From Sphingomonas sp. EC-HK361 (GTDB lineage: Bacteria; Pseudomonadota; Alphaproteobacteria; Sphingomonadales; Sphingomonadaceae): DNA of 64,000 bases. Shown here in pieces: positions 1-64,000 of this stretch. The translations under genes and the position numbers were made by a program. How positions within the stretch are numbered: the stretch's first letter is position 1; every line of letters begins with the position of its first letter. The DNA lies in contig NZ_LR701493.1 of NCBI RefSeq assembly GCF_902498785.1, forward strand, positions 295,459-359,458, in the 5' to 3' direction. The notes under the pieces were generated by a model that worked only from the letters and a program-made list of their open reading frames with translations, ran no database searches and was not told where the DNA came from.

Positions 1-381
1 GTCGAGATCGCCTGGCCGGGCGGTGCGCCTTATCCCTGGGGTCGCGTCTTCAGTCTCGGCAAGGGCGTGCAGGGTTGGATGACGATCGCTGCACTTATCG
101 GTCTTGCTGAGGCGTTCCTCAACCGCGACCACCCCTGGCGCCGCACGCTGACCGAGGCGGTGTTCCCCTTCTATATCATCCACCAGACCGTCATCGTCGT
201 TGTCGCCTATTGGCTGCGCGGCGCCGGGCTGCCGCTCGCCGCCGACTTCGCGATCCTGGTGGCGGCGACCGTCACCGGATGCTGGGCCTTCTACCTCGTC
301 GGCCGCTCGGTCGGGTGGCTGCGGCCGCTCATCGGCCTGCGCCCCCGCGTCCATCCGCGCGGCGATATGGCATTTGCGTGA
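1..381 (+). CDS. Acyltransferase family 3 / OpgC-like membrane protein, C-terminal part only
   Basis: The reading frame is open from base 1, so the gene begins upstream of the window; 126 residues remain. The visible part has hydrophobic segments around residues 22-35, 54-71 and 80-100, and a Phe-Tyr-Ile-Ile-His stretch inside the second, as in the C-terminal membrane helices of acyltransferase-3/OpgC-type proteins that O-acylate glycans or lipids from the inner membrane. It ends in a basic tail. The catalytic N-terminal part is not visible, so substrate and exact family cannot be set. It is convergent with the DNA ligase, 12 bases apart. Confidence 0.6.
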   Translation, partial: VEIAWPGGAPYPWGRVFSLGKGVQGWMTIAALIGLAEAFLNRDHPWRRTLTEAVFPFYIIHQTVIVVVAYWLRGAGLPLAADFAILVAATVTGCWAFYLVGRSVGWLRPLIGLRPRVHPRGDMAFA

Positions 382-393
382 GGCCCGAGGCGT

Positions 394-1968
394 TCAAGCG
401 ATCATCCGTTTCAGCGTCTCCACCCGGTCCGCCTCGGCTGCCGGCTTGTCGGTCCTGATCCGCGCGATGCGGGGGAAGCGCATCGCGACGCCGGATTTGT
501 GCCGCCGCGATTCGTGGATCGAATCGAACGCGATCTCCAGCACCAGCGTCTTCTCGACCTCGCGCACCGGCCCGAAGCGGCCAACGGTATTCCGCCGCAC
601 GAAGCCGTCGAGCATCTTCAGCTCCTCGTCGGTGATCCCCGAATAGGCCTTGCCGACCGGCAGCAGCTCGCCCTCTTCGCTCCAGCAGCCGAACGTATAG
701 TCGCTGTACCAGGACGACCGCCGCCCATTGCCGCGCTGCGCATACATCATCACGCAATCGGCGGTCAGCGGGTCGCGCTTCCACTTGTACCACAATCCGG
801 TGCGCCGCCCCGCGACATAGGGCGAGTCGCGGCGCTTGAGCATCATCCCCTCGATCGCGGCATCGCGCGCACCGCTGCGGATCGCTTCCAGCGCGGTAAA
901 GTCCTCCGCCTCGATCACCTGGCTCAGATCGAAGCGTTGCGGATCGAGCCGCGGCACGAACGCCTCCAGCCGCACCCGGCGCTCGCTCCACGGCAGCGCG
1001 CGCAGATCTTCCTCTTCGTCGAACAATATGTCGTAAAGCCGCACGAACGCGGGATAGTCCACCAGCATCTTCGCCGAGACGACCTTGCGCCCCAATCGCT
1101 GCTGGAGCGCGTTGAAGCTCGCCGCCTCTCCACCCTGCGCCTCGCCCTTCACCAGCAACTCGCCATCGACCACTCCGGGTTCGGCAAAGGCCGCCGCTAC
1201 ATCGGGAAAGCTGCCCGTCACGTCGTCACCCGTGCGGCTGTAGAGCCGCGTTTCGCCCTTCACATGGACGATCTGGACGCGGATGCCGTCCCATTTCCAT
1301 TCCGCGGCATAATCGGCGAGGTCGACGCGCACATCCTCCAGCGGATGCGCGAGCATGAACGGGCGGAACACCGGCACGTCCGCCGCGGTCGGCTGGTCCC
1401 CGCGCCCTTCCGCCCAGTCGAACAGCGCGGCGTAAGGCGCGTCGATGCCGTGCCAGACTTCCTCGACCGCCTCGACATCGATCCCGAACGCATCGGCCAG
1501 CGCCTGCTTCGCGAGGCGTGCGGATATGCCGATCCGCATGCCCCCCGTCGCCATTTTCAACAGGGCGTAGCGTTCCTCCGGCGTCATCCGATCAAGCATC
1601 GCCGCCAGCACCGCCGGGGCATCCGAACGCGACAGATGCGCCAGCCGATCGACGACCGCCGCGACCCCCAACGGCTCATCGACCGGCGGAGTTACCGGAT
1701 CGGGCCAGAGCAACGCGACCGTCTCGGCGGTGTCGCCGACATAGTCGCGGCTCAGTCGGAACAGCACGGGATCGACCCGTTCCTCGATCAGCGCGCGGAT
1801 CTGCGCGGGCTTTACCCCCGGCAGATCGAGTTCACCTGTCAGCGCCGCCAGCGCCCAGCCGCGATCGGGATCGGGTGTCGCGCGCAGATAATCGCCGATG
1901 AGCTTCAGCTTGGCGTTGCGCGACCGCGTGTAGATCAGCGAATCGAGGAGCTGGGCAAAGGCGCGCAT
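394..1968 (-). CDS. ATP-dependent DNA ligase (cisplatin-damage-response type)
   Basis: 524 residues. The nucleotidyl-transfer motif I is WKWDGIR, with the adenylated lysine near residue 225, preceded by an N-terminal alpha-helical DNA-binding domain (about 1-200) and followed by an OB-fold domain. The length and N-terminus fit the bacterial ligase family that usually sits in an operon with a metallo-beta-lactamase exonuclease, a DEXH helicase and a PdeM-like phosphoesterase in DNA damage repair. None of those partners is adjacent here: the upstream neighbour is Dps, 10 bases away, in the same direction. The chosen ATG gives the family's usual start. The lysine motif is seen; the repair role is family knowledge. 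Confidence 0.9.
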   Translation of the reverse strand: MRAFAQLLDSLIYTRSRNAKLKLIGDYLRATPDPDRGWALAALTGELDLPGVKPAQIRALIEERVDPVLFRLSRDYVGDTAETVALLWPDPVTPPVDEPLGVAAVVDRLAHLSRSDAPAVLAAMLDRMTPEERYALLKMATGGMRIGISARLAKQALADAFGIDVEAVEEVWHGIDAPYAALFDWAEGRGDQPTAADVPVFRPFMLAHPLEDVRVDLADYAAEWKWDGIRVQIVHVKGETRLYSRTGDDVTGSFPDVAAAFAEPGVVDGELLVKGEAQGGEAASFNALQQRLGRKVVSAKMLVDYPAFVRLYDILFDEEEDLRALPWSERRVRLEAFVPRLDPQRFDLSQVIEAEDFTALEAIRSGARDAAIEGMMLKRRDSPYVAGRRTGLWYKWKRDPLTADCVMMYAQRGNGRRSSWYSDYTFGCWSEEGELLPVGKAYSGITDEELKMLDGFVRRNTVGRFGPVREVEKTLVLEIAFDSIHESRRHKSGVAMRFPRIARIRTDKPAAEADRVETLKRMIA

Positions 1969-1978
1969 CAGGCCCTAA

Positions 1979-2476
1979 CTAAGCCTTGCGGCTGGCCTCG
2001 AAGAGAAACCAGGCGCGTTCCTCGGCCTGATCGGTCCATTCATCGACGATGCCGCTCGTCGCGTTGTCCTTCGCTTCGTCAGCGGCATCCTTCACCACGC
2101 GGAAGCTTTCGACGAGCTTGAGATTATCGTCGCGCAGTTCGGCCAGCATCGCGGCAGGATCGACGAAGGGCTTGTCGTTGTCCGCGATGGTCTGGTGCCG
2201 CGCAATGTCGCCGATCGATCGCAGCGTCGTGTTGCCGGTCTTGCGCACGCGTTCGGCAATCGCGTCGGTCACGCCCAGAATCTGCGCGGACTGATCGTCG
2301 AGCAGCAGGTGATAATCGCGGAAATGCGGGCCGGAAACATGCCAATGGAAGTTCTTCGTCTTCAGATAGAGGGCAAAGCAATCCGCCAGCGACGAATTGA
2401 GCGCCTCTGCCACAGACTTGGTCGCGTTGCGGTTGAGGTCGGTCGGGGTCTTGAGATTGGCGTTGGCGTCGGCCAT
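1979..2476 (-). CDS. dps: Dps family DNA-protection ferritin
   Basis: 165 residues. The ferroxidase ligands of Dps are all present: His in NFHWHV, His and Asp in YHLLLDD, and Asp and Glu in TDAIAER. Dps dodecamers oxidise Fe(II) with peroxide, store ferric iron and coat DNA in starvation or oxidative stress. The first 25 residues are polar and probably act as the DNA-contacting tail. The stop lies 10 bases before the ligase start, so the two may share a transcript, which would pair DNA protection with DNA repair. Confidence 0.93.
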   Translation of the reverse strand: MADANANLKTPTDLNRNATKSVAEALNSSLADCFALYLKTKNFHWHVSGPHFRDYHLLLDDQSAQILGVTDAIAERVRKTGNTTLRSIGDIARHQTIADNDKPFVDPAAMLAELRDDNLKLVESFRVVKDAADEAKDNATSGIVDEWTDQAEERAWFLFEASRKA

Positions 2477-2571
2477 CGGTCTGCTCCGTCGCTGGAATTA
2501 ATGGATCGTTGCGATAACGGACCGAACCGCGTTTTTATCCCCCGCAAAACTCGATCAGAGCGAACGACGCG

Positions 2572-3138
2572 CTAGATCAACCGCAACCCGTTCAGCGCAC
2601 ACAGGATTCCCGCAACCAACAGTATCCCGCACGTGCCGAAGCGGATCGCGCGCTGAGGCAGCGACAGCCAGCGGCGCTCGCCCATGATCGCCGCCGGGAT
2701 GGCGACCGCGAGCGCTCCCGCCGTCGCGCCGACCGCGGCCAGCCACGGCAGCGGGCTGCGCGCGGCGAGCGCAGCGGTCACGAACTGCATGCGGTCGGCA
2801 AAGGCGATGATGACGAGGCCGAGGACGCTCGTCGCGACAGCGCCGATCCGCCATCCCTCCAACCGATCGGGCGAACGCGCGCGTAGCGGCGTCTCCACCG
2901 CCGCAAAGACGAGCGCGAGGCCGAGAAACACCAGCTTTGCTTCGGGCGAGATCATCGGCGCAACGTAAAGGCCGCCGAGCGTGCCGAGCGCATAGTTGAG
3001 CGCGAAGGCGACGAGCAGCGCCACAACGACGATCCCCCGCCGTGCGAATCGATCGGCGAGGATCGCGGCAAGCCACGGCGTACGGTCGCCCGCCTGGCAC
3101 AGCGCGCCAAGCACGAAGGCGGCCATCAGCGCGTCCAT
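2572..3138 (-). CDS. TMEM165/GDT1 (UPF0016)-like membrane transporter with altered motifs
   Basis: 188 residues with six predicted membrane helices in two halves, the layout of the GDT1/MneA cation exporter family (Mn2+/Ca2+). That family carries two E-x-G-D-(K/R)-(S/T) motifs. Here the first is QAGDRT and the second FADRMQ, so the acidic Glu is replaced in both halves and the second Gly is lost. The fold assignment rests on topology and these residual motifs. Loss of both glutamates could mean altered ion selectivity or loss of transport. The neighbours give no functional hint. Confidence 0.65.
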   Translation of the reverse strand: MDALMAAFVLGALCQAGDRTPWLAAILADRFARRGIVVVALLVAFALNYALGTLGGLYVAPMISPEAKLVFLGLALVFAAVETPLRARSPDRLEGWRIGAVATSVLGLVIIAFADRMQFVTAALAARSPLPWLAAVGATAGALAVAIPAAIMGERRWLSLPQRAIRFGTCGILLVAGILCALNGLRLI

Positions 3139-3160
3139 GGCCGCTTCCTATCGCTTTCAA

Positions 3161-3481
3161 TCAGTGCGCGAGGCGAACCGAGCATGCAGCGGCGAACGCG
3201 TCGGACGCGGCGGCATCATGCCGTTCGCATCCCACCGCATCGGCCAGCACCGCCAGCCAGCCGCGCACCAGCGCGCCGTGCTCACCGCGCGCCAGAACCG
3301 ATTCGATCATATGTGCGATGGTGACCGCGGGTTGCATCCCGTTGCGCATCGCGATCGCGCGGATGGCATCGACCTGGCCGGCGATGTCGCCGGCGCGGCT
3401 CCACGTCGCGACCGCATCGATCGCGGCGATCCGGCTCAACAACTCCGCCTGAACCGCGGCGATCGGCGTCCTATCCTCCAT
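3161..3481 (-). CDS. Small conserved-looking protein of unknown function
   Basis: 106 residues, Ala-rich and predicted almost wholly helical, with no signal peptide, membrane helix or motif that I recognise. It has two cysteines near the C-terminus. It lies 22 bases upstream of the GDT1-like gene in the same direction, so the two may be co-transcribed. Codon use is like the neighbours, and the reading frame is the only long one on this strand here. No function is proposed. Confidence 0.55.
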
Positions 3482-3681
3482 GCGAAATTTCCCCTTTCGC
3501 GTGCTGGCATCATGCTGCGCCCGAAAGGGTAAAGGGGGGATTAAGCGCGCCGTGCGCAGTCTCCGACGTGCCGACCCGCCTTGACTTTGCGCCGCCGCCT
3601 TGTCATGCGCCGCCCCTTGATGGGCGGTGCCGCGTTCGCTGTGCCGCTCTTTTGCATTTTTCAGAATCAGGATTTCGGGTC

Positions 3682-3849
3682 ATGGCAAAGCCGACCACCG
3701 TCAAGATCAAGCTCGTCAGCACGGCCGATACCGGCTTCTTCTACGTGACGAAGAAGAACCCGCGCACCAAGACCGAGAAGCTGAGCTTCCAGAAGTATGA
3801 TCCCGTCGTGCGCAAGCATGTCGAGTTCAAGGAAGCCAAGATCAAGTAA
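3682..3849 (+). CDS. rpmG: 50S ribosomal protein L33
   Basis: 55 residues, beginning [18 protein letters not shown], a full-length bacterial L33. The Tyr-Val-Thr-Lys-Lys-Asn core and C-terminal Lys-rich segment are typical. It lacks the CxxC zinc pairs, so it is the zinc-independent form. The start is the ATG directly before AlaLysPro; a longer in-frame start upstream would add residues L33 does not have. The gene stands alone and is followed by an intrinsic terminator at 3971. Confidence 0.97.
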
Positions 3850-3970
3850 TGCTGGCGTAGCGGATCAGCCGCGCTGATCCGCGTCTCGACGCCAACACGG
3901 CCGGCGTCGGTGCATACCGACGACCGACGGCGCGGCTTTGCCGCGACGATACCCTGAACACATGGGGAAC

Positions 3971-3999
3971 GCCGCAGGCAGATATGCCCGCGGCTTTTT
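3971..3999 (+). terminator. Intrinsic terminator downstream of rpmG
   Basis: Hairpin GCCGC-A-GGCA / TGCC-C-GCGGC with a GATA loop, followed directly by TTTTT. The stem has one A/C mismatch. It lies 120 bases after the rpmG stop, and 3850-3970 holds no gene that I can see. Confidence 0.75.
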
Positions 4000-4089
4000 C
4001 GTGTTTGCGGCAAGGCCACGGCGTCTATCAGGTCGGGCACGCCCGCGTGTCGGCCGCGCTACGCCTCGCGCACCTGCGATTGGCGGACG

Positions 4090-4461
4090 CTAATCGCCTT
4101 CGAGCAGCGCGTTTACCGCGTCCATGAAGCGGGCAAGACTGATCGGCTTCGACACATACGCCTCCGCCCCCGCTGCGCGAATCCGTTCCTCGTCCTCGCG
4201 CCCGGAATAGGCGGTGACCGCCATCACCGGGATCGCGCGCAGCGCCTCGTCGGCCTTCAGCTCGACGATGAGCTCATGGCCAGTCACGTGGGGCATCTGG
4301 ATGTCCATGACGATCAGGTCGGGCTGGAACGCGCGGGTGCGCTCAACCGCCTCGCGGCCGTCGCGCACCGGCTCCACGCTATGCTCGTGCGCGCGCAGCA
4401 GGTCGCAGAACAGCTTCAGATTGAGTTCGTTGTCCTCGACAACGAGCACCCTTTTTGCCAC
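4090..4461 (-). CDS. divK: DivK-like single-domain response regulator
   Basis: 123 residues from the GTG at 4461 (another GTG lies four codons upstream). It is a bare receiver domain: acidic pocket VVEDN, phosphoacceptor Asp near residue 53 in VMDIQMP, Thr in AVTAYSG and Lys in SKPIS. The NELNLKLF and AYISKP-like segments match DivK, the alphaproteobacterial regulator that passes cell-cycle signals between the DivJ and PleC kinases and CtrA control. It is divergent from the DUF3572 gene, with 49 bases between starts. Confidence 0.85.
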   Translation of the reverse strand: MAKRVLVVEDNELNLKLFCDLLRAHEHSVEPVRDGREAVERTRAFQPDLIVMDIQMPHVTGHELIVELKADEALRAIPVMAVTAYSGREDEERIRAAGAEAYVSKPISLARFMDAVNALLEGD

Positions 4462-4510
4462 GCGCGGGATCACACCTTCGGTTCGGATGGATGACAGGTA
4501 GGCGAAGCGC

Positions 4511-4774
4511 GTGCGCGATACAAATAAGGAAGAGGCGCTGGCGTTGCAGGCGCTGATATGGACACTCGGCGATGCGAGCCGCGCGGATCGCCTGCTGTCG
4601 CTGACCGGACTGACCCCCGACGATCTGCGCGCCCGCGCGGGCGATCCCACGGTGCTCGCGGCCACGCTCGGTTTTCTCGAGGCGCATGAACCCGATCTCG
4701 TCGCCTGCGCCGATTCGCTGGATACGGCGCCTGCCGCCCTCGTGCGGGCGCGCGCCACGCTGGAAACGTTATGA
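4511..4774 (+). CDS. DUF3572 family protein
   Basis: 87 residues from a GTG start. The pattern ALQAL...LLSLTGLTPDDLRARAGDP...FLEAHEPDL is the DUF3572 signature: a small, helical, cytoplasmic protein of unknown function common in alphaproteobacteria and often found beside divK, as here. Its stop overlaps the next start (ATGA), so it is translationally coupled to the HAD hydrolase. No catalytic residues are evident. Confidence 0.8.
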   Translation: MRDTNKEEALALQALIWTLGDASRADRLLSLTGLTPDDLRARAGDPTVLAATLGFLEAHEPDLVACADSLDTAPAALVRARATLETL

Positions 4775-5397
4775 AGCCGCTGCTGATCTGCGACTGCGAC
4801 GAAGTCCTTCTCCACATGGTCCGCCATTTCGGCACCTGGCTGGACGAGACGCATGACATCGATTTCGACATTGCCGGCGGCGATTTCGTCACCGCGATGA
4901 AGCGCCGCGACGGCAAGCCTGCACCCAGCCGCGAAGAGATGTGGGGGTATCTGAAAGGCTTCTTCCCCGACGAGATGCACCGCCAGACCCTCGTCCCGCA
5001 TGCCCGCGAAGCGCTCGCCGCGCTGGCGCAAGCCGCCGATATCGTCATTCTCACCAATCTCGAGGACGAATGCCGCCAGCCGCGTCTGGAGCAGCTCGCC
5101 GCGTTTGGCATCGAGCACCGCGTCGAATGCAACCAGGGCGGCAAGGGCGATCCGGTCGCGAGGCTTGTCGCCGAGCATGGCGACCCCGTCACGGTCTTCG
5201 TCGACGATCTTGCGGTCCACCATGATTCGGTCGCGCGCCGCGCGCCGCAGGTTCACCGGCTCCACATGATTTCCGAGCCCACCCTCGCCGCGACGATGCC
5301 GCCCGCGCCCGCCGCCCACGCCCGGATCGACGACTGGCGCGAGGCACAGGATTGGATCGCCGCGCGCTTCGCCGCCGGCCGACCCGCCGACGCTTGA
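4771..5397 (+). CDS. HAD-superfamily hydrolase
   Basis: 208 residues. The motif order is that of HAD phosphatases: nucleophile region CDCDEV (about residues 8-13), Thr-Asn in ILTNLE, Lys in QGGKGDP, and acidic pair VDDLA. The first motif has Asp-Cys-Asp, consistent with a phospho-Asp nucleophile and general acid two residues later. A cap of about 60 residues follows motif I. The substrate cannot be read from sequence. It starts inside the DUF3572 stop codon, so the two genes are coupled. Confidence 0.8.
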   Translation: MKPLLICDCDEVLLHMVRHFGTWLDETHDIDFDIAGGDFVTAMKRRDGKPAPSREEMWGYLKGFFPDEMHRQTLVPHAREALAALAQAADIVILTNLEDECRQPRLEQLAAFGIEHRVECNQGGKGDPVARLVAEHGDPVTVFVDDLAVHHDSVARRAPQVHRLHMISEPTLAATMPPAPAAHARIDDWREAQDWIAARFAAGRPADA

Positions 5398-5428
5398 CCC
5401 GATCCCCGACAATCGCGAGAGGATTTCC

Positions 5429-5893
5429 ATGACCACGCATATCGATCGCAGGCTCGAAGAGCTCGGCCTCACCCTTCCCGAGGCCGCAGCGCCCGTCGCC
5501 GCCTATGTTCCCGTCGTCGAGGCGGGCGGGCTGCTCCACCTGTCCGGGCAGCTGCCCTTCAAGGACGGCCAGCTGATGACTGGCCGGCTGGGCGATGGCG
5601 TGAGCCTTGAGGAGGGTCAGGACGCGGCGAAGGCGTGTGCGCTGATGATCGTCGCGCAGGTGAAGAAGCATCTCGGCGGCGATCTGGCGCGGGTGAAGCG
5701 GATCGTGAAGCTCGGCGTCTTCGTGAACAGCCACGGCGATTTCACCGACCAGCCCAAGGTTGCGAACGGCGCGTCGGAACTGATGGTCGCGCTGTTCGGC
5801 GATGCCGGCAAGCACGCCCGCTCGGCGGTCGGCGTGCCCGTCCTGCCGCTCGGCGCTGCGGTCGAGATCGACGCGATCATCGAACTGGCTTGA
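5429..5893 (+). CDS. RidA/YjgF family enamine/imine deaminase
   Basis: 154 residues, full length for RidA. The family core VPVLPLGAAVEIDAI and the preceding conserved Arg (HARSAVGV), which holds the substrate carboxylate, are present. RidA proteins hydrolyse reactive 2-aminoacrylate-type enamines formed by PLP enzymes. It follows the HAD gene by 31 bases with a good AGAGGA ribosome site. The long N-terminal extension places it in the larger RidA subgroup, so the exact substrate is uncertain. Confidence 0.87.
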   Translation: MTTHIDRRLEELGLTLPEAAAPVAAYVPVVEAGGLLHLSGQLPFKDGQLMTGRLGDGVSLEEGQDAAKACALMIVAQVKKHLGGDLARVKRIVKLGVFVNSHGDFTDQPKVANGASELMVALFGDAGKHARSAVGVPVLPLGAAVEIDAIIELA

Positions 5894-5926
5894 GGCGGAG
5901 CAGCGCGCTCCTACGTTAGGGAGCGG

Positions 5927-7060
5927 ATGTCCGCTCTCATCGCCCGACTCGCCGACGGCGTCGCACAAGTCCCCGCCGTCCAGTGGGATGCGTGCGCGGG
6001 CAACGCCAATCCGTTCGTCAGCCACGCCTTCCTGACCCTGCTCGAGGACTCGGGCAGCGTCGGCGGGCGCAGCGGATGGCAGCCCATCCCGATCCTCGTC
6101 GACGGCGCCGACGGCACGCCCGCCGCGATCGCACCCGCCTATGCAAAGGCGCACAGCCAGGGCGAATATGTGTTCGATCATGCCTGGGCCGACGCATGGG
6201 AGCGCGCAGGCGGGCGCTATTACCCCAAGCTTCAGATCGCGACGCCCTTCACGCCGGTTCCCGGTCCCCGCCTGCTGCTGCGCGACGAAACCGCCGCCCC
6301 CGCGCTGATCGCCGCGATCGAGGCGGTGACCGACCAGCATCAGCTGTCTTCCGCACACGCGACCTTCATCACTCCCGCCGAAATCCCGCTGTTCGAGGCG
6401 GCGGGCTGGCTGATCCGGCAGGGCACGCAGTTCCACTGGACCAACGCGGGCTATACGACGTTCGACGATTTCCTCGCCGACCTCGCCAGCCGCAAGCGCA
6501 AGGCTATCCGCAAGGAACGCGCCGCAGCCATCGAGGGGCTGACGATCCGGCATCTGACGGGCAGCGACCTGACCGAGGCGCACTGGGACGCCTTCTGGAT
6601 CTTCTATCAGGACACCGGCTCGCGCAAATGGGGGACGCCCTATCTCACCCGCCGCTTCTTCTCGCTGCTGGGCGAGGCGATGGCCGACAAGGTGCTGCTC
6701 GTCCTCGCCGAGCGTGACGGGCGACCGATCGCCGGCGCGCTCAACATGATCGGCGCCGATACGCTTTACGGCCGCTATTGGGGCGCGACCGAGGAGGTGC
6801 CCTTCCTCCATTTCGAGCTGTGCTATTACCAGGCCATCGATGTCGCGATCGCTCTGGGGCTGACAACGGTCGAGGCGGGCGCGCAGGGCGAGCACAAGCT
6901 CGCGCGCGGCTATGCCCCGGTGCCGACTTTCTCCGCGCACTACCTCCCCGACCCCGGGTTCAAGCGCGCGGTATCGGATTTCCTCGAGCGCGAACGCGAA
7001 GCCGTGGCCGCCGACCGCGAATTCCTGGACACGATGACGCCGTTCCGGCGCTGTCAGTAG
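5927..7060 (+). CDS. COG3146/DUF482 FemAB-like N-acyltransferase
   Basis: 377 residues. The segments FVSHAFLTLLEDSGSVG near the N-terminus, GEYVFDHAWADAWERAG, YYPKLQIATPFTPVPGPRLL and RKAIRKER are characteristic of COG3146 proteins, which have a double GNAT fold like peptidoglycan-bridge FemAB transferases. The precise substrate is not known for the family; annotation as peptidogalycan biosynthesis protein is historical. It is convergent with the membrane protein at 7068, only 7 bases apart. Confidence 0.83.
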   Translation: MSALIARLADGVAQVPAVQWDACAGNANPFVSHAFLTLLEDSGSVGGRSGWQPIPILVDGADGTPAAIAPAYAKAHSQGEYVFDHAWADAWERAGGRYYPKLQIATPFTPVPGPRLLLRDETAAPALIAAIEAVTDQHQLSSAHATFITPAEIPLFEAAGWLIRQGTQFHWTNAGYTTFDDFLADLASRKRKAIRKERAAAIEGLTIRHLTGSDLTEAHWDAFWIFYQDTGSRKWGTPYLTRRFFSLLGEAMADKVLLVLAERDGRPIAGALNMIGADTLYGRYWGATEEVPFLHFELCYYQAIDVAIALGLTTVEAGAQGEHKLARGYAPVPTFSAHYLPDPGFKRAVSDFLEREREAVAADREFLDTMTPFRRCQ

Positions 7061-7067
7061 AACCGGG

Positions 7068-8669
7068 TCAGTAAAGCGGCGCCTTCATCGTCGCGGGGTC
7101 GTAGACCGGCCCCGGCGCGCCGTGATCGACCTTGAACAGCACGCTGCGTCCGCTGCGCCAGATCGGCGTCAGCCCCGCCGTCAACCGCCGGTCGTAGCGC
7201 GGCGGATCGATGAGCCACAGATAGTCATAGGCATCCCGCGGAAACTTGAACATCGCGAGTCCGATCGGCCGCCACCATTGCCGCGGGCAGCGATATTGCG
7301 TCACGATCTGCGACGGATCGTGCGCGAACCTGCCCGCCGCCGCATAGCGCGTCGTCAGAAGCTGCCCGCCCGGCATCGACCACTGGTCGTTCGCGAACGC
7401 CATCTTGCGCACCATCGCCAGCCCCGGCGCATGCTCCAGCCGCGACATCGTCCAGGTGTTGCGGCAGCTATAGCCGATGAAGGTCAGCAGCCGCGCGCGC
7501 GGCGGCAGCCTGTCGATCGCCGCGAACTCGCGTTTGTAGGTCTGGTCGAACATCCAGTAGCTGACGGTCTGCGCGCCGATCCTCACCAGGAAGAAGGCGA
7601 GCCCTATCGCCGCCAGCACCGCGGCGCCGCGCATCGACAGCCCCGGCTTCGGCCGGATCGCGATCAGCGCGATCGCGACCATGAACGGCGCGAGGCGCAT
7701 ATCGGCATAGGCGGAGCCGAAGACGATGCGCGGGAGCAGGATATAGACCGCGACCAGGAACAGCGTGGAGAGCCCGAGGTGCCGCGAATATTCGATGCCC
7801 GGATCGCGCAGGCCCTTCATCAGCACCAGCAGCAGCACCGCGGTCGATGCGATGTCGAAGGCGAGCCAGCGGTCGCGCAGGATCATCGTGATCCACTGGA
7901 TCTTGAAGCGCCAGTTGAACCAGTCGGCGGTCTGCCCGGTCACATGGTCGCCCGATCGCCACAACACCATGAGCAGCATCGGCAGCGCCAGCGGCAGGCA
8001 GCCGAGCCCGGCGCGCACCCAGCTTTCCAGCCAGTGCCCCCCGCGACCGTCCTTGCGCAGATCATGCTGGCGGATCATCTCGGCCGAGAAGGCGAGCACG
8101 CCGAGCACCCCCCAGCCGAAGGTGTGACACACCCACAGCGCGCAGGACAGCGGCACGAAGACGACCGCGCGGGCCTTCAGCCGGCCGAGCCGCGCCATGC
8201 GCAGCCACAGCCCGAACATCACGAACGCCAGCCCCATCGACAGCGCAAAATTCACGAAGCCGAACTGGAGCGGGTAGCTGTATGCCAGCGGCAGCGCGAA
8301 GAGCGCGGTCGGCGGAATGCGGCCGTGCACTTCGCGCGCGATCCACAGCAGCCCGGCGACGATGAGCGCCGGGATCGCCATCACGATCAGCTTCACGCCA
8401 AGCTCGAGCCCGAAGACCTTGGCCATCGGGATGACGAGCAGATCGACGCCGAGATTGCCGATCAGCTGCCATTTGAAGGCATACCAGTCGTTGAGCCAGG
8501 GATTGCTGCCGATCGCGAGCTGGACGCGATATCGCCCCATATGCCCGAGCAGATCGACGAGCGGCGGCACCGTCGGCCACAGCAGCGGGACGACGGCAAC
8601 GAACGTCGCCGCGACGACGAACGCGCGGCTTTCCCACCAATGTGTCGCTGTTCGGCCTCCCGCGCCCAT
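7068..8669 (-). CDS. Polytopic membrane protein, probable GT-C-like, function unknown
   Basis: 533 residues from the ATG at 8669, with about ten to twelve hydrophobic helices and a hydrophilic C-terminal domain of roughly 130 residues that has several Trp, Arg and Cys. The first large loop after helix 1 holds DLLGHMGRY and further polar residues. I do not recognise a named family. It lies 23 bases downstream of another polytopic protein in the same direction, so the pair probably works together, perhaps in surface glycan assembly. The organisation resembles GT-C glycosyltransferases, but this is inference. Confidence 0.6.
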   Translation of the reverse strand: MGAGGRTATHWWESRAFVVAATFVAVVPLLWPTVPPLVDLLGHMGRYRVQLAIGSNPWLNDWYAFKWQLIGNLGVDLLVIPMAKVFGLELGVKLIVMAIPALIVAGLLWIAREVHGRIPPTALFALPLAYSYPLQFGFVNFALSMGLAFVMFGLWLRMARLGRLKARAVVFVPLSCALWVCHTFGWGVLGVLAFSAEMIRQHDLRKDGRGGHWLESWVRAGLGCLPLALPMLLMVLWRSGDHVTGQTADWFNWRFKIQWITMILRDRWLAFDIASTAVLLLVLMKGLRDPGIEYSRHLGLSTLFLVAVYILLPRIVFGSAYADMRLAPFMVAIALIAIRPKPGLSMRGAAVLAAIGLAFFLVRIGAQTVSYWMFDQTYKREFAAIDRLPPRARLLTFIGYSCRNTWTMSRLEHAPGLAMVRKMAFANDQWSMPGGQLLTTRYAAAGRFAHDPSQIVTQYRCPRQWWRPIGLAMFKFPRDAYDYLWLIDPPRYDRRLTAGLTPIWRSGRSVLFKVDHGAPGPVYDPATMKAPLY

Positions 8670-8692
8670 CGGCGAGGGTCTATAGGCGAGCG

Positions 8693-10348
8693 TCACCGGC
8701 GCGCAAGCACCCTCACGCCGCCGCCCTGCGCGATCGTCGCAAAGCCCGGTGCCGCACCGCGCGCCGCGATCGAATCGGGCGCCGCGCCGCCGCCGACCGC
8801 GCCGGGACACCAGACGATGTAGCGAACCGCATTCGCGCGGAGCAGGCGCGCGGCGACCGCCGGCTCGCCGAGCATGATCCGATACAGCGCCGCATTGCCC
8901 ATGCCGTCGCGGTGATATGGCCCGGCGAGTGTCGCGTGGCGGGTATCGCGCAGGATTGCCGGACCGAGGTCGATCGGCGCCGCGAGGCGTCCCGGCGGCA
9001 GTTTTGCGAGCAAAGCCGTCGCCGCCCCCGCGTCGCACGGCGCGACCGCACCGCGCGGCGATTGCGCGAGTGCGGTTCCGGCGAGCGGATACAGGATCCC
9101 GGCCGATGCGATCCACGCCCCCGTCAGCAGGATTGGCCCGCGCGATCGCGCCGCATCGATGAGCGCTGCCAGCGCAATCGGAGCAATGGCCGCCGCGCCA
9201 TACGCACCGCGCAGCTGCCAGCAGGCCACCATGAGCCCGGAGGCGATTAACGCGGCCACGCCCCACCAGGCGCCACCGCGCAGCCGCGCCTGCCAAAGTG
9301 CGGCGAGCAATCCGACAATGGCCAGCCCGGCATAGCCGATCGCGTCGGCAGGCGCGGCGCGCAACAGCGGTTGCGCCTCGGCGACATTGTGCAACCAGAG
9401 CCGGACGAGACCAGCATCCACCGCGCCATATGGGCCGACGCGGCAGCCTGCCGGCGCGATCGCCGCCGCGACTCCGATCAGCACGATGCCGCACGCGGCA
9501 ACGAGCACCCACCGCGGCACCGCAAGATGCCGCGAAGCCAGCGTGATGAGCCCGAGCATGATGCCCGTCACGACCAGGATTGCAGCCAGCGGCGCGGAAA
9601 GCGCATCGCAAAGCCCGGACGGTGCGCTGGCGGGGATCAGGCCGAAGGACACCGCCCCGACGATCGCGAGGCCGATCGCAATCCCCTGCAACCGGGCATC
9701 GTCGTCGCGCATCCATGTGGCGACAGCCCAAGCGCCGAGAACCGCGAGCAGCGGCACCGTCTCGAACCCGATCGCAGCGCTTGCGGCCATGGCCGCACCG
9801 ATCGCGATGCCGCGCCCGCGCGATGGAGGCGCGACCATGCCGTGCACGCACGCCAGCAACAGGACGATCTGCAGGCCGTGATGATCGATCCGTCCGGGCA
9901 CGAACAGCGTCGTGACCGGGAAAGCGATCGCCGCGACGATCATCGCGGTGACGCCCGTAACGCCCAGGCGCCGCGCGACCGCGCCGATCGCTGCGAGGTA
10001 GGCCGCGAACAGGAGCACCGGCCACAGGCAGACCGCCACAACTTCCGCCATATGGCGTCCGGCCAGCGGCGCGAGCGCGAGAATCAGCGCCGCGACCGGC
10101 ATGTCCGCCAGCCGCGACCAGTGCATCGCCGTGCCGCCCGGCGGGCCGAGCCGATACTGGTGGAGGTCGGCATATCCTTGCCCGGCCAGCCAGTCGCGCA
10201 CCTCGACCAGGCGCATCACGTCATCGGTGTCGGGCAGGCGCAGCGCGGCAAGATCGCCCCAATGCCGCGCCGCCCAGACGAATCCGAGCAGCACGGCAAG
10301 CGCGACCGCGATCACCGCATCGCGAAGCCAGGGTCGTGTGCTATCCAC
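8693..10348 (-). CDS. Polytopic membrane protein with DTDD motif, GT-C glycosyltransferase-like
   Basis: 551 residues. Helix 1 (about 11-28) is followed by a loop with LPDTDDVMRL and GGTAMHWSRLADMP. An acidic DxD-type motif in the first outer loop after helix 1 is the hallmark of GT-C enzymes such as STT3 and ArnT, which use lipid-linked sugar donors. About twelve helices follow, then a C-terminal soluble part of about 120 residues. Glycan and acceptor are unknown. It is the first gene of a two-gene unit with the 7068 gene. It has an ATG start and nothing odd in codon use. Confidence 0.6.
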   Translation of the reverse strand: MDSTRPWLRDAVIAVALAVLLGFVWAARHWGDLAALRLPDTDDVMRLVEVRDWLAGQGYADLHQYRLGPPGGTAMHWSRLADMPVAALILALAPLAGRHMAEVVAVCLWPVLLFAAYLAAIGAVARRLGVTGVTAMIVAAIAFPVTTLFVPGRIDHHGLQIVLLLACVHGMVAPPSRGRGIAIGAAMAASAAIGFETVPLLAVLGAWAVATWMRDDDARLQGIAIGLAIVGAVSFGLIPASAPSGLCDALSAPLAAILVVTGIMLGLITLASRHLAVPRWVLVAACGIVLIGVAAAIAPAGCRVGPYGAVDAGLVRLWLHNVAEAQPLLRAAPADAIGYAGLAIVGLLAALWQARLRGGAWWGVAALIASGLMVACWQLRGAYGAAAIAPIALAALIDAARSRGPILLTGAWIASAGILYPLAGTALAQSPRGAVAPCDAGAATALLAKLPPGRLAAPIDLGPAILRDTRHATLAGPYHRDGMGNAALYRIMLGEPAVAARLLRANAVRYIVWCPGAVGGGAAPDSIAARGAAPGFATIAQGGGVRVLARR

Positions 10349-10383
10349 CCACGGCGTCTAGCCGCGCCGCGGTAAACGCCGCG

Positions 10384-11631
10384 TTAGGGCCGGTCGCGCC
10401 GTCCCAGCAACCGCAGCCGCAGCGCATTGAGCTTGATGAAGCCCGCCGCATCGCGCTGGTCATAAGCGCCCTGATCGTCCTCGAACGTCACGACCTTCTC
10501 GCTGTAGAGCGAGTTCGGCGACCTGCGCCCGGTGACGATGACCGATCCCTTGTAGAGCTTCAGCCGCACCGTCCCCGCAACCTTTTCCTGGCTGTGGTCG
10601 ATCGCCGCCTGCAGCATCTCGCGCTCGGGGCTGAACCACAGGCCGTTATAGAGCAGCTCCGCATAGCGCGGCATCAGCTCGTCCTTCAGGTGCGCCGCGC
10701 CCCGGTCGAGCGTGATCTGCTCGATGCCGCGGTGGGCGAGGTGGTAGATCGTGCCCCCCGGCGTCTCGTACATGCCGCGGCTCTTCATGCCGACGAAGCG
10801 GTTCTCGACCAGATCGAGCCGGCCGATGCCGTGCCTGCGCCCAAGCTCGTTGAGCGCGGTCAGCAGGGTCGCGGGCGACATCGCCTCACCGTTCAGCGCA
10901 ACGCCATCACCGCGCTCGAAATCGATCGTGATCGTCTCCGGCGTGTCGGGCGCATCCTCGGGATTGACGGTGCGCGAATAGACATAGTCGGGAACCTCGT
11001 CCCACGGGTCCTCGAGCACCTTGCCCTCGCTCGAGGTGTGGAGAAGATTCGCATCGGTCGAGAACGGCGCCTCGCCGCGCTTGTCCTTCGCCACCTGGAT
11101 CTGGTGCTGTTCGGCGAACTCGATCAGCTTCGTGCGGCTCGTCAAATCCCATTCGCGCCACGGCGCGATGACCTTGATATCGGGGGCGAGCGCGTAATAG
11201 CCCAGCTCGAAACGGACCTGGTCGTTGCCCTTGCCGGTCGCGCCGTGGCTCACCGCGTCCGCGCCGACCTGTCTGGCGATCTCGATCTGGCGCTTGGCGA
11301 TCAGCGGCCGCGCGATCGAGGTCCCGAGCAGATACAACCCTTCGTAGAGCGCGTTCGCGCGCATCATCGGGAAGACGTAATCCGCGACGAATTCCTCGCG
11401 CAGATCGTCGATGAAGATGTGCTCGGGCTTCACCCCGGCATCGAGCGCCTTCTTGCGCGCCGGCTCCAGTTCCTCGCCCTGCCCCAGATCGGCGGTGAAG
11501 GTCACGACCTCGCACCCATAGGTCTGCTGCAGCCACTTCAGGATCACGCTGGTATCCAGCCCGCCCGAATAGGCGAGGACCACCCTGTTGATGCCGGCGT
11601 CGCCGGCGGGTCGGTTGATTGGATCGGTCAT
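10384..11631 (-). CDS. argG: Argininosuccinate synthase
   Basis: 415 residues from the ATG at 11631; longer in-frame starts would add an unrelated N-terminus. The PP-loop [14 protein letters not shown] binds [16 protein letters not shown] and the citrulline/aspartate-binding segments are intact. It joins citrulline and aspartate with ATP to give argininosuccinate, the penultimate step of arginine synthesis. No other arg gene is adjacent. It is divergent from the DUF1801 gene with 76 bases between starts. Confidence 0.97.
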
Positions 11632-11707
11632 GGCGGGGCTCCCGAGGAACTGGACGCGCCGCGCTCTACGGGCGACACTCGCGCCGCGCAACCGGTGGAG
11701 TCGTCCA

Positions 11708-12127
11708 ATGGCAGCCAGCAAGACGCAACCGACCGCCGCGACCGTCGACGGCTTTCTCGATTCGGTCGAGCCACCCGAACGGCGCGCGGATGCCAGGGCG
11801 ATCGCCGCGATGCTGGCGCGGGTGTCGGGCGAGCCGGCGACGATGTGGGGGCCGGCGATCGTCGGGTTCGGTCGCTATCGCTACCGCTACGACAGCGGCC
11901 GCGAGGGGGAGATGTGCCGCGTCGGCTTTTCCCCCCGTAAGGCCGCCTTCACCTTCTATCTGACCACCGGCTTCGCGATGCGGCAGGATTTGCTCGACCG
12001 GCTCGGCAAGCACTCGTCCGGCAAGGGCTGCCTTTACGTCAAGGCGCTCGCCGATATCGATCAGGGCGTGCTGGAAGAGCTGGTGCGCGCATCGCTCGCC
12101 GATATGGCCGCGCGCCATCCCGATTGA
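11708..12127 (+). CDS. DUF1801 domain protein
   Basis: 139 residues from the ATG at 11708. The [15 protein letters not shown] and SGREGE core, followed by a Phe-Tyr-Leu strand and a GKGCLYVK segment, matches the DUF1801 (YdhG-like) domain, a small alpha/beta fold of unknown biochemical role. It is cytoplasmic, without signal or membrane helix. The length equals the domain, so it is a stand-alone copy. Confidence 0.8.
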
Positions 12128-12191
12128 GGCGTTCAGCCGCGGTATAGCTAGCGCGTTGCAGGGCAGCGTTCATCCTGCCATCGGAGTCCGC

Positions 12192-12587
12192 ATGTTCCTT
12201 CGATTCACCGCCGCCGCCGCGATGCTCCTCGTCGCCACGCCCGCCTTCGCGCAGGAAACGCGCGCCTCGGCGATCGCCAAGCTCGATGCCGAGTTCAAGG
12301 CGACCGACACCGACGGCAACGGCACGCTGAGCCTGGCCGAAGTGACCGCGCGGATGGGCAAGATGAGCGCTGGCATGAAGCAGCTCGATCCCGTCCACGC
12401 CAAGCGCGTTGCCGGGCTGTGGTTCCAGTCGGCGGACCGCAACAAGGACGGCAAGGTCACCCGCGACGAATCGCGCGCGCTGATGATCGCGGTGTTCGAT
12501 CGCTACGACCTTGATCACGACGGCAAGATCACCCCGATCGAGCGCGCCAAGGCGGCGGAAGCGGCGAAGGCGGGCGCGGGGCGGTAA
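12192..12587 (+). CDS. Secreted EF-hand calcium-binding protein
   Basis: 131 residues from the ATG at 12192, with a clear Sec signal peptide cleaved after ATPAFA. Three EF-hand loops are visible: DTDGNGTLSLAE, DRNKDGKVTRDE and DLDHDGKITPIE, each with ligands at positions 1, 3, 5 and 12. It is probably a periplasmic calcium sensor or buffer; the partner is unknown. A 12-base loop may be missing where a fourth would sit, between loops 1 and 2, which are widely spaced. Confidence 0.85.
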   Translation: MFLRFTAAAAMLLVATPAFAQETRASAIAKLDAEFKATDTDGNGTLSLAEVTARMGKMSAGMKQLDPVHAKRVAGLWFQSADRNKDGKVTRDESRALMIAVFDRYDLDHDGKITPIERAKAAEAAKAGAGR

Positions 12588-12618
12588 CAACTTGCCCGCT
12601 TGGGGCTGAAATTCTCAG

Positions 12619-12694
12619 TATCCCCGCGCAGGCGGGGATCCAGTCTCGCGCCAGCGATCGCTTCGCGAGCCTGGGCTCCCGCCTCCGCGGGGGC
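12619..12694. repeat. Palindromic intergenic repeat, family D
   Basis: Two GC-rich hairpins, one around CCCCGCGCAGGCGGGG and one around CCCGCCTCCGCGGGGG, joined by a spacer rich in GCGATCGC. The organisation is the same as at 37399-37480. It sits between the convergent EF-hand gene and the cfa gene and could also slow transcription from both sides. Confidence 0.7.
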
Positions 12695-12706
12695 ACAGAC
12701 GCCTGG

Positions 12707-13933
12707 TCACCCCCGTAACACCAGCTCGCGCTCGCCGATGTAATCGCGCGTCAGCGGCACCGCGAGGCGCCCCTTCGCCAGCTGGATCTGGTAGTTGCAC
12801 AGCCCGCCATAGCGAAACGCGGCACCGGCGCCCGCCAGGTAGAACTGCCACATCCGGAAGAAGCGTTCGTCATACAGCGCGACGATCGCATCCCTCGCCG
12901 CGGTCGTGCGGTCGTACCAGTGGTCGATCGTCATCGCATAATGGACGCGCAGCACCTCGATATCGGTCGGCACCAGCCGGAGGCCTTCATAGCCGCGCGC
13001 GATCTCCGACAGGGCCGGGTTGTAGCCGCCGGGAAAGACATATTTCAGCGTGAACTTGTCGGTGACGCCCGGCGCGCCCATCCGCCCGATCGTGTGGAGC
13101 AGCATCACGCCGTCTTCGGCCAGCAGCTGCCGGCACTTCACGAAGAATGCGCGGTAGTGCGCCGGCCCGACATGTTCGAACATGCCTACCGACACGATCC
13201 GGTCGAAAGTGCCGGTGACGTCGCGGTAATCGATAAGTTCGAATCGGACCTTGTCCGCGACCCCCGCCTCCTCGGCGCGTCGGCGCGCGACCTTCAGCTG
13301 TTCCTCCGACAACGTGACCCCCAGCACCTCGGCGCCGGTCCTGGCGTGAATGTAGAGCGCCATCCCGCCCCAGCCGCAGCCGATGTCGAGCACCCGCATC
13401 CCCGGCTCCACCAGCAGCTTGGCGACGATATGCGCCTTCTTGTCGGCCTGCGCCTGCTCCAGGCTGTTCGCGGGATCGGTGAAATAGGCGCAGCTATATT
13501 GGCGGTCGGCGTCGAGGAAGAGATCGTAGAGCCGGTCGGAAAGGTCGTAATGATGCGCGACGTTGCGCTTCGACTTGCGCGCCATGTTGATCCGGTCGGC
13601 CCGGTGGGTGATCGCCTGCACCGCGCGGCGCATCGCCGACGCCGCGAGCTTGCTGCCGCCTTCCTCCCATTTGTCGTTGGCGGTCAGCAGGTTGACGAGA
13701 TCGCGCACGTCGCCCTGTTCGACGATCAGCCGACCGTCCATGATCGCCTCGGCCGCGCCGAGGCCCGGGTCGCGGATGATCGCGCCGGTCACCCCTTTGT
13801 CGGCGAACCGGATGGCCACGTCGGGATAGCCATCGGTCGGCGTGCCGAAGTTGCGGACGGTGCCGTTTGCGTGGAAGACTTTCAGGGTCCCGTGGACGAC
13901 ACGGGCAGCGAAAAACCGATCGATCAGCGCCAT
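12707..13933 (-). CDS. cfa: Cyclopropane-fatty-acyl-phospholipid synthase family methyltransferase
   Basis: 408 residues. The SAM-binding motif VLDIGCGWGGMALY is near residue 190, and the CFA signature segments HHYDLSDRLYDLFLD and GMFEHVG are intact. The enzyme adds a methylene group from SAM to cis double bonds of membrane phospholipid chains. The N-terminal 100 residues form the small domain usual for bacterial CFA synthases. It is downstream of, and in the same direction as, the YedY-like gene but 18 bases apart, so co-transcription is possible though not functionally implied. Confidence 0.92.
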   Translation of the reverse strand: MALIDRFFAARVVHGTLKVFHANGTVRNFGTPTDGYPDVAIRFADKGVTGAIIRDPGLGAAEAIMDGRLIVEQGDVRDLVNLLTANDKWEEGGSKLAASAMRRAVQAITHRADRINMARKSKRNVAHHYDLSDRLYDLFLDADRQYSCAYFTDPANSLEQAQADKKAHIVAKLLVEPGMRVLDIGCGWGGMALYIHARTGAEVLGVTLSEEQLKVARRRAEEAGVADKVRFELIDYRDVTGTFDRIVSVGMFEHVGPAHYRAFFVKCRQLLAEDGVMLLHTIGRMGAPGVTDKFTLKYVFPGGYNPALSEIARGYEGLRLVPTDIEVLRVHYAMTIDHWYDRTTAARDAIVALYDERFFRMWQFYLAGAGAAFRYGGLCNYQIQLAKGRLAVPLTRDYIGERELVLRG

Positions 13934-13951
13934 GAGCCGGGGACCTAGCGG

Positions 13952-14713
13952 CTAGATTCCGGCGTACCAATCGTAATCGACATTGTCCTCCCAATAGCCG
14001 CCCTTGCCGAGCCCGATCCCGGCGAGGCTCTCCACCGCATCGATGCGCATCACATATTTGGCGTGCTTGTAGCCAAGCTGCCGCTCGACCCGGAGGCGTA
14101 CGGGCGCGCCGTGCCCGACGCTCAGCGGATGGCCGTTCATCGCCCAGGCGAGGATCGTCTGCGGGTGGAAGGCATCGATCATGTCGATCGATTCGTAATA
14201 GGGCGTGCCGCGGTAGAGATCGGCGCAGTGGAACACGACATAGCGCGCGGAACGCCGCACGCCCACCGCCTTCAGCACCGTGCCGAGCATCGGCCCGTGC
14301 CATTTGCCGATCGCGCTCCACCCCTCGACGCAGTCGTGACGCGTGATCTGGGTGCGAGCCGGCATCGACCGGAGTTGCGCGAGCGAGAGGTCGAGCGGCC
14401 GATCGACGAGCCCGCCGACCTTAAGCCGCCAGTCGGCAAAGCGGTTCGCGACATGCGCGTTATAGGCGTCGGTGTTCGGGTTGCGCGTCCCGTTCTCGCG
14501 GAAGATCGGCGACATCTGCGCTTCGGTGAATTGCGGCGCGAGTGCGCCCCGGTCGGTGAGCGCGCGCTGGAGACCGCGGTGGATGTCCTCGCCCTTGAAC
14601 AGGATCGAGCGGAACGTCTCGTTCTGACCGAGCCGGTCGCACCCCGCCAGCAGCGTGCCCGCGCCGACCGCAGCACCGGTGACGAGGCCGCGGCGGGTGA
14701 TGATACGGCTCAT
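13952..14713 (-). CDS. YedY/MsrP-like molybdopterin-dependent oxidoreductase
   Basis: 253 residues. The N-terminus has a twin-arginine motif (TRRGL), a hydrophobic core and a lipobox-like LAGC, so it is exported folded by Tat and may be lipid-anchored. The Mo-ligating Cys is in RHDCVEGWSAIG. This is a sulfite-oxidase-fold enzyme without the dimerisation domain. Its start overlaps the stop of the cytochrome b gene by 4 bases, so the electron partner is that cytochrome. MsrP proper repairs methionine sulfoxide with a MsrQ partner; here the partner is of a different type, so the substrate is uncertain. Confidence 0.88.
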   Translation of the reverse strand: MSRIITRRGLVTGAAVGAGTLLAGCDRLGQNETFRSILFKGEDIHRGLQRALTDRGALAPQFTEAQMSPIFRENGTRNPNTDAYNAHVANRFADWRLKVGGLVDRPLDLSLAQLRSMPARTQITRHDCVEGWSAIGKWHGPMLGTVLKAVGVRRSARYVVFHCADLYRGTPYYESIDMIDAFHPQTILAWAMNGHPLSVGHGAPVRLRVERQLGYKHAKYVMRIDAVESLAGIGLGKGGYWEDNVDYDWYAGI

Positions 14714-15459
14714 GCCTCGTCCTCCGGAATACGCCACCGCCCGGTGATCATCGACGTCACCTCGCGCACCGGCCCGGCAAGCAGGACGAGCGCGAGGTGG
14801 ACGATGATGAACGCAGCGATCGCGCCCGCCGCGATGAAATGCAGCGACCGCGCCGATTGCCGACCGCCGAACAGATCGAGCAGCCACGGCCACGCCGCAT
14901 CCATCCCCGGCGACAGCGTCAGCCCGGTCAGAATCGCCAGTGGCAGCAGGACGAAGATCGTGCCGACATAGGCCAGCTTCTGCAGGATGTTGTAGGCACC
15001 GGGCCGGTCGGGATCGTGGAAACGAAAGGCGAGATGTTCCCTCACGTCGTGCCACAGGTGACGCGGCGCGACCTCGCCCGCGCGGATGCGCAGGTCGCGC
15101 TGGATGTGGCGATTGACGAGGCTCCAGACGATGAAACCGAGCAGCGCGAAGGCGAAGACCAGCGCGAAGAACAGATGCCAGCGCCGCCCGAGCGCGAGAT
15201 TGTAGGTCGACGGGATGGTCAGCCAGCCGGGGAAGCGCGGCGGATCAAACCACGCATGGTCGAAATTCGCGCCGTACCGCCCCCAGTAGAGATGCGGATG
15301 CGCGTTCGAGATCATCATGCCGGAGCCAAGCAGGATGAACACCGCGACGACATTGATCCAGTGCCACAGCCGCGTCGCGAGCCGGTGTTTCACGATGAAG
15401 CGGGGTCGCGGCGCGGCATCGGCGCTTGCGGGCGGTTCAGGATTCGGGTCTGCGTCCAT
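14710..15459 (-). CDS. Cytochrome b561-type membrane subunit
   Basis: 249 residues from the ATG at 15459, with four to five membrane helices. Candidate haem ligands are the His residues in LATRLWHWIN, GRRWHLFF, and RSLHFIAAG. The fold matches the cytochrome b subunits of Ni/Fe hydrogenase and formate dehydrogenase. It is translationally coupled to the downstream molybdoenzyme (ATGA overlap), so it most likely carries electrons between quinol and the periplasmic Mo centre. It replaces the MsrQ-type subunit of classic MsrPQ. Confidence 0.85.
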   Translation of the reverse strand: MDADPNPEPPASADAAPRPRFIVKHRLATRLWHWINVVAVFILLGSGMMISNAHPHLYWGRYGANFDHAWFDPPRFPGWLTIPSTYNLALGRRWHLFFALVFAFALLGFIVWSLVNRHIQRDLRIRAGEVAPRHLWHDVREHLAFRFHDPDRPGAYNILQKLAYVGTIFVLLPLAILTGLTLSPGMDAAWPWLLDLFGGRQSARSLHFIAAGAIAAFIIVHLALVLLAGPVREVTSMITGRWRIPEDEA

Positions 15460-15512
15460 CGGCTCCCTTTTCGCGGCACAGCGCGCGATGGTTACATAGC
15501 AGGCAAGGTGCG

Positions 15513-16124
15513 ATGACCGAATATCACTTTTACGAACCCGCAAACGGCCACCGCCTGCCCCACGATCCGACCAATGCGATCATCGCGCCGCGCCCGATCG
15601 GCTGGATCAGCACCGTCTCGCCCGCAGGCAAGCGCAACCTCGCGCCCTATTCCTTCTTCAACCAGTTCAATTACCGCCCGCCGATCATCGGCTTCTGCTC
15701 GACCGGCTGGAAGGACAGCGTCGCGAACGTGGAAGCGACGGGCGAATTCGTCTGGAATCTGGCGACCGAAGCGCTGGCCGGGGCGATGAACGCGACGTCG
15801 GCGACGGTCGAGGACGACGAGTTCGTGCTCGCCGGGCTGGATTCGCTGCCGTCGCGGCTGGTGAAGCCCGACCGCGTGGCGGCAAGCCCGGTTCATTTCG
15901 AATGCCGCAAGACGCAGATCGTGCAGCTCCAGACCGCAGACGGGGCGGACGTCGACAGCTGGCTCGTGCTGGGCGAAGTCGTCGCGGTCCATATCGACAC
16001 CGCAATGCTGGATGACGGCATCTACCAGACCGCGCGCTCCATCCCGATCATGCGCGGCGGCGGTCCGACCGACTATTTCGCGGTGCGCGAGGAGGCGAAG
16101 TTCCAGATGCGGCGCCCGGCCTGA
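15513..16124 (+). CDS. Flavin reductase / FMN-binding split-barrel protein
   Basis: 203 residues from the ATG at 15513. RPIGWISTVSPAGKRNLAPYSFFNQF is the flavin-binding start of the DIM6/NTAB flavin reductase family, and the full split barrel follows. Such proteins reduce FMN with NAD(P)H or bind it as cofactor; the partner oxygenase is not next door. It is divergent from the cytochrome b gene with 53 bases between starts. Confidence 0.82.
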   Translation: MTEYHFYEPANGHRLPHDPTNAIIAPRPIGWISTVSPAGKRNLAPYSFFNQFNYRPPIIGFCSTGWKDSVANVEATGEFVWNLATEALAGAMNATSATVEDDEFVLAGLDSLPSRLVKPDRVAASPVHFECRKTQIVQLQTADGADVDSWLVLGEVVAVHIDTAMLDDGIYQTARSIPIMRGGGPTDYFAVREEAKFQMRRPA

Positions 16125-16149
16125 ACACTCGGAGCGCACCTTCCGCCGG

Positions 16150-16271
16150 TCCTCCCCTGGAAGGGGAGGTGGCAGCGCGCAGCGCTGACGGAGGGGTAGT
16201 CCGCTATCGAGAGCGCGATACCCCTCCACCACGCGCTCCGCGCGCGGTCCCCCTCCCCTTGCAGGGGAGGA
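16150..16271. repeat. Palindromic intergenic repeat, family A, copy 1
   Basis: The two ends are hairpins, CCTCCCCTGGAAGGGGAGG and CCTCCCCTTGCAGGGGAGG, and the block as a whole is a long imperfect inverted repeat around a short central GATCG-rich segment. Similar copies lie at 47228-47360 and 57714-57850. It fills the gap between the convergent flavin reductase and TauE genes. Confidence 0.8.
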
Positions 16272-16287
16272 TGTGAGTCACTCGTCC

Positions 16288-17058
16288 TCACCCCCGATAA
16301 GCCCTGTAGAAGAACACTATCGTCGTTACCCCCGTCACCAGCATCGTCCAGGCGCGCACCATTCCCGGCGAAAGCCGCTTCCCGATCTTCGCGCCCAGCC
16401 AGCCGCCGAGGATCGACCCTACCAGCATCGGCGCGCATGCCCACCAGCGGACCAGCCCGGTCGCGATGAAGACGATCGCCGCCGCGGCGTTCGCGACGGC
16501 GAGCATCAGCGTGCGCGGCGCGAACAACGCGCGGGGGCTGATGCCGGCGAGCAGCCCGTACATCGCCGTCGTCATGATCCCAACGCCGCCGCCGAAATAG
16601 CCGCCATATATCCCCAGCAGCATCTGCGCGATCACGAGACTGCGTCGGCCGATCGTCACCCGCGCGCGCAGCCAGTCCGCGGCGCGCTTGCCGAACGCGA
16701 TCGCGACGAAGGCGATCAGCAGCAGCCAGGGAATAAGCAGATCGAAGGTGCGTGTCGGTGTCCACACCAGCAGCAGCGATCCGACAAGCCCCGCGCCGAA
16801 GGTGATCGCCGCCAGCGTCCGGATCGACACGCCGCCGACCGGCGCCAGCTCGTCGCGGAAACCCCAGGCGCTCGTCGCCGCCCCCGGCAGCAACGCGACG
16901 TTCGAGGTCGCGTTGGCCTGGTTGGCGGGCAGCCCGAGCGCGATGAGCGCCGGGAGCGTCGCGAAGGTGCCGCCGCCCGCCAGCGCGTTCATCGCACCGC
17001 CGACGATGCCTGCGCCGAATGCCAGCGCGATCCCGCCCGATCCCGCCCCCGCGATCAC
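16288..17058 (-). CDS. TauE/SafE family membrane exporter
   Basis: 256 residues from the GTG at 17058, with about eight membrane helices in two repeats. The family signatures GGGTFATLPALIALG in the first repeat and GIYGGYFGGGVGIM in the second are present. These permeases move sulfite, sulfonates or other anions across the inner membrane; the substrate is not readable. The GTG overlaps the stop of the oxygenase gene (GTGA), so the two are translationally coupled. Confidence 0.87.
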   Translation of the reverse strand: MIAGAGSGGIALAFGAGIVGGAMNALAGGGTFATLPALIALGLPANQANATSNVALLPGAATSAWGFRDELAPVGGVSIRTLAAITFGAGLVGSLLLVWTPTRTFDLLIPWLLLIAFVAIAFGKRAADWLRARVTIGRRSLVIAQMLLGIYGGYFGGGVGIMTTAMYGLLAGISPRALFAPRTLMLAVANAAAAIVFIATGLVRWWACAPMLVGSILGGWLGAKIGKRLSPGMVRAWTMLVTGVTTIVFFYRAYRG

Positions 17059-17921
17059 TCGCCGCGCGGACCCTGGAACGCCCAGCGCAATGTGCGCGCC
17101 ACGCCAAGCGTCGCGGTCGATACCGCGGGCCGAACCAGTCGGGTCGCGTGGAGGCCGTGCATCCGCCGCGCCCGGTCGGGGAGCAGATCGATTGCCGCCT
17201 GCATCATCAGCGACTGCACCGGTGCCGCCGCCAACGACCGCGGTCGCGCGCGCAATACCGCGCGCGCGATGTCGCGGCTGCGCGCGTCGGCGGTGAGGTC
17301 CTGCCGAAACGAAGCGATCAGTTCCTCCGCCTCGGCGCGTGTCGTCGGCACCGGATCGGCGCCCAGCGCCAGCGCGACCGGCGCGACATCGGCGAAATAG
17401 CGATCCTGATCGACACGCGACATGCCCGGCTCGCCAAAGCGAATCCACGCGTCGAGAAAGGGCAACGCGCCCGCCACGTGCACCCAGGCGAGCAGCCGTG
17501 CATCGGCCGCATGATAGGCGGTGCCGTCCGGGCGCGCGCCGGCGACGCCTTCGTGAATCCGCCGCACCCGCGCGATCGCGGCCTCGGCATCGGCCTTCGC
17601 ACCGAACGTCGTAACCGCGATGAAGCGCGCGGTGCGCCGCAGCCGCCCGATCATGTCGCGGCGGAAATTGCTGTGGTCCCACACGCCCGCACGCGCCGAG
17701 GGGTGGAGCATCTGGAGCAGCAGCGCGGCGATGCCGCCGACCATCATCGTCGTCACGTCGCTATGGACACGCCACGCGACCGAACCTTGCGGAATGAAGG
17801 GATCGGCCGCGCGCTCGACCGGACGTTCGCCGCGGGCGCGATCGTTGAACAGCGCGCGCACTTCCCCGATCAGCGTCCGGCGAAGTGCGCCCGTCAGGCT
17901 CACCCGAGCGCCGCCTGCCAC
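17055..17921 (-). CDS. MpaB/Lcp-type oxygenase (DUF2236)
   Basis: 288 residues. The GGIAALLLQMLHPSARAGVWDHSNF segment and the later Trp-Val-His (LLAWVHVAG) match DUF2236, the family of MpaB-like haem b oxygenases that includes latex-clearing protein. The conserved His are haem-ligand candidates. No signal peptide is obvious. Substrate unknown. It is coupled to the downstream TauE gene. An alternative start is the GTG seven codons in; I kept the first ATG. Confidence 0.8.
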   Translation of the reverse strand: MAGGARVSLTGALRRTLIGEVRALFNDRARGERPVERAADPFIPQGSVAWRVHSDVTTMMVGGIAALLLQMLHPSARAGVWDHSNFRRDMIGRLRRTARFIAVTTFGAKADAEAAIARVRRIHEGVAGARPDGTAYHAADARLLAWVHVAGALPFLDAWIRFGEPGMSRVDQDRYFADVAPVALALGADPVPTTRAEAEELIASFRQDLTADARSRDIARAVLRARPRSLAAAPVQSLMMQAAIDLLPDRARRMHGLHATRLVRPAVSTATLGVARTLRWAFQGPRGE

Positions 17922-17973
17922 CGATTGCTCCGCAGGCGGGCTCCATGCGGCGCCATGCCCCCGGCATGGCGAC

Positions 17974-19185
17974 TCATCGCATTACGCCCTCAGCCTGCCG
18001 GTCGAGTTCCGCCCGGCTCTTCTTTTCAGCGGCGGTCTTCAGCTGTCCGCACGCCGCGTCGATATCGCGCCCGCGCGGGGTCCGCGTCGGCGCGGAAATC
18101 CCGGCTTCGAAGACGATGTTCGAAAAGGCCCGGATGCGTTCGGGCGTCGAGCATTCATACGGCGCGCCGGGCCAGGGATTGAACGGGATCAGGTTCACCT
18201 TGGCGGGCAGCTTGTACTGCTTGATGAGCCGCACGAGTTCGCGCGCATCGGCATCGCCGTCGTTCTTGTCGCGCAGCATGACATATTCGAACGTGATCCG
18301 CCGCGCATTGTTGGCGCCCGGATAGTCCGCGCACGCCTGGAGCAGCTCCTCGATCCCGTATTTGCGGTTCAAGGGCACGATCTCGTCGCGCACGTCCTTC
18401 GTGACCGCGTGGAGCGAGACCGCGAGGTTCACCCCGATCTCCTCGCCCGCGCGCGCCATCATCGGCACCACGCCCGACGTGGATAGCGTGATCCGCCGCT
18501 TGGAGAGCGCAAGGCCATCGCCGTCCATGACGATCTTCAGCGCATCGCGAACGCTCTCGAAATTATACAGCGGCTCGCCCATCCCCATCATCACGATGTT
18601 GGTGAGCATCCGCCCCTCGGGCGTCGAGGGCCATTCGCCAAGCGAATCGCGCGCGAGCATCACCTGGCCGACGATCTCGCCCGGCGTCAGGTTGCGCACC
18701 AGCCGCATCGTGCCGGTGTGGCAGAAGCGGCAGTTGAGCGTGCAGCCGACCTGGCTCGACACGCACAAAGTCCCCCGATCGGCATCGGGGATGAACACCA
18801 TCTCGTAATCTTGCGCGTCGTCGCTGCGCAGCAGCCACTTGCGTGTCCCGTCGGTCGAAACCTGCGCCTCGACGACCTGTGGCCGGCTGATGACGAAGCG
18901 CTGTTCCAGCCACGGCTGCATCGTCTTCGAGATGTCGGTCATCAGCGAAAAATCGGTGACGCCGCGATTGTAGATCCAGTGCCACAACTGCTTGGCGCGC
19001 AGCTTCGCCTGTTTCGGCTCGAGCTGCGACGTCTCCAGCGCCATGCGCAGGTCGTCCTTCGAGAGTCCGAGCAGATCGATCCGCCCGTCCGAGCGCGGCG
19101 CGAGCGCGCGCGCCACGGGCACGGGGTCGAAATGCCCCGGAATGGGCATGGGTGCGGCCGATCCTGTCTGCATGGCCGGGCACAT
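17974..19185 (-). CDS. rlmN: Dual-specificity 23S rRNA A2503 / tRNA A37 C2-methyltransferase
   Basis: 403 residues. The radical-SAM CxxxCxxC cluster motif is in [12 protein letters not shown]. The C-terminal catalytic Cys that forms the methyl-enzyme intermediate is in DIDAACGQL; the second conserved Cys is that of the cluster region. RlmN adds C2 methyl to A2503 of 23S rRNA and to A37 of some tRNAs. The start may be the internal ATG five codons downstream. The gene is followed by the MpaB gene 52 bases on, in the same direction. Confidence 0.95.
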
Positions 19186-19230
19186 AGGCGATTTGACATG
19201 AATTTTCTAGCTGCCCCTCACTTATCCCCG

Positions 19231-19341
19231 CTTATCCTGAGGAGAGGCTGAGCGAAGTCGAAGCCTCGTCTCGAAGGACGGTCTGGGCGTGTCCTTCGAG
19301 ACGGGCCTTCGACGAGCTCAGTCCCTCCTCAGGATGAGCGG
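19231..19341. repeat. Palindromic intergenic repeat, family C, copy 1
   Basis: The ends are inverted copies of each other (ATCCTGAGGAG / CTCCTCAGGAT), with inner inverted segments CTGAGCGAAGTCGAAG / CTTCGACGAGCTCAG and CGTCTCGAAGGAC / GTCCTTCGAGACG. It lies between the rlmN start region and the 3' end of the 19358 gene. Related copies are at 32839-32905 and, as a fragment inside a gene, at 54990-55011. Confidence 0.8.
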
Positions 19342-19357
19342 AGTTGAAGTGGTTGAA

Positions 19358-19831
19358 TTACCTGCGAGCGCAGCCCAGCGCCGCCGCGTCGATCGCGGTC
19401 GCGGCGCCGGCCAGCGCGTAGGTATCCGCGAAGGGCGTCCCCCGATCGCTGACCGCAGCCACGCTCATGCTGCGCGCGCCGCGCATCGCCGCCACGATCG
19501 CGCGGTCGGTCTGCGCGTCGGGCGCCCAGGCGGCAGCATCGCCGCCCGACAGCGTGAAGCGGCGATCATCGATCGAGAGCGTCACCGGTACGGCGAGGTT
19601 GCGCGCGGTCGACAGGCGCACGAACAGCGCGCTGCGGTTGCTTCGCCCGAAATGGCTGGCCACGCTCGCAAAGGGACGCAGCCGGGTCGAGGCACCGGCC
19701 CGCACCGGCGCCGCGATCGCAAAGCAGCGCGTGGGGCCTTGATCGCGAAACGCCGCCCAGCTTTCATACACGCCGAGCGTCACGCGGCCGGGCGGCGCAA
19801 TCGCCAGCAACAGCGCGAGCAGCGCGATCAC
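19358..19831 (-). CDS. Secreted protein of unknown function, possibly IalB-like
   Basis: 157 residues from the GTG at 19831. The N-terminus is a signal peptide (ALLALLLAIAPPG). The mature part has two cysteines (RCFAIAAP and the C-terminal LGCARR), which could form a disulfide, and a predicted all-beta pattern. The VYESWAAFRD...CFAIA order faintly recalls invasion-associated locus B proteins, but I am not sure. The GTG overlaps the stop of the histidine phosphatase gene, so it is coupled to it. Confidence 0.6.
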   Translation of the reverse strand: MIALLALLLAIAPPGRVTLGVYESWAAFRDQGPTRCFAIAAPVRAGASTRLRPFASVASHFGRSNRSALFVRLSTARNLAVPVTLSIDDRRFTLSGGDAAAWAPDAQTDRAIVAAMRGARSMSVAAVSDRGTPFADTYALAGAATAIDAAALGCARR

Positions 19832-20484
19832 GCCGGTGCGTAGCCCGTGCCGCGGTGGATCAGATGCTCGACGCCGCGCGCGACCATCGTCACCGATCCC
19901 TGCGGCATCCCCGCCATGACCGGCGCACCGGCCCAGCCATCGATGGCGGCCCCCGTCATCACCCCGCGCATCACCCGGCTGGAAATGCCGTGCATGATGA
20001 CCAGCCGGTCGCCTTCGTCCTCGCCCGTGTCGGCGAGCCAGCCGCTCACCCGCGCCGCGATGGCGGGATAATCCTCGCCGTCTGGGGCGGGCACCAGCAG
20101 CCCGCCGTCGTGGACGACGGGGCCGACTTCGTCGATCACATCGGCGTAATAGCGCCCGCCCCACGCGCCCATGCCGATCTCGCTGAGCCGTGCGTCAGTG
20201 CGCACCGCGTGCCAGTCGAGCCCGAGATGTTCCGCGATGACCGCCATCGTCTGCAGCGCGCGGCCCGTGGGCGAGGCCCACAGCGTCAGCGCGGGCGATG
20301 CGCCGAGCGCCTCGCGCAACGCGGCGCCCATTTCCTCCGCCTGTGCGAAACCCGCGCGCGTGAGCGGTGTATGCGGGTGGTCGCCCTGCAACCGCCGTGC
20401 GGCGTTGAACACCGTTTCGCCGTGCCGCGCGACGAAATCGCGCCCTTTTCGCGCCGCAGATGCCTTGGAATCCATTGCCGTCAT
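19828..20484 (-). CDS. Histidine phosphatase superfamily protein
   Basis: 218 residues. The catalytic motif is ARHGET (phospho-His acceptor) near residue 20, with the second His in LVIMHGISSR and the conserved Arg and Glu between them. This is the phosphoglycerate-mutase-like phosphatase fold. The substrate cannot be inferred. It precedes and overlaps the secreted-protein gene. A second in-frame ATG three codons in is an equally plausible start. Confidence 0.85.
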   Translation of the reverse strand: MTAMDSKASAARKGRDFVARHGETVFNAARRLQGDHPHTPLTRAGFAQAEEMGAALREALGASPALTLWASPTGRALQTMAVIAEHLGLDWHAVRTDARLSEIGMGAWGGRYYADVIDEVGPVVHDGGLLVPAPDGEDYPAIAARVSGWLADTGEDEGDRLVIMHGISSRVMRGVMTGAAIDGWAGAPVMAGMPQGSVTMVARGVEHLIHRGTGYAPA

Positions 20485-20612
20485 TTCAACCCCGTGTGGC
20501 GCAAAAGCAACGGATTTCCGTGTTTATCTGGGGTTCATGCAACGTCTCGCTGCTTCGGCCATTGGCGCCGTCCCTGCCTCGTTTCGGCAGGAACGTATCG
20601 ATGGAGTATCCC

Positions 20613-21269
20613 ATGCGTAAGATCACCGCCGCCCTGCTGCTCGCCACCGCTACCGCCGCAACCCCTGCCCTCGCGCAGGAGGTGAACCCCACCTTCACCG
20701 GCCCGCGCGTCGAAGGCACGATCGGTTACGACCATGTCGGCGCCGGCTCGTCGGTCAACAACAATAACGGCCAGGACGATCAGTCGATCGACGGCCTGCT
20801 CTATGGTGGCGGCATCGGCTACGACATCGCCACGTCGAGCGGCATCGTGCTGGGTGCAGAAGCGGAGATCACCGGATCGACCGCCAAGAGCCAGCGCCGC
20901 GACTATACCGCCGATTTCGGCTTCGGCCGGGTGAAGCAGGGGCGCGACCTCTATGTCGGCGCGCGCGCCGGTGTGCTCGTCAGCCCGACGACGATGGTCT
21001 ATGCCAAGGGCGGCTACACCAACGCCCGCCTGAACGTACTCGCGGGCGACACCCAGCAGACGACCGATACCGACTTCAACCTTGACGGCTGGCGCGCCGG
21101 TGCGGGCGTCGAGCATGCGGTCGGCGAGCACAGCTACATCAAGGCCGAATATCGCTATTCGAACTACGGCCGCGGCGCGGTCGATTATGCGAACGGCGCG
21201 CAGAGCAGCAAGTTCGACATCGATACCGACAAGCATCAGGCAGTGGTCAGCTACGGCTTCCGCTTCTGA
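20613..21269 (+). CDS. Outer-membrane beta-barrel protein (OmpA/opacity-like porin fold)
   Basis: 218 residues from the ATG at 20613, which has GGAG seven bases before it. A signal peptide is cleaved after ATPALA. The mature part is a small eight-strand barrel: alternating aromatic residues, Gly-Tyr-rich turns, an EYRYSNYG strand and a C-terminal SYGFRF ending in Phe, the outer-membrane insertion signal. It resembles the sphingomonad opacity/OMP_b-brl proteins. Followed by a strong terminator at 21371, so it is probably monocistronic and well expressed. Confidence 0.85.
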   Translation: MRKITAALLLATATAATPALAQEVNPTFTGPRVEGTIGYDHVGAGSSVNNNNGQDDQSIDGLLYGGGIGYDIATSSGIVLGAEAEITGSTAKSQRRDYTADFGFGRVKQGRDLYVGARAGVLVSPTTMVYAKGGYTNARLNVLAGDTQQTTDTDFNLDGWRAGAGVEHAVGEHSYIKAEYRYSNYGRGAVDYANGAQSSKFDIDTDKHQAVVSYGFRF

Positions 21270-21370
21270 GTTTGCCCGCGGGGCACACCGTTCCGCGCGT
21301 AGATGAGGTGGCTGGTCGGGCGTCCCAACGGACAGCACCGATAACGTCCGACATAACAATCCACCGAAAA

Positions 21371-21403
21371 GAAGGGCCGGGGCGCTTGCTCCGGCCCTTT
21401 CTC
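21371..21403 (+). terminator. Intrinsic terminator after the beta-barrel gene
   Basis: AGGGCCGG ... CCGGCCCT stem with an 8 to 10 base loop, then TTTCTCTTT. It lies about 100 bases after the porin-like gene and 64 bases before dnaN, so it separates the two transcripts. Confidence 0.8.
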
Positions 21404-21466
21404 TTTGGCTAGGACCACTCGGGAGTTGCCCCCGGCTTGAGTCCGGCTGGGCCGGGGGACGATGTG

Positions 21467-22582
21467 ATGAAGGCGACGATCGAACGCGCGACGCTCCTGA
21501 AGGGGCTGAGCCATGTCCAGTCGGTGGTGGAGCGCCGCAACACCATCCCGATCCTGTCGAACGTTTTGCTGGAAGCCACGGCCGAGGGCGCGCTGAAGTT
21601 GATGGCGACCGATCTCGATCTGCAGATCAACGAGCAGGTCGCCGCCGCGGTCGACCAGCCGGGATCGACGACCGTCTCCGCCCACACCCTGTTCGACATC
21701 GCGCGCAAGCTGCCCGAGGGCGCGCAGGTCTCGCTGAGCGCCGCGGAAGGCCGGATGGCGATCGTCGCCGGCCGTGCGCGCTTCTCGCTCGGCACCCTGC
21801 CGCGCGACGACTTCCCGGTCATCGCGGAAGGCGAACTGCCAACCCAGTTCGAGCTGCCCGCCGAGACGTTGAAGCAGATCATCGACAAGACGCGGTTTGC
21901 GATCTCGACCGAGGAGACGCGTTACTACCTGAACGGGATCTTCCTTCATGTCGCAGATGACGGATCGCAGCCGGTCCTGAAGGCCGCCGCGACCGACGGC
22001 CACCGCCTCGCCCGCGTGACGATGCCGCGCCCTGACGGCGCCGAGGGGATGCCCGACGTCATCGTACCGCGGAAATGCGTCGCGGAACTCAGGAAGCTGC
22101 TCGACGAGATCGACGGGTCCGTCGGTGTCTCGCTTTCCGCGACCAAGATCCGCTTCGATCTCGGCCAGGCGATCCTGACCTCGAAGCTCATCGACGGCAC
22201 CTTCCCCGACTACAGCCGCGTCATCCCGACCGGCAACGACAAGATCCTGAAGCTCGACCCCGTCAGCTTCATGCAAGGCGTCGACCGCGTCTCCACGATC
22301 GCGACCGAAAAGACCCGCGCGGTGAAGATGGCGCTCGATCGCGACAAGATCACGCTGTCGGTGACTTCGCCGGAGAACGGCACCGCGGCGGAGGAAGTTC
22401 CCGGCGACTACACCGCGCTGCCGTTCGAGATCGGCTTCAACAGCCGGTATCTCATGGACATCCTCGGCCAGATCGAGGGCGATTCGGTCGAAGTCCATTT
22501 GGCCGATGCCGCCGCACCGACGCTGATCCGCGAAAACGACAAGGCGGTCGCGCTCTATGTGCTGATGCCGATGCGGGTGTAA
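21467..22582 (+). CDS. dnaN: DNA polymerase III beta subunit (sliding clamp)
   Basis: 371 residues from the ATG at 21467; MKATIERATLLKGLSHVQSV is the canonical alphaproteobacterial start. The three clamp domains are recognisable, with RRNTIPILSNV in the first, TRYYLNGIFLH and TDGHRLA in the second, and the C-terminal LYVLMPMRV. The clamp dimer rings DNA and tethers polymerases and repair proteins. It is not next to dnaA or recF here, as is common in this class of bacteria. Confidence 0.97.
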   Translation: MKATIERATLLKGLSHVQSVVERRNTIPILSNVLLEATAEGALKLMATDLDLQINEQVAAAVDQPGSTTVSAHTLFDIARKLPEGAQVSLSAAEGRMAIVAGRARFSLGTLPRDDFPVIAEGELPTQFELPAETLKQIIDKTRFAISTEETRYYLNGIFLHVADDGSQPVLKAAATDGHRLARVTMPRPDGAEGMPDVIVPRKCVAELRKLLDEIDGSVGVSLSATKIRFDLGQAILTSKLIDGTFPDYSRVIPTGNDKILKLDPVSFMQGVDRVSTIATEKTRAVKMALDRDKITLSVTSPENGTAAEEVPGDYTALPFEIGFNSRYLMDILGQIEGDSVEVHLADAAAPTLIRENDKAVALYVLMPMRV

Positions 22583-22710
22583 GGCGACCGCGCCCGAGGT
22601 AAGGCGCGGTCAAACCGGCAGATCATTGAAGCAGCCCGGTCCCCGCGATTCGCGGCGGCCTCTGGCGCGCTGGATGCAGGCGCGTTTTACCACTTGGCCT
22701 GCAAGATTGA

Positions 22711-22745
22711 CCTGCAACCTCCCTGATATCGAGGGAGGTTGCAGG
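22711..22745. terminator. Long perfect hairpin between dnaN and a TonB receptor
   Basis: CCTGCAACCTCCCT and its exact complement AGGGAGGTTGCAGG flank a 7-base loop, a 14-bp stem. It lies between convergent genes. Neither side has a clear T-run, so it may act as a Rho-independent-like block in both directions or protect mRNA 3' ends rather than terminate alone. Confidence 0.5.
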
Positions 22746-22758
22746 GTCGGCGCCCGCC

Positions 22759-25572
<2,814 letters not shown>

Positions 25573-25802
25573 GCATGCTCTCCCGTTTCGAATTATCGGT
25601 ATCGGGAGCGCGATTAGAAGCGCAGGCGTGCGCGTCTAGGTTTTTCGGGCGTCACCGCCGATTTTCGAAGACGAGTGTCGCAGCTTTGCAACAATGGGTC
25701 CGCCGCAGACCTTTGGGCAAGAATCGTCTGACGCTACGGAAATCGCGGCGCGCGCAGGGTTTGCCGCCATCGGGCGGGCGCCCAGCGCGCGCATCACGCG
25801 AA

Positions 25803-26348
25803 TTATTTCGGCGAGAGCACCATCAGCATCTGGCGGCCTTCCATGCGCGGATAGGCCTCGACCTTGGCGACCTCGGCGGTTTCCTCCGCGACGCGCTGAA
25901 GCACCGCCATGCCGAGCTGGCCGTGGCTCAATTCGCGCCCGCGAAAGCGCATCGTGACCTTCACCTTGTCGCCGTCACCGATGAACTCGACGACCTTCTT
26001 CATCTTGGTGTCGTAGTCGTGATCGTCGATGTTCGGACGCATCTTGATCTCCTTGATCTCCTGCGTCTTCTGGCTCTTGCGGGCGAGGTTCGCCTTCTTC
26101 TGCGCCTCGTATTTGAACTTGCCGACATCGAGGAACTTGGCGACCGGCGGGTCTGCGTTGGGCGACACCTCGACCAGGTCGAGCCCGAGTTCCTTCGCCT
26201 GCTCCATCGCCTCACGCGTGTACATCACGCCGAGATTCTCGCCCTCATGGTCGATCACGCGGACCTTGGGGCTCTGAATCCATTCGTTGAAGCGGGGGCC
26301 GTTCATCGGCGGCGCCTGGTTGGGCCGGCGCATCATGGGAGGGGGTAT
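25803..26348 (-). CDS. infC: Translation initiation factor IF-3
   Basis: 181 residues if translation starts at an ATA codon at 26348. The body is complete IF-3: N-domain with [19 protein letters not shown], lysine-rich linker ([20 protein letters not shown]) and C-domain with [13 protein letters not shown] and [10 protein letters not shown]-3 binds the 30S subunit and rejects non-canonical start codons. The only good ribosome site (AGGAG, 26357-26361) is 8 bases before ATA but 20 before the first ATG at 26336. Rare starts are the known autoregulation device of infC. thrS lies upstream, as in many bacteria. Confidence 0.95.
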
Positions 26349-26361
26349 GGGGTATGCTCCT
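26346..26361 (-). promoter_or_regulatory. infC ribosome binding site with probable AUA start
   Basis: AGGAG followed after 8 bases by ATA in frame with IF-3; the two in-frame ATGs come 4 and 5 codons later and have no ribosome site of their own. An AUA start would make infC translation sensitive to IF-3 level, as AUU does in E. coli. Confidence 0.6.
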
Positions 26362-26433
26362 GTCGTGATTACAGAAAATATTTCGAGTCACTATATAGGT
26401 GAAACGCGACGATCTTGAAAGGTGCGCCGCGTC

Positions 26434-28458
26434 TCAGCTGAGGTCTGGCGGGGTCGCCTCAGTGGTCAGCGCCGCCACGATCTCGTCCAGCGTCACGATC
26501 TGCTGGCCATCGGACCCGAGCCGGCGGACCGCGACCTTGCCCTCCTCCGCCTCGCGCTTGCCGACGACGAGCAGCGCCGGAACCTTGGCAAGGCTGTGCT
26601 CGCGCACCTTGTAATTGATCTTCTCGTTCCGGAGATCGGTCTCGACGCGGATGCCCGCCTTGCGGAGCGTGTCGGCGACGTGGCGGGCGTAATCGTCCGC
26701 ATCGGATACGATCGTCGCGACGACCGCCTGCACCGGCGCCAGCCACATCGGGAATCGGCCGGCATGATGTTCGATCAGGATGCCGATGAAGCGTTCGAAC
26801 GTGCCGAGGATCGCGCGGTGCAGCATCACCGGGCGGTGCCGCTCACCATCCTCGCCCACATAGGACGCGTCGAGCCGATCGGGGAGCACCCGGTCCGACT
26901 GGATCGTGCCGACCTGCCAGGTGCGGCCGATCGCATCGGTCAGGTGGAACTCCAGCTTCGGCGCGTAGAAGGCGCCCTCGCCGGGCAATTCCTCGAACCT
27001 GTCCTTGATCGTCTGGGACAGCGACGAGGTGCGCACGGCGACGCGCAATTCCTCTTCGGCCGTGTCCCACATGTCGTCGGAGCCGAAGCGCTTGTCGGGA
27101 CGCAGCGCCAGCTTCACCGCATAGTCGGTGAAGCCGAGATCCCGATACACGCTGTCGAGCAGCTCGCAGAATTTGCGGACCTCCTCGATCACCTGATCCT
27201 CGCGCACGAAGATGTGCGCATCGTCCTGGGTGAACTGGCGCACCCGCATGATGCCGTGGAGCGCGCCGTGGGGTTCGTTCCGGTGGCAGCAGCCGAACTC
27301 GGCCATGCGAATCGGCAGGTCGCGGTAGCTCTTGATACCCTGCTTGAAGATGAGAACATGCGCCGGGCAGTTCATCGGCTTCAGCGCCATCAGGTCCGCG
27401 TCGCCCGAAAGGATCGCGCCCTCGTCCTCCACGTTCGGCACCTCGTCGGGTACCACGAACATGTTCTCGCGGTATTTGCCCCAGTGGCCGGACTGCTCCC
27501 ACTGGCGCGCGTCCATCAGCTGCGGCGTCTTGACCTCGGCATAGTCCGCCGCATCGAGACGGCGGCGCATATAAGCCTCGAGGCTGCGCCAGAGGATGAA
27601 GCCGTTGGGGTGCCAGAACACCGACCCCTGCGCTTCCGACTGGAGGTGGAACAGGTCCATCTCCTGCCCGATCTTGCGGTGATCGCGCTTCGCGGCTTCC
27701 TCGAGCATCGTCAGGTGCGCGTCGAGCTGCTTCCTGGAAAGCCAGCCGGTGCCGTAGATGCGGCTGAGCATCGCGTTCTTCTGGTCGCCTCGCCAATAGG
27801 CGCCGGAGACGCGCGTGAGCCTGAACGCCTGCGGGTCGAGTTTGCCGGTGGAGGCGAGATGGGGGCCGCGGCACATGTCGAGCCACGCGTCGTCGCCCTT
27901 GCCCGCACGGTACACGGTCAGCTCCTCGCTGTCCGGAAGCTCGGCCGCCCACTCGGCCTTGAACATCTCGCCCTGTTTCTGCCAGCGCGCGATCAGCTGC
28001 TCGCGCGTCCAGACCTCGCGGATCAGCGGCTCGTCCTTCGCGATGATCTCGCGCATCTTCGCCTCGATCGCGGGCAGGTCCTCTTCGGTGAAGGGGCCGT
28101 GATCGGGCGCCGGGGCGAAGTCGTAATAGAAGCCGTCGTCGGTCGCGGGGCCGAAGGTGATCTGCGTGCCGGGGAACAGCGCCTGCACCGCCTCCGCCAG
28201 CACATGCGCATAATCGTGGCGCGCGAGCTCCAGCGCATCCGCCTCGTCGCGCGCCGTGACGAGGGCGAGGCTGGTGTCGCCATCGAACGGCCGGTTCAGG
28301 TCGCGCACCTCGCCATCGATCCTCGCGGCGAGCGCCGCCTTGGCGAGACCCGGGCCGATCGCCGCCGCCACATCCGCCGGGGTGGTTCCGGGCGCGACTT
28401 CACGGACGGACCCGTCGGGAAGCGTGATGCGGAACAACTCGGCCATTTGGGCGGACAT
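26434..28458 (-). CDS. thrS: Threonyl-tRNA synthetase
   Basis: 674 residues from the ATG at 28458, which has AGGAA about 8 bases upstream; a longer frame begins at 28503. Domains in order: TGS (about 1-65), SAD editing domain with [10 protein letters not shown], class II core with motif 2 [15 protein letters not shown] and zinc/Thr site including MNCPAHV, and anticodon-binding domain from about 575. It charges tRNA-Thr and edits Ser-tRNA-Thr. infC follows 85 bases downstream in the same direction. Confidence 0.97.
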
Positions 28459-28535
28459 GGAGTGCTTTCCTGCGCGTAGGGAGGGATATCGGAAGCGCGG
28501 CAATACAGCGAAGCGGGCGCGCGCGAAACCCCGCG

Positions 28536-29351
28536 TCAGATCATGCCGAACGGCACCACATGGTTCGCCTGGCTATGCCCCACCTCCGCGCGGCCGAGAT
28601 AGGGCACGCCCATTTCGCCGCACCAGCGGGTCATCATATATTCCAGCGTCTCCCCCCATTCGGGTTCGTTGGGCTTGATCGCGGTGACCGCGCCCAGCCG
28701 GACGCCGGCGATGCCCCGCAACTGGGTGGCGTTCGCCATGTGGAACAGCATCCGGTCGATCGCATACATCGCCTCGGACACCTCCTCGACGATGAGGACA
28801 TGGTTCTTGAGATCGGGCAGCCACGGCGTGCCGATGATCGCGGTGAGGATCGAGAGGTTGAGGCACACCGAAGGCTTGCCGCCCAGCCCGGGTTCCAGCC
28901 CCTGCCGGTCGCCGCGCGCGAGCCAGCCGAGCGTTCGCGCCACCGTCTCGTCGCCCTTTGTGCGGTTGATATCGGTGACCATCGGCCCGTGGGTCGGGCG
29001 CCCGATCCGCCTGGCATAGAGCGCGGCGAGGAGGAACCCCATGTCCGAATAGCCGACATAGGCCTTGTGACGCGCCGCCGGCCCCAGCTTCGGGATCGCC
29101 TCGGCCAGAATGCGGTTCGAGCCATAGCCGCCGCGGCCGAACCAGATCGCATCGAAGCTGGCGTCGTTGGCGAATTCGAGGAAGGCGGACGCGCGCAGCG
29201 CATCGGAGCCAGCGAAATGCCCGTCAACCGCGAAACATTGCGGGTGGAAGACGAGATCGATCTCTGGGTAGGCGACCGCGGCGAAAGCCGATGCGGGGGC
29301 CACCATGTCCGGGTTGCCCAGGCTGGCAGGCGATACGACCCCGATCTTCAT
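28536..29351 (-). CDS. LD-carboxypeptidase (peptidase S66)
   Basis: 271 residues from the ATG at 29351. The S66 features are present: IGVVSPAS strand, [11 protein letters not shown] loop, nucleophile Ser in [10 protein letters not shown], Glu in VLIVEEVSE and His in [13 protein letters not shown]. LdcA enzymes remove the terminal D-Ala from murein tetrapeptides in the cytoplasm during cell-wall recycling. It has no signal peptide, fitting this. It is divergent from a Mur ligase that would use the resulting tripeptide, with 65 bases between starts. Confidence 0.88.
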
Positions 29352-29416
29352 GCAATTCCCCTCATCGGCGCCGCGGTGCTGTTGCTCCGGCGCGCGGTGC
29401 GGGATAGCGCGCTGCC

Positions 29417-30931
29417 ATGCAGGACGGCAACATCGACAACAGGCGCTTCTTCCTCGTGGGCATCGGCGGATCGGGGATGATGCCGCTCGCGATGATCCTG
29501 CGCGGACGCGGCGCGCGCGTGGAAGGGTCCGACCGCGGGCTAGATCAGGGTCGCGTGCCCGCGAAGTTCGATGCGCTGCGAGGGCTGGGAATCGCGCTCC
29601 ATCCACAGGACGGCAGCGGCGTGGTGTCGGCGGAGCAGATCGTCGTGGCATCGGCCGCGGTCGAGGAAACGGTCGCCGATATCGTCGCAGCGACCCAAAA
29701 GGGATGCGAGCGACGGACGCGCGCTGAACTGAACGCGCAGCTGTTCAACGAAAGCGCGCTTTCGATCGGGGTGGCGGGGACGAGCGGCAAGTCGACCGTC
29801 ACCGGCATGATCGGCTGGATTCTCCACGCGGTCGGCCGCGACCCGACGGTGATGAACGGCGCGGTGATGAAGAACTTCGCCACCCCCGACGCGCCGTTCG
29901 CGACCGCGCTGGTGGGGGCGGGCGACGCCTATGTCAGCGAGGTCGACGAGAGCGACGGATCGATCGCGCTCTACGCCCCGCGCATCGCAGTGCTGAACAA
30001 TGTGAGCCTGGACCACAAGTCGCTGGAGGAACTGCGGACGCTGTTCGCGGACTTTGCGGGCAAGGCGGAGCGGACGGTGCTGAACGTCGGCGATGCCGAG
30101 GCGCGGGCGCTGGCGTCGGGATTGCCTCGCGAGAAGCTGGTCACGGTAGCCGTGGAGGCCGAGGCCGACCTGATTGCCGAGAACCTCGCTCCCGAGCCGT
30201 TCGCGATTGCGTTCGATCTTGTCGTGTCGCCCTCACCCTTCCGCGCCTTCGGCGCTCCCTCCCTCTCCCAGCGGGAGAGGGAAGAGGCGGCATCGCCGCC
30301 GAAGGGTGAGGGCGAGGCGCGATACCGCGTCCATCTCGGGGTGCCCGGCCGCCACAATGTCGCGAACGCGCTGGCCGCGATCGGCGCGGTGCACGCCGCC
30401 GACGTGTCGATCGAGGCGGCGGTCGCGGCGATCGCCGGGTTCACCGGTCTGCGCCGGCGGTTCGAGCTGATCGGTGCTGGCGGCGGGGTCGCGGTGATCG
30501 ACGATTTCGGACACAACCCGGACAAGATCGCGGCGACGCTCGATACGCTTCACGCCTTTCCGGGACGAATCCTCGCGCTCTTCCAGCCGCACGGCTATGG
30601 TCCGCTCAAGGTCATGCGGCGCGAGCTCGTTGCAAGCGTGGCAGCGCGGCTGCGCGACGACGACCTGCTGGTGCTGCCCGATCCGGTCTATCAGGGCGGC
30701 ACCACAACTCGCGACGTGACGAGCGCCGATATCGTCGCCGACCTGACGGCAGCGGGCGCGAACGCGCGCTACATCGCCGATCGCGCCGAGGCGGCGGCGG
30801 CGATCGTCGCGGAGGCGCGGCCCGGCGACCGCATCGTCGTGATGGGCGCGCGTGACGACACGCTGGGGCTGTTGGCGGCGGAAATGGTCGTCGCGCTGGA
30901 AGCCAAGGCTGCAACCGCCGAAGGATTGTGA
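29417..30931 (+). CDS. Mur ligase family protein (Mpl/MurC-like) with a repeat inserted in frame
   Basis: 504 residues. N-terminal Rossmann part starts FFLVGIGGSGMMPLAMIL; the central ATPase P-loop reads GTSGKST rather than the usual GTHGKTT; ESDGS and NNVSLDHKS follow; the C-domain has VIDDFGHNPDKI. The neighbouring LD-carboxypeptidase suggests Mpl, which joins recycled tripeptide to UDP-MurNAc, over MurC. Residues about 271-300, just before the GVPGRHNVANALAAI segment, are encoded by a family B repeat and are foreign to the fold. The frame stays open through it. Confidence 0.82.
   Translation: MQDGNIDNRRFFLVGIGGSGMMPLAMILRGRGARVEGSDRGLDQGRVPAKFDALRGLGIALHPQDGSGVVSAEQIVVASAAVEETVADIVAATQKGCERRTRAELNAQLFNESALSIGVAGTSGKSTVTGMIGWILHAVGRDPTVMNGAVMKNFATPDAPFATALVGAGDAYVSEVDESDGSIALYAPRIAVLNNVSLDHKSLEELRTLFADFAGKAERTVLNVGDAEARALASGLPREKLVTVAVEAEADLIAENLAPEPFAIAFDLVVSPSPFRAFGAPSLSQREREEAASPPKGEGEARYRVHLGVPGRHNVANALAAIGAVHAADVSIEAAVAAIAGFTGLRRRFELIGAGGGVAVIDDFGHNPDKIAATLDTLHAFPGRILALFQPHGYGPLKVMRRELVASVAARLRDDDLLVLPDPVYQGGTTTRDVTSADIVADLTAAGANARYIADRAEAAAAIVAEARPGDRIVVMGARDDTLGLLAAEMVVALEAKAATAEGL
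30227..30315. repeat. Palindromic repeat, family B, copy 1, inside a Mur ligase gene
   Basis: The ends TCGCCCTCACCCTTC and GAAGGGTGAGGGCGA are exact inverted copies; internal hairpins are CGCCTTCGGCG, CCCTCTCCC...GGGAGAGGG and GGCGGCATCGCCGCC. Other copies are intergenic at 34471-34564 and 40732-40861. Here it is read through as codons 271-300 of the Mur ligase. Confidence 0.9.
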
Positions 30932-30963
30932 TAGTCTTCGTCATCGACCACCGGAGTGCGCCC

Positions 30964-31230
30964 ATGTTCCGCCGCCTGTTTTATCGTCTGTTCTGGGACC
31001 ATCCCGAAACCGTCGGTGAAAGCTATGCCGAGCATTTCGGCGTCGCGAGCCGGTTCGGCGCGACGATGATCTGGGGCGGGCTCGGCGCGGTGCTTCATGC
31101 CTTCCTGCCGGCGGTCTGCAAGACCCGGGGCAGCGACACCGTGGCGGCGCTCCACCGGCAGATGGTCGCAAAGCGCGGTGCCGTGCGAAACGCGCAGACG
31201 CAGATGAAGACGGTCGATTATATCATCTGA
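30964..31230 (+). CDS. DUF6356 family small protein
   Basis: 88 residues from the ATG at 30964. The pattern HPETVGESYAEHFGVASRFGATMIWGGLGAVLHAFLPAVC matches DUF6356, a short alphaproteobacterial protein of unknown role. One hydrophobic stretch (about residues 32-50) could be a membrane helix. It follows the Mur ligase by 32 bases in the same direction but no functional link is known. Confidence 0.78.
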   Translation: MFRRLFYRLFWDHPETVGESYAEHFGVASRFGATMIWGGLGAVLHAFLPAVCKTRGSDTVAALHRQMVAKRGAVRNAQTQMKTVDYII

Positions 31231-31233
31231 CAG

Positions 31234-31283
31234 GTAAAGGACGCTTGACGTAAAGCGTGCTTTCCATGTAAAGCTTCCTTCAC
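31234..31283 (+). promoter_or_regulatory. Three tandem 16-bp operator-like repeats
   Basis: Units start at 31234, 31250 and 31268 and share GTAAAG-NNNN-CTT-NN-C; the middle one contains the perfect dyad AAAGC-GT-GCTTT. They occupy the promoter region of the membrane protein/XRE/hydrolase operon, 18 bases before its GTG start, so the encoded XRE protein is the obvious candidate to bind them. Binding is inference. Confidence 0.55.
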
Positions 31284-31301
31284 ATTGTGGAGGAGGTTGC
31301 A

Positions 31302-31706
31302 GTGAGTCGTTCGAAAGCGCGCCAGCGCTACAATATGGCGATCCTCGGCTGTTCGGCGGGCTATGCCTGCGCGCTGTTCGGCGGCGAGGCGTATTTCCAG
31401 AACCATCCCGGCGCGAACGGGGTCACCGCCTATGCCGCGGCGATCATTCCGGCGTTGATGATCGTCGGCATGTTCTTCGCGATCGGGCGCTATCTGGTCG
31501 AAGAGCAGGACGAATATCAGCGGATGCTGATGGTGCGGCAGTCGCTGGTCGCGAGTGGCTTCGCGCTGAGCATTGCGACCGTCTGGGGCTTTCTCGAAAG
31601 CTTCGGCCTCGCGCCCCATGTCGACGCCTATTACGTCGCGGTGATGTGGTTCGGTGGCCTCGGGCTTGGGGCTTGCGTCAACCGGCTTATCGAGCGCCGG
31701 TCGTGA
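31302..31706 (+). CDS. Small membrane protein upstream of an XRE regulator
   Basis: 134 residues from the GTG at 31302, which has AGGAGG six bases upstream. Four hydrophobic segments at roughly 13-32, 44-64, 78-99 and 105-125. A short acidic loop (EEQDEYQRM) separates helices two and three. I do not recognise an activity. Its stop overlaps the GTG of the XRE gene (GTGA), and such small membrane protein plus short XRE pairs occur in many bacteria, where the membrane protein may sense a signal or antagonise the regulator. Confidence 0.7.
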   Translation: MSRSKARQRYNMAILGCSAGYACALFGGEAYFQNHPGANGVTAYAAAIIPALMIVGMFFAIGRYLVEEQDEYQRMLMVRQSLVASGFALSIATVWGFLESFGLAPHVDAYYVAVMWFGGLGLGACVNRLIERRS

Positions 31707-31912
31707 ACAACCGCCTCAAGGACCTGCGCGGGGAGCGGGGGTGGAGCCAGCAACTGCTCGCCGATCGGCTCGAGGTGTCGCGCCAGAGCGTCAACGCGAT
31801 CGAGACCGGGCGCTACGACCCGTCGCTGCCGCTCGCCTTCAAGATCGCCGAACTCTTCGAACTTTCCATCGAAGCCATTTTCATCAGTCCGTCCAAAGGA
31901 GAACAAGCATGA
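31703..31912 (+). CDS. Short XRE-family transcriptional regulator
   Basis: 69 residues, just one helix-turn-helix domain of HTH_3 type: LKDLRGERGWSQQLLADRLEVSRQSVNAIETGRYDPSL, with the recognition helix in SRQSVNAIE. No effector domain. It overlaps the preceding gene by GTGA and the following hydrolase by ATGA, so all three are translationally coupled. Likely autoregulator through the tandem repeats at 31234-31283. Confidence 0.9.
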   Translation: MNNRLKDLRGERGWSQQLLADRLEVSRQSVNAIETGRYDPSLPLAFKIAELFELSIEAIFISPSKGEQA

Positions 31913-32823
31913 TCCGTTTCTTCGGTCTTCGTCTCGCCGCGTCTGCGCTGACGCTCGCTGTCGTGCTCCAGCCCACGGGTGCGCACGCCCGTCCCGTCGC
32001 TACTGCGGCACCTGTCATGCAGATGGCGCACATCTCGATCGAGGCGGTGGGCAAGGGTTCGCCGGTCGTCTTCATCCCCGGCCTGTCGATGCCGCGCGAG
32101 AACTGGCGTTCGGAGGCGGAGCGGCTGAAGGCGAGGCACCGGGTCTATCTGGTGCAGATCAACGGCTTCGGCGGCAGTGCGCCGGGTGACAATCTGAAAC
32201 CGGGGATGCTCGACGGGGTGGTCGCCGATCTCCACGCCTTCGTCGCGAAGGAAAAGATCACGCCCGCGATCGTCGGCCACTCGCTTGGCGGGACGCTTGC
32301 GCTGATGTGGGCGAAGGCGCATCCCGAGGATGTGCGCAAGGCGCTGATCGTCGATGCGCTGCCTTGGGTCGGGCTCATCATGGCGCCGCCCACCGCGACG
32401 CCCGCAATGATCGCGCCGCAGGCACAGGCGATGCGCGACGCGATGGCCGCGCATTATGGCAAGCCCGCGGACCTCGCGGCGGCGAAGGCGACGATGGCGC
32501 GCCTCGCGCTCAAGCCCGCGTCGCAGGAGCAGGGGGCACAGTGGTCCCTCACCGCCGACCCGCGGGTTACGGCCGAGGCGTTCTACGAAGACCTGATGCT
32601 CGACCTGCGGCCCGACATGGCGAACATCGCGACGCCGCTGACGCTGATCTATCCGACGGGCGAAGCAGGATCCGGCAAGACGATGGCCGACGGGCTGTAC
32701 CAGGGCGCCTATGCGAAAGCGCCCCAAGTCACCTATGTGCCCGTCGCCGACTCCGCGCACTTCGTGATGCTCGACCAGCCCGCCGCGTTCGATGCCGCGC
32801 TCGACGCCTTTCTGGCGGGTTAG
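31909..32823 (+). CDS. Secreted alpha/beta hydrolase
   Basis: 304 residues starting at the ATG at 31909, behind AAAGGAG. A signal peptide of about 28 residues ends at GAHA. The nucleophile elbow is GHSLGG; the acid is probably the Asp or Glu after LTLIYPTGE and the base is the His in SAHFVMLD. The oxyanion region is VVFIPGLSM. Substrate unknown. Being the last gene of the XRE operon, it is the likely physiological output: a periplasmic or surface hydrolase made in response to whatever the regulator senses. Confidence 0.83.
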   Translation: MIRFFGLRLAASALTLAVVLQPTGAHARPVATAAPVMQMAHISIEAVGKGSPVVFIPGLSMPRENWRSEAERLKARHRVYLVQINGFGGSAPGDNLKPGMLDGVVADLHAFVAKEKITPAIVGHSLGGTLALMWAKAHPEDVRKALIVDALPWVGLIMAPPTATPAMIAPQAQAMRDAMAAHYGKPADLAAAKATMARLALKPASQEQGAQWSLTADPRVTAEAFYEDLMLDLRPDMANIATPLTLIYPTGEAGSGKTMADGLYQGAYAKAPQVTYVPVADSAHFVMLDQPAAFDAALDAFLAG

Positions 32824-32838
32824 AGCGCCCGTCCCGAT

Positions 32839-32905
32839 CCGTTCGTGCTGAGCGACGTCGAAGCACTTGGGGCGCGTGCCCTTCGACTTCGCTCAGGGCG
32901 AACGG
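32839..32905. repeat. Palindromic intergenic repeat, family C, copy 2
   Basis: Inverted ends CCGTTCG...GCTGAGCGACGTCGAAG and CTTCGACTTCGCTCAGGGCGAACGG. It resembles the inner part of the 19231-19341 copy and lies between two hydrolase genes on the same strand; it could also act as a terminator for the XRE operon. Confidence 0.75.
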
Positions 32906-32946
32906 AAGTGGGTCAACCTGACCTGAAAATGCTCTAAGGGCGGGGC

Positions 32947-33678
32947 ATGACCGATACGTTCGCCCCCGCCCGCCCCCGCCTCGCCTACCATTTGACCGAA
33001 GGCGCCGGCCCCACCGTCATCTTCCTCCCCGGCTATGCCTCCGACATGGAAGGCACCAAGGCGCTGGCGATCGAGGCATGGGCAAAGGCGCAGGGCCGCG
33101 CCTTCCTGCGCTTCGACTATGGCGGATGCGGGCAGAGCGAGGGGCGGTTCGAGGATCAGAGCCTCGCCGATTGGCTCGCCGATACGCTGGCGATGATCGA
33201 CGAGGCGGTGACGGGGCCGGTGGTGCTTGTCGGCTCGTCGATGGGCGGGTGGCTGATGCTGCTCGCGGCGAAGGCGCGGCCGGACCGAGTCGTCGCGCTG
33301 GTGGGGATCGCGCCCGCGGCGGACTTCACCGACTGGGGCTTTTCCACCGAGGAAAAGGCCTACATCATGCAGCATGGCCGGCTGGAACGGCCCAACGCCT
33401 ATGGCCCCGCGCCGACCGTCTACACCAAGCGCTTCTGGTCGTCGGGCGAGGCCAATCGGCTGATGTTCGGCGAGATCGCCTATGACGGGCCGGTGCGCAT
33501 CCTGCAGGGCCAGCGCGACCCCGACGTGCCGTGGCACCGCGCGCCGCGCCTTGCCGAGCTGCTGCGTTCAGCGGATGTGCAGACGTGGCTCGTCAAGGAC
33601 GGCGATCACCGCCTGTCGCGCGATGCCGATATCGCGCTGCTGATCCGTGCGGTGGAGGATGTTCTGGACCGCGCATGA
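32947..33678 (+). CDS. Alpha/beta hydrolase, ABHD10-like
   Basis: 243 residues, no signal peptide. The catalytic triad is visible: Ser in VGSSMGGWL, Asp in LQGQRDPDVPW and His in KDGDHRLS. VIFLPGYASDMEGTKA and FDYGGCGQSEG near the N-terminus fit the ABHD10-like esterase/thioesterase family. Substrate not readable. The stop overlaps the TPR gene start (ATGA), so the pair is coupled. Confidence 0.83.
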   Translation: MTDTFAPARPRLAYHLTEGAGPTVIFLPGYASDMEGTKALAIEAWAKAQGRAFLRFDYGGCGQSEGRFEDQSLADWLADTLAMIDEAVTGPVVLVGSSMGGWLMLLAAKARPDRVVALVGIAPAADFTDWGFSTEEKAYIMQHGRLERPNAYGPAPTVYTKRFWSSGEANRLMFGEIAYDGPVRILQGQRDPDVPWHRAPRLAELLRSADVQTWLVKDGDHRLSRDADIALLIRAVEDVLDRA

Positions 33679-34445
33679 TCCTGATGCTCGCCGCCCTTGC
33701 CGCGCAAACTGCCCCTGCTGGACCGCCGGCCCCGGCGGCCGATCGCTATCAGCACTGCACCGCGCTGCTCGCCGACGACGCGGTCGCGGCCGAGCGTGAG
33801 GCGACGCGCTGGGCGGCGCAGGACGGCAAGGCGCCCGCCAGCCGCTGCCTCGGCCTCGCGCTGGTGAAGCAGGCGCGGTTCGCGCCGGCGGCCGCCGCGT
33901 TCGAAGCGGCGGCGAAGGCCGATGCCGTCGCCGATCCGCTCGCCGCTGCCGAGGCCTCGGCGCAGGCGGGCAATGCGTGGCTCGCGGCTGGCGATCCCGC
34001 GAAGGCGCGGGTGGCGCTCGATGCAGCGCTGGCGGCGAAACGTCTTACCGGATTGCAGCTGGGCGAGGCGCATCTCGACCGTGCCCGCGCGCTCGTCGCG
34101 GCGCAGCAGCTCGCGGCGGCGCGGGTCGATCTCGACGAGGCGCTGAAAACCGCAGGCGAGGACCCGCTTGCCTGGCTGCTCTCCGCAACGCTGGCCCGGC
34201 GCGCGCAGGACCTGCCGCGCGCCAAGACCGATATCGCCGAGGCGCTACGCCTGGCCGCCGACGCGCCGCAGGTGCACCTGGAGGCGGGGAACATCGCCGC
34301 GGCAAGCGGAGACGAGACCGGCGCACGCAAGGCGTGGACCGACACGGTCGCGCTCGCGCCGAACAGCCCGGAGGCGCAGAGCGCGACCCGCGCGCTGGCT
34401 CAGTTCGGGCCGGCCGCCGTGCCGAAGGCGCCGGAGGGGCGTTAG
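33675..34445 (+). CDS. Secreted TPR-repeat protein
   Basis: 256 residues with a short hydrophobic N-terminus (MILMLAALAAQTAPA) that looks like a signal peptide. Four to five degenerate TPR units follow, for example AAEASAQAGNAWLAAGDPAKARVAL and APQVHLEAGNIAAASGDETGARKAW, so it is an all-helical protein-binding scaffold, probably periplasmic. Two cysteines (residues about 28 and 59) could pair. Coupled to the upstream hydrolase. Confidence 0.75.
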   Translation: MILMLAALAAQTAPAGPPAPAADRYQHCTALLADDAVAAEREATRWAAQDGKAPASRCLGLALVKQARFAPAAAAFEAAAKADAVADPLAAAEASAQAGNAWLAAGDPAKARVALDAALAAKRLTGLQLGEAHLDRARALVAAQQLAAARVDLDEALKTAGEDPLAWLLSATLARRAQDLPRAKTDIAEALRLAADAPQVHLEAGNIAAASGDETGARKAWTDTVALAPNSPEAQSATRALAQFGPAAVPKAPEGR

Positions 34446-34470
34446 AGGGATTCAGATTTATTCAGATCGC

Positions 34471-34564
34471 GCCCTCACCCTTCCGGCGCTTCGCGCCTCC
34501 CTCCCTCTCCCGCTGGGAGAGGGAAGGGGCCCGCTACCGAAGGTGGTGGGAAGGGTGAGGGCGA
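34471..34564. repeat. Palindromic intergenic repeat, family B, copy 2
   Basis: Same arms as the copy inside the Mur ligase (GCCCTCACCCTTCC / GGAAGGGTGAGGGC) with the inner CCCTCTCCC/GGGAGAGGG hairpin. It lies between the convergent TPR and SIMPL genes. Confidence 0.85.
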
Positions 34565-34586
34565 TGCAGTTCGACCGCCAACCCCC

Positions 34587-35306
34587 TCACCGCAGATAGA
34601 AGTCCACCGTCGTCACCACACGCACCTTCTTGAACGGCGTATCGGCGACGCCGTAACTGTCGCCGCCCTCGCCATCGCGCGCGTCGATCGAGAAGTAACC
34701 CTGGCTTGCGCTCTTGATGCCGCCGACGCCGGTGCCGCTGTCCTTCGCGAACTGTTCGGCCGCAGCGCGGGCGTCGCGAGTCGCTTCGGCGACCATCGGT
34801 GGCTTGATCGCATTGAGCTTCGTGAAGCTGTAGGTCATCCGCGACCCTTCCTGAAGCTGGACGCCCGCGCGGACGAGATCGAACTGCCGCGCCACTGCGC
34901 GCCTTGCGCGCGCGACATCGGTGGTTCGGAATTGCAGGCGCTGGTTGATCGTGACCCGTGGCAGGCCGTTGAACATCGACTGGCTGACCCCGGCGCCGGC
35001 CGGCTGGAGCGCCTCGGCCGGGAACCCCAGCCCCGTGAAATAGTCGCGCGTCGCCTGCGTGTCGCGCGCGATCGCGGCCTGCACCTCGGCAAGGTCCGAT
35101 CCCTGTTCGGAATAGGAAAGGTTCCAGGTTGCAAGATCGGCGGTGACGTTGCGCTCCGCCAGTCCGCGCACGGTGACCGACCGATCCGCCTCATGCGCCC
35201 GCACCAGCCCGTTGCCGAGGAGATAACCGCCGACGACCAACCCCGCAGCGACGATCGCCGCCGACCCCAGCAGACCCACACGACTTTTGCCCGTCGACCC
35301 TTCCAT
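34587..35306 (-). CDS. SIMPL (DUF541) domain periplasmic protein
   Basis: 239 residues with an N-terminal membrane anchor (about 11-30) and a SIMPL domain starting SVTVRGLAERNVTADLATW, the conserved signature of the family. It ends VVTTVDFYLR. SIMPL proteins form periplasmic beta/alpha assemblies (BP26-like) of unclear function. It is convergent with the TPR gene across a repeat and divergent from gloA. Confidence 0.88.
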   Translation of the reverse strand: MEGSTGKSRVGLLGSAAIVAAGLVVGGYLLGNGLVRAHEADRSVTVRGLAERNVTADLATWNLSYSEQGSDLAEVQAAIARDTQATRDYFTGLGFPAEALQPAGAGVSQSMFNGLPRVTINQRLQFRTTDVARARRAVARQFDLVRAGVQLQEGSRMTYSFTKLNAIKPPMVAEATRDARAAAEQFAKDSGTGVGGIKSASQGYFSIDARDGEGGDSYGVADTPFKKVRVVTTVDFYLR

Positions 35307-35396
35307 TCGCTTGTCCTCCGCCCGATATGTTGCTCAGCATAAAAGCGGTTTTAGCGATGAACCGTGGCTTAATAGCGACGAAACGAGGACTCGCCG

Positions 35397-35831
35397 ATGA
35401 ATTATCTCCACACGATGATCCGCGTCGCAGACCCGGAAGCGACCATCCGTTTCTTCGAGGTGCTGGGACTGAAGGAGGTGCGGCGCATGGAGAACGAGAA
35501 GGGCCGCTTCACACTCATATTCCTGGCCGCGGACGAGGATATGAACGCGCCCGGTGAACGCGCGAAGGCCGAGGTGGAACTGACCCATAACTGGGACCCG
35601 GAGGATTATGGAAGTGGGCGCAATTTCGGGCATCTCGCCTACCGCGTCGACGATATCTACGCGACGTGCCAGCGCGTACTCGACGCCGGCTACACCGTTC
35701 ACCGCCCGCCGCGCGACGGGCATATGGCGTTCGTGAAGACCCCCGACGGCATCTCGATCGAGTTGCTCCAGAACGGCGTGCTGGAGCCGGCCGAGCCATG
35801 GGTGTCGATGCCGAACACGGGAAGCTGGTAG
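35397..35831 (+). CDS. gloA: Lactoylglutathione lyase (glyoxalase I)
   Basis: 144 residues, VOC fold with two beta-alpha-beta3 modules. Metal ligands fit glyoxalase I: His in YLHTMIRV, Glu in AEVELTHNW, His in FGHLAYRV and Glu in GISIELLQ. It converts the methylglyoxal-glutathione hemithioacetal to lactoylglutathione. One base separates its stop from gloB, so the two steps of the glyoxalase pathway form an operon. Confidence 0.93.
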   Translation: MNYLHTMIRVADPEATIRFFEVLGLKEVRRMENEKGRFTLIFLAADEDMNAPGERAKAEVELTHNWDPEDYGSGRNFGHLAYRVDDIYATCQRVLDAGYTVHRPPRDGHMAFVKTPDGISIELLQNGVLEPAEPWVSMPNTGSW

Positions 35832-35832
35832 G

Positions 35833-36561
35833 ATGCCGCTGGAGATCGTCCGCGTGCCCGTCCTCAGCGACAATTACGCCTGGCTCGTCCATGACGAGGC
35901 CGGCGGCGCGACGATGGCGGTCGATCCCGGCGAGGCGCAACCGCTGATCGACGCGGCGGCGACGCGCGGGTGGCGGATCGATCAGGTATGGATCACCCAC
36001 TGGCATCCCGACCACACCGGCGGGCTGGCGGCGCTGAAGGCGGCGGGCGCGCAGGTCGTCGGCCCGGCGGCGGAAGCGGCGAAGATCGAGGGGCTGGATA
36101 TTTTGGTCGGCGACGGCGATGTGGTGAGGCTTGGCGATCATACCGCGACAGTGATGAGCGTCCCCGGCCACACGCTCGGCCACATTGCGTTTCACTTCGC
36201 CGAAGACGACGCGATCTTCACCGGCGATACATTGTTCGCGATGGGCTGCGGACGCCTGTTCGAGGGGGGGCCCGAGCAGATGTTCGCCAACATGCAGCGC
36301 TTCGCCGCGCTGCCCGACGCGACGCAGGTCTATTGCGGGCATGAATATACGCAGTCGAACGGGCGCTATGCGCTGGTCGCCGAGCCGGACAATGCCGCGA
36401 TCCGCGCGCGGATGGTCGCGGTCGACGCCGTTCGCGCGAAGGGCGAGGCGACGGTGCCCACGACCATCGGGCTGGAACGCGCGACCAATCCGTTCCTGCG
36501 CGCAAGGGATGCAGCGGAACTCGGCCGGATGCGGCAGGAAAAGGACGGCTTTCGCGGCTGA
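35833..36561 (+). CDS. gloB: Hydroxyacylglutathione hydrolase (glyoxalase II)
   Basis: 242 residues, metallo-beta-lactamase fold with the dinuclear metal motif THWHPDHTGG, later His in VPGHTLGHIA, Asp in FTGDTLFAMGCGRLFEGG and His in YCGHEYTQSN. It hydrolyses lactoylglutathione to lactate and glutathione. The C-terminal substrate domain carries NPFLRA, typical of GloB. Part of the gloA-gloB operon. Confidence 0.95.
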   Translation: MPLEIVRVPVLSDNYAWLVHDEAGGATMAVDPGEAQPLIDAAATRGWRIDQVWITHWHPDHTGGLAALKAAGAQVVGPAAEAAKIEGLDILVGDGDVVRLGDHTATVMSVPGHTLGHIAFHFAEDDAIFTGDTLFAMGCGRLFEGGPEQMFANMQRFAALPDATQVYCGHEYTQSNGRYALVAEPDNAAIRARMVAVDAVRAKGEATVPTTIGLERATNPFLRARDAAELGRMRQEKDGFRG

Positions 36562-36604
36562 ATCGTGCTATATCGCTGTCGGGGCGTGAGTGACGGAGGT
36601 GATG

Positions 36605-37021
36605 ATGCGTAGCTTTCTCCCGAAATCCGGCGTTGCGGCCGGTATCGCGGTCCTGGCCGGGATCGCGGCGACCGCAGCGCTTGCCGGCAGCGACCGCAAG
36701 CCGGTCGAATCGCCGCAGGTGAAGTTCGACAAGGCGGTCGCCGGTCTGACGCCAGGCAAGCCGATGACGTGCCTGCGCGAACGCACGCCCACGTCGCTGA
36801 CCGCGATTGGCAACAAGCTCCTCTACCGCGCCAGCGCGAAGCTCATCTATGTCAACGAGACGACCGGCGGATGCGAGAATGTCGCGCGCGGCGATACGCT
36901 CATTACCAAATCCTATGGTGGCGGCCTGTGCCGCGGCGATATCGCGCAGACCGTCGATCTGCCCGCCCGCATTCCGACCGGCAGCTGCGCGCTCGGCGAT
37001 TTCACGCCGTACCGCCGATGA
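36605..37021 (+). CDS. Secreted Cys-containing protein of unknown function, paralogue 1
   Basis: 138 residues from the ATG at 36605, five bases after GGAGGT; an ATG one codon earlier is less well spaced. A signal peptide ends near AALAG. The mature part has four cysteines: MTCLRE, GGCEN, GLCRG and GSCAL. The order PGKPMTC...LLYR...GC...GGLC...IPTGSC..DFTPY is repeated in the next gene. I do not recognise a named family. It overlaps the next gene by ATGA. Confidence 0.7.
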   Translation: MRSFLPKSGVAAGIAVLAGIAATAALAGSDRKPVESPQVKFDKAVAGLTPGKPMTCLRERTPTSLTAIGNKLLYRASAKLIYVNETTGGCENVARGDTLITKSYGGGLCRGDIAQTVDLPARIPTGSCALGDFTPYRR

Positions 37022-37395
37022 TCGCACGCGCAGTCGCGGCGCTGGCGCTCGCCGGCACGATCGGCGCGGCCGCACCCGAGCGCGACGATCTTGCCAAGGC
37101 GCTCGCGGGGCGGGTGCCGGGCGAGCCGCAAAGCTGCATTACGCTCGGCAGCAATGACGGCCCACAGATCATCGACGCGCACACGATCCTCTATCGCCAT
37201 TCGGGCAAGCGGGTGTGGCGCACCGGGCCGATCGGCGCGTGTCCGTCGCTTCGCCCGCTCAATACGCTGGTGATCGAGGTGTGGGGTGGGCAGCTCTGCA
37301 TGAACGATCGCTTCCGCGTCGTGACGCCCGGGCTGTCGATCCCATCGGGCTATTGCCGCTTCGACAGCTTCACGCCCTACGACAAGATACGCTAG
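37018..37395 (+). CDS. Secreted Cys-containing protein of unknown function, paralogue 2
   Basis: 125 residues with a signal peptide cleaved around GAAA. The mature part shares the layout of its upstream neighbour: PGEPQSC, ILYR, GAC, GGQLC, IPSGYC and a terminal FTPYDK, again with four cysteines. The two are therefore diverged tandem duplicates, translationally coupled. The four cysteines probably form two disulfides in the periplasm. Confidence 0.7.
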   Translation: MIARAVAALALAGTIGAAAPERDDLAKALAGRVPGEPQSCITLGSNDGPQIIDAHTILYRHSGKRVWRTGPIGACPSLRPLNTLVIEVWGGQLCMNDRFRVVTPGLSIPSGYCRFDSFTPYDKIR

Positions 37396-37398
37396 CCG

Positions 37399-37480
37399 TC
37401 GCCCCTGCGCAGGCAGGGGCCTAAGACTGGTCGGTGTGCCACACGATAGAGACATGGGCCCCGGCCTTCGCCGGGGTGAC
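37399..37480. repeat. Palindromic intergenic repeat, family D, copy 2
   Basis: Two hairpins, GCCCCTGCGCAGGCAGGGGC and CCCCGGCCTTCGCCGGGG, joined by about 35 bases, the same plan as at 12619-12694. It lies between the paralogue pair and the convergent glcB gene. Confidence 0.7.
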
Positions 37481-37484
37481 AGTT

Positions 37485-39566
37485 CTAGAGAGCCTTTGCC
37501 CGGCGGCGGTAGGCGTGGAGCAGCGGCTCGGTATAGCCGTTGGGTTGCACCGCCCCCTCGAACACGAGCGCACGCGCGGCCTGGAAGGCGAGGCTCGTCG
37601 CTTCGTTTCCCGCCATCGCGCGGTAGAGCGGGTCGCCCGCATTCTGCGCATCGACCTTTGTGGCCATCCGGGTGAGCGCGGCGTCCACGTCCTCCGCGGT
37701 GACGACGCCGTGAGCAAGCCAGTTCGCCATGTGCTGCGAGGAGATGCGCAGCGTCGCGCGGTCTTCCATCAGGCCGATATCGTGGATGTCAGGGACCTTG
37801 GAGCAGCCGACACCCTGATCGATCCAGCGCACGACATAGCCGAGAATGCCCTGCGCGTTGTTGTTGAGTTCCTCGCGGACTTCCTCGGGCGTCCAGTTGC
37901 GTCCGATCGCGACGGGGATGTCGAGCAAAGCGTCGAGCGGAGCGACCGGTTCGCTGGCACGCTCGCGTTGGCGCTCGGCAACATCGATACGGTGGTAGTG
38001 GGTCGCGTGGAGCGTCGCTGCCGTGGGCGAGGGCACCCACGCCGTCGTCGCGCCCGACCTTGGGTGTGCGATCTTCTGATCGAGCATGTCGATCATCCGG
38101 TCGGGCGCCGCCCACATGCCCTTGCCGATCTGCGCCTTGCCGGCGAGGCCGCAGGCGAGGCCGATCTGGACGTTGCGATCCTCGTAAGCGGTGATCCAGC
38201 GCGATGCCTTCATCTCGGCCTTGCGGATCATCGGCCCGGCGCGCATCGCGGTGTGCATCTCGTCGCCGGTGCGATCGAGGAAGCCGGTGTTGATGAAGAC
38301 GATCCGGTCCTTCACCGCATGGATGCACGCGGCGAGATTGGCGGAGGTGCGGCGTTCCTCGTCCATGACGCCCACCTTGATGGTGTGGCGCGCGAGGCCG
38401 AGCAGATCCTCGACCGCGTCGAAGAGCCGGTTGGTGAAGGCGGCTTCGTCGGGGCCGTGCATCTTGGGCTTCACGATGTAGATCGAGCCGGCGCGGCTGT
38501 TGCGGCGCGCGCCGATCAGGTCGTGCAGGGCGATCAGCGACGTGACGATCGCGTCCAGGATGCCTTCGGGCGCCTCGCTGCCGTCGGGAAGCAGGACGGC
38601 AGGCGTCGTCATCAGATGCCCGACATTGCGCACGAAGAGCAGCGCGCGGCCGGGGAGGGTGAGGTCCGATCCGTCGTCGGCGGTGTAACGGCGATCCGCC
38701 GCGAGCCGCCGCGTCATCGCCGTCCCGTTCTTCTCGAAGCTGTCCTCGAGATCGCCGCGCATCACGCCGAGCCAATTGGCATAGGCGGCGACCTTGTCCT
38801 CGGCGTCCACAGCAGCGACCGAATCCTCGAGATCGACGATCGTCGTCAGCGCGCATTCGAGGATGACGTCGGCGATTCCCGCGGGATCGTCGCCGATCGG
38901 GTGGGCAGGATCGATGACGACCTCTATGTGGAGGCCGTTGTGGCGCAAGAGCAGATTTGCGCCCGCGCGGCCGACCAGTTGTGCGGGGTCGCGCAGTTCC
39001 AATTCGCCGCCCCGCCAGTCCGCCCACGAACCAGCTGCCAGCGGCACCGCCTCGTCGAGAAACGCTTTCGACCAGGCGATGACCTGCGCGCCGCGCGCCG
39101 GGTCGTAGCCTTTGCCCTTGGGCGTGCCCGGAATGGCGTCCGTGCCGTAGAGCGCATCATACAGGCTTCCCCAGCGCGCATTGGCGGCGTTGAGCAGGAA
39201 GCGCGCGTTGAGGACGGGGACGACGAGTTGCGGTCCCGCCAACGTCGCGACCTCGGCGTCGACCCCGGTCGGCGCCACCGTGAACGGCGCGGGTTCGGGG
39301 ACGAGATAGCCGATCTCACGCAAGAAGGTCTGATAGGCCGGCTGATCGATCGGCTGGCCGACGCGCTCCGCGTGCCAGGCGTCGATCTTCGCCTGGAGCG
39401 CGTCGCGCGTGGCCAGCAGATCGCGGTTCTCCGGCGCGAAACGCGCGAAGATGGCGGCGGTGCCGGCCCAGAAGGCGTCGGCGTCGATCCCCGTCCCCGG
39501 CAGCGCGCGCGTTTCGATGAACGTCGCGAGTTCGTCGGCGACGCGAAGGCCCGCGCGTGTCGTCAT
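37485..39566 (-). CDS. glcB: Malate synthase G
   Basis: 693 residues from the ATG at 39566. Signatures of isoform G include the catalytic Asp-Glu region [28 protein letters not shown], and [13 protein letters not shown]. It condenses glyoxylate with acetyl-CoA to malate in the glyoxylate bypass. Isocitrate lyase is not in the window. The length fits the G isoform (about 700), clearly longer than isoform A. Confidence 0.96.
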
Positions 39567-39633
39567 TCCCACCCGATTTCTCCTGTCTCGTATCAGATCA
39601 GCCTGCCTGGGGAGGGCGGCGTCCGATGCGAGA

Positions 39634-40623
39634 TCAGACGCGGACGAGCATCTTGCCGGTATTGCCGCCGGTGAACAGCCCGAGAAACGCGTCGGGCATC
39701 GCGTCGAGTCCCTCATGCACGGTTTCCTGCCGCTGGAGCTGGCCGCTCTTCAGCCAGCCGCCCATGTCACGGTAGAATTCCTCGGCGCGGTTCATGTAGT
39801 CGCTGACGATGAAGCCCTGCATCCGCACGCGGTTGCCAATCAGCCGCGCGAGATAGCGCAGTTCGGTCGGCTTGCCGTCATTGTAGATGTCGATCATCCC
39901 GCAGATCGCAAAGCGCGCGTTGGGGCGGGCGGTCGCCAGCGCGGCGTCGAGATGCTCGCCGCCGACATTGTCGAAATAGACGTCGATGCCATCGGGCGCG
40001 GACTCGGTCAGCGCCTTCACGACCGGCGTGCCCCCCTTGTAGTCGACGACCTTGTCAGCGCCGAGCGACTGGACCCACGCGCATTTGTCCGCGCCGCCCG
40101 CCGAGCCGATGACGGTCATGCCCTTGGCCTTGGCGACCTGCACGACGGTCGATCCGACCGCGCCGGCCGCGGCAGATACGAACACCGTGTCGCCGGCCTT
40201 GGCTTCGGCGACCGCGAGCAGCCCGAAATAGGCGGTCATGCCCGGCATGCCGAGCTGGCCGAGATACGCCTGGATATCGACCCCGAGATCGGGAAGCTTC
40301 TGCGCCTGCACAGCCGGCAGCACCGCCTCGTCGCGCCAGCCGAGCATGTGGAGAACCTGTGTGCCGACCGGCAGGTCCGCGCTCCTGCTCTCGACCACCT
40401 CGCCGACCGCGCCGCCCTGCATCGCCTCGCCGATCTGGAAGGGCGGGACATAGCTTTTCACGTCGTTCATCCGGCCGCGCATATAGGGATCGACCGAGAG
40501 CCAGAGATTGGCGACGCGCACCTCGCCGTCAGCGAGATCGCGCGATTCCAGATCGACCATCGCGAAATCGGTATGCTTGGGCATCCCTTGCGGGCGCGAT
40601 GCAAGGCTCCAGGCGCGGGGCAT
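39634..40623 (-). CDS. Zinc-free MDR oxidoreductase, CurA/leukotriene B4 12-hydroxydehydrogenase-like
   Basis: 329 residues from the ATG at 40623 behind AGGAGAG. The NADPH-binding motif is [26 protein letters not shown] near residue 45 and FDNVGGEHL are signatures of the LTD/CurA branch, which reduces alpha,beta-unsaturated ketones and aldehydes with NADPH. The catalytic zinc Cys is absent, as expected. It is 67 bases upstream of glcB in the same direction, perhaps by chance. Confidence 0.88.
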
Positions 40624-40682
40624 GTCTCTCTCCTGACGGGATAGGTTTCGAGACTGCGGTATGGCGATCTTCGCGCGCAAAG

Positions 40683-40713
40683 AAAAGGCCCGGGCGTCGC
40701 CGCCCGGACCTTT
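40683..40713 (-). terminator. Intrinsic terminator after the DUF2171 gene
   Basis: Read on the minus strand: AGGTCCGGGCG - GCGA - CGCCCGGGCCT stem with one mismatch, then TTTTCTTT. It lies between the DUF2171 gene and the MDR gene, both on this strand. Confidence 0.65.
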
Positions 40714-40731
40714 GTCGTGGGAGTCAAGCTG

Positions 40732-40861
40732 TCCTCACCCTTCCGCGGCTTCGGGCACACATGAAAGTAATACTTTCATGGGAACCCCTCGCCGCTCCCT
40801 CCCTCTCCCAAAGGGAGAGGGAGGGGCCCACCGCCGAAGGCGGTGGGAAGGGTGAGGGCGA
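40732..40861. repeat. Palindromic intergenic repeat, family B, copy 3, with a nested palindrome
   Basis: Arms TCCTCACCCTTCCG and GGAAGGGTGAGGGCGA as in the other copies, with the CCCTCTCCC/GGGAGAGGG hairpin. Unlike them it carries an extra segment that contains CATGAAAGTA-A-TACTTTCATG, a perfect 10-bp inverted repeat at 40760-40780. Confidence 0.85.
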
Positions 40862-40865
40862 CAGC

Positions 40866-41909
40866 CTAGTAGGTGCCGGAGAAGCTCCGGTTGAGCATTC
40901 GGCCTTGCGCGTCGTCCGATCCGCGATCGCCAGCTTGTTTGTCGCCGAACATCGCCTGATTGTTCTCCTCGTCACGCCATGCGGACTGTGCCTCGGCTGC
41001 CGACTTCGTGAGCGTCACCTTGGTATCGACCTTGTCGATCCAGCGCGACGGGATCGAGTGGTGGCGGCCACCGGCATCGGCGTCGCTCTTGGTCAGCAGA
41101 ATGCGGTCGCCGCGGACCTTGTCGACGGTGCCGACATGCTCGCCGTCCGATCCGACGACGTCCATGTGCTCACTGACGCTCGACAGCGAGTCGCGCTGGG
41201 TCTGACGGCCCTGGCGCCAGGTCGAGAACTCGTTGTGGAACTTCGTCCGGTTTTCGCTGCGATACTCGTCATAGTCGCGGTCGAGCGACGCGATCTGCGT
41301 CCGGCGCCAGCTGTGATAATCGTCGTCGCGGTCGTCGCGCGAGCGATTGGCGTAATATTGATCGTCGTAGCGCGAGTCCATGTCGCGGCGGCGTTCCGCA
41401 TCCTCGTCGCCGAACCACGAGCGCACTTCGTCGCCCGCGCGCGCGAAGAAGCCACGCTCGTCATAGTCGTAGCCCTGCGGCTGGCTGCCATATTGCCGCT
41501 GCCGGTTGCCCTGGAAGCGACCGGCGCCGCTATCGCGGTCGAACCGGTTGTCGTCGTCCCAGTCGCGGCGGCTGCCGACATCCTCAAACCGGCGGCCATC
41601 GGCGCCGTAGCTGCCGTGATAGTCGCCCGAACGGTAGGTTCCGCCGCCGTAGCTGCCGTAGCGATCCGCGTCGCGACCATAGCTGCGGTCCTGGCCATAC
41701 TGGCCGCGCTGGCCGTAGCCGCGGTCGTTCTGGCCGCCCTGACGTCCTTCGTCATCGCGCCCGCGGCCATAGCCAGCCGCGCCATATTCACGCGCGCTCG
41801 ACGCGCCATATTGGCCGCCGCTGCCATAGTCGCGGCCATAATCCTGGGTTTCGCGGCGTCCGTAATAGTCGCGGTCACCGCCCTGTCGGGGATAGCGTTC
41901 ATAGCCCAT
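40866..41909 (-). CDS. DUF2171 protein with long Gly/Tyr/Arg-rich disordered N-terminus
   Basis: 347 residues. Residues 1 to about 145 are low complexity, made of Tyr-Gly, Arg-Asp-Tyr and Gly-Gln units. Next comes RSWFGDEDAERRRD, a motif seen in sphingomonad stress proteins, and LDRDYDEYRSENRTKFHNEF. The C-terminal 100 residues (MDVVGSDGEHVGTVDKVRGDRILLTK) are DUF2171, a PRC-barrel-like fold. No signal peptide. Function unknown; envelope or osmotic stress roles are guesses. An AAGGAG lies 9 bases before the ATG. Confidence 0.8.
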   Translation of the reverse strand: MGYERYPRQGGDRDYYGRRETQDYGRDYGSGGQYGASSAREYGAAGYGRGRDDEGRQGGQNDRGYGQRGQYGQDRSYGRDADRYGSYGGGTYRSGDYHGSYGADGRRFEDVGSRRDWDDDNRFDRDSGAGRFQGNRQRQYGSQPQGYDYDERGFFARAGDEVRSWFGDEDAERRRDMDSRYDDQYYANRSRDDRDDDYHSWRRTQIASLDRDYDEYRSENRTKFHNEFSTWRQGRQTQRDSLSSVSEHMDVVGSDGEHVGTVDKVRGDRILLTKSDADAGGRHHSIPSRWIDKVDTKVTLTKSAAEAQSAWRDEENNQAMFGDKQAGDRGSDDAQGRMLNRSFSGTY

Positions 41910-42164
41910 CGGTCACACTCCTTGTTTCCTGCGGGCGACCTGTCAGACGTACGTGGCCGCACGCCTGCGTCGCTGCCGTCTTCAAGGGCTGAAAAGGCTT
42001 TTCGTTCCTGTCGTTACGCCTGCGAACCTTGATTCCGTCGCAGCCTGCGTTCGGGTGGGCGCGCCGCACGAACGCGGGTTTTCGCGCGGGCGGTATCGGA
42101 CGGATATTGCAAGGGGGAGGAGAGCCGGCTAATGGCGGCGCTCCCCGGCTTTGCCGGGCCCGGC

Positions 42165-42240
42165 GGGGCCGTAGCTCAGATGGGAGAGCGCTGCAATCGC
42201 ACTGCAGAGGTCAGGGGTTCGATTCCCCTCGGCTCCACCA
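42165..42240 (+). tRNA. tRNA-Ala (anticodon CGC)
   Basis: 76 bases with a full cloverleaf: acceptor GGGGCCG/CGGCTCC containing the G3-U70 pair that identifies alanine tRNA, D-arm GCTC...GAGC, anticodon stem CTGCA/TGCAG with loop ATCGCAC (anticodon CGC, reads GCG), T-arm around GGTTCGATTC, and an encoded CCA. Confidence 0.96.
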
Positions 42241-42258
42241 CCGGCCTGCAAATCTCAA

Positions 42259-42280
42259 GTTGTCACGGTAACCTGACAAC
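42259..42280 (+). terminator. Hairpin downstream of tRNA-Ala
   Basis: GTTGTCA and TGACAAC form a perfect 7-bp stem around an 8-base loop, 19 bases after the tRNA. The tail CTTTCC is only weakly T-rich, so termination is plausible but not certain. Confidence 0.4.
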
Positions 42281-42370
42281 CTTTCCGCGAGAACGTCGTT
42301 CGTGCCCGCTTGCCAAGCGGCGATAAAGAGCGGACTCTGCCGCTGACGCTGCGATCTTGGGGACAAGGGG

Positions 42371-43327
42371 ATGGCGATGGCGACCCGGCTGGCGATCGTG
42401 CTGAGCGGAGGCGGCGCGAAAGGCGCCTTCCAGGTCGGCGCGCTCGATGCGCTCATCAACACCCACGGCGTGCGCCCGGCGATCGTCGTCGGCACATCGA
42501 CGGGCGCGATTCAGGCGCTGGCGGTCGCGCAGGACGATATTGCGGGGCTGCTCGATACCTGGCTGGGGATCCGGGGCAACCGCGACATCTACCGCGATCG
42601 CGGCGGCGTCGCGGGGTCGATCATCCTCGGTGAAAAGGCGCTGTACGACGCCGCCCCGCTGCGCCGGCTGCTGAAGGCCTTCGCCGATCCGGCAAGGCTC
42701 GCTGCATCCCCGATCGACCTGCGCCTCGGCGTCGTCAGCCTGCAATCGGGCGAATTCCGCACGATCGACAAGTCGGTGCCCGATATCCACAACTGGGTCT
42801 ACGCCAGCTGCGCGATGCCGGTGTTCTTCGATCCGCTGCAGACTAGCGACCGGCAGCAATGGGTGGACGGCGGGGTGCGCGACGTGACCCCGCTCGGCGC
42901 CGCGCTCGATCTCAACCCAACAGGCGTGCTCGTCATTCGCGCCTCGCCGGTCAGCAATCCGGCGACGACGCGGACGTTCGGCGGGCTGATCCCTATCGGA
43001 CTGCGTGCGGTGAACCTGCTCCAGTCGGAAGTGTCGCGCAACGATCTGGCCAACACCTCGCTTATCAACGACATGCTCGCGGCGCGCGACCAGATCTTCA
43101 CCGCGCTGGAGGCCACCGGCGCGACCGCGGCCGAGGCGAGCCACCTCGTCCTCCCGCTCGACCGGCAGCTGGCGAAATACCGCTTCGCGCAAGTCCGGGT
43201 GATCGAGCCGCGCGAAGAGTTTTCCGATACGCTGGAATTCGATCCGGCAAAGATCCGCCGCGCGATCGATGCGGGCCGGGCTGCCGTCGAGGCGCAGTGG
43301 ACCGCGATCCAGGCCGTCCTGCATTAG
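42371..43327 (+). CDS. Patatin-like phospholipase
   Basis: 318 residues. The patatin dyad is clear: oxyanion loop SGGGAKGAFQVG near residue 10, Ser in GTSTG near 42 and Asp in the DGG motif (WVDGGVRD). Patatins cleave acyl groups from phospholipids or other lipids. No signal peptide, so cytoplasmic or membrane-peripheral. An ATG two codons later is an equally good start. It is convergent with the kinase operon, 8 bases apart. Confidence 0.88.
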   Translation: MAMATRLAIVLSGGGAKGAFQVGALDALINTHGVRPAIVVGTSTGAIQALAVAQDDIAGLLDTWLGIRGNRDIYRDRGGVAGSIILGEKALYDAAPLRRLLKAFADPARLAASPIDLRLGVVSLQSGEFRTIDKSVPDIHNWVYASCAMPVFFDPLQTSDRQQWVDGGVRDVTPLGAALDLNPTGVLVIRASPVSNPATTRTFGGLIPIGLRAVNLLQSEVSRNDLANTSLINDMLAARDQIFTALEATGATAAEASHLVLPLDRQLAKYRFAQVRVIEPREEFSDTLEFDPAKIRRAIDAGRAAVEAQWTAIQAVLH

Positions 43328-43335
43328 GCGATGTT

Positions 43336-44370
43336 CTAAAGCGCGGCCTTCAGCGTCGCGCGGGTGCCAGCATGCGTGAAATCATATTCGACCGCTGACT
43401 GCAGGCTCTGCGCCATCGCCCGGATCAGCTTGGTGCCGACCCCGGTGCCGCGCGGGGCTGCGTCCGCGGTCATGCCGATGCCGTCGTCCTCCACCGCAAG
43501 CGCGAAGTCCTGGCCCTCGCGACGCAGCGCGACGCGCACCTCGCCGCTGCCATCAGGATAGGCGTATTTGCACGCGTTGCTGACCAGTTCGGTGACGATC
43601 ACGCCAAGCGATACCGCACGGTCGGTCGCCAGCCGGATCGGTTCGGCGGCAAGCGTCAGCGCGCGTGGCGCCTCGTCGCTCGACCAGGTCGCGCGCAGTT
43701 CGTCGACGAGCGCGGTCAGATACTCGCACATGTCCACGCCCTCGACGTCACCCGCCGTGTATAGCCGGCGGTGGACCTGCGCGATCGCGGTGATGCGGCG
43801 CTGCGAATCCTCGATCGCGAGGCGGGCCGCATCGTCGTCGATCGCGTTGGATTGCATCCGCAGGATCGCGCTGACGAGCTGGAGCGAGTTGGCTACGCGG
43901 TGGTTGACCTCGCTCAGCAGCGCTTCCAGCCGCGCATTGCTGGCGCGGAGCTGATCCTCGACGAGCAGCGCCTGGCGTTCGAGGAGATCGCGCGCGCGCA
44001 CCTGTTCGAACGCGGCGGCGAGCAGATCGAAAAAGTCGTCCCCCACCGTCTTGACCACATAGTCCGCAGCCCCTGCGCGCAGCGCCGCGATCGCGATACG
44101 GCCTTCCTCGGACCCGGTGACGTAGACGACGCTCGGCGGATCGGGGAGCGCGCGCAGGCGCTGCAGCGTCTCCAGCCCGTCCAGCCCCGGCATGTAGTGA
44201 TCGACCGCGACCAGATCGAAGCGCTCGGCACCCGCCAGCGCCAGCCCCGCCGCACCGTCCTCCGCCAGCGTGACGCGGTAGCCACGGCGCGTCAGCGCAC
44301 GCTGCGCCAGCCGCCGAAGCCCGGCGTCGTCGTCGATATAGAGGATCGAGGCGGCGCTATCCGGCATCAA
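43336..44370 (-). CDS. Receiver plus HisKA_2 histidine kinase hybrid
   Basis: 344 residues. An N-terminal receiver domain (1-125) has phosphoacceptor Asp57 in VAVDHYMPG and Lys in VVKTVG; a coiled coil (about 127-150) leads to a HisKA_2 dimerisation helix with phospho-His157 in VNHRVANSLQLV and an HATPase domain (NACKYAYPDGSG, DDGIGM). Having the receiver before the kinase means it is controlled by phosphorylation rather than by a sensor of its own. Its start overlaps the upstream regulator stop by 4 bases. Confidence 0.88.
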   Translation of the reverse strand: MMPDSAASILYIDDDAGLRRLAQRALTRRGYRVTLAEDGAAGLALAGAERFDLVAVDHYMPGLDGLETLQRLRALPDPPSVVYVTGSEEGRIAIAALRAGAADYVVKTVGDDFFDLLAAAFEQVRARDLLERQALLVEDQLRASNARLEALLSEVNHRVANSLQLVSAILRMQSNAIDDDAARLAIEDSQRRITAIAQVHRRLYTAGDVEGVDMCEYLTALVDELRATWSSDEAPRALTLAAEPIRLATDRAVSLGVIVTELVSNACKYAYPDGSGEVRVALRREGQDFALAVEDDGIGMTADAAPRGTGVGTKLIRAMAQSLQSAVEYDFTHAGTRATLKAAL

Positions 44371-44816
44371 TCCTCGGCGATGTCCGGCACCTGGATCACC
44401 GACAGGAACAGCCCGAGCTGGCGGATCGCCTGCGCGAAGCTCTCATAGTTCACCGGCTTGGTGATGTAGACGTTGCAGCCCAGATCGTAGCAGCGCTGGA
44501 TTTCCACCTTGTCGTCGGTCGTCGTCAGCACGACGACGGGCGCGCGGCGGACAGGGCCGGCGTCGGGCGCCTTGATCTTGGCGAGGATATCGGTGCCGCT
44601 CATGTCGGGCAGGTTGAGATCGAGCAGGACGAGCGCCGGGCCGTTCTTGTTGGGGCCGTCCGCCGCATTGAACAGATAGTCGAGCGCGCTCGTCCCATCC
44701 ATGAAATGCTTGATATCGTTCAGGATGCCGGCGCGACGGATGTTCTTTTCGATGAGGCGGGCATGCCCCTCGTCATCCTCGATCATCACGATGCTGACGG
44801 ACTGGTGGGTGTTCAT
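44367..44816 (-). CDS. Single-domain response regulator, Rcp1-like
   Basis: 149 residues. Receiver domain only: IEDDE pocket, phosphoacceptor Asp66 in VLLDLNLPD, Thr in VLTTTDD, Lys in ITKPVN. The long loop after helix 2 and the C-terminal extension FLSVIQVP are as in Rcp1-type regulators paired with phytochrome-like kinases. It overlaps both its neighbours by 4 bases, in the middle of a three-gene phosphorelay operon. Confidence 0.9.
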   Translation of the reverse strand: MNTHQSVSIVMIEDDEGHARLIEKNIRRAGILNDIKHFMDGTSALDYLFNAADGPNKNGPALVLLDLNLPDMSGTDILAKIKAPDAGPVRRAPVVVLTTTDDKVEIQRCYDLGCNVYITKPVNYESFAQAIRQLGLFLSVIQVPDIAED

Positions 44817-46321
44817 GACTGGACCTGTGCTGGTTCGAGGTGGACGGGAAGCGTGACGCGGAATAGCGCGCCTTCCCCAAGTTTCGATGAAAGATCGATC
44901 ACGCCGCCGAGACGATAGGCGAGCGCGCGGACGTTGGCGAGGCCGATGCCCTCGCCCGGCTGGTCCTGCGTGCCCGAGCGGCGGAACAGGTCGAAGACGC
45001 GCGCATGGTCCTTCGGGTCGATGCCGCGGCCATTGTCGTCGATCTCGTACGTGACGTGCGGCCCCAGGCGCTCCCCGCGCACCGCGATGCGCAGCGGGCG
45101 GCCGGGCTGCGCATATTTGATCGCGTTTTCGATGAGATTGGAGAAAATCTGCTCGATCGCCAGCCGGTCGGTGACGATGTGCGGCATCGCCCCCTCCATC
45201 ATGATCTCGCCGTCGCGCGTCTCGAGCTGCTGGACGAGGCTCGCGCCGATCGTCTCGACCATCGCGGCGACATCGATCGTCTCGGGGGTGAGCACACGGC
45301 GACCCTGGCGCGAAAGGCCGAGGATCGCGTTGATCAGCCGGTCCATCTTCTGCGTCGAGGTGCGGATGAAGCCGATCGCCTCGGGCAGGTCCTCGCGCGC
45401 GGCAAGCCGCGATTCCTCGTCGACGATGTGCGGTGCCTCTGCCTCCGCCCGGTCGAGAAGCGCACGTATCGCACCGGTCGCGCCGTCGAGCTCGGCGGTG
45501 AACCCCATGACGTTCACCAGCGGCGCGCGCAGATCGTGGCTGACGATATAGGCGAAGCGCTGGATCTCCTCGTTCGCGCGCGCAAGATCGGCGGTGCGCA
45601 CGCTCACCTGATCCTCGAGCGAACCGGCAAGCGTCTGAAGCTGCGCGCGCGATGCCGCCAGGCTGCGGGTATAGCGCAGCACCGTGAAGAGCGCGCCGAG
45701 AGCCACGAGGATCACGATGACCCCGGCAAGCAGGAGTACGCTGTAGAACGTCGCCGCGCTCTGCTGCGCGTCTTGGTCGCGCTTCTGCAGAAGACCGCGC
45801 TCTTGCGCCGCCATCGCGCCGAACATCGTGCGGATGGCGCGCATCCGCTGGCCGCCGACGTCGCGCTGGAACATCGCCATCGCCCCGGCAATATCGCCTG
45901 TCGCCGCCAGCGTCATCGATCGCTGGCGCGCGTCGGCGAGCGCGCCGATCATCGCTTCCGCCCGCGACAGTCTGCGCAGCTGCGCCGGATTGTCCTGAAT
46001 GAGCGCGCGCAACGCGTCGGCGCTCTCCCCCCACCCGTCGGTCGCGGCCCGATAGGTGCGCAGGAATGCCGGATCGCGCGTCAGCAGGAAACCGCGTCGT
46101 GCGGTCTCCGCCTGCTCGACCAGACGCGCGCCCTGGGTCGTCGCAAGCTCGACCTCATAGGTGTGGCTGACCCAGCGCGCATGCTCCTGATTACGGTCCG
46201 CAACCCACCAGATCGACACGCCGGCCGCAAGCAGGGCCGCAAAGCCGATGAGCAGGAAGGTGACGAGGATGCGCCCGACCCGGCCCTCATCCAATCCGAA
46301 CCTGTCCAGGAAGCTGCGCAT
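44813..46321 (-). CDS. CHASE3 sensor histidine kinase
   Basis: 502 residues. Helix 1 (about 17-40), a periplasmic CHASE3 domain (about 42-190) with QAETARRGFLLTRDPAFLRTY, helix 2 (about 192-214), then a coiled coil, a HisKA domain with phospho-His262 in VSHDLRAPLVN, and an HATPase with NLIENAIKYA and DDNGRGIDP. No receiver or PAS. CHASE3 ligands are unknown. First gene of the operon kinase, regulator, receiver-kinase. Confidence 0.92.
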   Translation of the reverse strand: MRSFLDRFGLDEGRVGRILVTFLLIGFAALLAAGVSIWWVADRNQEHARWVSHTYEVELATTQGARLVEQAETARRGFLLTRDPAFLRTYRAATDGWGESADALRALIQDNPAQLRRLSRAEAMIGALADARQRSMTLAATGDIAGAMAMFQRDVGGQRMRAIRTMFGAMAAQERGLLQKRDQDAQQSAATFYSVLLLAGVIVILVALGALFTVLRYTRSLAASRAQLQTLAGSLEDQVSVRTADLARANEEIQRFAYIVSHDLRAPLVNVMGFTAELDGATGAIRALLDRAEAEAPHIVDEESRLAAREDLPEAIGFIRTSTQKMDRLINAILGLSRQGRRVLTPETIDVAAMVETIGASLVQQLETRDGEIMMEGAMPHIVTDRLAIEQIFSNLIENAIKYAQPGRPLRIAVRGERLGPHVTYEIDDNGRGIDPKDHARVFDLFRRSGTQDQPGEGIGLANVRALAYRLGGVIDLSSKLGEGALFRVTLPVHLEPAQVQS

Positions 46322-46387
46322 ACCGGCGGCAGCGTTACGACCGAAACGATTGTTACGCCAGCGTGTCTGTCTTGATGGGGATCAATC

Positions 46388-47152
46388 TCACAGCAGGAGA
46401 TCCTGTGCGCTTTGCCGTCCGACATGGCCGCCGCCGCGCCGCCGGGCGAGCTCGGTTTCCGCGGTGAAGCGCACGTCCGCGTCGCGATCGGTGAGGAAGC
46501 CGGCAAGACTGTCGTCGCTGATCTCCGCCCAGCCCTTGCCGCGATCCGGGCCGTAGCGGACGCGCGGCAACAGCCCCGGCTCGCGCGACCAGGCAAGCAA
46601 TTGCTCGACGCTCGCCTCGTTCAGCATGTCGCGCAGGTGATGCGCGGTGACGTAGGAATCGGGGAAGGCGCGGTGCGCGGGCAGCCCGCGTTCATGCTCA
46701 AGCCCCGCGGGCTTGCGCCAGTAGCGCAGGACCTGATTGGAAAAGCTCGGCGAATCCGGCCAGAGCCTCAGCGCGCATTTCCAGGTGCAGATCCATTCGG
46801 CGCCGTGGGTGAGCGCGGGCGTGCAGAACTGCATCTCGAAATCGGCGCGGTGCGCGGCGAGCGCGAGGCGGCGCGGATACGGATCGAGGACGGGTCGCGC
46901 GACATCGATCCACCACGGGGCGTCGGCCACGTCCTCTTCGCGGATATGGTGGATCGCCTGGGTGATCGGCGGCAGCGGGCGCCCGGGGTTGACGTAGCGC
47001 GCACCGCCCTCGCCGTAGAGTTCCCACCGGCCTTCCTTGCCGAGCGCCACGTCCTGCCAGCCCACCTCGCACACAGCATGCGCGGGCGGGGCGGAACCGG
47101 TGGTTTCCAGATCGATGACCCGGATGATGCTGGGCGGAGTCGGCGGGCGCAT
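46388..47152 (-). CDS. DEDDh 3'-5' exonuclease (DnaQ-like)
   Basis: 254 residues from the ATG at 47152; an ATG at 47173 would add seven. Exo I motif IRVIDLETTGS, a middle Asp in LAAHRADFEM, and the C-terminal HxxxxD as HRAFPDSYVTAHHL fit the RNase T/DnaQ fold. The C-terminal 60 residues are an extra segment with an SREPGLLPRVRYGPDRGK motif known from small exonuclease X-type proteins. Its role could be repair or RNA trimming. Confidence 0.82.
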   Translation of the reverse strand: MRPPTPPSIIRVIDLETTGSAPPAHAVCEVGWQDVALGKEGRWELYGEGGARYVNPGRPLPPITQAIHHIREEDVADAPWWIDVARPVLDPYPRRLALAAHRADFEMQFCTPALTHGAEWICTWKCALRLWPDSPSFSNQVLRYWRKPAGLEHERGLPAHRAFPDSYVTAHHLRDMLNEASVEQLLAWSREPGLLPRVRYGPDRGKGWAEISDDSLAGFLTDRDADVRFTAETELARRRGGGHVGRQSAQDLLL

Positions 47153-47227
47153 GGCGACCCACGTGGGCACCATCGTCGGGGATTGCCAGCGAAAAGGGAA
47201 TGCTGTCCGCAATGTCGCGCGTCAAAA

Positions 47228-47360
47228 TCCTCCCCTGGAAGGGGAGGTGGCTCGCGTAGCGAGACGGAGGGGTGTCGCCACCCGAAATCTCGCGCGATAC
47301 TTATAGGGGGCTACCCCTCCGTCAGCCCTGCGGGCTGCCACCTCCCCTTTTAGGGGAGGA
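47228..47360. repeat. Palindromic intergenic repeat, family A, copy 2
   Basis: Begins TCCTCCCCTGGAAGGGGAGG and ends CCTCCCCTTTTAGGGGAGGA; the inner arms GACGGAGGGGT and ACCCCTCCGTC are exact inverted copies. It fills the gap between the exonuclease start and the phosphomannomutase stop, both on the minus strand. Confidence 0.85.
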
Positions 47361-47388
47361 TTGGAAGAGCGATCCTTCGGCTGTGATT

Positions 47389-48756
47389 CTAAGTGCGGAC
47401 CACGCCGCTTGCCGCCAGTTGCGCATCGACGTGCGCCATCAACCGCGCGAGCGCCGCCTCGTCACGACCTTCGGCGCGGGCGGTAAGCGCGGCCTCGGTG
47501 TTCGACGCGCGGAGCAGCCACCAACCGTCTTGGGTCGTCACGCGCACGCCGTCCGTGTCATCCACGTCCCCGCCGGCAGCACGCAGCCGGGCCGCGACCT
47601 CATCCACCACCGAGAACTTGCGATCATCCGCAACCGTGAAGCGCAGTTCGGGCGTGTTGGCATAGCGCGGCATCGCGTCGCACAGCGCGGTCAGCGATCC
47701 GCCCGCCATCCCCACCGCCTCGATCAGCCGGACCGCGGCGAGCAGCGCGTCGTCATAGCCGCCCTCGTCGCGCCCGAAGAAGACGTGGCCGCTCATCTCG
47801 CCGCCGAGGGGCGCATCGACCTCGCGCATCTTCTCCTTGATGTTGCTGTGGCCCGATTTCCACATCACGGGTCGGCCGCCGAGCGCGGCGATCCGGTCGG
47901 GCAGCAGCTGCGATGCCTTTACGTCGATGACGATGGCCGCGCCCGGCTGGGCGGCGAGGACAGGCTGCACCAATATGGACAGAAGCTGATCGCCCGCGAT
48001 CACGCGGCCCAACCCGTCGATCGCACCGATCCGGTCGCCGTCGCCGTCGAAAGCCACTCCGAAATCGAGGCGTCTGTCCGCGACGAGCCGCTGGAGATGC
48101 GCGAGGTTCGCAGGCTCGGTCGGATCGGGATGATGGTTGGGAAAATCGCCGTCTATATCGGTGAACAGCAGGTGATGCTCACCCGGCAGGAGCTTCGTCA
48201 GCTTCTCCACGATCGCGCCGGCGGCGCCGTTGCCGGCATCCCAGCCGATGCGAAAGGCGTGCGCGGGGCGGCCGCGAACGAGATGGGTCACATAGGCGTC
48301 GGCAACGTCGTCGGTCTCGACGCGCCCCATCCCGGCGTTCCAGTCGCCCGCCTCAGCCAGCGCCGCCAGATCACGGATCGCCGCGCCAAAGAAGGGGCGA
48401 CCCTGAAGGACCATCTTGAAGCCGTTGTCGTCGGCGGGATTATGGCTGCCGGTTACCTGTATGCCGCCATCCACTGGTAGCGTCTGTTCGGCAAAATAGA
48501 GCATGGGCGACGGTGCGACGCCAATCCGCACGACGTCGATGCCCGAAGCGGCGAGCCCATGGACCAGCGCGGCTTCGAGCATGGGAGAAGATCGCCGCCC
48601 GTCGCGTCCAACGGCCACGCGACTGCCGCCCGCGCGGCGGACGATCGTGGCGAAGCTGCGGCCGATCGCGTGGGCATCGGCTTCACGGAGCGTGCGGCCG
48701 AAGGTGCCGCGGATATCATATTCGCGGAGGATCGTCGGATTGATGATATGCGCCAC
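47389..48756 (-). CDS. Phosphomannomutase/phosphoglucomutase
   Basis: 455 residues, four-domain alpha-D-phosphohexomutase: start REYDIRGTFG, phospho-Ser in GRDGRRSSPML, metal loop DGDGDRIG, sugar loop GEMSGHVFF and phosphate loop near the C-terminus (RASNTEAALTARAEGRD). It interconverts hexose 1- and 6-phosphates for GDP-mannose and exopolysaccharide or LPS precursors. It is 6 bases downstream of the J-domain gene, the last of a three-gene unit. Confidence 0.92.
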   Translation of the reverse strand: MAHIINPTILREYDIRGTFGRTLREADAHAIGRSFATIVRRAGGSRVAVGRDGRRSSPMLEAALVHGLAASGIDVVRIGVAPSPMLYFAEQTLPVDGGIQVTGSHNPADDNGFKMVLQGRPFFGAAIRDLAALAEAGDWNAGMGRVETDDVADAYVTHLVRGRPAHAFRIGWDAGNGAAGAIVEKLTKLLPGEHHLLFTDIDGDFPNHHPDPTEPANLAHLQRLVADRRLDFGVAFDGDGDRIGAIDGLGRVIAGDQLLSILVQPVLAAQPGAAIVIDVKASQLLPDRIAALGGRPVMWKSGHSNIKEKMREVDAPLGGEMSGHVFFGRDEGGYDDALLAAVRLIEAVGMAGGSLTALCDAMPRYANTPELRFTVADDRKFSVVDEVAARLRAAGGDVDDTDGVRVTTQDGWWLLRASNTEAALTARAEGRDEAALARLMAHVDAQLAASGVVRT

Positions 48757-48762
48757 CGGCGC

Positions 48763-49023
48763 TCAGCTCCGCGAGCGCCCGACGAGCAAATCGCGCGCCG
48801 CGTTCAGCCGCCGCGCCAGATCGTCGCCGCCTCCGCGATCCGGGTGCGCCTCCGCAACCAGCCTCCGGTGTGCAGCACGGATCGCCGCGTCGTCTGCCCG
48901 AGGGCCGACCCCGAGCAATCGCCGTGCGTCCGCCTCGTCCGGCGACATGCCGCCGCGCGCGGGTTTGCGCATCAGCGTCCAGACCAGCCAGATCACGAGC
49001 GCAGCGACGACCCACTTCATCAT
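48763..49023 (-). CDS. Membrane-anchored J-domain protein
   Basis: 86 residues. An N-terminal membrane helix (about 4-18) is followed by a compact J domain: ADARRLLGVGPRADDAAIRAAHRRLVAEAHPDRGGGDDLARRLNAARDLL with the HPD that stimulates Hsp70 ATPase. It lacks the G/F and zinc regions of DnaJ, so it is a specialised recruiter of DnaK to the membrane. It sits 10 bases after mipZ and 6 before the phosphomannomutase. Confidence 0.85.
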   Translation of the reverse strand: MMKWVVAALVIWLVWTLMRKPARGGMSPDEADARRLLGVGPRADDAAIRAAHRRLVAEAHPDRGGGDDLARRLNAARDLLVGRSRS

Positions 49024-49033
49024 GCCCGGTCCA

Positions 49034-49831
49034 TCACGCGACGAGGGTCAGCGCAGCAGGTTCGGGCAGCGCCAGCGCGGCCATCATCTCACGCAGCTCC
49101 TGCCGGGCGGCGACATGCGCGAGGCCCATTTCGCCGAAATCGCGCGAATCGAGCATGGTGAGCCCGGCCGGAAAAAGCTCGCGGTAGATCACCCGCTCGC
49201 CGAGGCCCGGGATGACCCGAAACCCTACCCGCTTGGCGAGCTGGTCGAGCGCTTCCGACACGCGGCGCATGTTGCGCGCCTCGATATGCTGGAGGCGGTT
49301 CCTGAGCACGACCCAGTCGATCGTCGATCCGTCTTCCTTCGCGCGGGCCTTGCGGGTTTCCCAGATCAGTTCGGAATAGAAGCTCGGCCGGGTGACCTTG
49401 AACGTTTCGGGGTGGACCTGCCCGATGAGGTCGAAATCGACGAAGCTGTCGTTCATCGGGGTGACGAGCGTGTTCGCGCGTACCGCCGCCATTCGCGCGA
49501 ACGGATCGTCACGGCCAGGCGTGTCGATGACCAGGAAATCGGCGCCCTCCGACAGCTCCGCGAACAGGCCCTCGAAATTTTCCGCGGTCTTGCCGTCGCC
49601 GGTCTTGTGGCGCGGGATCACCAGATCGCGGCCGGTGCGGCGCATCGTCTCGGCCCGGTTGTCGAGATAGCGCCCCATCGTCCGCTGCCGGTGATCGAGG
49701 TCGAGGCACGCGACGCGCGCGCCCTTCGCCGCCAGCGCGATGGCGACGTGCACCGCCGTCGTCGACTTTCCCGTTCCGCCCTTCTCGTTGGCGAAAACAA
49801 TGATGTGTGTCTTTTCAGCCCCTTGCGGCAA
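49034..49831 (-). CDS. mipZ: MipZ-like ParA-family division-site ATPase
   Basis: 265 residues if TTG at 49831 is the start; in-frame GTG (49867) and ATG (49888) would lengthen it, but the ATG would leave only 18 bases to panC. The deviant Walker A FANEKGGTGKSTT, LDLDHRQRTMGRYLDNR and FVDFDLIGQVHPETFKVTRPS are MipZ hallmarks. MipZ binds ParB near the pole and blocks FtsZ assembly there, placing division at mid-cell. The start codon is uncertain; the family is not. Confidence 0.87.
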   Translation of the reverse strand: MPQGAEKTHIIVFANEKGGTGKSTTAVHVAIALAAKGARVACLDLDHRQRTMGRYLDNRAETMRRTGRDLVIPRHKTGDGKTAENFEGLFAELSEGADFLVIDTPGRDDPFARMAAVRANTLVTPMNDSFVDFDLIGQVHPETFKVTRPSFYSELIWETRKARAKEDGSTIDWVVLRNRLQHIEARNMRRVSEALDQLAKRVGFRVIPGLGERVIYRELFPAGLTMLDSRDFGEMGLAHVAARQELREMMAALALPEPAALTLVA

Positions 49832-49906
49832 CTCGTCGCATCCCCGGTTGATACTGCCCGTGCACACCCATAGAAGCCCGGCCCGCATTGTTCGAGGGGG
49901 ATTTAC

Positions 49907-50743
49907 GTGGACACCGTCCGGGATTTGAACGCGCTGCGCGAGACGATCGCGGGGTTGCGTCAGGAGGGCGGTCGCATTGCGCTCGTGCCGACGATGGGCG
50001 CGCTGCACGCCGGCCACGTCGCGCTGGTCGAAGCGGCGAGGGACCGCGGCGCGAAAGTCGTAGCGTCGATCTTCGTCAATCCCAAGCAGTTCGGCCCGAA
50101 CGAGGACCTCGCCCGCTATCCCAGGCGCGAGATGGCTGACCTGAAGATGCTGGCCGACGCGGGCTGCGACGTCGCGTGGCTGCCCCCGATCGAAGTCATG
50201 TATCCCGACGGCTTTGCGACCAACATCGCGGTGAACGGGGTCAGCGACCTATGGGACGGCGCCGCTCGACCCGGCCATTTCGACGGCGTCGCGACGGTCG
50301 TGACCAAGCTCTTCCACCAGGTCGATCCGGACCTCGCGCTGTTCGGCGAGAAGGATTTTCAGCAGCTTGCGGTCATCCGCCGCATGGTCGCCGACCTCGA
50401 CATGGATATCGAGATCGTCGGCGTGCCGACCCAGCGCGATGACGACGGCCTCGCGCTGTCCTCCCGCAACATCTACCTCGACGAGGACGAGCGCGCGAAG
50501 GCTGTCGCCCTGCCGCGCGCGCTCGGCGTGGCTGCGCGAGCGATCGCCAAGGGCGAGACGGCCGCCGATGTGATCGCGGACGCGAGCGCCAGCCTTACCG
50601 CGGCGGGGTTCGAGATCGACTATGTCGCGCTCGTCGATGCCGAAACGCTGACGGCCGACCCGGCCGCCGATCGCCCGCGCCGCATCCTGGCGGCGGCGCG
50701 GATGGGGGCGACGCGCCTCATCGACAATATCGCGATCGAATAG
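49907..50743 (+). CDS. panC: Pantothenate synthetase
   Basis: 278 residues from the GTG at 49907 behind GAGGGGG. Class I synthetase-like motifs VPTMGALHAGHVALV (HIGH-like), GEKDFQQLAVIRRMVADL and LSSRNIYL (KMSKS-like) are intact. It joins pantoate and beta-alanine using ATP in coenzyme A synthesis. No panB or panD next to it. Divergent from mipZ. Confidence 0.96.
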   Translation: MDTVRDLNALRETIAGLRQEGGRIALVPTMGALHAGHVALVEAARDRGAKVVASIFVNPKQFGPNEDLARYPRREMADLKMLADAGCDVAWLPPIEVMYPDGFATNIAVNGVSDLWDGAARPGHFDGVATVVTKLFHQVDPDLALFGEKDFQQLAVIRRMVADLDMDIEIVGVPTQRDDDGLALSSRNIYLDEDERAKAVALPRALGVAARAIAKGETAADVIADASASLTAAGFEIDYVALVDAETLTADPAADRPRRILAAARMGATRLIDNIAIE

Positions 50744-50825
50744 GGTGATCGCGGTGTTAACCATTTGTAGAGACTGAGTCGCCAAACCGGCCCCTGGAGG
50801 AAAAGGACCTTCTGGGGGACGATCG

Positions 50826-51122
50826 ATGGGCAGCAGTCTGAAAAGTGCGCAGTTTCTGTTCGAAAGCCGCATCCGCGATGCGCTGCTGGGCGACCCGAGC
50901 GCCTATTACGACCTCGGCGTCTTCTACTCGACCGGCAGCGGCGGCGTGACGCTCGACCTGATCGAGGCGCACAAGTGGTTCAATCTGGCTGCGGTCGGCG
51001 GGGTCGAGGCCGCGCAGGCGTGCCGCGCCGAAATCTCCGAAGACATGACCGCCCGCGAAATCGCGACCGCACAGGGCGCCGCCCGCGCCTGGATCGCGCA
51101 GACGATGCGCCGCGCGGCCTGA
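50826..51122 (+). CDS. Sel1-like repeat protein
   Basis: 98 residues. SAYYDLGVFYSTGSGGVTLDLIEAHKWFNLAAVGGVEAAQ is a single Sel1/TPR-like pair, followed by EDMTAREIATAQGAARAWI. Small, cytoplasmic, conserved-looking in alphaproteobacteria. It probably mediates a protein contact. GGAGGAAAAGG lies upstream, and panC ends 82 bases before. Confidence 0.75.
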   Translation: MGSSLKSAQFLFESRIRDALLGDPSAYYDLGVFYSTGSGGVTLDLIEAHKWFNLAAVGGVEAAQACRAEISEDMTAREIATAQGAARAWIAQTMRRAA

Positions 51123-51189
51123 GCCGAGCAACGGCAAACGAAATGGGTGGGTAAGCCCGCGCTCTGGCGCGCAGCCCCTCACCTCGGCG

Positions 51190-51570
51190 TCAGGCCGGTG
51201 GTTCCCATAATTCGATCGGATTGCCTTCGGGATCGTGGACGCGCGCAAAGCGCCCCGTCTCCGGCGAATCCCATTCGGCACGGGTTTCGGCCGCGATGCC
51301 CGCCGCGGTCAGCCCCTCGAGCAATCGCGGCAGGTCGCTCACCCTGAGGTTGAGCATATACGCCTTGTCCGTCGGGAAATAATCGGTGGTCGCCTTGAAA
51401 GGCGCGAAGACGACGGGTCCGCCACCAGCGTTCCACGACCATTCGTCGATCGGACCGGTGCCGGTCGAATCGCATCCGCCGCCGATGCCGAGATGTTTCT
51501 TGTACCACGCCGAAAGAGCGTCGGGATCGCGCGACCGGAAGAACAGGCCGCCGATCCCGAGCACGGGCAT
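51190..51570 (-). CDS. VOC superfamily protein
   Basis: 126 residues with two beta-alpha-beta3 modules; VLGIGGLFFRSRDPDALSAWYKKHLG and ARVHDPEGNPIELWEPP are the usual VOC ends. Only a Glu (IELWEP) is in a metal-ligand position, so metal use is doubtful. Function unknown. Its ATG overlaps the stop of the small membrane protein gene by one base. Confidence 0.82.
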   Translation of the reverse strand: MPVLGIGGLFFRSRDPDALSAWYKKHLGIGGGCDSTGTGPIDEWSWNAGGGPVVFAPFKATTDYFPTDKAYMLNLRVSDLPRLLEGLTAAGIAAETRAEWDSPETGRFARVHDPEGNPIELWEPPA

Positions 51571-51707
51571 CAGCGGGCGCCCATCCAGAAACCCACCGCA
51601 TGGGCTGCATAGGCAGAACCGACCGACAGCCCGGTGCCGCCGATCACGATCAACATCGCGAGCCCCAGCTGCTTCAACCGATTGGGGCGCACTTCCTCAT
51701 TACCCAT
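51570..51707 (-). CDS. Small single-helix membrane protein
   Basis: 45 residues from the ATG at 51707. A basic N-terminus (RPNRLKQLG) is followed by one hydrophobic helix (AMLIVIGGTGLSVGSAYAA) and a short tail. It overlaps the 3' end of the aminopeptidase gene by 34 bases and touches the VOC start, so the three would be coupled. The overlap and small size leave some doubt that it is expressed. Confidence 0.5.
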   Translation of the reverse strand: MGNEEVRPNRLKQLGLAMLIVIGGTGLSVGSAYAAHAVGFWMGAR

Positions 51708-53470
51708 GCCTTGTCCTCTCCATCGAGCTCGGCGCCGATTTTGGCGATTACCTGAGCGTGATAGGCATTGAGCCATGAAAGTTCGGCCGGCGTCAACAGC
51801 TTCGCCTCGATGAGGTCGCGCTCGATCGGCACGAAGGTCAGCGTCTCGAACCCGAGCATCGTCTCGTCTCCGCCGGGCATCGCGCGCTCCTCGACGAGAA
51901 TCAGATTCTCGATCCGGATGCCGTATTCCCCCGCCTTGTAGTAGCCGGGTTCGTTCGAAAGGATCATGCCCGGCAGCAGCGGCTCGTTGGGTCCGCCGCC
52001 CGGATAGCTGGGCTTGGCGATCCGCGCCGGCCCCTCATGCACCGACAGATAGCTGCCGACACCGTGCCCGGTGCCGTGCGCGAAATCGAGCCCCGCCGCC
52101 CAGAGCGGCGCGCGGGTGATCGCGTCGAGCTGGCTGCCGACCGTCCCGCGCGGGAAGATCGCGGTCGCGAGTGCGATGTGCGCCTTCAGCACGCGGGTGA
52201 AGCGATCGCGCATTTCCGCGGTCGGCGCGCCGATCGGCACGACGCGGGTCACGTCGGTCGTGCCGTCGGCATATTGGCCACCGGAATCGACGAGATAGAG
52301 CTGGCCGGGCGCGAGCGCCGCGTTCGAATCCTCGGTCGAATGATAATGCGGCGACGCGCCGTGCGCGCCTGCGGCCGAAATGGTGTCGAACGAGGTGTCG
52401 ATCAGCACCCCCGTCGCCTGCCGGCATTCCAGCAGCTTCTGCACCGCGCTCAGTTCGCTCTGTCCGCCCTTCGGCGCCTCGGTTTCGACCCAGCGCAGGA
52501 AGCGCGAGAGCGCGGCCCCGTCGCGCACGCTCGCCGCGCGGTGCCCCGCGATCTCGACCGCGTTCTTCGTCGCCTTCGGAACGACGACCGGGTCGCGCAC
52601 CGCGAGCACCGTCGCGCCGCCCGCCTCCAGCCGTTCGAAGATCGCCGCGACCGCGCTCGCCGGATCGGCCGCGACCGTCTTGCCGTCAAAGTCGCCGAGC
52701 GCCGCCTCGAACGCCGCGCGATCGTGCACCCGCACCGCGTTGCCGAGATGCTTGGCGACCGCCTCGGTCATCTTTTCCGGTGCGACATACAGGTCTGCGG
52801 TGCCATCGCCGTGGACGATCGCATAGGATAGCGCGACCGGCGTGTGCGCAACATCGCCACCGCGCACGTTGAACGCCCAGGCGATCGAATCGAGTGCGGC
52901 GAGGACGACCGCATCGGCGCCCTGCTCGCCCAGCCACTCGCCGATCATCGCGCGCTTGTCCGCCGAGGAGCGCCCCGCGACGGCATCGGCCTGCACACTG
53001 AGCGTCGCGTCGGACGGCTGAGGCCGGTCGGGCCACACCGCATCGACCGGGTTGGTTTCGACCGCGACGAGCGTCGCGCCTTTCGCCGCGAGCGCTTTCG
53101 TTGCTTCCGTCACCCAGGCGCTGGTGTGCAGCCAGGGATCATAGCCAATCCGCGCGCCGGCGGGCGCGTGGCTCCCCAGCCAGCCCGACACGCTCGTCTC
53201 GGGCACGGCGACATACTGCCAGTCGTCGCCCGAGACCTGCTCGCGCACCTGGAGCGTGTAGCGTCCGTCGGTGAAGATCGCGGCCTCCGCCGGCAGCACC
53301 ACCGCAGTCCCCGCCGATCCCTGAAACCCGGTCAGCCACGCCAGCCGCTGCGCATAGGCGCCGACATATTCGCTCATATGCTCGTCGGTCAGCGGCACGA
53401 CGAAACCGTCGAGCCGATCGCGCGAAAGCTGATCGCGAAGCGCGGCGAGGCGGGCGGAATAGGTCGACAT
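51674..53470 (-). CDS. Aminopeptidase P family (Xaa-Pro) metallopeptidase
   Basis: 598 residues from the ATG at 53470. Three domains as in long eukaryote-type aminopeptidase P: two creatinase-like N-domains, then the pita-bread catalytic domain with metal ligands Asp in DSGGQYADGTTDVTR, His in GTGHGVGSYLSVHE, and Glu in SNEPGYYKAGEYGIRIENL. It removes an N-terminal residue before proline. Cytoplasmic, no signal peptide. Confidence 0.93.
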   Translation of the reverse strand: MSTYSARLAALRDQLSRDRLDGFVVPLTDEHMSEYVGAYAQRLAWLTGFQGSAGTAVVLPAEAAIFTDGRYTLQVREQVSGDDWQYVAVPETSVSGWLGSHAPAGARIGYDPWLHTSAWVTEATKALAAKGATLVAVETNPVDAVWPDRPQPSDATLSVQADAVAGRSSADKRAMIGEWLGEQGADAVVLAALDSIAWAFNVRGGDVAHTPVALSYAIVHGDGTADLYVAPEKMTEAVAKHLGNAVRVHDRAAFEAALGDFDGKTVAADPASAVAAIFERLEAGGATVLAVRDPVVVPKATKNAVEIAGHRAASVRDGAALSRFLRWVETEAPKGGQSELSAVQKLLECRQATGVLIDTSFDTISAAGAHGASPHYHSTEDSNAALAPGQLYLVDSGGQYADGTTDVTRVVPIGAPTAEMRDRFTRVLKAHIALATAIFPRGTVGSQLDAITRAPLWAAGLDFAHGTGHGVGSYLSVHEGPARIAKPSYPGGGPNEPLLPGMILSNEPGYYKAGEYGIRIENLILVEERAMPGGDETMLGFETLTFVPIERDLIEAKLLTPAELSWLNAYHAQVIAKIGAELDGEDKAWVMRKCAPIG

Positions 53471-53555
53471 GAGCGCTGGTCCGGAACTGTTATGGCAGGG
53501 TTGGGCCCACCCATAACGCGCTTGGCGCGACCGCGCGACCGCGCGACCGCAGCGT

Positions 53556-54527
53556 TCAGCTCGTCGCTTCGCCAATCTCGGGCGTGGCAGGGCGGGTGCC
53601 GAAATGAACGCGGACGCCGTGAACGCTGTCGCTGGCGACCGCGCTGGATGCCGGTTCGGTCGTCACGGCAGCGCGCCCGGTGCCGCGGTGGATGGCGACT
53701 CCGAACGCCATATCCGCGGTCTTGCCCGCGGCAGCCGGCTGCGCATCCGTGCTGCCATAATGGACCTGCACCCCGAAGGCTGCGGCAACCGCCTCCCGCC
53801 CGACCGATGCCGGACTGGCGCCGATCACCGGCTCGACCCCGGCGTAGCGCTGCCCGTAGGACAGCGCGCTCTCCAGATTGCTGCGCCAGCGGTAGAAGAC
53901 ATGCGCCCCGATCGTCGCGACCCGCGCGAGGCTGGGCGCCCACCACGGCAGGATCGCCGTCGTGTGATAGGAGGTCGCCGAGCCGACCTCTGCGAAGACG
54001 CTGCCCGAAAGCGCCGCATCGGCGATACTGCGCGCCCGGTCCCACGCGCGGGGTTCGCGCGGGCGATAGAGCGATCCGTCGCAGGTAAAACTGAACTGGC
54101 AGCCGGTGCGCCGGTTCGATCCCTGATAGACGACGCCGCACACCGTGTTCGGAAAGGCGCGGTTGCGCACGCGGTTGAGCACGACCTGCGCCACCGCGCG
54201 CTGGCCATCGGGCGCTTCGGAACGCGCCTCGTAATAGACCGCCGCGGTCAGGCAGTCGCGCGCGCGCGCCGCGGCATCGGGCGTGTAGGTCGTCTCGACA
54301 AAGGGCGGCGCTGCCGGAAGCTGGCCTTGCGTGACGGCCGCTGCGGGCGACGACGGCGCTTCGGCGAGCGGGCCTTCGGGAACCGCCAGTCCGAGCTTCG
54401 TCAGCAGCAGCCGCGGGTCGCGGATCGGCTTGGCCGGCGGCACCGCCTGCGTCGCGACATCGGGCGCGGGCACGCACGATGCGCCAGCACTCAGCAGCGC
54501 CACGCCGAAGATCGCCCGAACCCACAT
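53556..54527 (-). CDS. SleB-type cell wall hydrolase
   Basis: 323 residues. The N-terminus is a signal peptide with a lipobox-like SAGASC, so it may be a lipoprotein. The Hydrolase_2 core is RDCLTAAVYYEARSEAPDGQRAVAQVVLNRVRNRAFPNTVCGVVYQG, with the catalytic Glu in YYEARSE, and a conserved TGCQFSFTCDG. SleB enzymes are lytic transglycosylases of peptidoglycan. A C-terminal tail of 100 residues has no domain I recognise. Confidence 0.87.
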   Translation of the reverse strand: MWVRAIFGVALLSAGASCVPAPDVATQAVPPAKPIRDPRLLLTKLGLAVPEGPLAEAPSSPAAAVTQGQLPAAPPFVETTYTPDAAARARDCLTAAVYYEARSEAPDGQRAVAQVVLNRVRNRAFPNTVCGVVYQGSNRRTGCQFSFTCDGSLYRPREPRAWDRARSIADAALSGSVFAEVGSATSYHTTAILPWWAPSLARVATIGAHVFYRWRSNLESALSYGQRYAGVEPVIGASPASVGREAVAAAFGVQVHYGSTDAQPAAAGKTADMAFGVAIHRGTGRAAVTTEPASSAVASDSVHGVRVHFGTRPATPEIGEATS

Positions 54528-54662
54528 CGCCTGTCAGAATCGCCCAAGAAAGAAGCGTCTGCCCTAGCGGCGATGCCTTTGCGTCCGGTTAAGACCGCTT
54601 CGAACATGCGCGCGCACGTCAATGGCTTTGACGTCGCGCGCGCCGCGGAGGATAGGCGGCGC

Positions 54663-56750
54663 ATGACCGATCGCACCACGCCGCCCGTCGCCGCAACCCG
54701 CCCGCACAGCTTCACCGCGCACGGGGTCACGATCGACGATCCCTGGGCTTGGCTGAAGGACGCCGGCTATCCGGAGGTCACCGACACCGACGTGCTCGCC
54801 TATCTGGAGGCGGAGAACGCCTATTTCGACAGCGTGATGGCGCCGCACCAGCCGCTCGTCGACCGGCTCTATGAAGAGATGAAGGGCCGGATCAAGGAGG
54901 ACGAATCCTCCGTGCCGCAAAAGGATGGCGACTGGCTCTACTGGACCGCATTCGAGACTGGCGGCGAGTATCGAAAATGGTGGCGCAAGCCTGTCCTGAG
55001 CGGAGTCGAAGAGCCCACAGCGGGCGGGGCGGACGAACTGCTGCTCGACGAACCGGCGCTGGCCGCGGGCCACGAATATTTTCGCCTCGGCGCGTTTGCG
55101 GTCAGCAACAACGGCCGGCTGCTCGCCTATGCGATCGACGACAACGGTTCGGAACGTTTCACCATCCGCGTGAAGAATCTGGAGAGCGGTGAGCATCTGC
55201 CCGAAATCATCCCCGGCGTGCTTTCCGATATCGTCTGGACCGCGGACGATAGCGGGTTCCTCTACGGCCTCGCCAACGCGCAGTGGCGCACCGACAATGC
55301 GCGGTTCCACCGGCTCGGCACGCCGGTCGAGAGCGATATCGAGCTGTTTCATGAGGCGGACGAAGGCTACCGCGTCGGTGTGTCGGAGACGAGCGACCGG
55401 CGGTGGATCATCCTCGCAACCGGCGATCACGTGACGAGCGAGGTCCGCCTGCTGCCCGCGACCGACCCGCTCGCCCAACCGATCCTCGTCGCCCCGCGCT
55501 TGCCCGGTCGCGAATATGACGTCGATGCGCACGGCGACACGCTGTTCATCCACACCAACGATACCGATCCGATGTGGCGGCTTTGCACCGCGCCGATTTC
55601 GGCGCCGGGGGACTGGTCCGAACTCATCGCCCCGAACCCGCATTTCTACATGACCGGAGTTGAGACCTATCGCGACTTCTTCGTCGTCGAGGGCCGCGAG
55701 GATGGTTTGGACCGGATCGCGATCCACCGTTACGACGCGCCGACCGTGCCCGAATGGATCGACTTTCCCGAGGCGAGCTACGCCGCGGGGCTTGGCGACA
55801 ATCCCGAATATGACATGACCGTGCTCAGGCTCGGCTATGAATCGATGGTCACGCCGGGGACGGTCTACGACTACGACACCGCCACGCGGGCGATGACGAC
55901 GCTGAAGGTGCAGGAAATCCCGTCGGGTTATGACGGCGGCCAATATGCGACCGAGCGGCTGAAGATCGCCGCGCGCGACGGCACGGAAATTCCGGTGTCG
56001 ATCGTCTATCCGAAAGGCTTCCAGCGCGACGGGACGCGGCCTCTGTTCCTCTACGCTTACGGCGCTTATGGCCACGCGATCCCGCCGGGCTTCTCGACCG
56101 GGCGGCTGTCGCTGCTCGACCGCGGCTTCGCCTACGCCATCGCGCACATCCGCGGCGGCGATGACCTCGGCCAGGCCTGGTATCACGACGGCAAGCTGGA
56201 AAAGCGCGCCAACACGTTCAACGATTTCGTCGATGTGGCGAAGGGCTTGATCGCGGATCGCTGGACGGGCGCGGGTCGCATCGCGATCGCCGGGCGATCG
56301 GCGGGCGGCGAACTGATGGGCGCGGTCGTCAATTCCGACCCACACCTGTGGGGTGCGGTGATCGCCGACGTGCCGTTCGTCGATGTGCTCAACACGATGC
56401 TCGACGCCGACCTGCCGCTGACCCCGGGAGAGTGGCCCGAATGGGGCAACCCGATCGAGGACAAGGCCGCGTTCGATCTGATCCGCGACTACAGCCCCTA
56501 TGACAATGTGAAGCCGCAAGCCTATCCGCCGCTCTTCATCTCGGGCGGGTTGAACGACCCGCGGGTGACCTATTGGGAGCCGGCGAAATGGGCGGCGAAG
56601 CTGCGCAGCGTGAAGACCGACGCCAACATCCTGCTGCTCAAGACCAACATGGGTGCCGGGCATGGCGGCAAGTCGGGCCGGTTCGAATCGCTGCGCGAGG
56701 GTGCCGAGGAACATGCGTTCGTGTTGTGGCAGCTGGGCGTGGAAAGCTGA
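54663..56750 (+). CDS. ptrB: Oligopeptidase B (S9 family) with a repeat fragment in frame
   Basis: 695 residues. N-terminal seven-blade propeller, then an alpha/beta hydrolase domain with Ser in GRSAGGELMG, Asp in GGLNDPRVTYWEP and His in GAGHGGKSGR. It cuts short peptides after basic residues. Residues about 109-116 (KPVLSGVE) are encoded by a family C repeat fragment in frame, at the blade turn where relatives have a short variable loop before LLLDEPALAAGHEYF. The ATG at 54663 follows GGCGC only, so the ribosome site is weak. Confidence 0.9.
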   Translation: MTDRTTPPVAATRPHSFTAHGVTIDDPWAWLKDAGYPEVTDTDVLAYLEAENAYFDSVMAPHQPLVDRLYEEMKGRIKEDESSVPQKDGDWLYWTAFETGGEYRKWWRKPVLSGVEEPTAGGADELLLDEPALAAGHEYFRLGAFAVSNNGRLLAYAIDDNGSERFTIRVKNLESGEHLPEIIPGVLSDIVWTADDSGFLYGLANAQWRTDNARFHRLGTPVESDIELFHEADEGYRVGVSETSDRRWIILATGDHVTSEVRLLPATDPLAQPILVAPRLPGREYDVDAHGDTLFIHTNDTDPMWRLCTAPISAPGDWSELIAPNPHFYMTGVETYRDFFVVEGREDGLDRIAIHRYDAPTVPEWIDFPEASYAAGLGDNPEYDMTVLRLGYESMVTPGTVYDYDTATRAMTTLKVQEIPSGYDGGQYATERLKIAARDGTEIPVSIVYPKGFQRDGTRPLFLYAYGAYGHAIPPGFSTGRLSLLDRGFAYAIAHIRGGDDLGQAWYHDGKLEKRANTFNDFVDVAKGLIADRWTGAGRIAIAGRSAGGELMGAVVNSDPHLWGAVIADVPFVDVLNTMLDADLPLTPGEWPEWGNPIEDKAAFDLIRDYSPYDNVKPQAYPPLFISGGLNDPRVTYWEPAKWAAKLRSVKTDANILLLKTNMGAGHGGKSGRFESLREGAEEHAFVLWQLGVES
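54990..55011 (+). repeat. Family C repeat fragment inside oligopeptidase B
   Basis: CCTGTCCTGAGCGGAGTCGAAG resembles the CTGAGCGA(A/C)GTCGAAG arm of the copies at 19231 and 32839. Only one arm is present and it encodes KPVLSGVE in frame. Confidence 0.7.
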
Positions 56751-56757
56751 GCGCCGC

Positions 56758-57321
56758 ATGACGATCGAGGCGCTCGTCGCGCGTTACGGGCTCGCCGCGC
56801 TGTTTGCCGGCGCCGCGATCGAGGGGGAGACCGTCGTCGTCGCGGGCGGGCTCCTCGCGCACCAGGGCCTCTTCCCGCTGCCCGGCGCGATGATCGCCGC
56901 CGCGCTCGGCTCGTTCGCGGCCGACCAGGCGTGGTTCGCTGCCGGACGACGCTTTCGCGGGCACCGCTGGGTGAAGCGCGCGCAGGCGAAGAGCGCCTTC
57001 GCCAAGGCGCTGGGGATGCTGGAGCGGCACCCGATCGGCTTCATCTTCGCGTTCCGCTTCATCTACGGGTTTCGCACGGTCAGCCCGATCGCGATCGGCA
57101 CGACGAAGGTGCGCGCGCGGACGTTCGTGCTGGTCAATGCGGTGTCGGCCGCCGTCTGGGGCGTCGTGTTCAGTGCGGTCGGCTATCTGTTCGGCAACGC
57201 GTTCGAGCGGTTCCTGGGCAAGCTGCACCCGCACGGCTGGACGCTGTGGTATATCGTCGGCGGTTTCGTGCTGCTTGGGCTGGCGATCGCGGGCGTGCAC
57301 TGGTGGAGAACGCGCGAATGA
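56758..57321 (+). CDS. DedA family membrane protein
   Basis: 187 residues from the ATG at 56758 with four to five membrane helices. The family features GETVVVAGGLLAHQG and FIFAFRFIYGFRTVSPIAIGTTKVR (F-x-R-F...G-x-R) are present. DedA proteins are flippase-like proteins for undecaprenyl phosphate or phospholipid recycling. It starts 7 bases after oligopeptidase B and overlaps the thioesterase by ATGA. Confidence 0.88.
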   Translation: MTIEALVARYGLAALFAGAAIEGETVVVAGGLLAHQGLFPLPGAMIAAALGSFAADQAWFAAGRRFRGHRWVKRAQAKSAFAKALGMLERHPIGFIFAFRFIYGFRTVSPIAIGTTKVRARTFVLVNAVSAAVWGVVFSAVGYLFGNAFERFLGKLHPHGWTLWYIVGGFVLLGLAIAGVHWWRTRE

Positions 57322-57752
57322 CCCGCTTCACCCGCAGCTTCACCGCCACCCCCGCGGACATCGACGAGCTAGGCCATGTCAACAATGCGGTCTGGGTGCG
57401 CTGGATCCAGGACCTGGCGACATCGCACTGGGCTGCGGTCGCGCCCGCCGAGCATCAGGCGGCGTTCATCTGGGTCGTGACGCGGCACGAGATCGATTAC
57501 CGCGGCAATGTTCGTGAGGGCAAGACGGTGACCGGCGAGACATGGGTGCCGAGCGCCCCAAAGGGCGCCCGCTTCGACCGGCACGTTCGTTTCCTCGATG
57601 CGCACGGCCGCGTCGTGGTGGAGGCAGTGACGACCTGGGCACTGCTCGACCGCGCGAGCGGGCGCCTGTTGCGGGTCCGGCCGGAGATCGCGGCGCCGTT
57701 TCTGGAAACTAAATCCTCCCCTGCAAGGGGAGGTGGCAGCCCGCAGGGCTGA
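57318..57752 (+). CDS. Hotdog-fold acyl-CoA thioesterase whose C-terminus is repeat-encoded
   Basis: 144 residues. Hotdog 4HBT fold of the YbgC/FadM kind: DIDELGHVNNAVWVRWIQDL with the catalytic Asp/His region, and EIDYRGNVREGKTV. It hydrolyses acyl-CoA thioesters; chain length unknown. The last 12 residues (SSPARGGGSPQG) and the stop come from a family A repeat, so the original stop was probably lost or lies where the repeat entered. Coupled to dedA. Confidence 0.87.
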   Translation: MTRFTRSFTATPADIDELGHVNNAVWVRWIQDLATSHWAAVAPAEHQAAFIWVVTRHEIDYRGNVREGKTVTGETWVPSAPKGARFDRHVRFLDAHGRVVVEAVTTWALLDRASGRLLRVRPEIAAPFLETKSSPARGGGSPQG

Positions 57753-57850
57753 CGGAGGGGTATCCCCGGTTGCAGTGATCGCGATCGCGATACCAGCGTC
57801 GACACCCCTCCGTCTCGCCGACGCGAGCCACCTCCCCTTGCAGGGGGGGG
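57714..57850. repeat. Palindromic repeat, family A, copy 3, overlapping the thioesterase 3' end
   Basis: Begins TCCTCCCCTGCAAGGGGAGG and ends CCTCCCCTTGCAGGGGGGGG; inner GACGGAGGGGT and ACCCCTCCGTC arms are inverted. Bases 57714-57752 are coding for the thioesterase tail; the far end abuts the TonB receptor stop at 57856. Confidence 0.85.
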
Positions 57851-57855
57851 TCGCG

Positions 57856-60168
57856 TCAGAAGTTCACCCGACCCACGACCCCGAAATAGCGGTCCGCCTC
57901 GCGCGGGATGATATAGCGATAGCTGCCGCCCGGCCCGCCGCTGGTGATCGCCGAGGCGAAGCTCTGGTCGAGCAGGTTCTTGACCTGGAAGGTCACGCGG
58001 TAGCGGTCATCGGCATCGACGATACCGGCGGAGAGATCGACCAGCCCATAGGCGCGGATCGTGGTCGCCTGCCGGATCGCGGCCGAGGCATCGAGCTGCG
58101 AAATCTGCTTCGATTGATAGGACCCTTGCGCGCCCAGCTGGAAATCGACCGCCCCGCCGGTGCGGATGCGGTAGTCCGCCGACAGCAACCCCTTCCACTT
58201 GGGGGCGTAGGGCAGTTGCGTGCCCGATGGGACCACGCCCGTCGTCACGCCGTTGGTCGGCACCTTGAACTGGTCGATATGCGCGTCGGTATAGGCGAGC
58301 CCGCCGTTGAAACTCAGATCGCGGATCGGCTGATACAGCAGATCGAGTTCGGCACCGCGGGTCGAGATTTCGCCCGCATTGGTGAAGCGCGTGACGAGCA
58401 CGCCCGCAACGATGTCCGGGTTGTTCGCCTGGAAGTTGTGATATTTGGCGTAATAGCCGGCCAGATTGACGACAAGCTTGCCGCCGAACAGCGTATTCTT
58501 CAGCCCGGCCTCATAGCTATCGGCCGTCTCCGGATCGATGACGTTGGTGCCGGTTGCAGTCAGATTGTAGAAGATATTGAACGCCGGCCCCTTATAGCCG
58601 CGTGAATAGGTGGCGTAGGCCGTCGATTGCTTCACGATATCGAATTGCAGGCCAGCCTTGCCCGACCAATTGTCGTTGGTCGTCTTGCCGCGAAACGGGC
58701 CAAAACTTGGCTGGATGCCCGGGCCGGCCAGCGTCGTCACGCGGCTGTGGAACACGTCCAGCTGATCGGTGGTGTAGCGGATGCCGGCGATGCCGCGGAA
58801 GCGATCAGTGAAGTTGAGCGTCGACTGCCCGAACAGCGCGAAATTCTTGAAGGTCGATCCGAACACCGCGGTGCCAGTCGGACGGGTGATCGTCGTCCCG
58901 GTGGTCGAGCACGGCGTCAGGACCGTGGGCGTCGGGGTGAGGGTGCAGGCCACATCGTTTCGGGTAAAGCTGCGCTCGGTATAGGCACGCGAGTAATAGG
59001 CGCCCAGCACATAGCTGAAGAACTGGTTCGCAGGGCTGGTGATCCGCAGCTCCTGCGTCAGCGTGTCGCTGGTCTGCGGTCCGAAATCGTGAAGCTCGTT
59101 CGCCTGGACATAGGGTTGCGGCAGCCAGTCGCCGTCGCGGATCTCTGTGTTGTCATATTCGCGGTAGCTGCCGATATAGGTCACCGTCTGTGTGCCCAGC
59201 GTCCAGTCCGCCTGGAGTGACGCACCCCAGCTTTTCTCATCGGTGTGGGTGATGAGGTTCTGGTTCACCGTGCGCGATTCGTTGCCCCGAATGTCCGGCA
59301 GGACGCTCGCGGTCAGATTGGCGGGCGTCGTCCCGATGATCTCCGCGCAGCAATTATCGTCGCTCTTGCGGTAGTCCGCGATCAGCGTGAGGGTCAGATC
59401 CGGGGTGGGATCGGCGACGATCATGCCGCGCACGCCCCAATGATCGTAGCCGTTCACTCGCTTGCCGTCATAGGCCAGGTTCTTGATATTGCCGTCGTAA
59501 TTTCCGTAGAAACCCGTCACGCGCGCGGCGATATGCTCGGCGAAGGGCAGGTCGATCGCGCCGCGGACGCGGTATTCGTTGCCGTTGTCGAAATAATAGG
59601 CGCCCTCCAGATAGCCGCCGAAGTCCTTGCCGGGACGCTTCGTCACGATGTTGATGACGCCGGCCGACGTGTTCTTGCCGAACAGCGTGCCCTGCGGCCC
59701 GCGCAAGACCTCGATCCGGTCGACGTCGATCAGGTCGCTGAACGCCTCGCCCGCACGGCTGTAGACGACGCCGTCGACGACCGTGGAGATCGATGGCTCG
59801 CCCGCGATCGAAAAGGTCGAGGTGCCGACCCCGCGCAGGAACAGCGACTGGTTGATCGCAGTGCCGCTTTTCCGGAAGTTGAGCGTGGGGACGAGATACT
59901 GCGCGCCCTCGAGATTCACCGCGCCCTTCGCGGCGAGCGCATCGCCCGAGATGACCGACACCGCGACCGGCACGTCCTGCAACCGCTCCGACCGCTTCTG
60001 CGCGGTGACGACGATGTCGCCGGGCGCCGCCTCGGCTGTGTCGGTCGGAACCGCGGCCTGCGCGTCGGCGGCCGGCGTCTGTGTTCCCGCGGTGCCGGCG
60101 TCCTGCGCAAAAGCGGGGGCACTGCCCAGTGCAATCAGCGCGGCACCTGCCATCAGATAGGATTTCAT
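57856..60168 (-). CDS. TonB-dependent receptor of the putative sulfo-sugar cluster
   Basis: 770 residues from the ATG at 60168, behind GGGAGGAGG. Signal peptide to APAFA, an acidic Ala/Thr-rich linker, plug from DIVVTAQKRSERLQDVPVAVSVI with VEVLRGPQGTLFGKNTSAGVINIVTKRP-type sequence, then a barrel ending GRVNF with terminal Phe. A pair of cysteines (DDNCCAE) may form a disulfide. It imports a ligand across the outer membrane. The Gfo/Idh gene 100 bases upstream on the same strand and the divergent oxidoreductase operon suggest a sugar-like or organosulfur ligand. Confidence 0.92.
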   Translation of the reverse strand: MKSYLMAGAALIALGSAPAFAQDAGTAGTQTPAADAQAAVPTDTAEAAPGDIVVTAQKRSERLQDVPVAVSVISGDALAAKGAVNLEGAQYLVPTLNFRKSGTAINQSLFLRGVGTSTFSIAGEPSISTVVDGVVYSRAGEAFSDLIDVDRIEVLRGPQGTLFGKNTSAGVINIVTKRPGKDFGGYLEGAYYFDNGNEYRVRGAIDLPFAEHIAARVTGFYGNYDGNIKNLAYDGKRVNGYDHWGVRGMIVADPTPDLTLTLIADYRKSDDNCCAEIIGTTPANLTASVLPDIRGNESRTVNQNLITHTDEKSWGASLQADWTLGTQTVTYIGSYREYDNTEIRDGDWLPQPYVQANELHDFGPQTSDTLTQELRITSPANQFFSYVLGAYYSRAYTERSFTRNDVACTLTPTPTVLTPCSTTGTTITRPTGTAVFGSTFKNFALFGQSTLNFTDRFRGIAGIRYTTDQLDVFHSRVTTLAGPGIQPSFGPFRGKTTNDNWSGKAGLQFDIVKQSTAYATYSRGYKGPAFNIFYNLTATGTNVIDPETADSYEAGLKNTLFGGKLVVNLAGYYAKYHNFQANNPDIVAGVLVTRFTNAGEISTRGAELDLLYQPIRDLSFNGGLAYTDAHIDQFKVPTNGVTTGVVPSGTQLPYAPKWKGLLSADYRIRTGGAVDFQLGAQGSYQSKQISQLDASAAIRQATTIRAYGLVDLSAGIVDADDRYRVTFQVKNLLDQSFASAITSGGPGGSYRYIIPREADRYFGVVGRVNF

Positions 60169-60240
60169 TGCGTTCCTCCTCCCTATTCCCACTTCATCGG
60201 TGGGATATTCCTGTCATGCCCGCCGTGTCGCCCGCGGTTC

Positions 60241-60260
60241 GGCTTTGGGGGCGCAAAGCC
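60241..60260. other. Hairpin between the Gfo/Idh and TonB receptor genes
   Basis: GGCTTTG and CAAAGCC form a perfect 7-bp stem around GGGGCG, 9 bases past the Gfo/Idh stop. There is no T-run on the minus strand, so it may limit read-through or protect the upstream mRNA end rather than stop transcription. Confidence 0.4.
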
Positions 60261-60268
60261 CCGCTTCG

Positions 60269-61357
60269 TCAGAATCCCAGTTCGCTCATTTCGACGACGC
60301 GCTTCTCGCGCGCGCTGATCTCGGCCGCGGTGCCGATCGCCACCGCCATCAGCCCGTCGCGCGCGGTAACCTCGACCGCGCCCTCCCCGCGCACCGCAGC
60401 GTTGAAGCGCTGATGCTCGTAGAAGGTCGATCCGTGATGGCTGCCGGCATCGAGCGCGGCCTGATCGACCTCCACCACATGGCGTTCCGCACGCTTGGGC
60501 TGGCGGAAGCCGACGCGGGGCGAATAGACGATCGCGCCTTCGGGGATCAGCACGTCGAGCCGCGCGTCGCTGCCGACCGCGGTGATCTCCTCCTGATTCT
60601 CGGCGCCGTCGGCGAACATCGACAGATCGAGCATCGCGCGGACGCCATTGGCGAAATCGACGGTCGTGAAGCTGTTGTCGATGATGTCGGGCTGCACCCC
60701 GTCATACGCCTCGTCGAGATGGTTCACGTCCATCGCGCCCGAGCAATACACCCGCACCGCCTCGCTTTTCGTGATGAGCCGCATGAGATCGAAGAAATGG
60801 CAGCATTTCTCGACCATCGTGCCGCCGGTGTTCGCGCTGAAGCGGTTCCAGTCGCCGACCTTGGGCAGGAAGGGAAAGCGGTGCTCGCGGATCGACAGCA
60901 TCTGAAGCCGTCCGATCTTGCCGCCATGCACGCCCGCTATGAACTCGGCCGCGGGCGGCATGTAGCGATATTCCATCGCGGTCCAGAACGGGCGACCACT
61001 CTTCTCCGCCTGCTCGACGATCCAGCGCGCATCGGGGATCGTCGTCGCGAGCGGCTTCTCGCACAGGATCGCGAGGCCTTCGCCGAACAGCGGCGCGAGG
61101 ACGTCGCGATGGGTATGGTTGGGACTGGCGACGATCACCGCATCGACCAGCCCGCTCTTTGCGAGTGCCGCCGAATCGGTGAACGCCTGCACGCCGTCCG
61201 CCCGGTCGCCGAGCGCGCCTCTTGCCCAACCCAGCGATGCCTCGACCGGATCGGCGATCGCGGTCACCACCGCGCCCGGCGTGATCGCCAGGTTGTTGAG
61301 GTGCTCCACCCCCATCATCCCGGTGCCCACCAGGCCGTAACGGACTTGCTCTCCCAA
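60269..61357 (-). CDS. Gfo/Idh/MocA family NAD-dependent oxidoreductase or glycosidase
   Basis: 362 residues, starting at a TTG with AAGGA 8 bases upstream. Rossmann motif GLVGTGMMG, EKPLA (LCEKPLATTI) and the conserved His in EKCCHFFDLM are in place, followed by the usual beta-sheet domain. Members oxidise sugars or inositols, but some use NAD transiently to cleave glycosides (GH4/GH109-like and the sulfoquinovosidase family GH188). Its place between a TonB receptor and an oxidative desulfonation-like operon makes a glycosidase role attractive. Reaction not proven by sequence. Confidence 0.85.
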   Translation of the reverse strand: MGEQVRYGLVGTGMMGVEHLNNLAITPGAVVTAIADPVEASLGWARGALGDRADGVQAFTDSAALAKSGLVDAVIVASPNHTHRDVLAPLFGEGLAILCEKPLATTIPDARWIVEQAEKSGRPFWTAMEYRYMPPAAEFIAGVHGGKIGRLQMLSIREHRFPFLPKVGDWNRFSANTGGTMVEKCCHFFDLMRLITKSEAVRVYCSGAMDVNHLDEAYDGVQPDIIDNSFTTVDFANGVRAMLDLSMFADGAENQEEITAVGSDARLDVLIPEGAIVYSPRVGFRQPKRAERHVVEVDQAALDAGSHHGSTFYEHQRFNAAVRGEGAVEVTARDGLMAVAIGTAAEISAREKRVVEMSELGF

Positions 61358-61381
61358 CGATCCTGTCCTTATATGACAACG

Positions 61382-62290
61382 ATGTCTGAAATCGCTCTAT
61401 CGCCCGATTCGAGGCCGCTCGGCAAGAGCGGAATCATGGTGTCACCGATTGCGTGGGGGATGTGGCGCTTCGCCGGCCGTTCCGCGGACGAGGCCCGCGC
61501 GCTGATCGAGGCGGCGTTTGCCGCCGGGATCACGCTGTTCGATACCGCCGACATCTACGGTTTCGACGGGGAGGGCGGATTCGGCGATGCCGAGTTGCTG
61601 CTGGGCGAGGTTTTTGCTGCGACACCGGGCCTGCGCGACCGCATGGTACTGGCGACCAAGGGCGGGATCACCCCGCCGGTGCCTTACGACTCGAGCCGCG
61701 AGTATCTGATGCGCGCGCTCGACAATTCGCTGCGCCGGATGCGCGTCGAGCAGGTCGATCTCTACCAGATCCACCGCCCCGACATCCTCGCACATCCGCA
61801 GGAGGTCGCCCGCGCGCTCGACGACATGGTCGCCAGCGGCAAGGTGAAGGCGGTCGGCGTGTCGAATTACTCGGTCGATCAGACGCGCACGCTCGCGAGC
61901 TTTCTCACCGTGCCGCTCGTCAGCCAGCAGCCCGAATTCTCGGCGCTGTTCACCGAGCCGATGACGAACGGCCTGTTCGACCAGGCGATGAAGCACGATG
62001 TCGCGATCCTCGCCTGGTCGCCGCTTGGCGGCGGGCGGATCGCCGATCCGGGCACCGCGCAGGAGCGCGCGGTCGCCGCTGCACTGGATGCCAAGGCCGA
62101 GGAAGCGGGTGTGAGCCGCACGGCCGCCGCCTATGCCTGGATCATGGCGCATCCGGTCCGCGCGATTCCGATCGTCGGCACCCAGAACGCGCAGCGGATC
62201 GCGGAGATCGGTGACGTCTTCAAGGTGAAGTGGACGCGCACCGAATGGTATGACGTGCTCGTCGCGTCGCGGGGGGAGAAATTGCCGTGA
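61382..62290 (+). CDS. Aldo/keto reductase
   Basis: 302 residues from the ATG at 61382 (an ATG at 61373 adds three). The catalytic tetrad Asp and Tyr in LFDTADIYG, Lys in VLATKGG and His in LYQIHRPD is intact, and the NADPH site GTQNAQRIAEI is near the C-terminus. It reduces aldehydes or ketones of sugars. In the sulfoquinovose monooxygenase pathway an AKR reduces 6-oxo-glucose to glucose, which fits its coupling (GTGA overlap) to a flavin monooxygenase. Only 24 bases separate its start from the divergent Gfo/Idh start. Confidence 0.88.
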   Translation: MSEIALSPDSRPLGKSGIMVSPIAWGMWRFAGRSADEARALIEAAFAAGITLFDTADIYGFDGEGGFGDAELLLGEVFAATPGLRDRMVLATKGGITPPVPYDSSREYLMRALDNSLRRMRVEQVDLYQIHRPDILAHPQEVARALDDMVASGKVKAVGVSNYSVDQTRTLASFLTVPLVSQQPEFSALFTEPMTNGLFDQAMKHDVAILAWSPLGGGRIADPGTAQERAVAAALDAKAEEAGVSRTAAAYAWIMAHPVRAIPIVGTQNAQRIAEIGDVFKVKWTRTEWYDVLVASRGEKLP

Positions 62291-63357
62291 GCGATGGCAC
62301 GAGGGGATGCGAGATCAGCTGGTTCTCGGCGCTGTGCGACGACGATTACGAGTTTCTGGGGCAACCGGACCCGATGCTCGCGTCGAGCTGGGAGCATTGC
62401 CGCGACATCGTGATGCAGGCCGAAACCGGCGGGTTCGACAACATCCTGCTCCCCTCCGGCTATGCGCTGGGCATCGACACCACCGCCTTTGCCGCCGCGA
62501 TCGCGACGCTGACGCGGCGGATCAACCTGCTGATGGCGGTGCGAATCGGCGAGAGCTGGCCGCCCCAGCTCGCCCGCCAGATCGCTACCATTGATCGGAT
62601 GACGGGCGGCGGCAGGCTGAAGATCAACATCATCTCCTCCGACCTGCCCGGCGAGACGATGCCGTCCGCCCCGCGCTATGCCCGCACGGTCGAGGCGATG
62701 GCGATCCTGAAGGACATGCTGAACGGGAAGGCGATCGATCATCAGGGCGAATTCTGGCAGCTGAAGCTCGATCCACCACGCGTCACGACCGTCTCCGGCA
62801 GGGCACCGCTCCTCTATTTCGGCGGGCTCTCCCCCGATGCGCGCGAGGCTGCGGCCAAGGGCTGCGATGTGTTCCTGATGTGGCCCGACAAGTGCGAGAC
62901 GATCGCCGCGATCATGGCCGACATGGACGAACGCGCCGCCAGATACGGCCGCAAGCTCCGCTATGGCTACCGCGCGCACGTCATCGTCCGCGAGACGGAG
63001 GCCGAAGCCCGCACCTACGCCGACCGCCTGCTGTCGAAGCTCGACGCCGATCAGGGTGCCGCCATCCGCGCCAAGTCGCTCGATTCGACGAGCGTCGGCG
63101 TCGCCGCGCAGGCGGCGCTGCGCGAGGGTGCGTCGGACGACGGCTATGCCGAGGAAAATCTGTGGACCGGCGTCGGCCGTGCACGCTCCGGCTGCGGCGC
63201 GGCGATCGTCGGCGATCCCGATCAGGTGCTCGCGAAACTGCGCATGTATCAGGACATGGGGATCGAGGCGTTCATCCTCTCCGGCTACCCCCACGCCGCC
63301 GAAGCCGATCTGTTTGCGCGCCATGTGCTGCCGAACATCGACCACGCGCCACTCTGA
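62287..63357 (+). CDS. SsuD-like FMNH2-dependent monooxygenase (LLM class)
   Basis: 356 residues from a GTG that overlaps the reductase stop. The TIM-barrel segments and active-site residues of alkanesulfonate monooxygenase are kept: Arg and His in GYRAHVIVRET, Arg in GVGRARSGCG and Tyr in LSGYPHAAEA. The Cys54 position of SsuD lies in a diverged segment (LLPSGYALGID) and is not Cys. Such enzymes use FMNH2 and O2 to release sulfite from a C-S bond, giving an aldehyde. The neighbouring FMN reductase supplies FMNH2. Confidence 0.86.
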   Translation: MSDGTRGCEISWFSALCDDDYEFLGQPDPMLASSWEHCRDIVMQAETGGFDNILLPSGYALGIDTTAFAAAIATLTRRINLLMAVRIGESWPPQLARQIATIDRMTGGGRLKINIISSDLPGETMPSAPRYARTVEAMAILKDMLNGKAIDHQGEFWQLKLDPPRVTTVSGRAPLLYFGGLSPDAREAAAKGCDVFLMWPDKCETIAAIMADMDERAARYGRKLRYGYRAHVIVRETEAEARTYADRLLSKLDADQGAAIRAKSLDSTSVGVAAQAALREGASDDGYAEENLWTGVGRARSGCGAAIVGDPDQVLAKLRMYQDMGIEAFILSGYPHAAEADLFARHVLPNIDHAPL

Positions 63358-63373
63358 CGCTAACACCCTGCGC

Positions 63374-63964
63374 ATGGCGGACCGCGAACCCACTTCCCCT
63401 CTCGTCGTCGGCATCGGCGGCACGATCGGCGGCATCTCCTCCACCGAGCGCGCGCTGCGCATCGCGCTCGACGGCGCTGCGAAGGAGGGGTTCCGCACGC
63501 GGCTGTTCGGCGGCGCGGACATGGCGCGCCTGCCGCTTTATGATCCGCGCGCAACGACTCGGACGGCGGACGAGCGCGCCTTCGTCGATGCGGTGCGCGA
63601 GGCGTCCGCGATCATCATCGCGTCGCCCGGCTATCACGGCAGCATTTCCGGCGTGGTGAAGAACGCGCTCGATCTGCTGGAAGAAACCGCGCGCGACGAA
63701 CGCCGCGCCTATCTCGCCGACATGCCGGTCGGGCTGATCGCCACCGCCTATGGCTGGCAGGCGACCGGTTCGACGATCGCGGCGCTCAGATCAATCGTCC
63801 ACGCGCTGCGCGGATGGCCAACGCCGTTCGCCGCCGCGATCAACACCCAGATCACCAAGTTCGACGACGATGGCGGCGCCAGCGACCCGGCGGTCGTCGA
63901 GCAGCTCCGGCTGATCGGCCGGCAAGTCGCGCGCTTCGCACCGCTGGCGGCCGCCAATGCTTGA
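63374..63964 (+). CDS. NAD(P)H-dependent FMN reductase
   Basis: 196 residues from the ATG at 63374. Flavodoxin-like fold of the SsuE/MsuE kind: GIGGTIGGISSTERALRI phosphate loop, PGYHGSISGVVKNALD signature. It provides reduced flavin to the monooxygenase 16 bases upstream. It ends 8 bases into the next gene. Confidence 0.87.
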   Translation: MADREPTSPLVVGIGGTIGGISSTERALRIALDGAAKEGFRTRLFGGADMARLPLYDPRATTRTADERAFVDAVREASAIIIASPGYHGSISGVVKNALDLLEETARDERRAYLADMPVGLIATAYGWQATGSTIAALRSIVHALRGWPTPFAAAINTQITKFDDDGGASDPAVVEQLRLIGRQVARFAPLAAANA

Positions 63965-64000
63965 TCGTCGCGCAGCGCTTGCCACGATCGGCTTCGGCAC
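63957..64000 (+). CDS. Start of a further gene, possibly Tat-exported
   Basis: Only 14 codons are visible. The ATG at 63957 overlaps the FMN reductase stop by 8 bases, so the gene belongs to the same operon. The reading MLDRRAALATIGFG has Arg-Arg followed by a hydrophobic stretch, like a twin-arginine signal or a simple signal peptide. Family cannot be set. Confidence 0.4.
   Translation, partial: MLDRRAALATIGFG

Follow-up and report, generated by a model that had tools for sequence, protein, structure and literature searches.

A probable sulfoquinovose monooxygenase cluster of Sphingomonas sp. EC-HK361 and its association with a TonB-dependent receptor

The sulfo-SMO pathway (also termed sulfo-ASMO) is represented by the smo genes of Agrobacterium tumefaciens and by SquD/SquF of Novosphingobium aromaticivorans, and its SmoC-type monooxygenase and aldo/keto reductase (AKR) have likely counterparts in the locus described here, which also encodes a putative flavin reductase. 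The substrate, sulfoquinovose (SQ), is the sulfur-containing sugar of plant sulfolipids. The chemistry of the pathway is set out in section 10 of PMC9594981, and that source records that it has already been studied in N. aromaticivorans, reportedly without an SsuE-type reductase, whereas the present locus has an FMN reductase. Absence of a flavin reductase is known from some clusters of the pathway. The same source assigns to Agrobacterium an ABC transporter for SQ-glycerol and a separate sulfoquinovosidase, in contrast to the TonB-dependent receptor and adjacent GH188 gene found here. A survey (ISME 2026) recognised sulfo-SMO by SmoB and SmoC only, so an ABC transporter is not a required feature. 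The Figure 5 legend of Kaur et al. 2023 (PMC10755693) includes Sphingomonas sp. Leaf17 among representative SQ clusters with sqgA, leaving the pathway of Leaf17 unstated, and the main text of that paper makes no mention of a TonB or outer-membrane receptor. Passage of SQ glycosides across the outer membrane was not covered in the literature searched, nor was a description of an outer-membrane SQ receptor found there.

The window, a stretch of 64,000 nucleotides from Sphingomonas sp. EC-HK361, ends in a pair of divergent units that holds every function predicted from sequence to bear on SQ. The minus-strand unit comprises genes for a TonB-dependent receptor (57856-60192) and a Gfo/Idh-type protein (60269-61357). 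On the plus strand lie an AKR gene (61373-62290, with ATG at 61382 as a possible alternative start), an LLM monooxygenase gene (62287-63357), an FMN reductase gene (63374-63964), and the first part of a further gene (63957-64000) that is cut by the end of the window. The AKR and LLM genes share 4 nt, 16 nt separate the LLM and FMN reductase genes, and the latter overlaps the last gene by 8 nt. All genes described in the original prediction were recovered where it had placed them; it had also remarked that no ABC transporter was in sight, and none was present among the genes at 57856-64000. Neither an MFS carrier nor a regulator or sorB was seen in the window. The same gene order occurs in culturable relatives, such as Sphingomonas adhaesiva DSM 7418 (L025) and S. 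citricola (L031). Related loci were represented by the best 80 matches listed, these being the closest ones from other genomes, with gene content taken from a tblastn map; their SmoC proteins were 68-89% identical to that of the window. AKR and LLM genes occurred together in 72 of these best 80 loci, and a receptor of the window type was also present in 53 of the 80, so the grouping of AKR, LLM protein and receptor is not due to chance. In the eight loci without the AKR and LLM pair a SmoC of the window type was found without a SmoB match.

The Gfo/Idh-type gene had been correctly placed before the receptor in the original prediction, but was left without a role. Its product matched the GH188 sulfoquinovosidase SqgA of Kaur et al. 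2023 (PMC10755693), with E-values around 1e-110 (9.5e-112 for PDB 8qc2 and 6.8e-110 for 8qc3). The best PDB scores were 377 bits for GH188 SqgA and 327 bits for 8zn9, compared to 80 bits for the next protein, and a role as a generic sugar or inositol dehydrogenase was rejected on these scores. All eight SQ-contacting or sulfonate-binding residues of ArSqgA that could be mapped are kept (Lys107, Tyr136, Arg166, Leu170, Lys172, Glu189, His193 and His321), while for the ninth named residue, Glu163, the same offset leads to a Val in 8qc3, adjoining a Glu that is kept in the window protein. By homology, the gene is a putative sqgA, predicted to specify a GH188 NAD-dependent sulfoquinovosidase that cleaves SQ glycosides.

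The LLM protein (PF00296) gave as top PDB matches 7oh2/7olf (E about 1e-113), which we take to be the SQ monooxygenase SmoC, compared to 1e-62 and 3e-52 for SsuD, and it shares 54-55% identity with this pair of solved enzymes. Of 118 diagnostic columns, the window protein has the 7oh2/7olf state in 56 and the SsuD state in 15, while the remaining 47 match neither. The best NCBIfam model was the SsuD equivalog, at 244.5 bits and so below the cut-off of 518.2, while the NtaA/DmoA model TIGR03860 scored 73.4 bits and PDB matches of the NtaA/DmoA/DszA type were 9e-10 or weaker. An NtaA/DszA-type enzyme was rejected on these values, and the grouping with non-sulfonate LLM enzymes that the original prediction had raised against itself was not observed. 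The gene is, by homology, a candidate smoC. The AKR (PF00248) was best matched by 7bbz/7bby, at 180 bits vs 119 for the next protein (about 62 bits ahead); 7bbz is presumably SmoB, and the AKR, encoded beside smoC, would by homology be a SmoB/SquF-type 6-dehydroglucose reductase. The PDB names of 7oh2/7olf and 7bbz do not mention SmoC or SmoB, and the codes 7OLF, 7OH2 and 7BBZ were not found in the literature texts searched. The product of the next gene (PF03358, E 2.6e-22), with weak similarity to SsuE/MsuE and a score under the cut-off, is proposed to be an NAD(P)H-dependent FMN reductase supplying FMNH2 to SmoC; it was found in 13 of the best 80 loci listed.

Only the first 14 codons of the last gene lie within the window, and they specify a Tat-type N-terminus (MLDRRAALATIGFG). 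In eight of the 13 loci with the same FMN reductase (among the best 80 listed), that gene is followed directly by sorA and then by sorB, and the window gene agrees with the sorA of these relatives in position and N-terminus. Representatives from the relatives scored 482.8 bits for SorA (cut-off 600) and 72 bits for SorB (cut-off 93), neither reaching its curated threshold, and the best PDB match of a relative's SorA was 2blf (E 2e-109). This further coupled gene, noted but not assigned in the original prediction, is thus most likely sorA, for a periplasmic sulfite dehydrogenase, judging from 14 codons and the related loci. Among the best 80 loci listed, many also carry an MFS carrier, and a YeiH-like exporter and, in some, GlpK/GlpD were found (MFS, LacI and YeiH were counted where a single representative was matched at 40% identity or more). 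A GH188 sulfoquinovosidase was present in 32 of these 80 loci and a YihQ-like GH31 enzyme in another 32, with both occurring together in none, as expected if the two fill the same step.

We read the cluster as a sulfo-SMO system that would draw carbon from SQ glycosides and whose form is common among sphingomonads, and place the probability of this reading at about 0.88. The enzyme logic first proposed, in which the C-S bond of an SQ-like sugar is cleaved oxidatively and a 6-oxo sugar is then reduced, is backed by the best-matching solved structures for the LLM protein and AKR, the LLM tree, and the GH188 gene. The cluster would most likely serve both uptake and use of SQ. SQ-glycerol or SQ would pass the outer membrane via the TonB-dependent receptor, and an inner-membrane carrier, such as the MFS protein encoded in many relatives, may bring it into the cytosol. 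SqgA is predicted to cleave the glycoside to SQ and glycerol by transient NAD-dependent oxidation at C3, after which SmoC, using O2 and FMNH2 supplied by the FMN reductase, would convert SQ to sulfite and 6-dehydroglucose, the latter being reduced to glucose by the SmoB-like AKR. Sulfite would then be exported and oxidised to sulfate by a putative SorAB.

Two other readings of the enzymes were weighed. That the LLM protein is an ordinary SsuD-type alkanesulfonate monooxygenase, scavenging sulfur from varied sulfonates with the AKR, Gfo/Idh protein and receptor as bystanders, draws on SsuD being both the best NCBIfam model, albeit below its cut-off, and the next solved family behind 7oh2/7olf. 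However, in the phylogeny against SmoC and SsuD that the original prediction had proposed, the window protein and those of all 80 best loci listed join 7oh2/7olf on a branch with 100/99 support, while SsuD and four SsuD-like sphingomonad paralogues fall apart from this clade, in a tree that shows very long branches for several outgroup rows and in which one such row (L089) joins the SmoC side but lies beyond the SmoC clade. Matches to SmoC in 121 genomes were either 73-89% or at most 37% identical, with none between, SmoC is tightly linked with two unrelated types of sulfoquinovosidase, and the adjoining SorAB of eight relatives suits disposal of sulfite rather than scavenging of sulfur. The SsuD role was rejected on the model score and tree placement, and we regard it as highly improbable. 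Use of the same chemistry on another sulfosugar, such as sulfofucose or a different 6-sulfo-sugar glycoside, is suggested by the considerable divergence of the window SmoC and SmoB from the solved enzymes, and Paracoccus has a pathway for the breakdown of sulfofucose (PMC12421959). Against this, the mapped SQ-contacting residues of the GH188 protein are all kept and, in related loci, GH188 is replaced by a GH31 enzyme nearest to YihQ, making a different sulfosugar improbable.

The receptor poses a separate question, as the enzymes could act on SQ while the receptor is generic or carries some other substrate, with SQ glycosides entering through porins. SQ-glycerol is a small molecule, sphingomonad genomes each contain 22 to 113 matching receptor pieces, and the window receptor (PF07715 Plug and PF00593 TonB_dep_Rec_b-barrel domains) matched only siderophore-type receptors among solved structures, mostly over the plug region. 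The window type was found in 53 of the best 80 loci listed, and was absent from 14 of the 59 of these that are well flanked. Yet in 12 of 12 smo genomes the best match to the window receptor was the copy linked to SmoC, and in 200 genomes of the Sphingomonas and Novosphingobium groups the receptor type was present in 89 of the 90 with SmoC vs two of the 110 without it, at a presence threshold (1e-105) set after the 12-genome comparison had been seen and with a different query (L075) for the Novosphingobium set. Fisher p-values on the counts were 1.2e-32 and 1.8e-21, values that overstate independence because genomes of one genus are related. In a receptor tree made by a quick method, the window receptor and 52 linked receptors from other loci formed one clade, which spans 28 GH188 loci and 25 GH31 loci among the best 80 listed. 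Receptors were counted as linked when encoded no more than 8 kb away from SmoC and when their identity to the window receptor reached 33% or more. The clade also takes in one row (L108) that was labelled unlinked. In five loci (L006, L012, L033, L034 and L041) a receptor of lower identity is encoded some 2 to 7 kb away from SmoC; these five were labelled unlinked and branch elsewhere in the tree, so SmoC can also have neighbouring receptors of other types. The pairing of a TonB-dependent receptor with smo-like genes, as first pointed out, is real and specific, and a receptor that is generic or carries another substrate is unlikely. From this genomic association we propose transport of SQ compounds: the receptor is probably a member of a TonB-dependent receptor clade dedicated to sulfoquinovosides and their outer-membrane uptake. 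This clade would accompany the sulfo-SMO genes across sphingomonads and Caulobacteraceae, and be retained when the sulfoquinovosidase is exchanged between GH188 and GH31, two families that are unrelated.

The co-occurrence of receptor and SmoC in 89 of 90 genomes makes the outer-membrane step directly testable, and the receptor type could serve alongside SmoC as a further marker when metagenomes are searched for SQ use. The exchange of GH188 and GH31 within one type of cluster shows how unrelated sulfoquinovosidases replace each other.

Set against known systems, the locus is less unusual than the original prediction of an unfamiliar version of the pathway had implied, as the arrangement is common in sphingomonads, and both the pathway and a Sphingomonas GH188 cluster have been published. 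SsuD/SsuE belongs to the nearest neighbouring family and shares the LLM superfamily with the window SmoC, but forms a separate clade. The plasmid-encoded SmoC-like proteins of Paracoccus, Salipiger, Roseicitreum and Ruegeria are 54-57% identical to that of the window, compared to 68-89% in the best 80 loci listed. Roseobacter sulfo-SMO clusters combine a SmoC-type monooxygenase with GH188 (Kaur et al. 2023, PMC10755693), as the window is predicted to do. Of the best 80 loci listed, 25 are sphingomonad clusters with SmoC, SmoB and the receptor type of the window, differing in that their sulfoquinovosidase is a GH31 YihQ-like enzyme and not GH188. The sulfo-SMO pathway, including its occurrence in Novosphingobium, is already known; the link between receptor and smo genes is common in sphingomonads but apparently little described, and it is the receptor family that is the testable new part.

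The final 6 kb of the window (57856..64000) consists of two divergent units. The minus strand carries a TonB-dependent receptor (57856-60192) and, at 60269-61357, a protein of the Gfo/Idh fold. The plus strand starts with an aldo/keto reductase (AKR) at 61373-62290, followed by a luciferase-like monooxygenase at 62287-63357, an FMN reductase at 63374-63964 and, from 63957, a further gene of which 14 codons precede the cut at position 64000. The five complete genes were confirmed in position, strand and assignment as originally predicted; to these assignments we add that the Gfo/Idh gene is a GH188 sulfoquinovosidase homologue (sqgA), and that the cut gene is probably sorA, for a sulfite dehydrogenase subunit. 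Plus-strand spacing is tight, with a 4 nt overlap between AKR and monooxygenase, a 16 nt gap before the FMN reductase, and an 8 nt overlap with the last gene. The divergent starts of sqgA and the AKR gene (smoB) are 15 bp apart (61358-61372; estimated at -2 to 33 bp in 24 relatives), which means that at least one promoter lies inside the opposite gene, or that the transcripts are nearly leaderless.

The original prediction of a desulfonation cluster for sulfoquinovose (SQ) is upheld, at the level of sequence, by the PDB ranking and tree position of the monooxygenase, by the AKR, and by the GH188 gene. The best structural matches of the monooxygenase were 7oh2 (E 5e-114) and 7olf (8e-114), which are presumably the SmoC enzymes of Rhizobium and Agrobacterium, although their PDB molecule names do not mention SmoC. 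SsuD structures (1e-62 and 3e-52) and SfnG (1e-20) ranked lower. In a tree of 94 proteins, a branch with 100/99 support placed the window protein, the monooxygenases of the best 80 related loci and 7oh2/7olf on one side, while two SsuD structures clustered elsewhere with four SsuD-like sphingomonad paralogues (L081-L084). There are 118 columns that separate the SmoC pair from the SsuD pair, with no variation inside either pair; here the window protein was SmoC-like at 56, SsuD-like at 15 and neither at 47. Matches to SmoC in 121 Sphingomonas-group genomes showed either 73-89% identity or no more than 37%. Grouping with nitrilotriacetate- or dibenzothiophene-type enzymes, which would have spoken against an SQ function, was not seen: their PDB matches were 9e-10 or weaker versus about 1e-113 for 7oh2/7olf. 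Two SmoC copies, one 78% (C55:62970-64013) and the other 77% (C2:38039-39082) identical to that of the window, occurred in a single Sphingomonas-group genome (G031). Homologues also occurred on 29 plasmid records, including sphingomonad and Rhizobium megaplasmids (54-76% identity among the 20 matches listed), of which 25 were predicted to be non-mobilizable, two conjugative and two mobilizable.

No other single piece of evidence points to SQ glycosides as strongly as the Gfo/Idh gene, a homologue of GH188 NAD-dependent sulfoquinovosidases by its structural matches and conserved residues. It matched 8qc2 (9.5e-112), 8qc3 (6.8e-110) and 8zn9 (1.5e-96), with the next protein at 1e-21. Kaur et al. 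2023 (PMC10755693) give 8qc2 and 8qc3 as FlSqgA and ArSqgA complexes, and describe cleavage of SQ-glycerol and no activity on nitrophenyl glucosides. Of nine residues taken from that paper, eight could be mapped, each of them conserved in the window protein (Lys107, Tyr136, Arg166, Leu170, Lys172, Glu189, His193, and His321). The ninth, Glu163, is Val in 8qc3 under the offset fitting the others; the adjacent Glu164 is conserved, which suggests a possible one-position error in the published numbering of this residue. L068, a smo locus of Novosphingobium, has a 757-aa ORF (5599-7872, +), arylsulfatase-like by eye, next to sqgA.

The AKR was nearest to 7bbz/7bby (180 bits), which we take to be SmoB, with the next structure 62 bits lower. 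The FMN reductase belongs to PF03358 and resembles SsuE weakly. An SsuE homologue is described for many sulfo-ASMO clusters and as lacking in Novosphingobium aromaticivorans (PMC9594981, in part). The window-type FMN reductase was present in 13 of the best 80 loci, and in eight of these (L003, L005, L011, L014, L016, L025, L031, and L032) it was directly followed by sorA and then sorB. The truncated gene begins MLDRRAALATIGFG, and MPDRRDALRLIGLG and MDRRRALGLIGLG occur near the SorA start in L025 and L005, respectively; gene order and these 14 residues make SorA its probable identity. The L031 protein scored 482.8 bits against the SorA model, below the cut-off of 600, and matched sulfite:cytochrome c oxidoreductase (2blf) at E 2e-109; the small protein of L032 scored 72 bits against the SorB model (cut-off 93).

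The best 80 SmoC loci found by scanning genome contigs (68-89% identity to the window SmoC) came mostly from sphingomonads, the rest from Caulobacteraceae and Rhizobium. Among the 59 flanked by at least 8 kb on each side, SmoB was present in 52, a window-type receptor (at least 33% identity) in 45, an MFS carrier in 39, a LacI regulator in 36, and a YeiH-like exporter in 28; representatives of the last three had no match within the window's 64 kb. Some of the 80 loci also held GlpK- and GlpD-like genes, which would fit glycerol release. No SmoB match was seen in L042, L044, L045, L047, L055 and L065 (Rhizobium), nor in L037 and L054 (SmoC 72-79% identical to the window), and by eye SmoC of L044, L045 and L051 has a LacI-like regulator on one side and, on the other, a divergent unit resembling an ABC transporter.

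The receptor is associated with SmoC. For all 12 smo genomes inspected, each with 22-113 pieces matching the window receptor, its best match was the copy beside SmoC. The 121 Sphingomonas-group genomes (threshold E up to 1e-105) included 56 with SmoC and 58 with the receptor, 56 being shared; the two genes lay within 4 kb in 49 of these, 11.2 kb apart in one, and on different contigs in six. With a Novosphingobium receptor as query, 33 of 79 Novosphingobium-group genomes were positive, all among the 34 with SmoC, and 32 on the same contig. Pooled, the receptor occurred in 89 of 90 genomes with SmoC versus 2 of 110 without. In a tree of 78 receptors, the window receptor and 52 linked ones formed one clade (SH-aLRT 100) containing a single unlinked sequence (L108), which matches receptor residues 213-778 only and lies in a stretch free of smo genes for about 8 kb. 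L110 8886-10688 (genome G042) is a second receptor of the linked clade, matching residues 213-778 only and perhaps a decayed copy; its neighbours are by eye flagellin-like and Nudix-like genes, with smo genes absent nearby. Another TonB-dependent receptor in the window (match start 24283, -) shares 36% identity with the smo-linked one.

Linkage, co-occurrence and clade thus support a dedicated function, and we infer that the cargo is SQ compounds. Against this stand the absence of a window-type receptor from 14 of the 59 well-flanked loci, and the position outside the linked clade of five less closely related receptors located near SmoC. The clade of linked receptors is the part worth following. 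No paper on an SQ receptor was found in a search on sulfoquinovose with TonB or the outer membrane that left most subscription literature outside, so absence from print is unproven; the word TonB does not occur in the main text of PMC10755693, PMC12890257, PMC13372026 or PMC9594981.

The cluster belongs to a known pathway type. The sulfo-SMO/ASMO pathway and its enzymes have been described (PMC9594981, in part), and the Figure 5 legend of Kaur 2023 (PMC10755693), which names representative SQ clusters containing sqgA, includes one from Sphingomonas sp. Leaf17 and leaves its pathway class unstated. Sphingomonadaceae and Novosphingobium were among taxa labelled by 13C-SQ in aquatic samples, and sulfo-SMO was predicted for Novosphingobium relatives (PMC13372026, in part). 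Sulfoquinovosidases were divided evenly among the best 80 loci, with GH188 in 32, GH31 in 32 (representative YihQ-like; PDB 5ohy, E 3e-250), both in none and neither in 16, and linked receptors accompanied either type (GH188 in 28 loci, GH31 in 25). A complementary distribution of GH188 and GH31 was already reported in Kaur 2023 (PMC10755693, in part); here it takes the form of an apparent replacement of one by the other inside a single cluster type.
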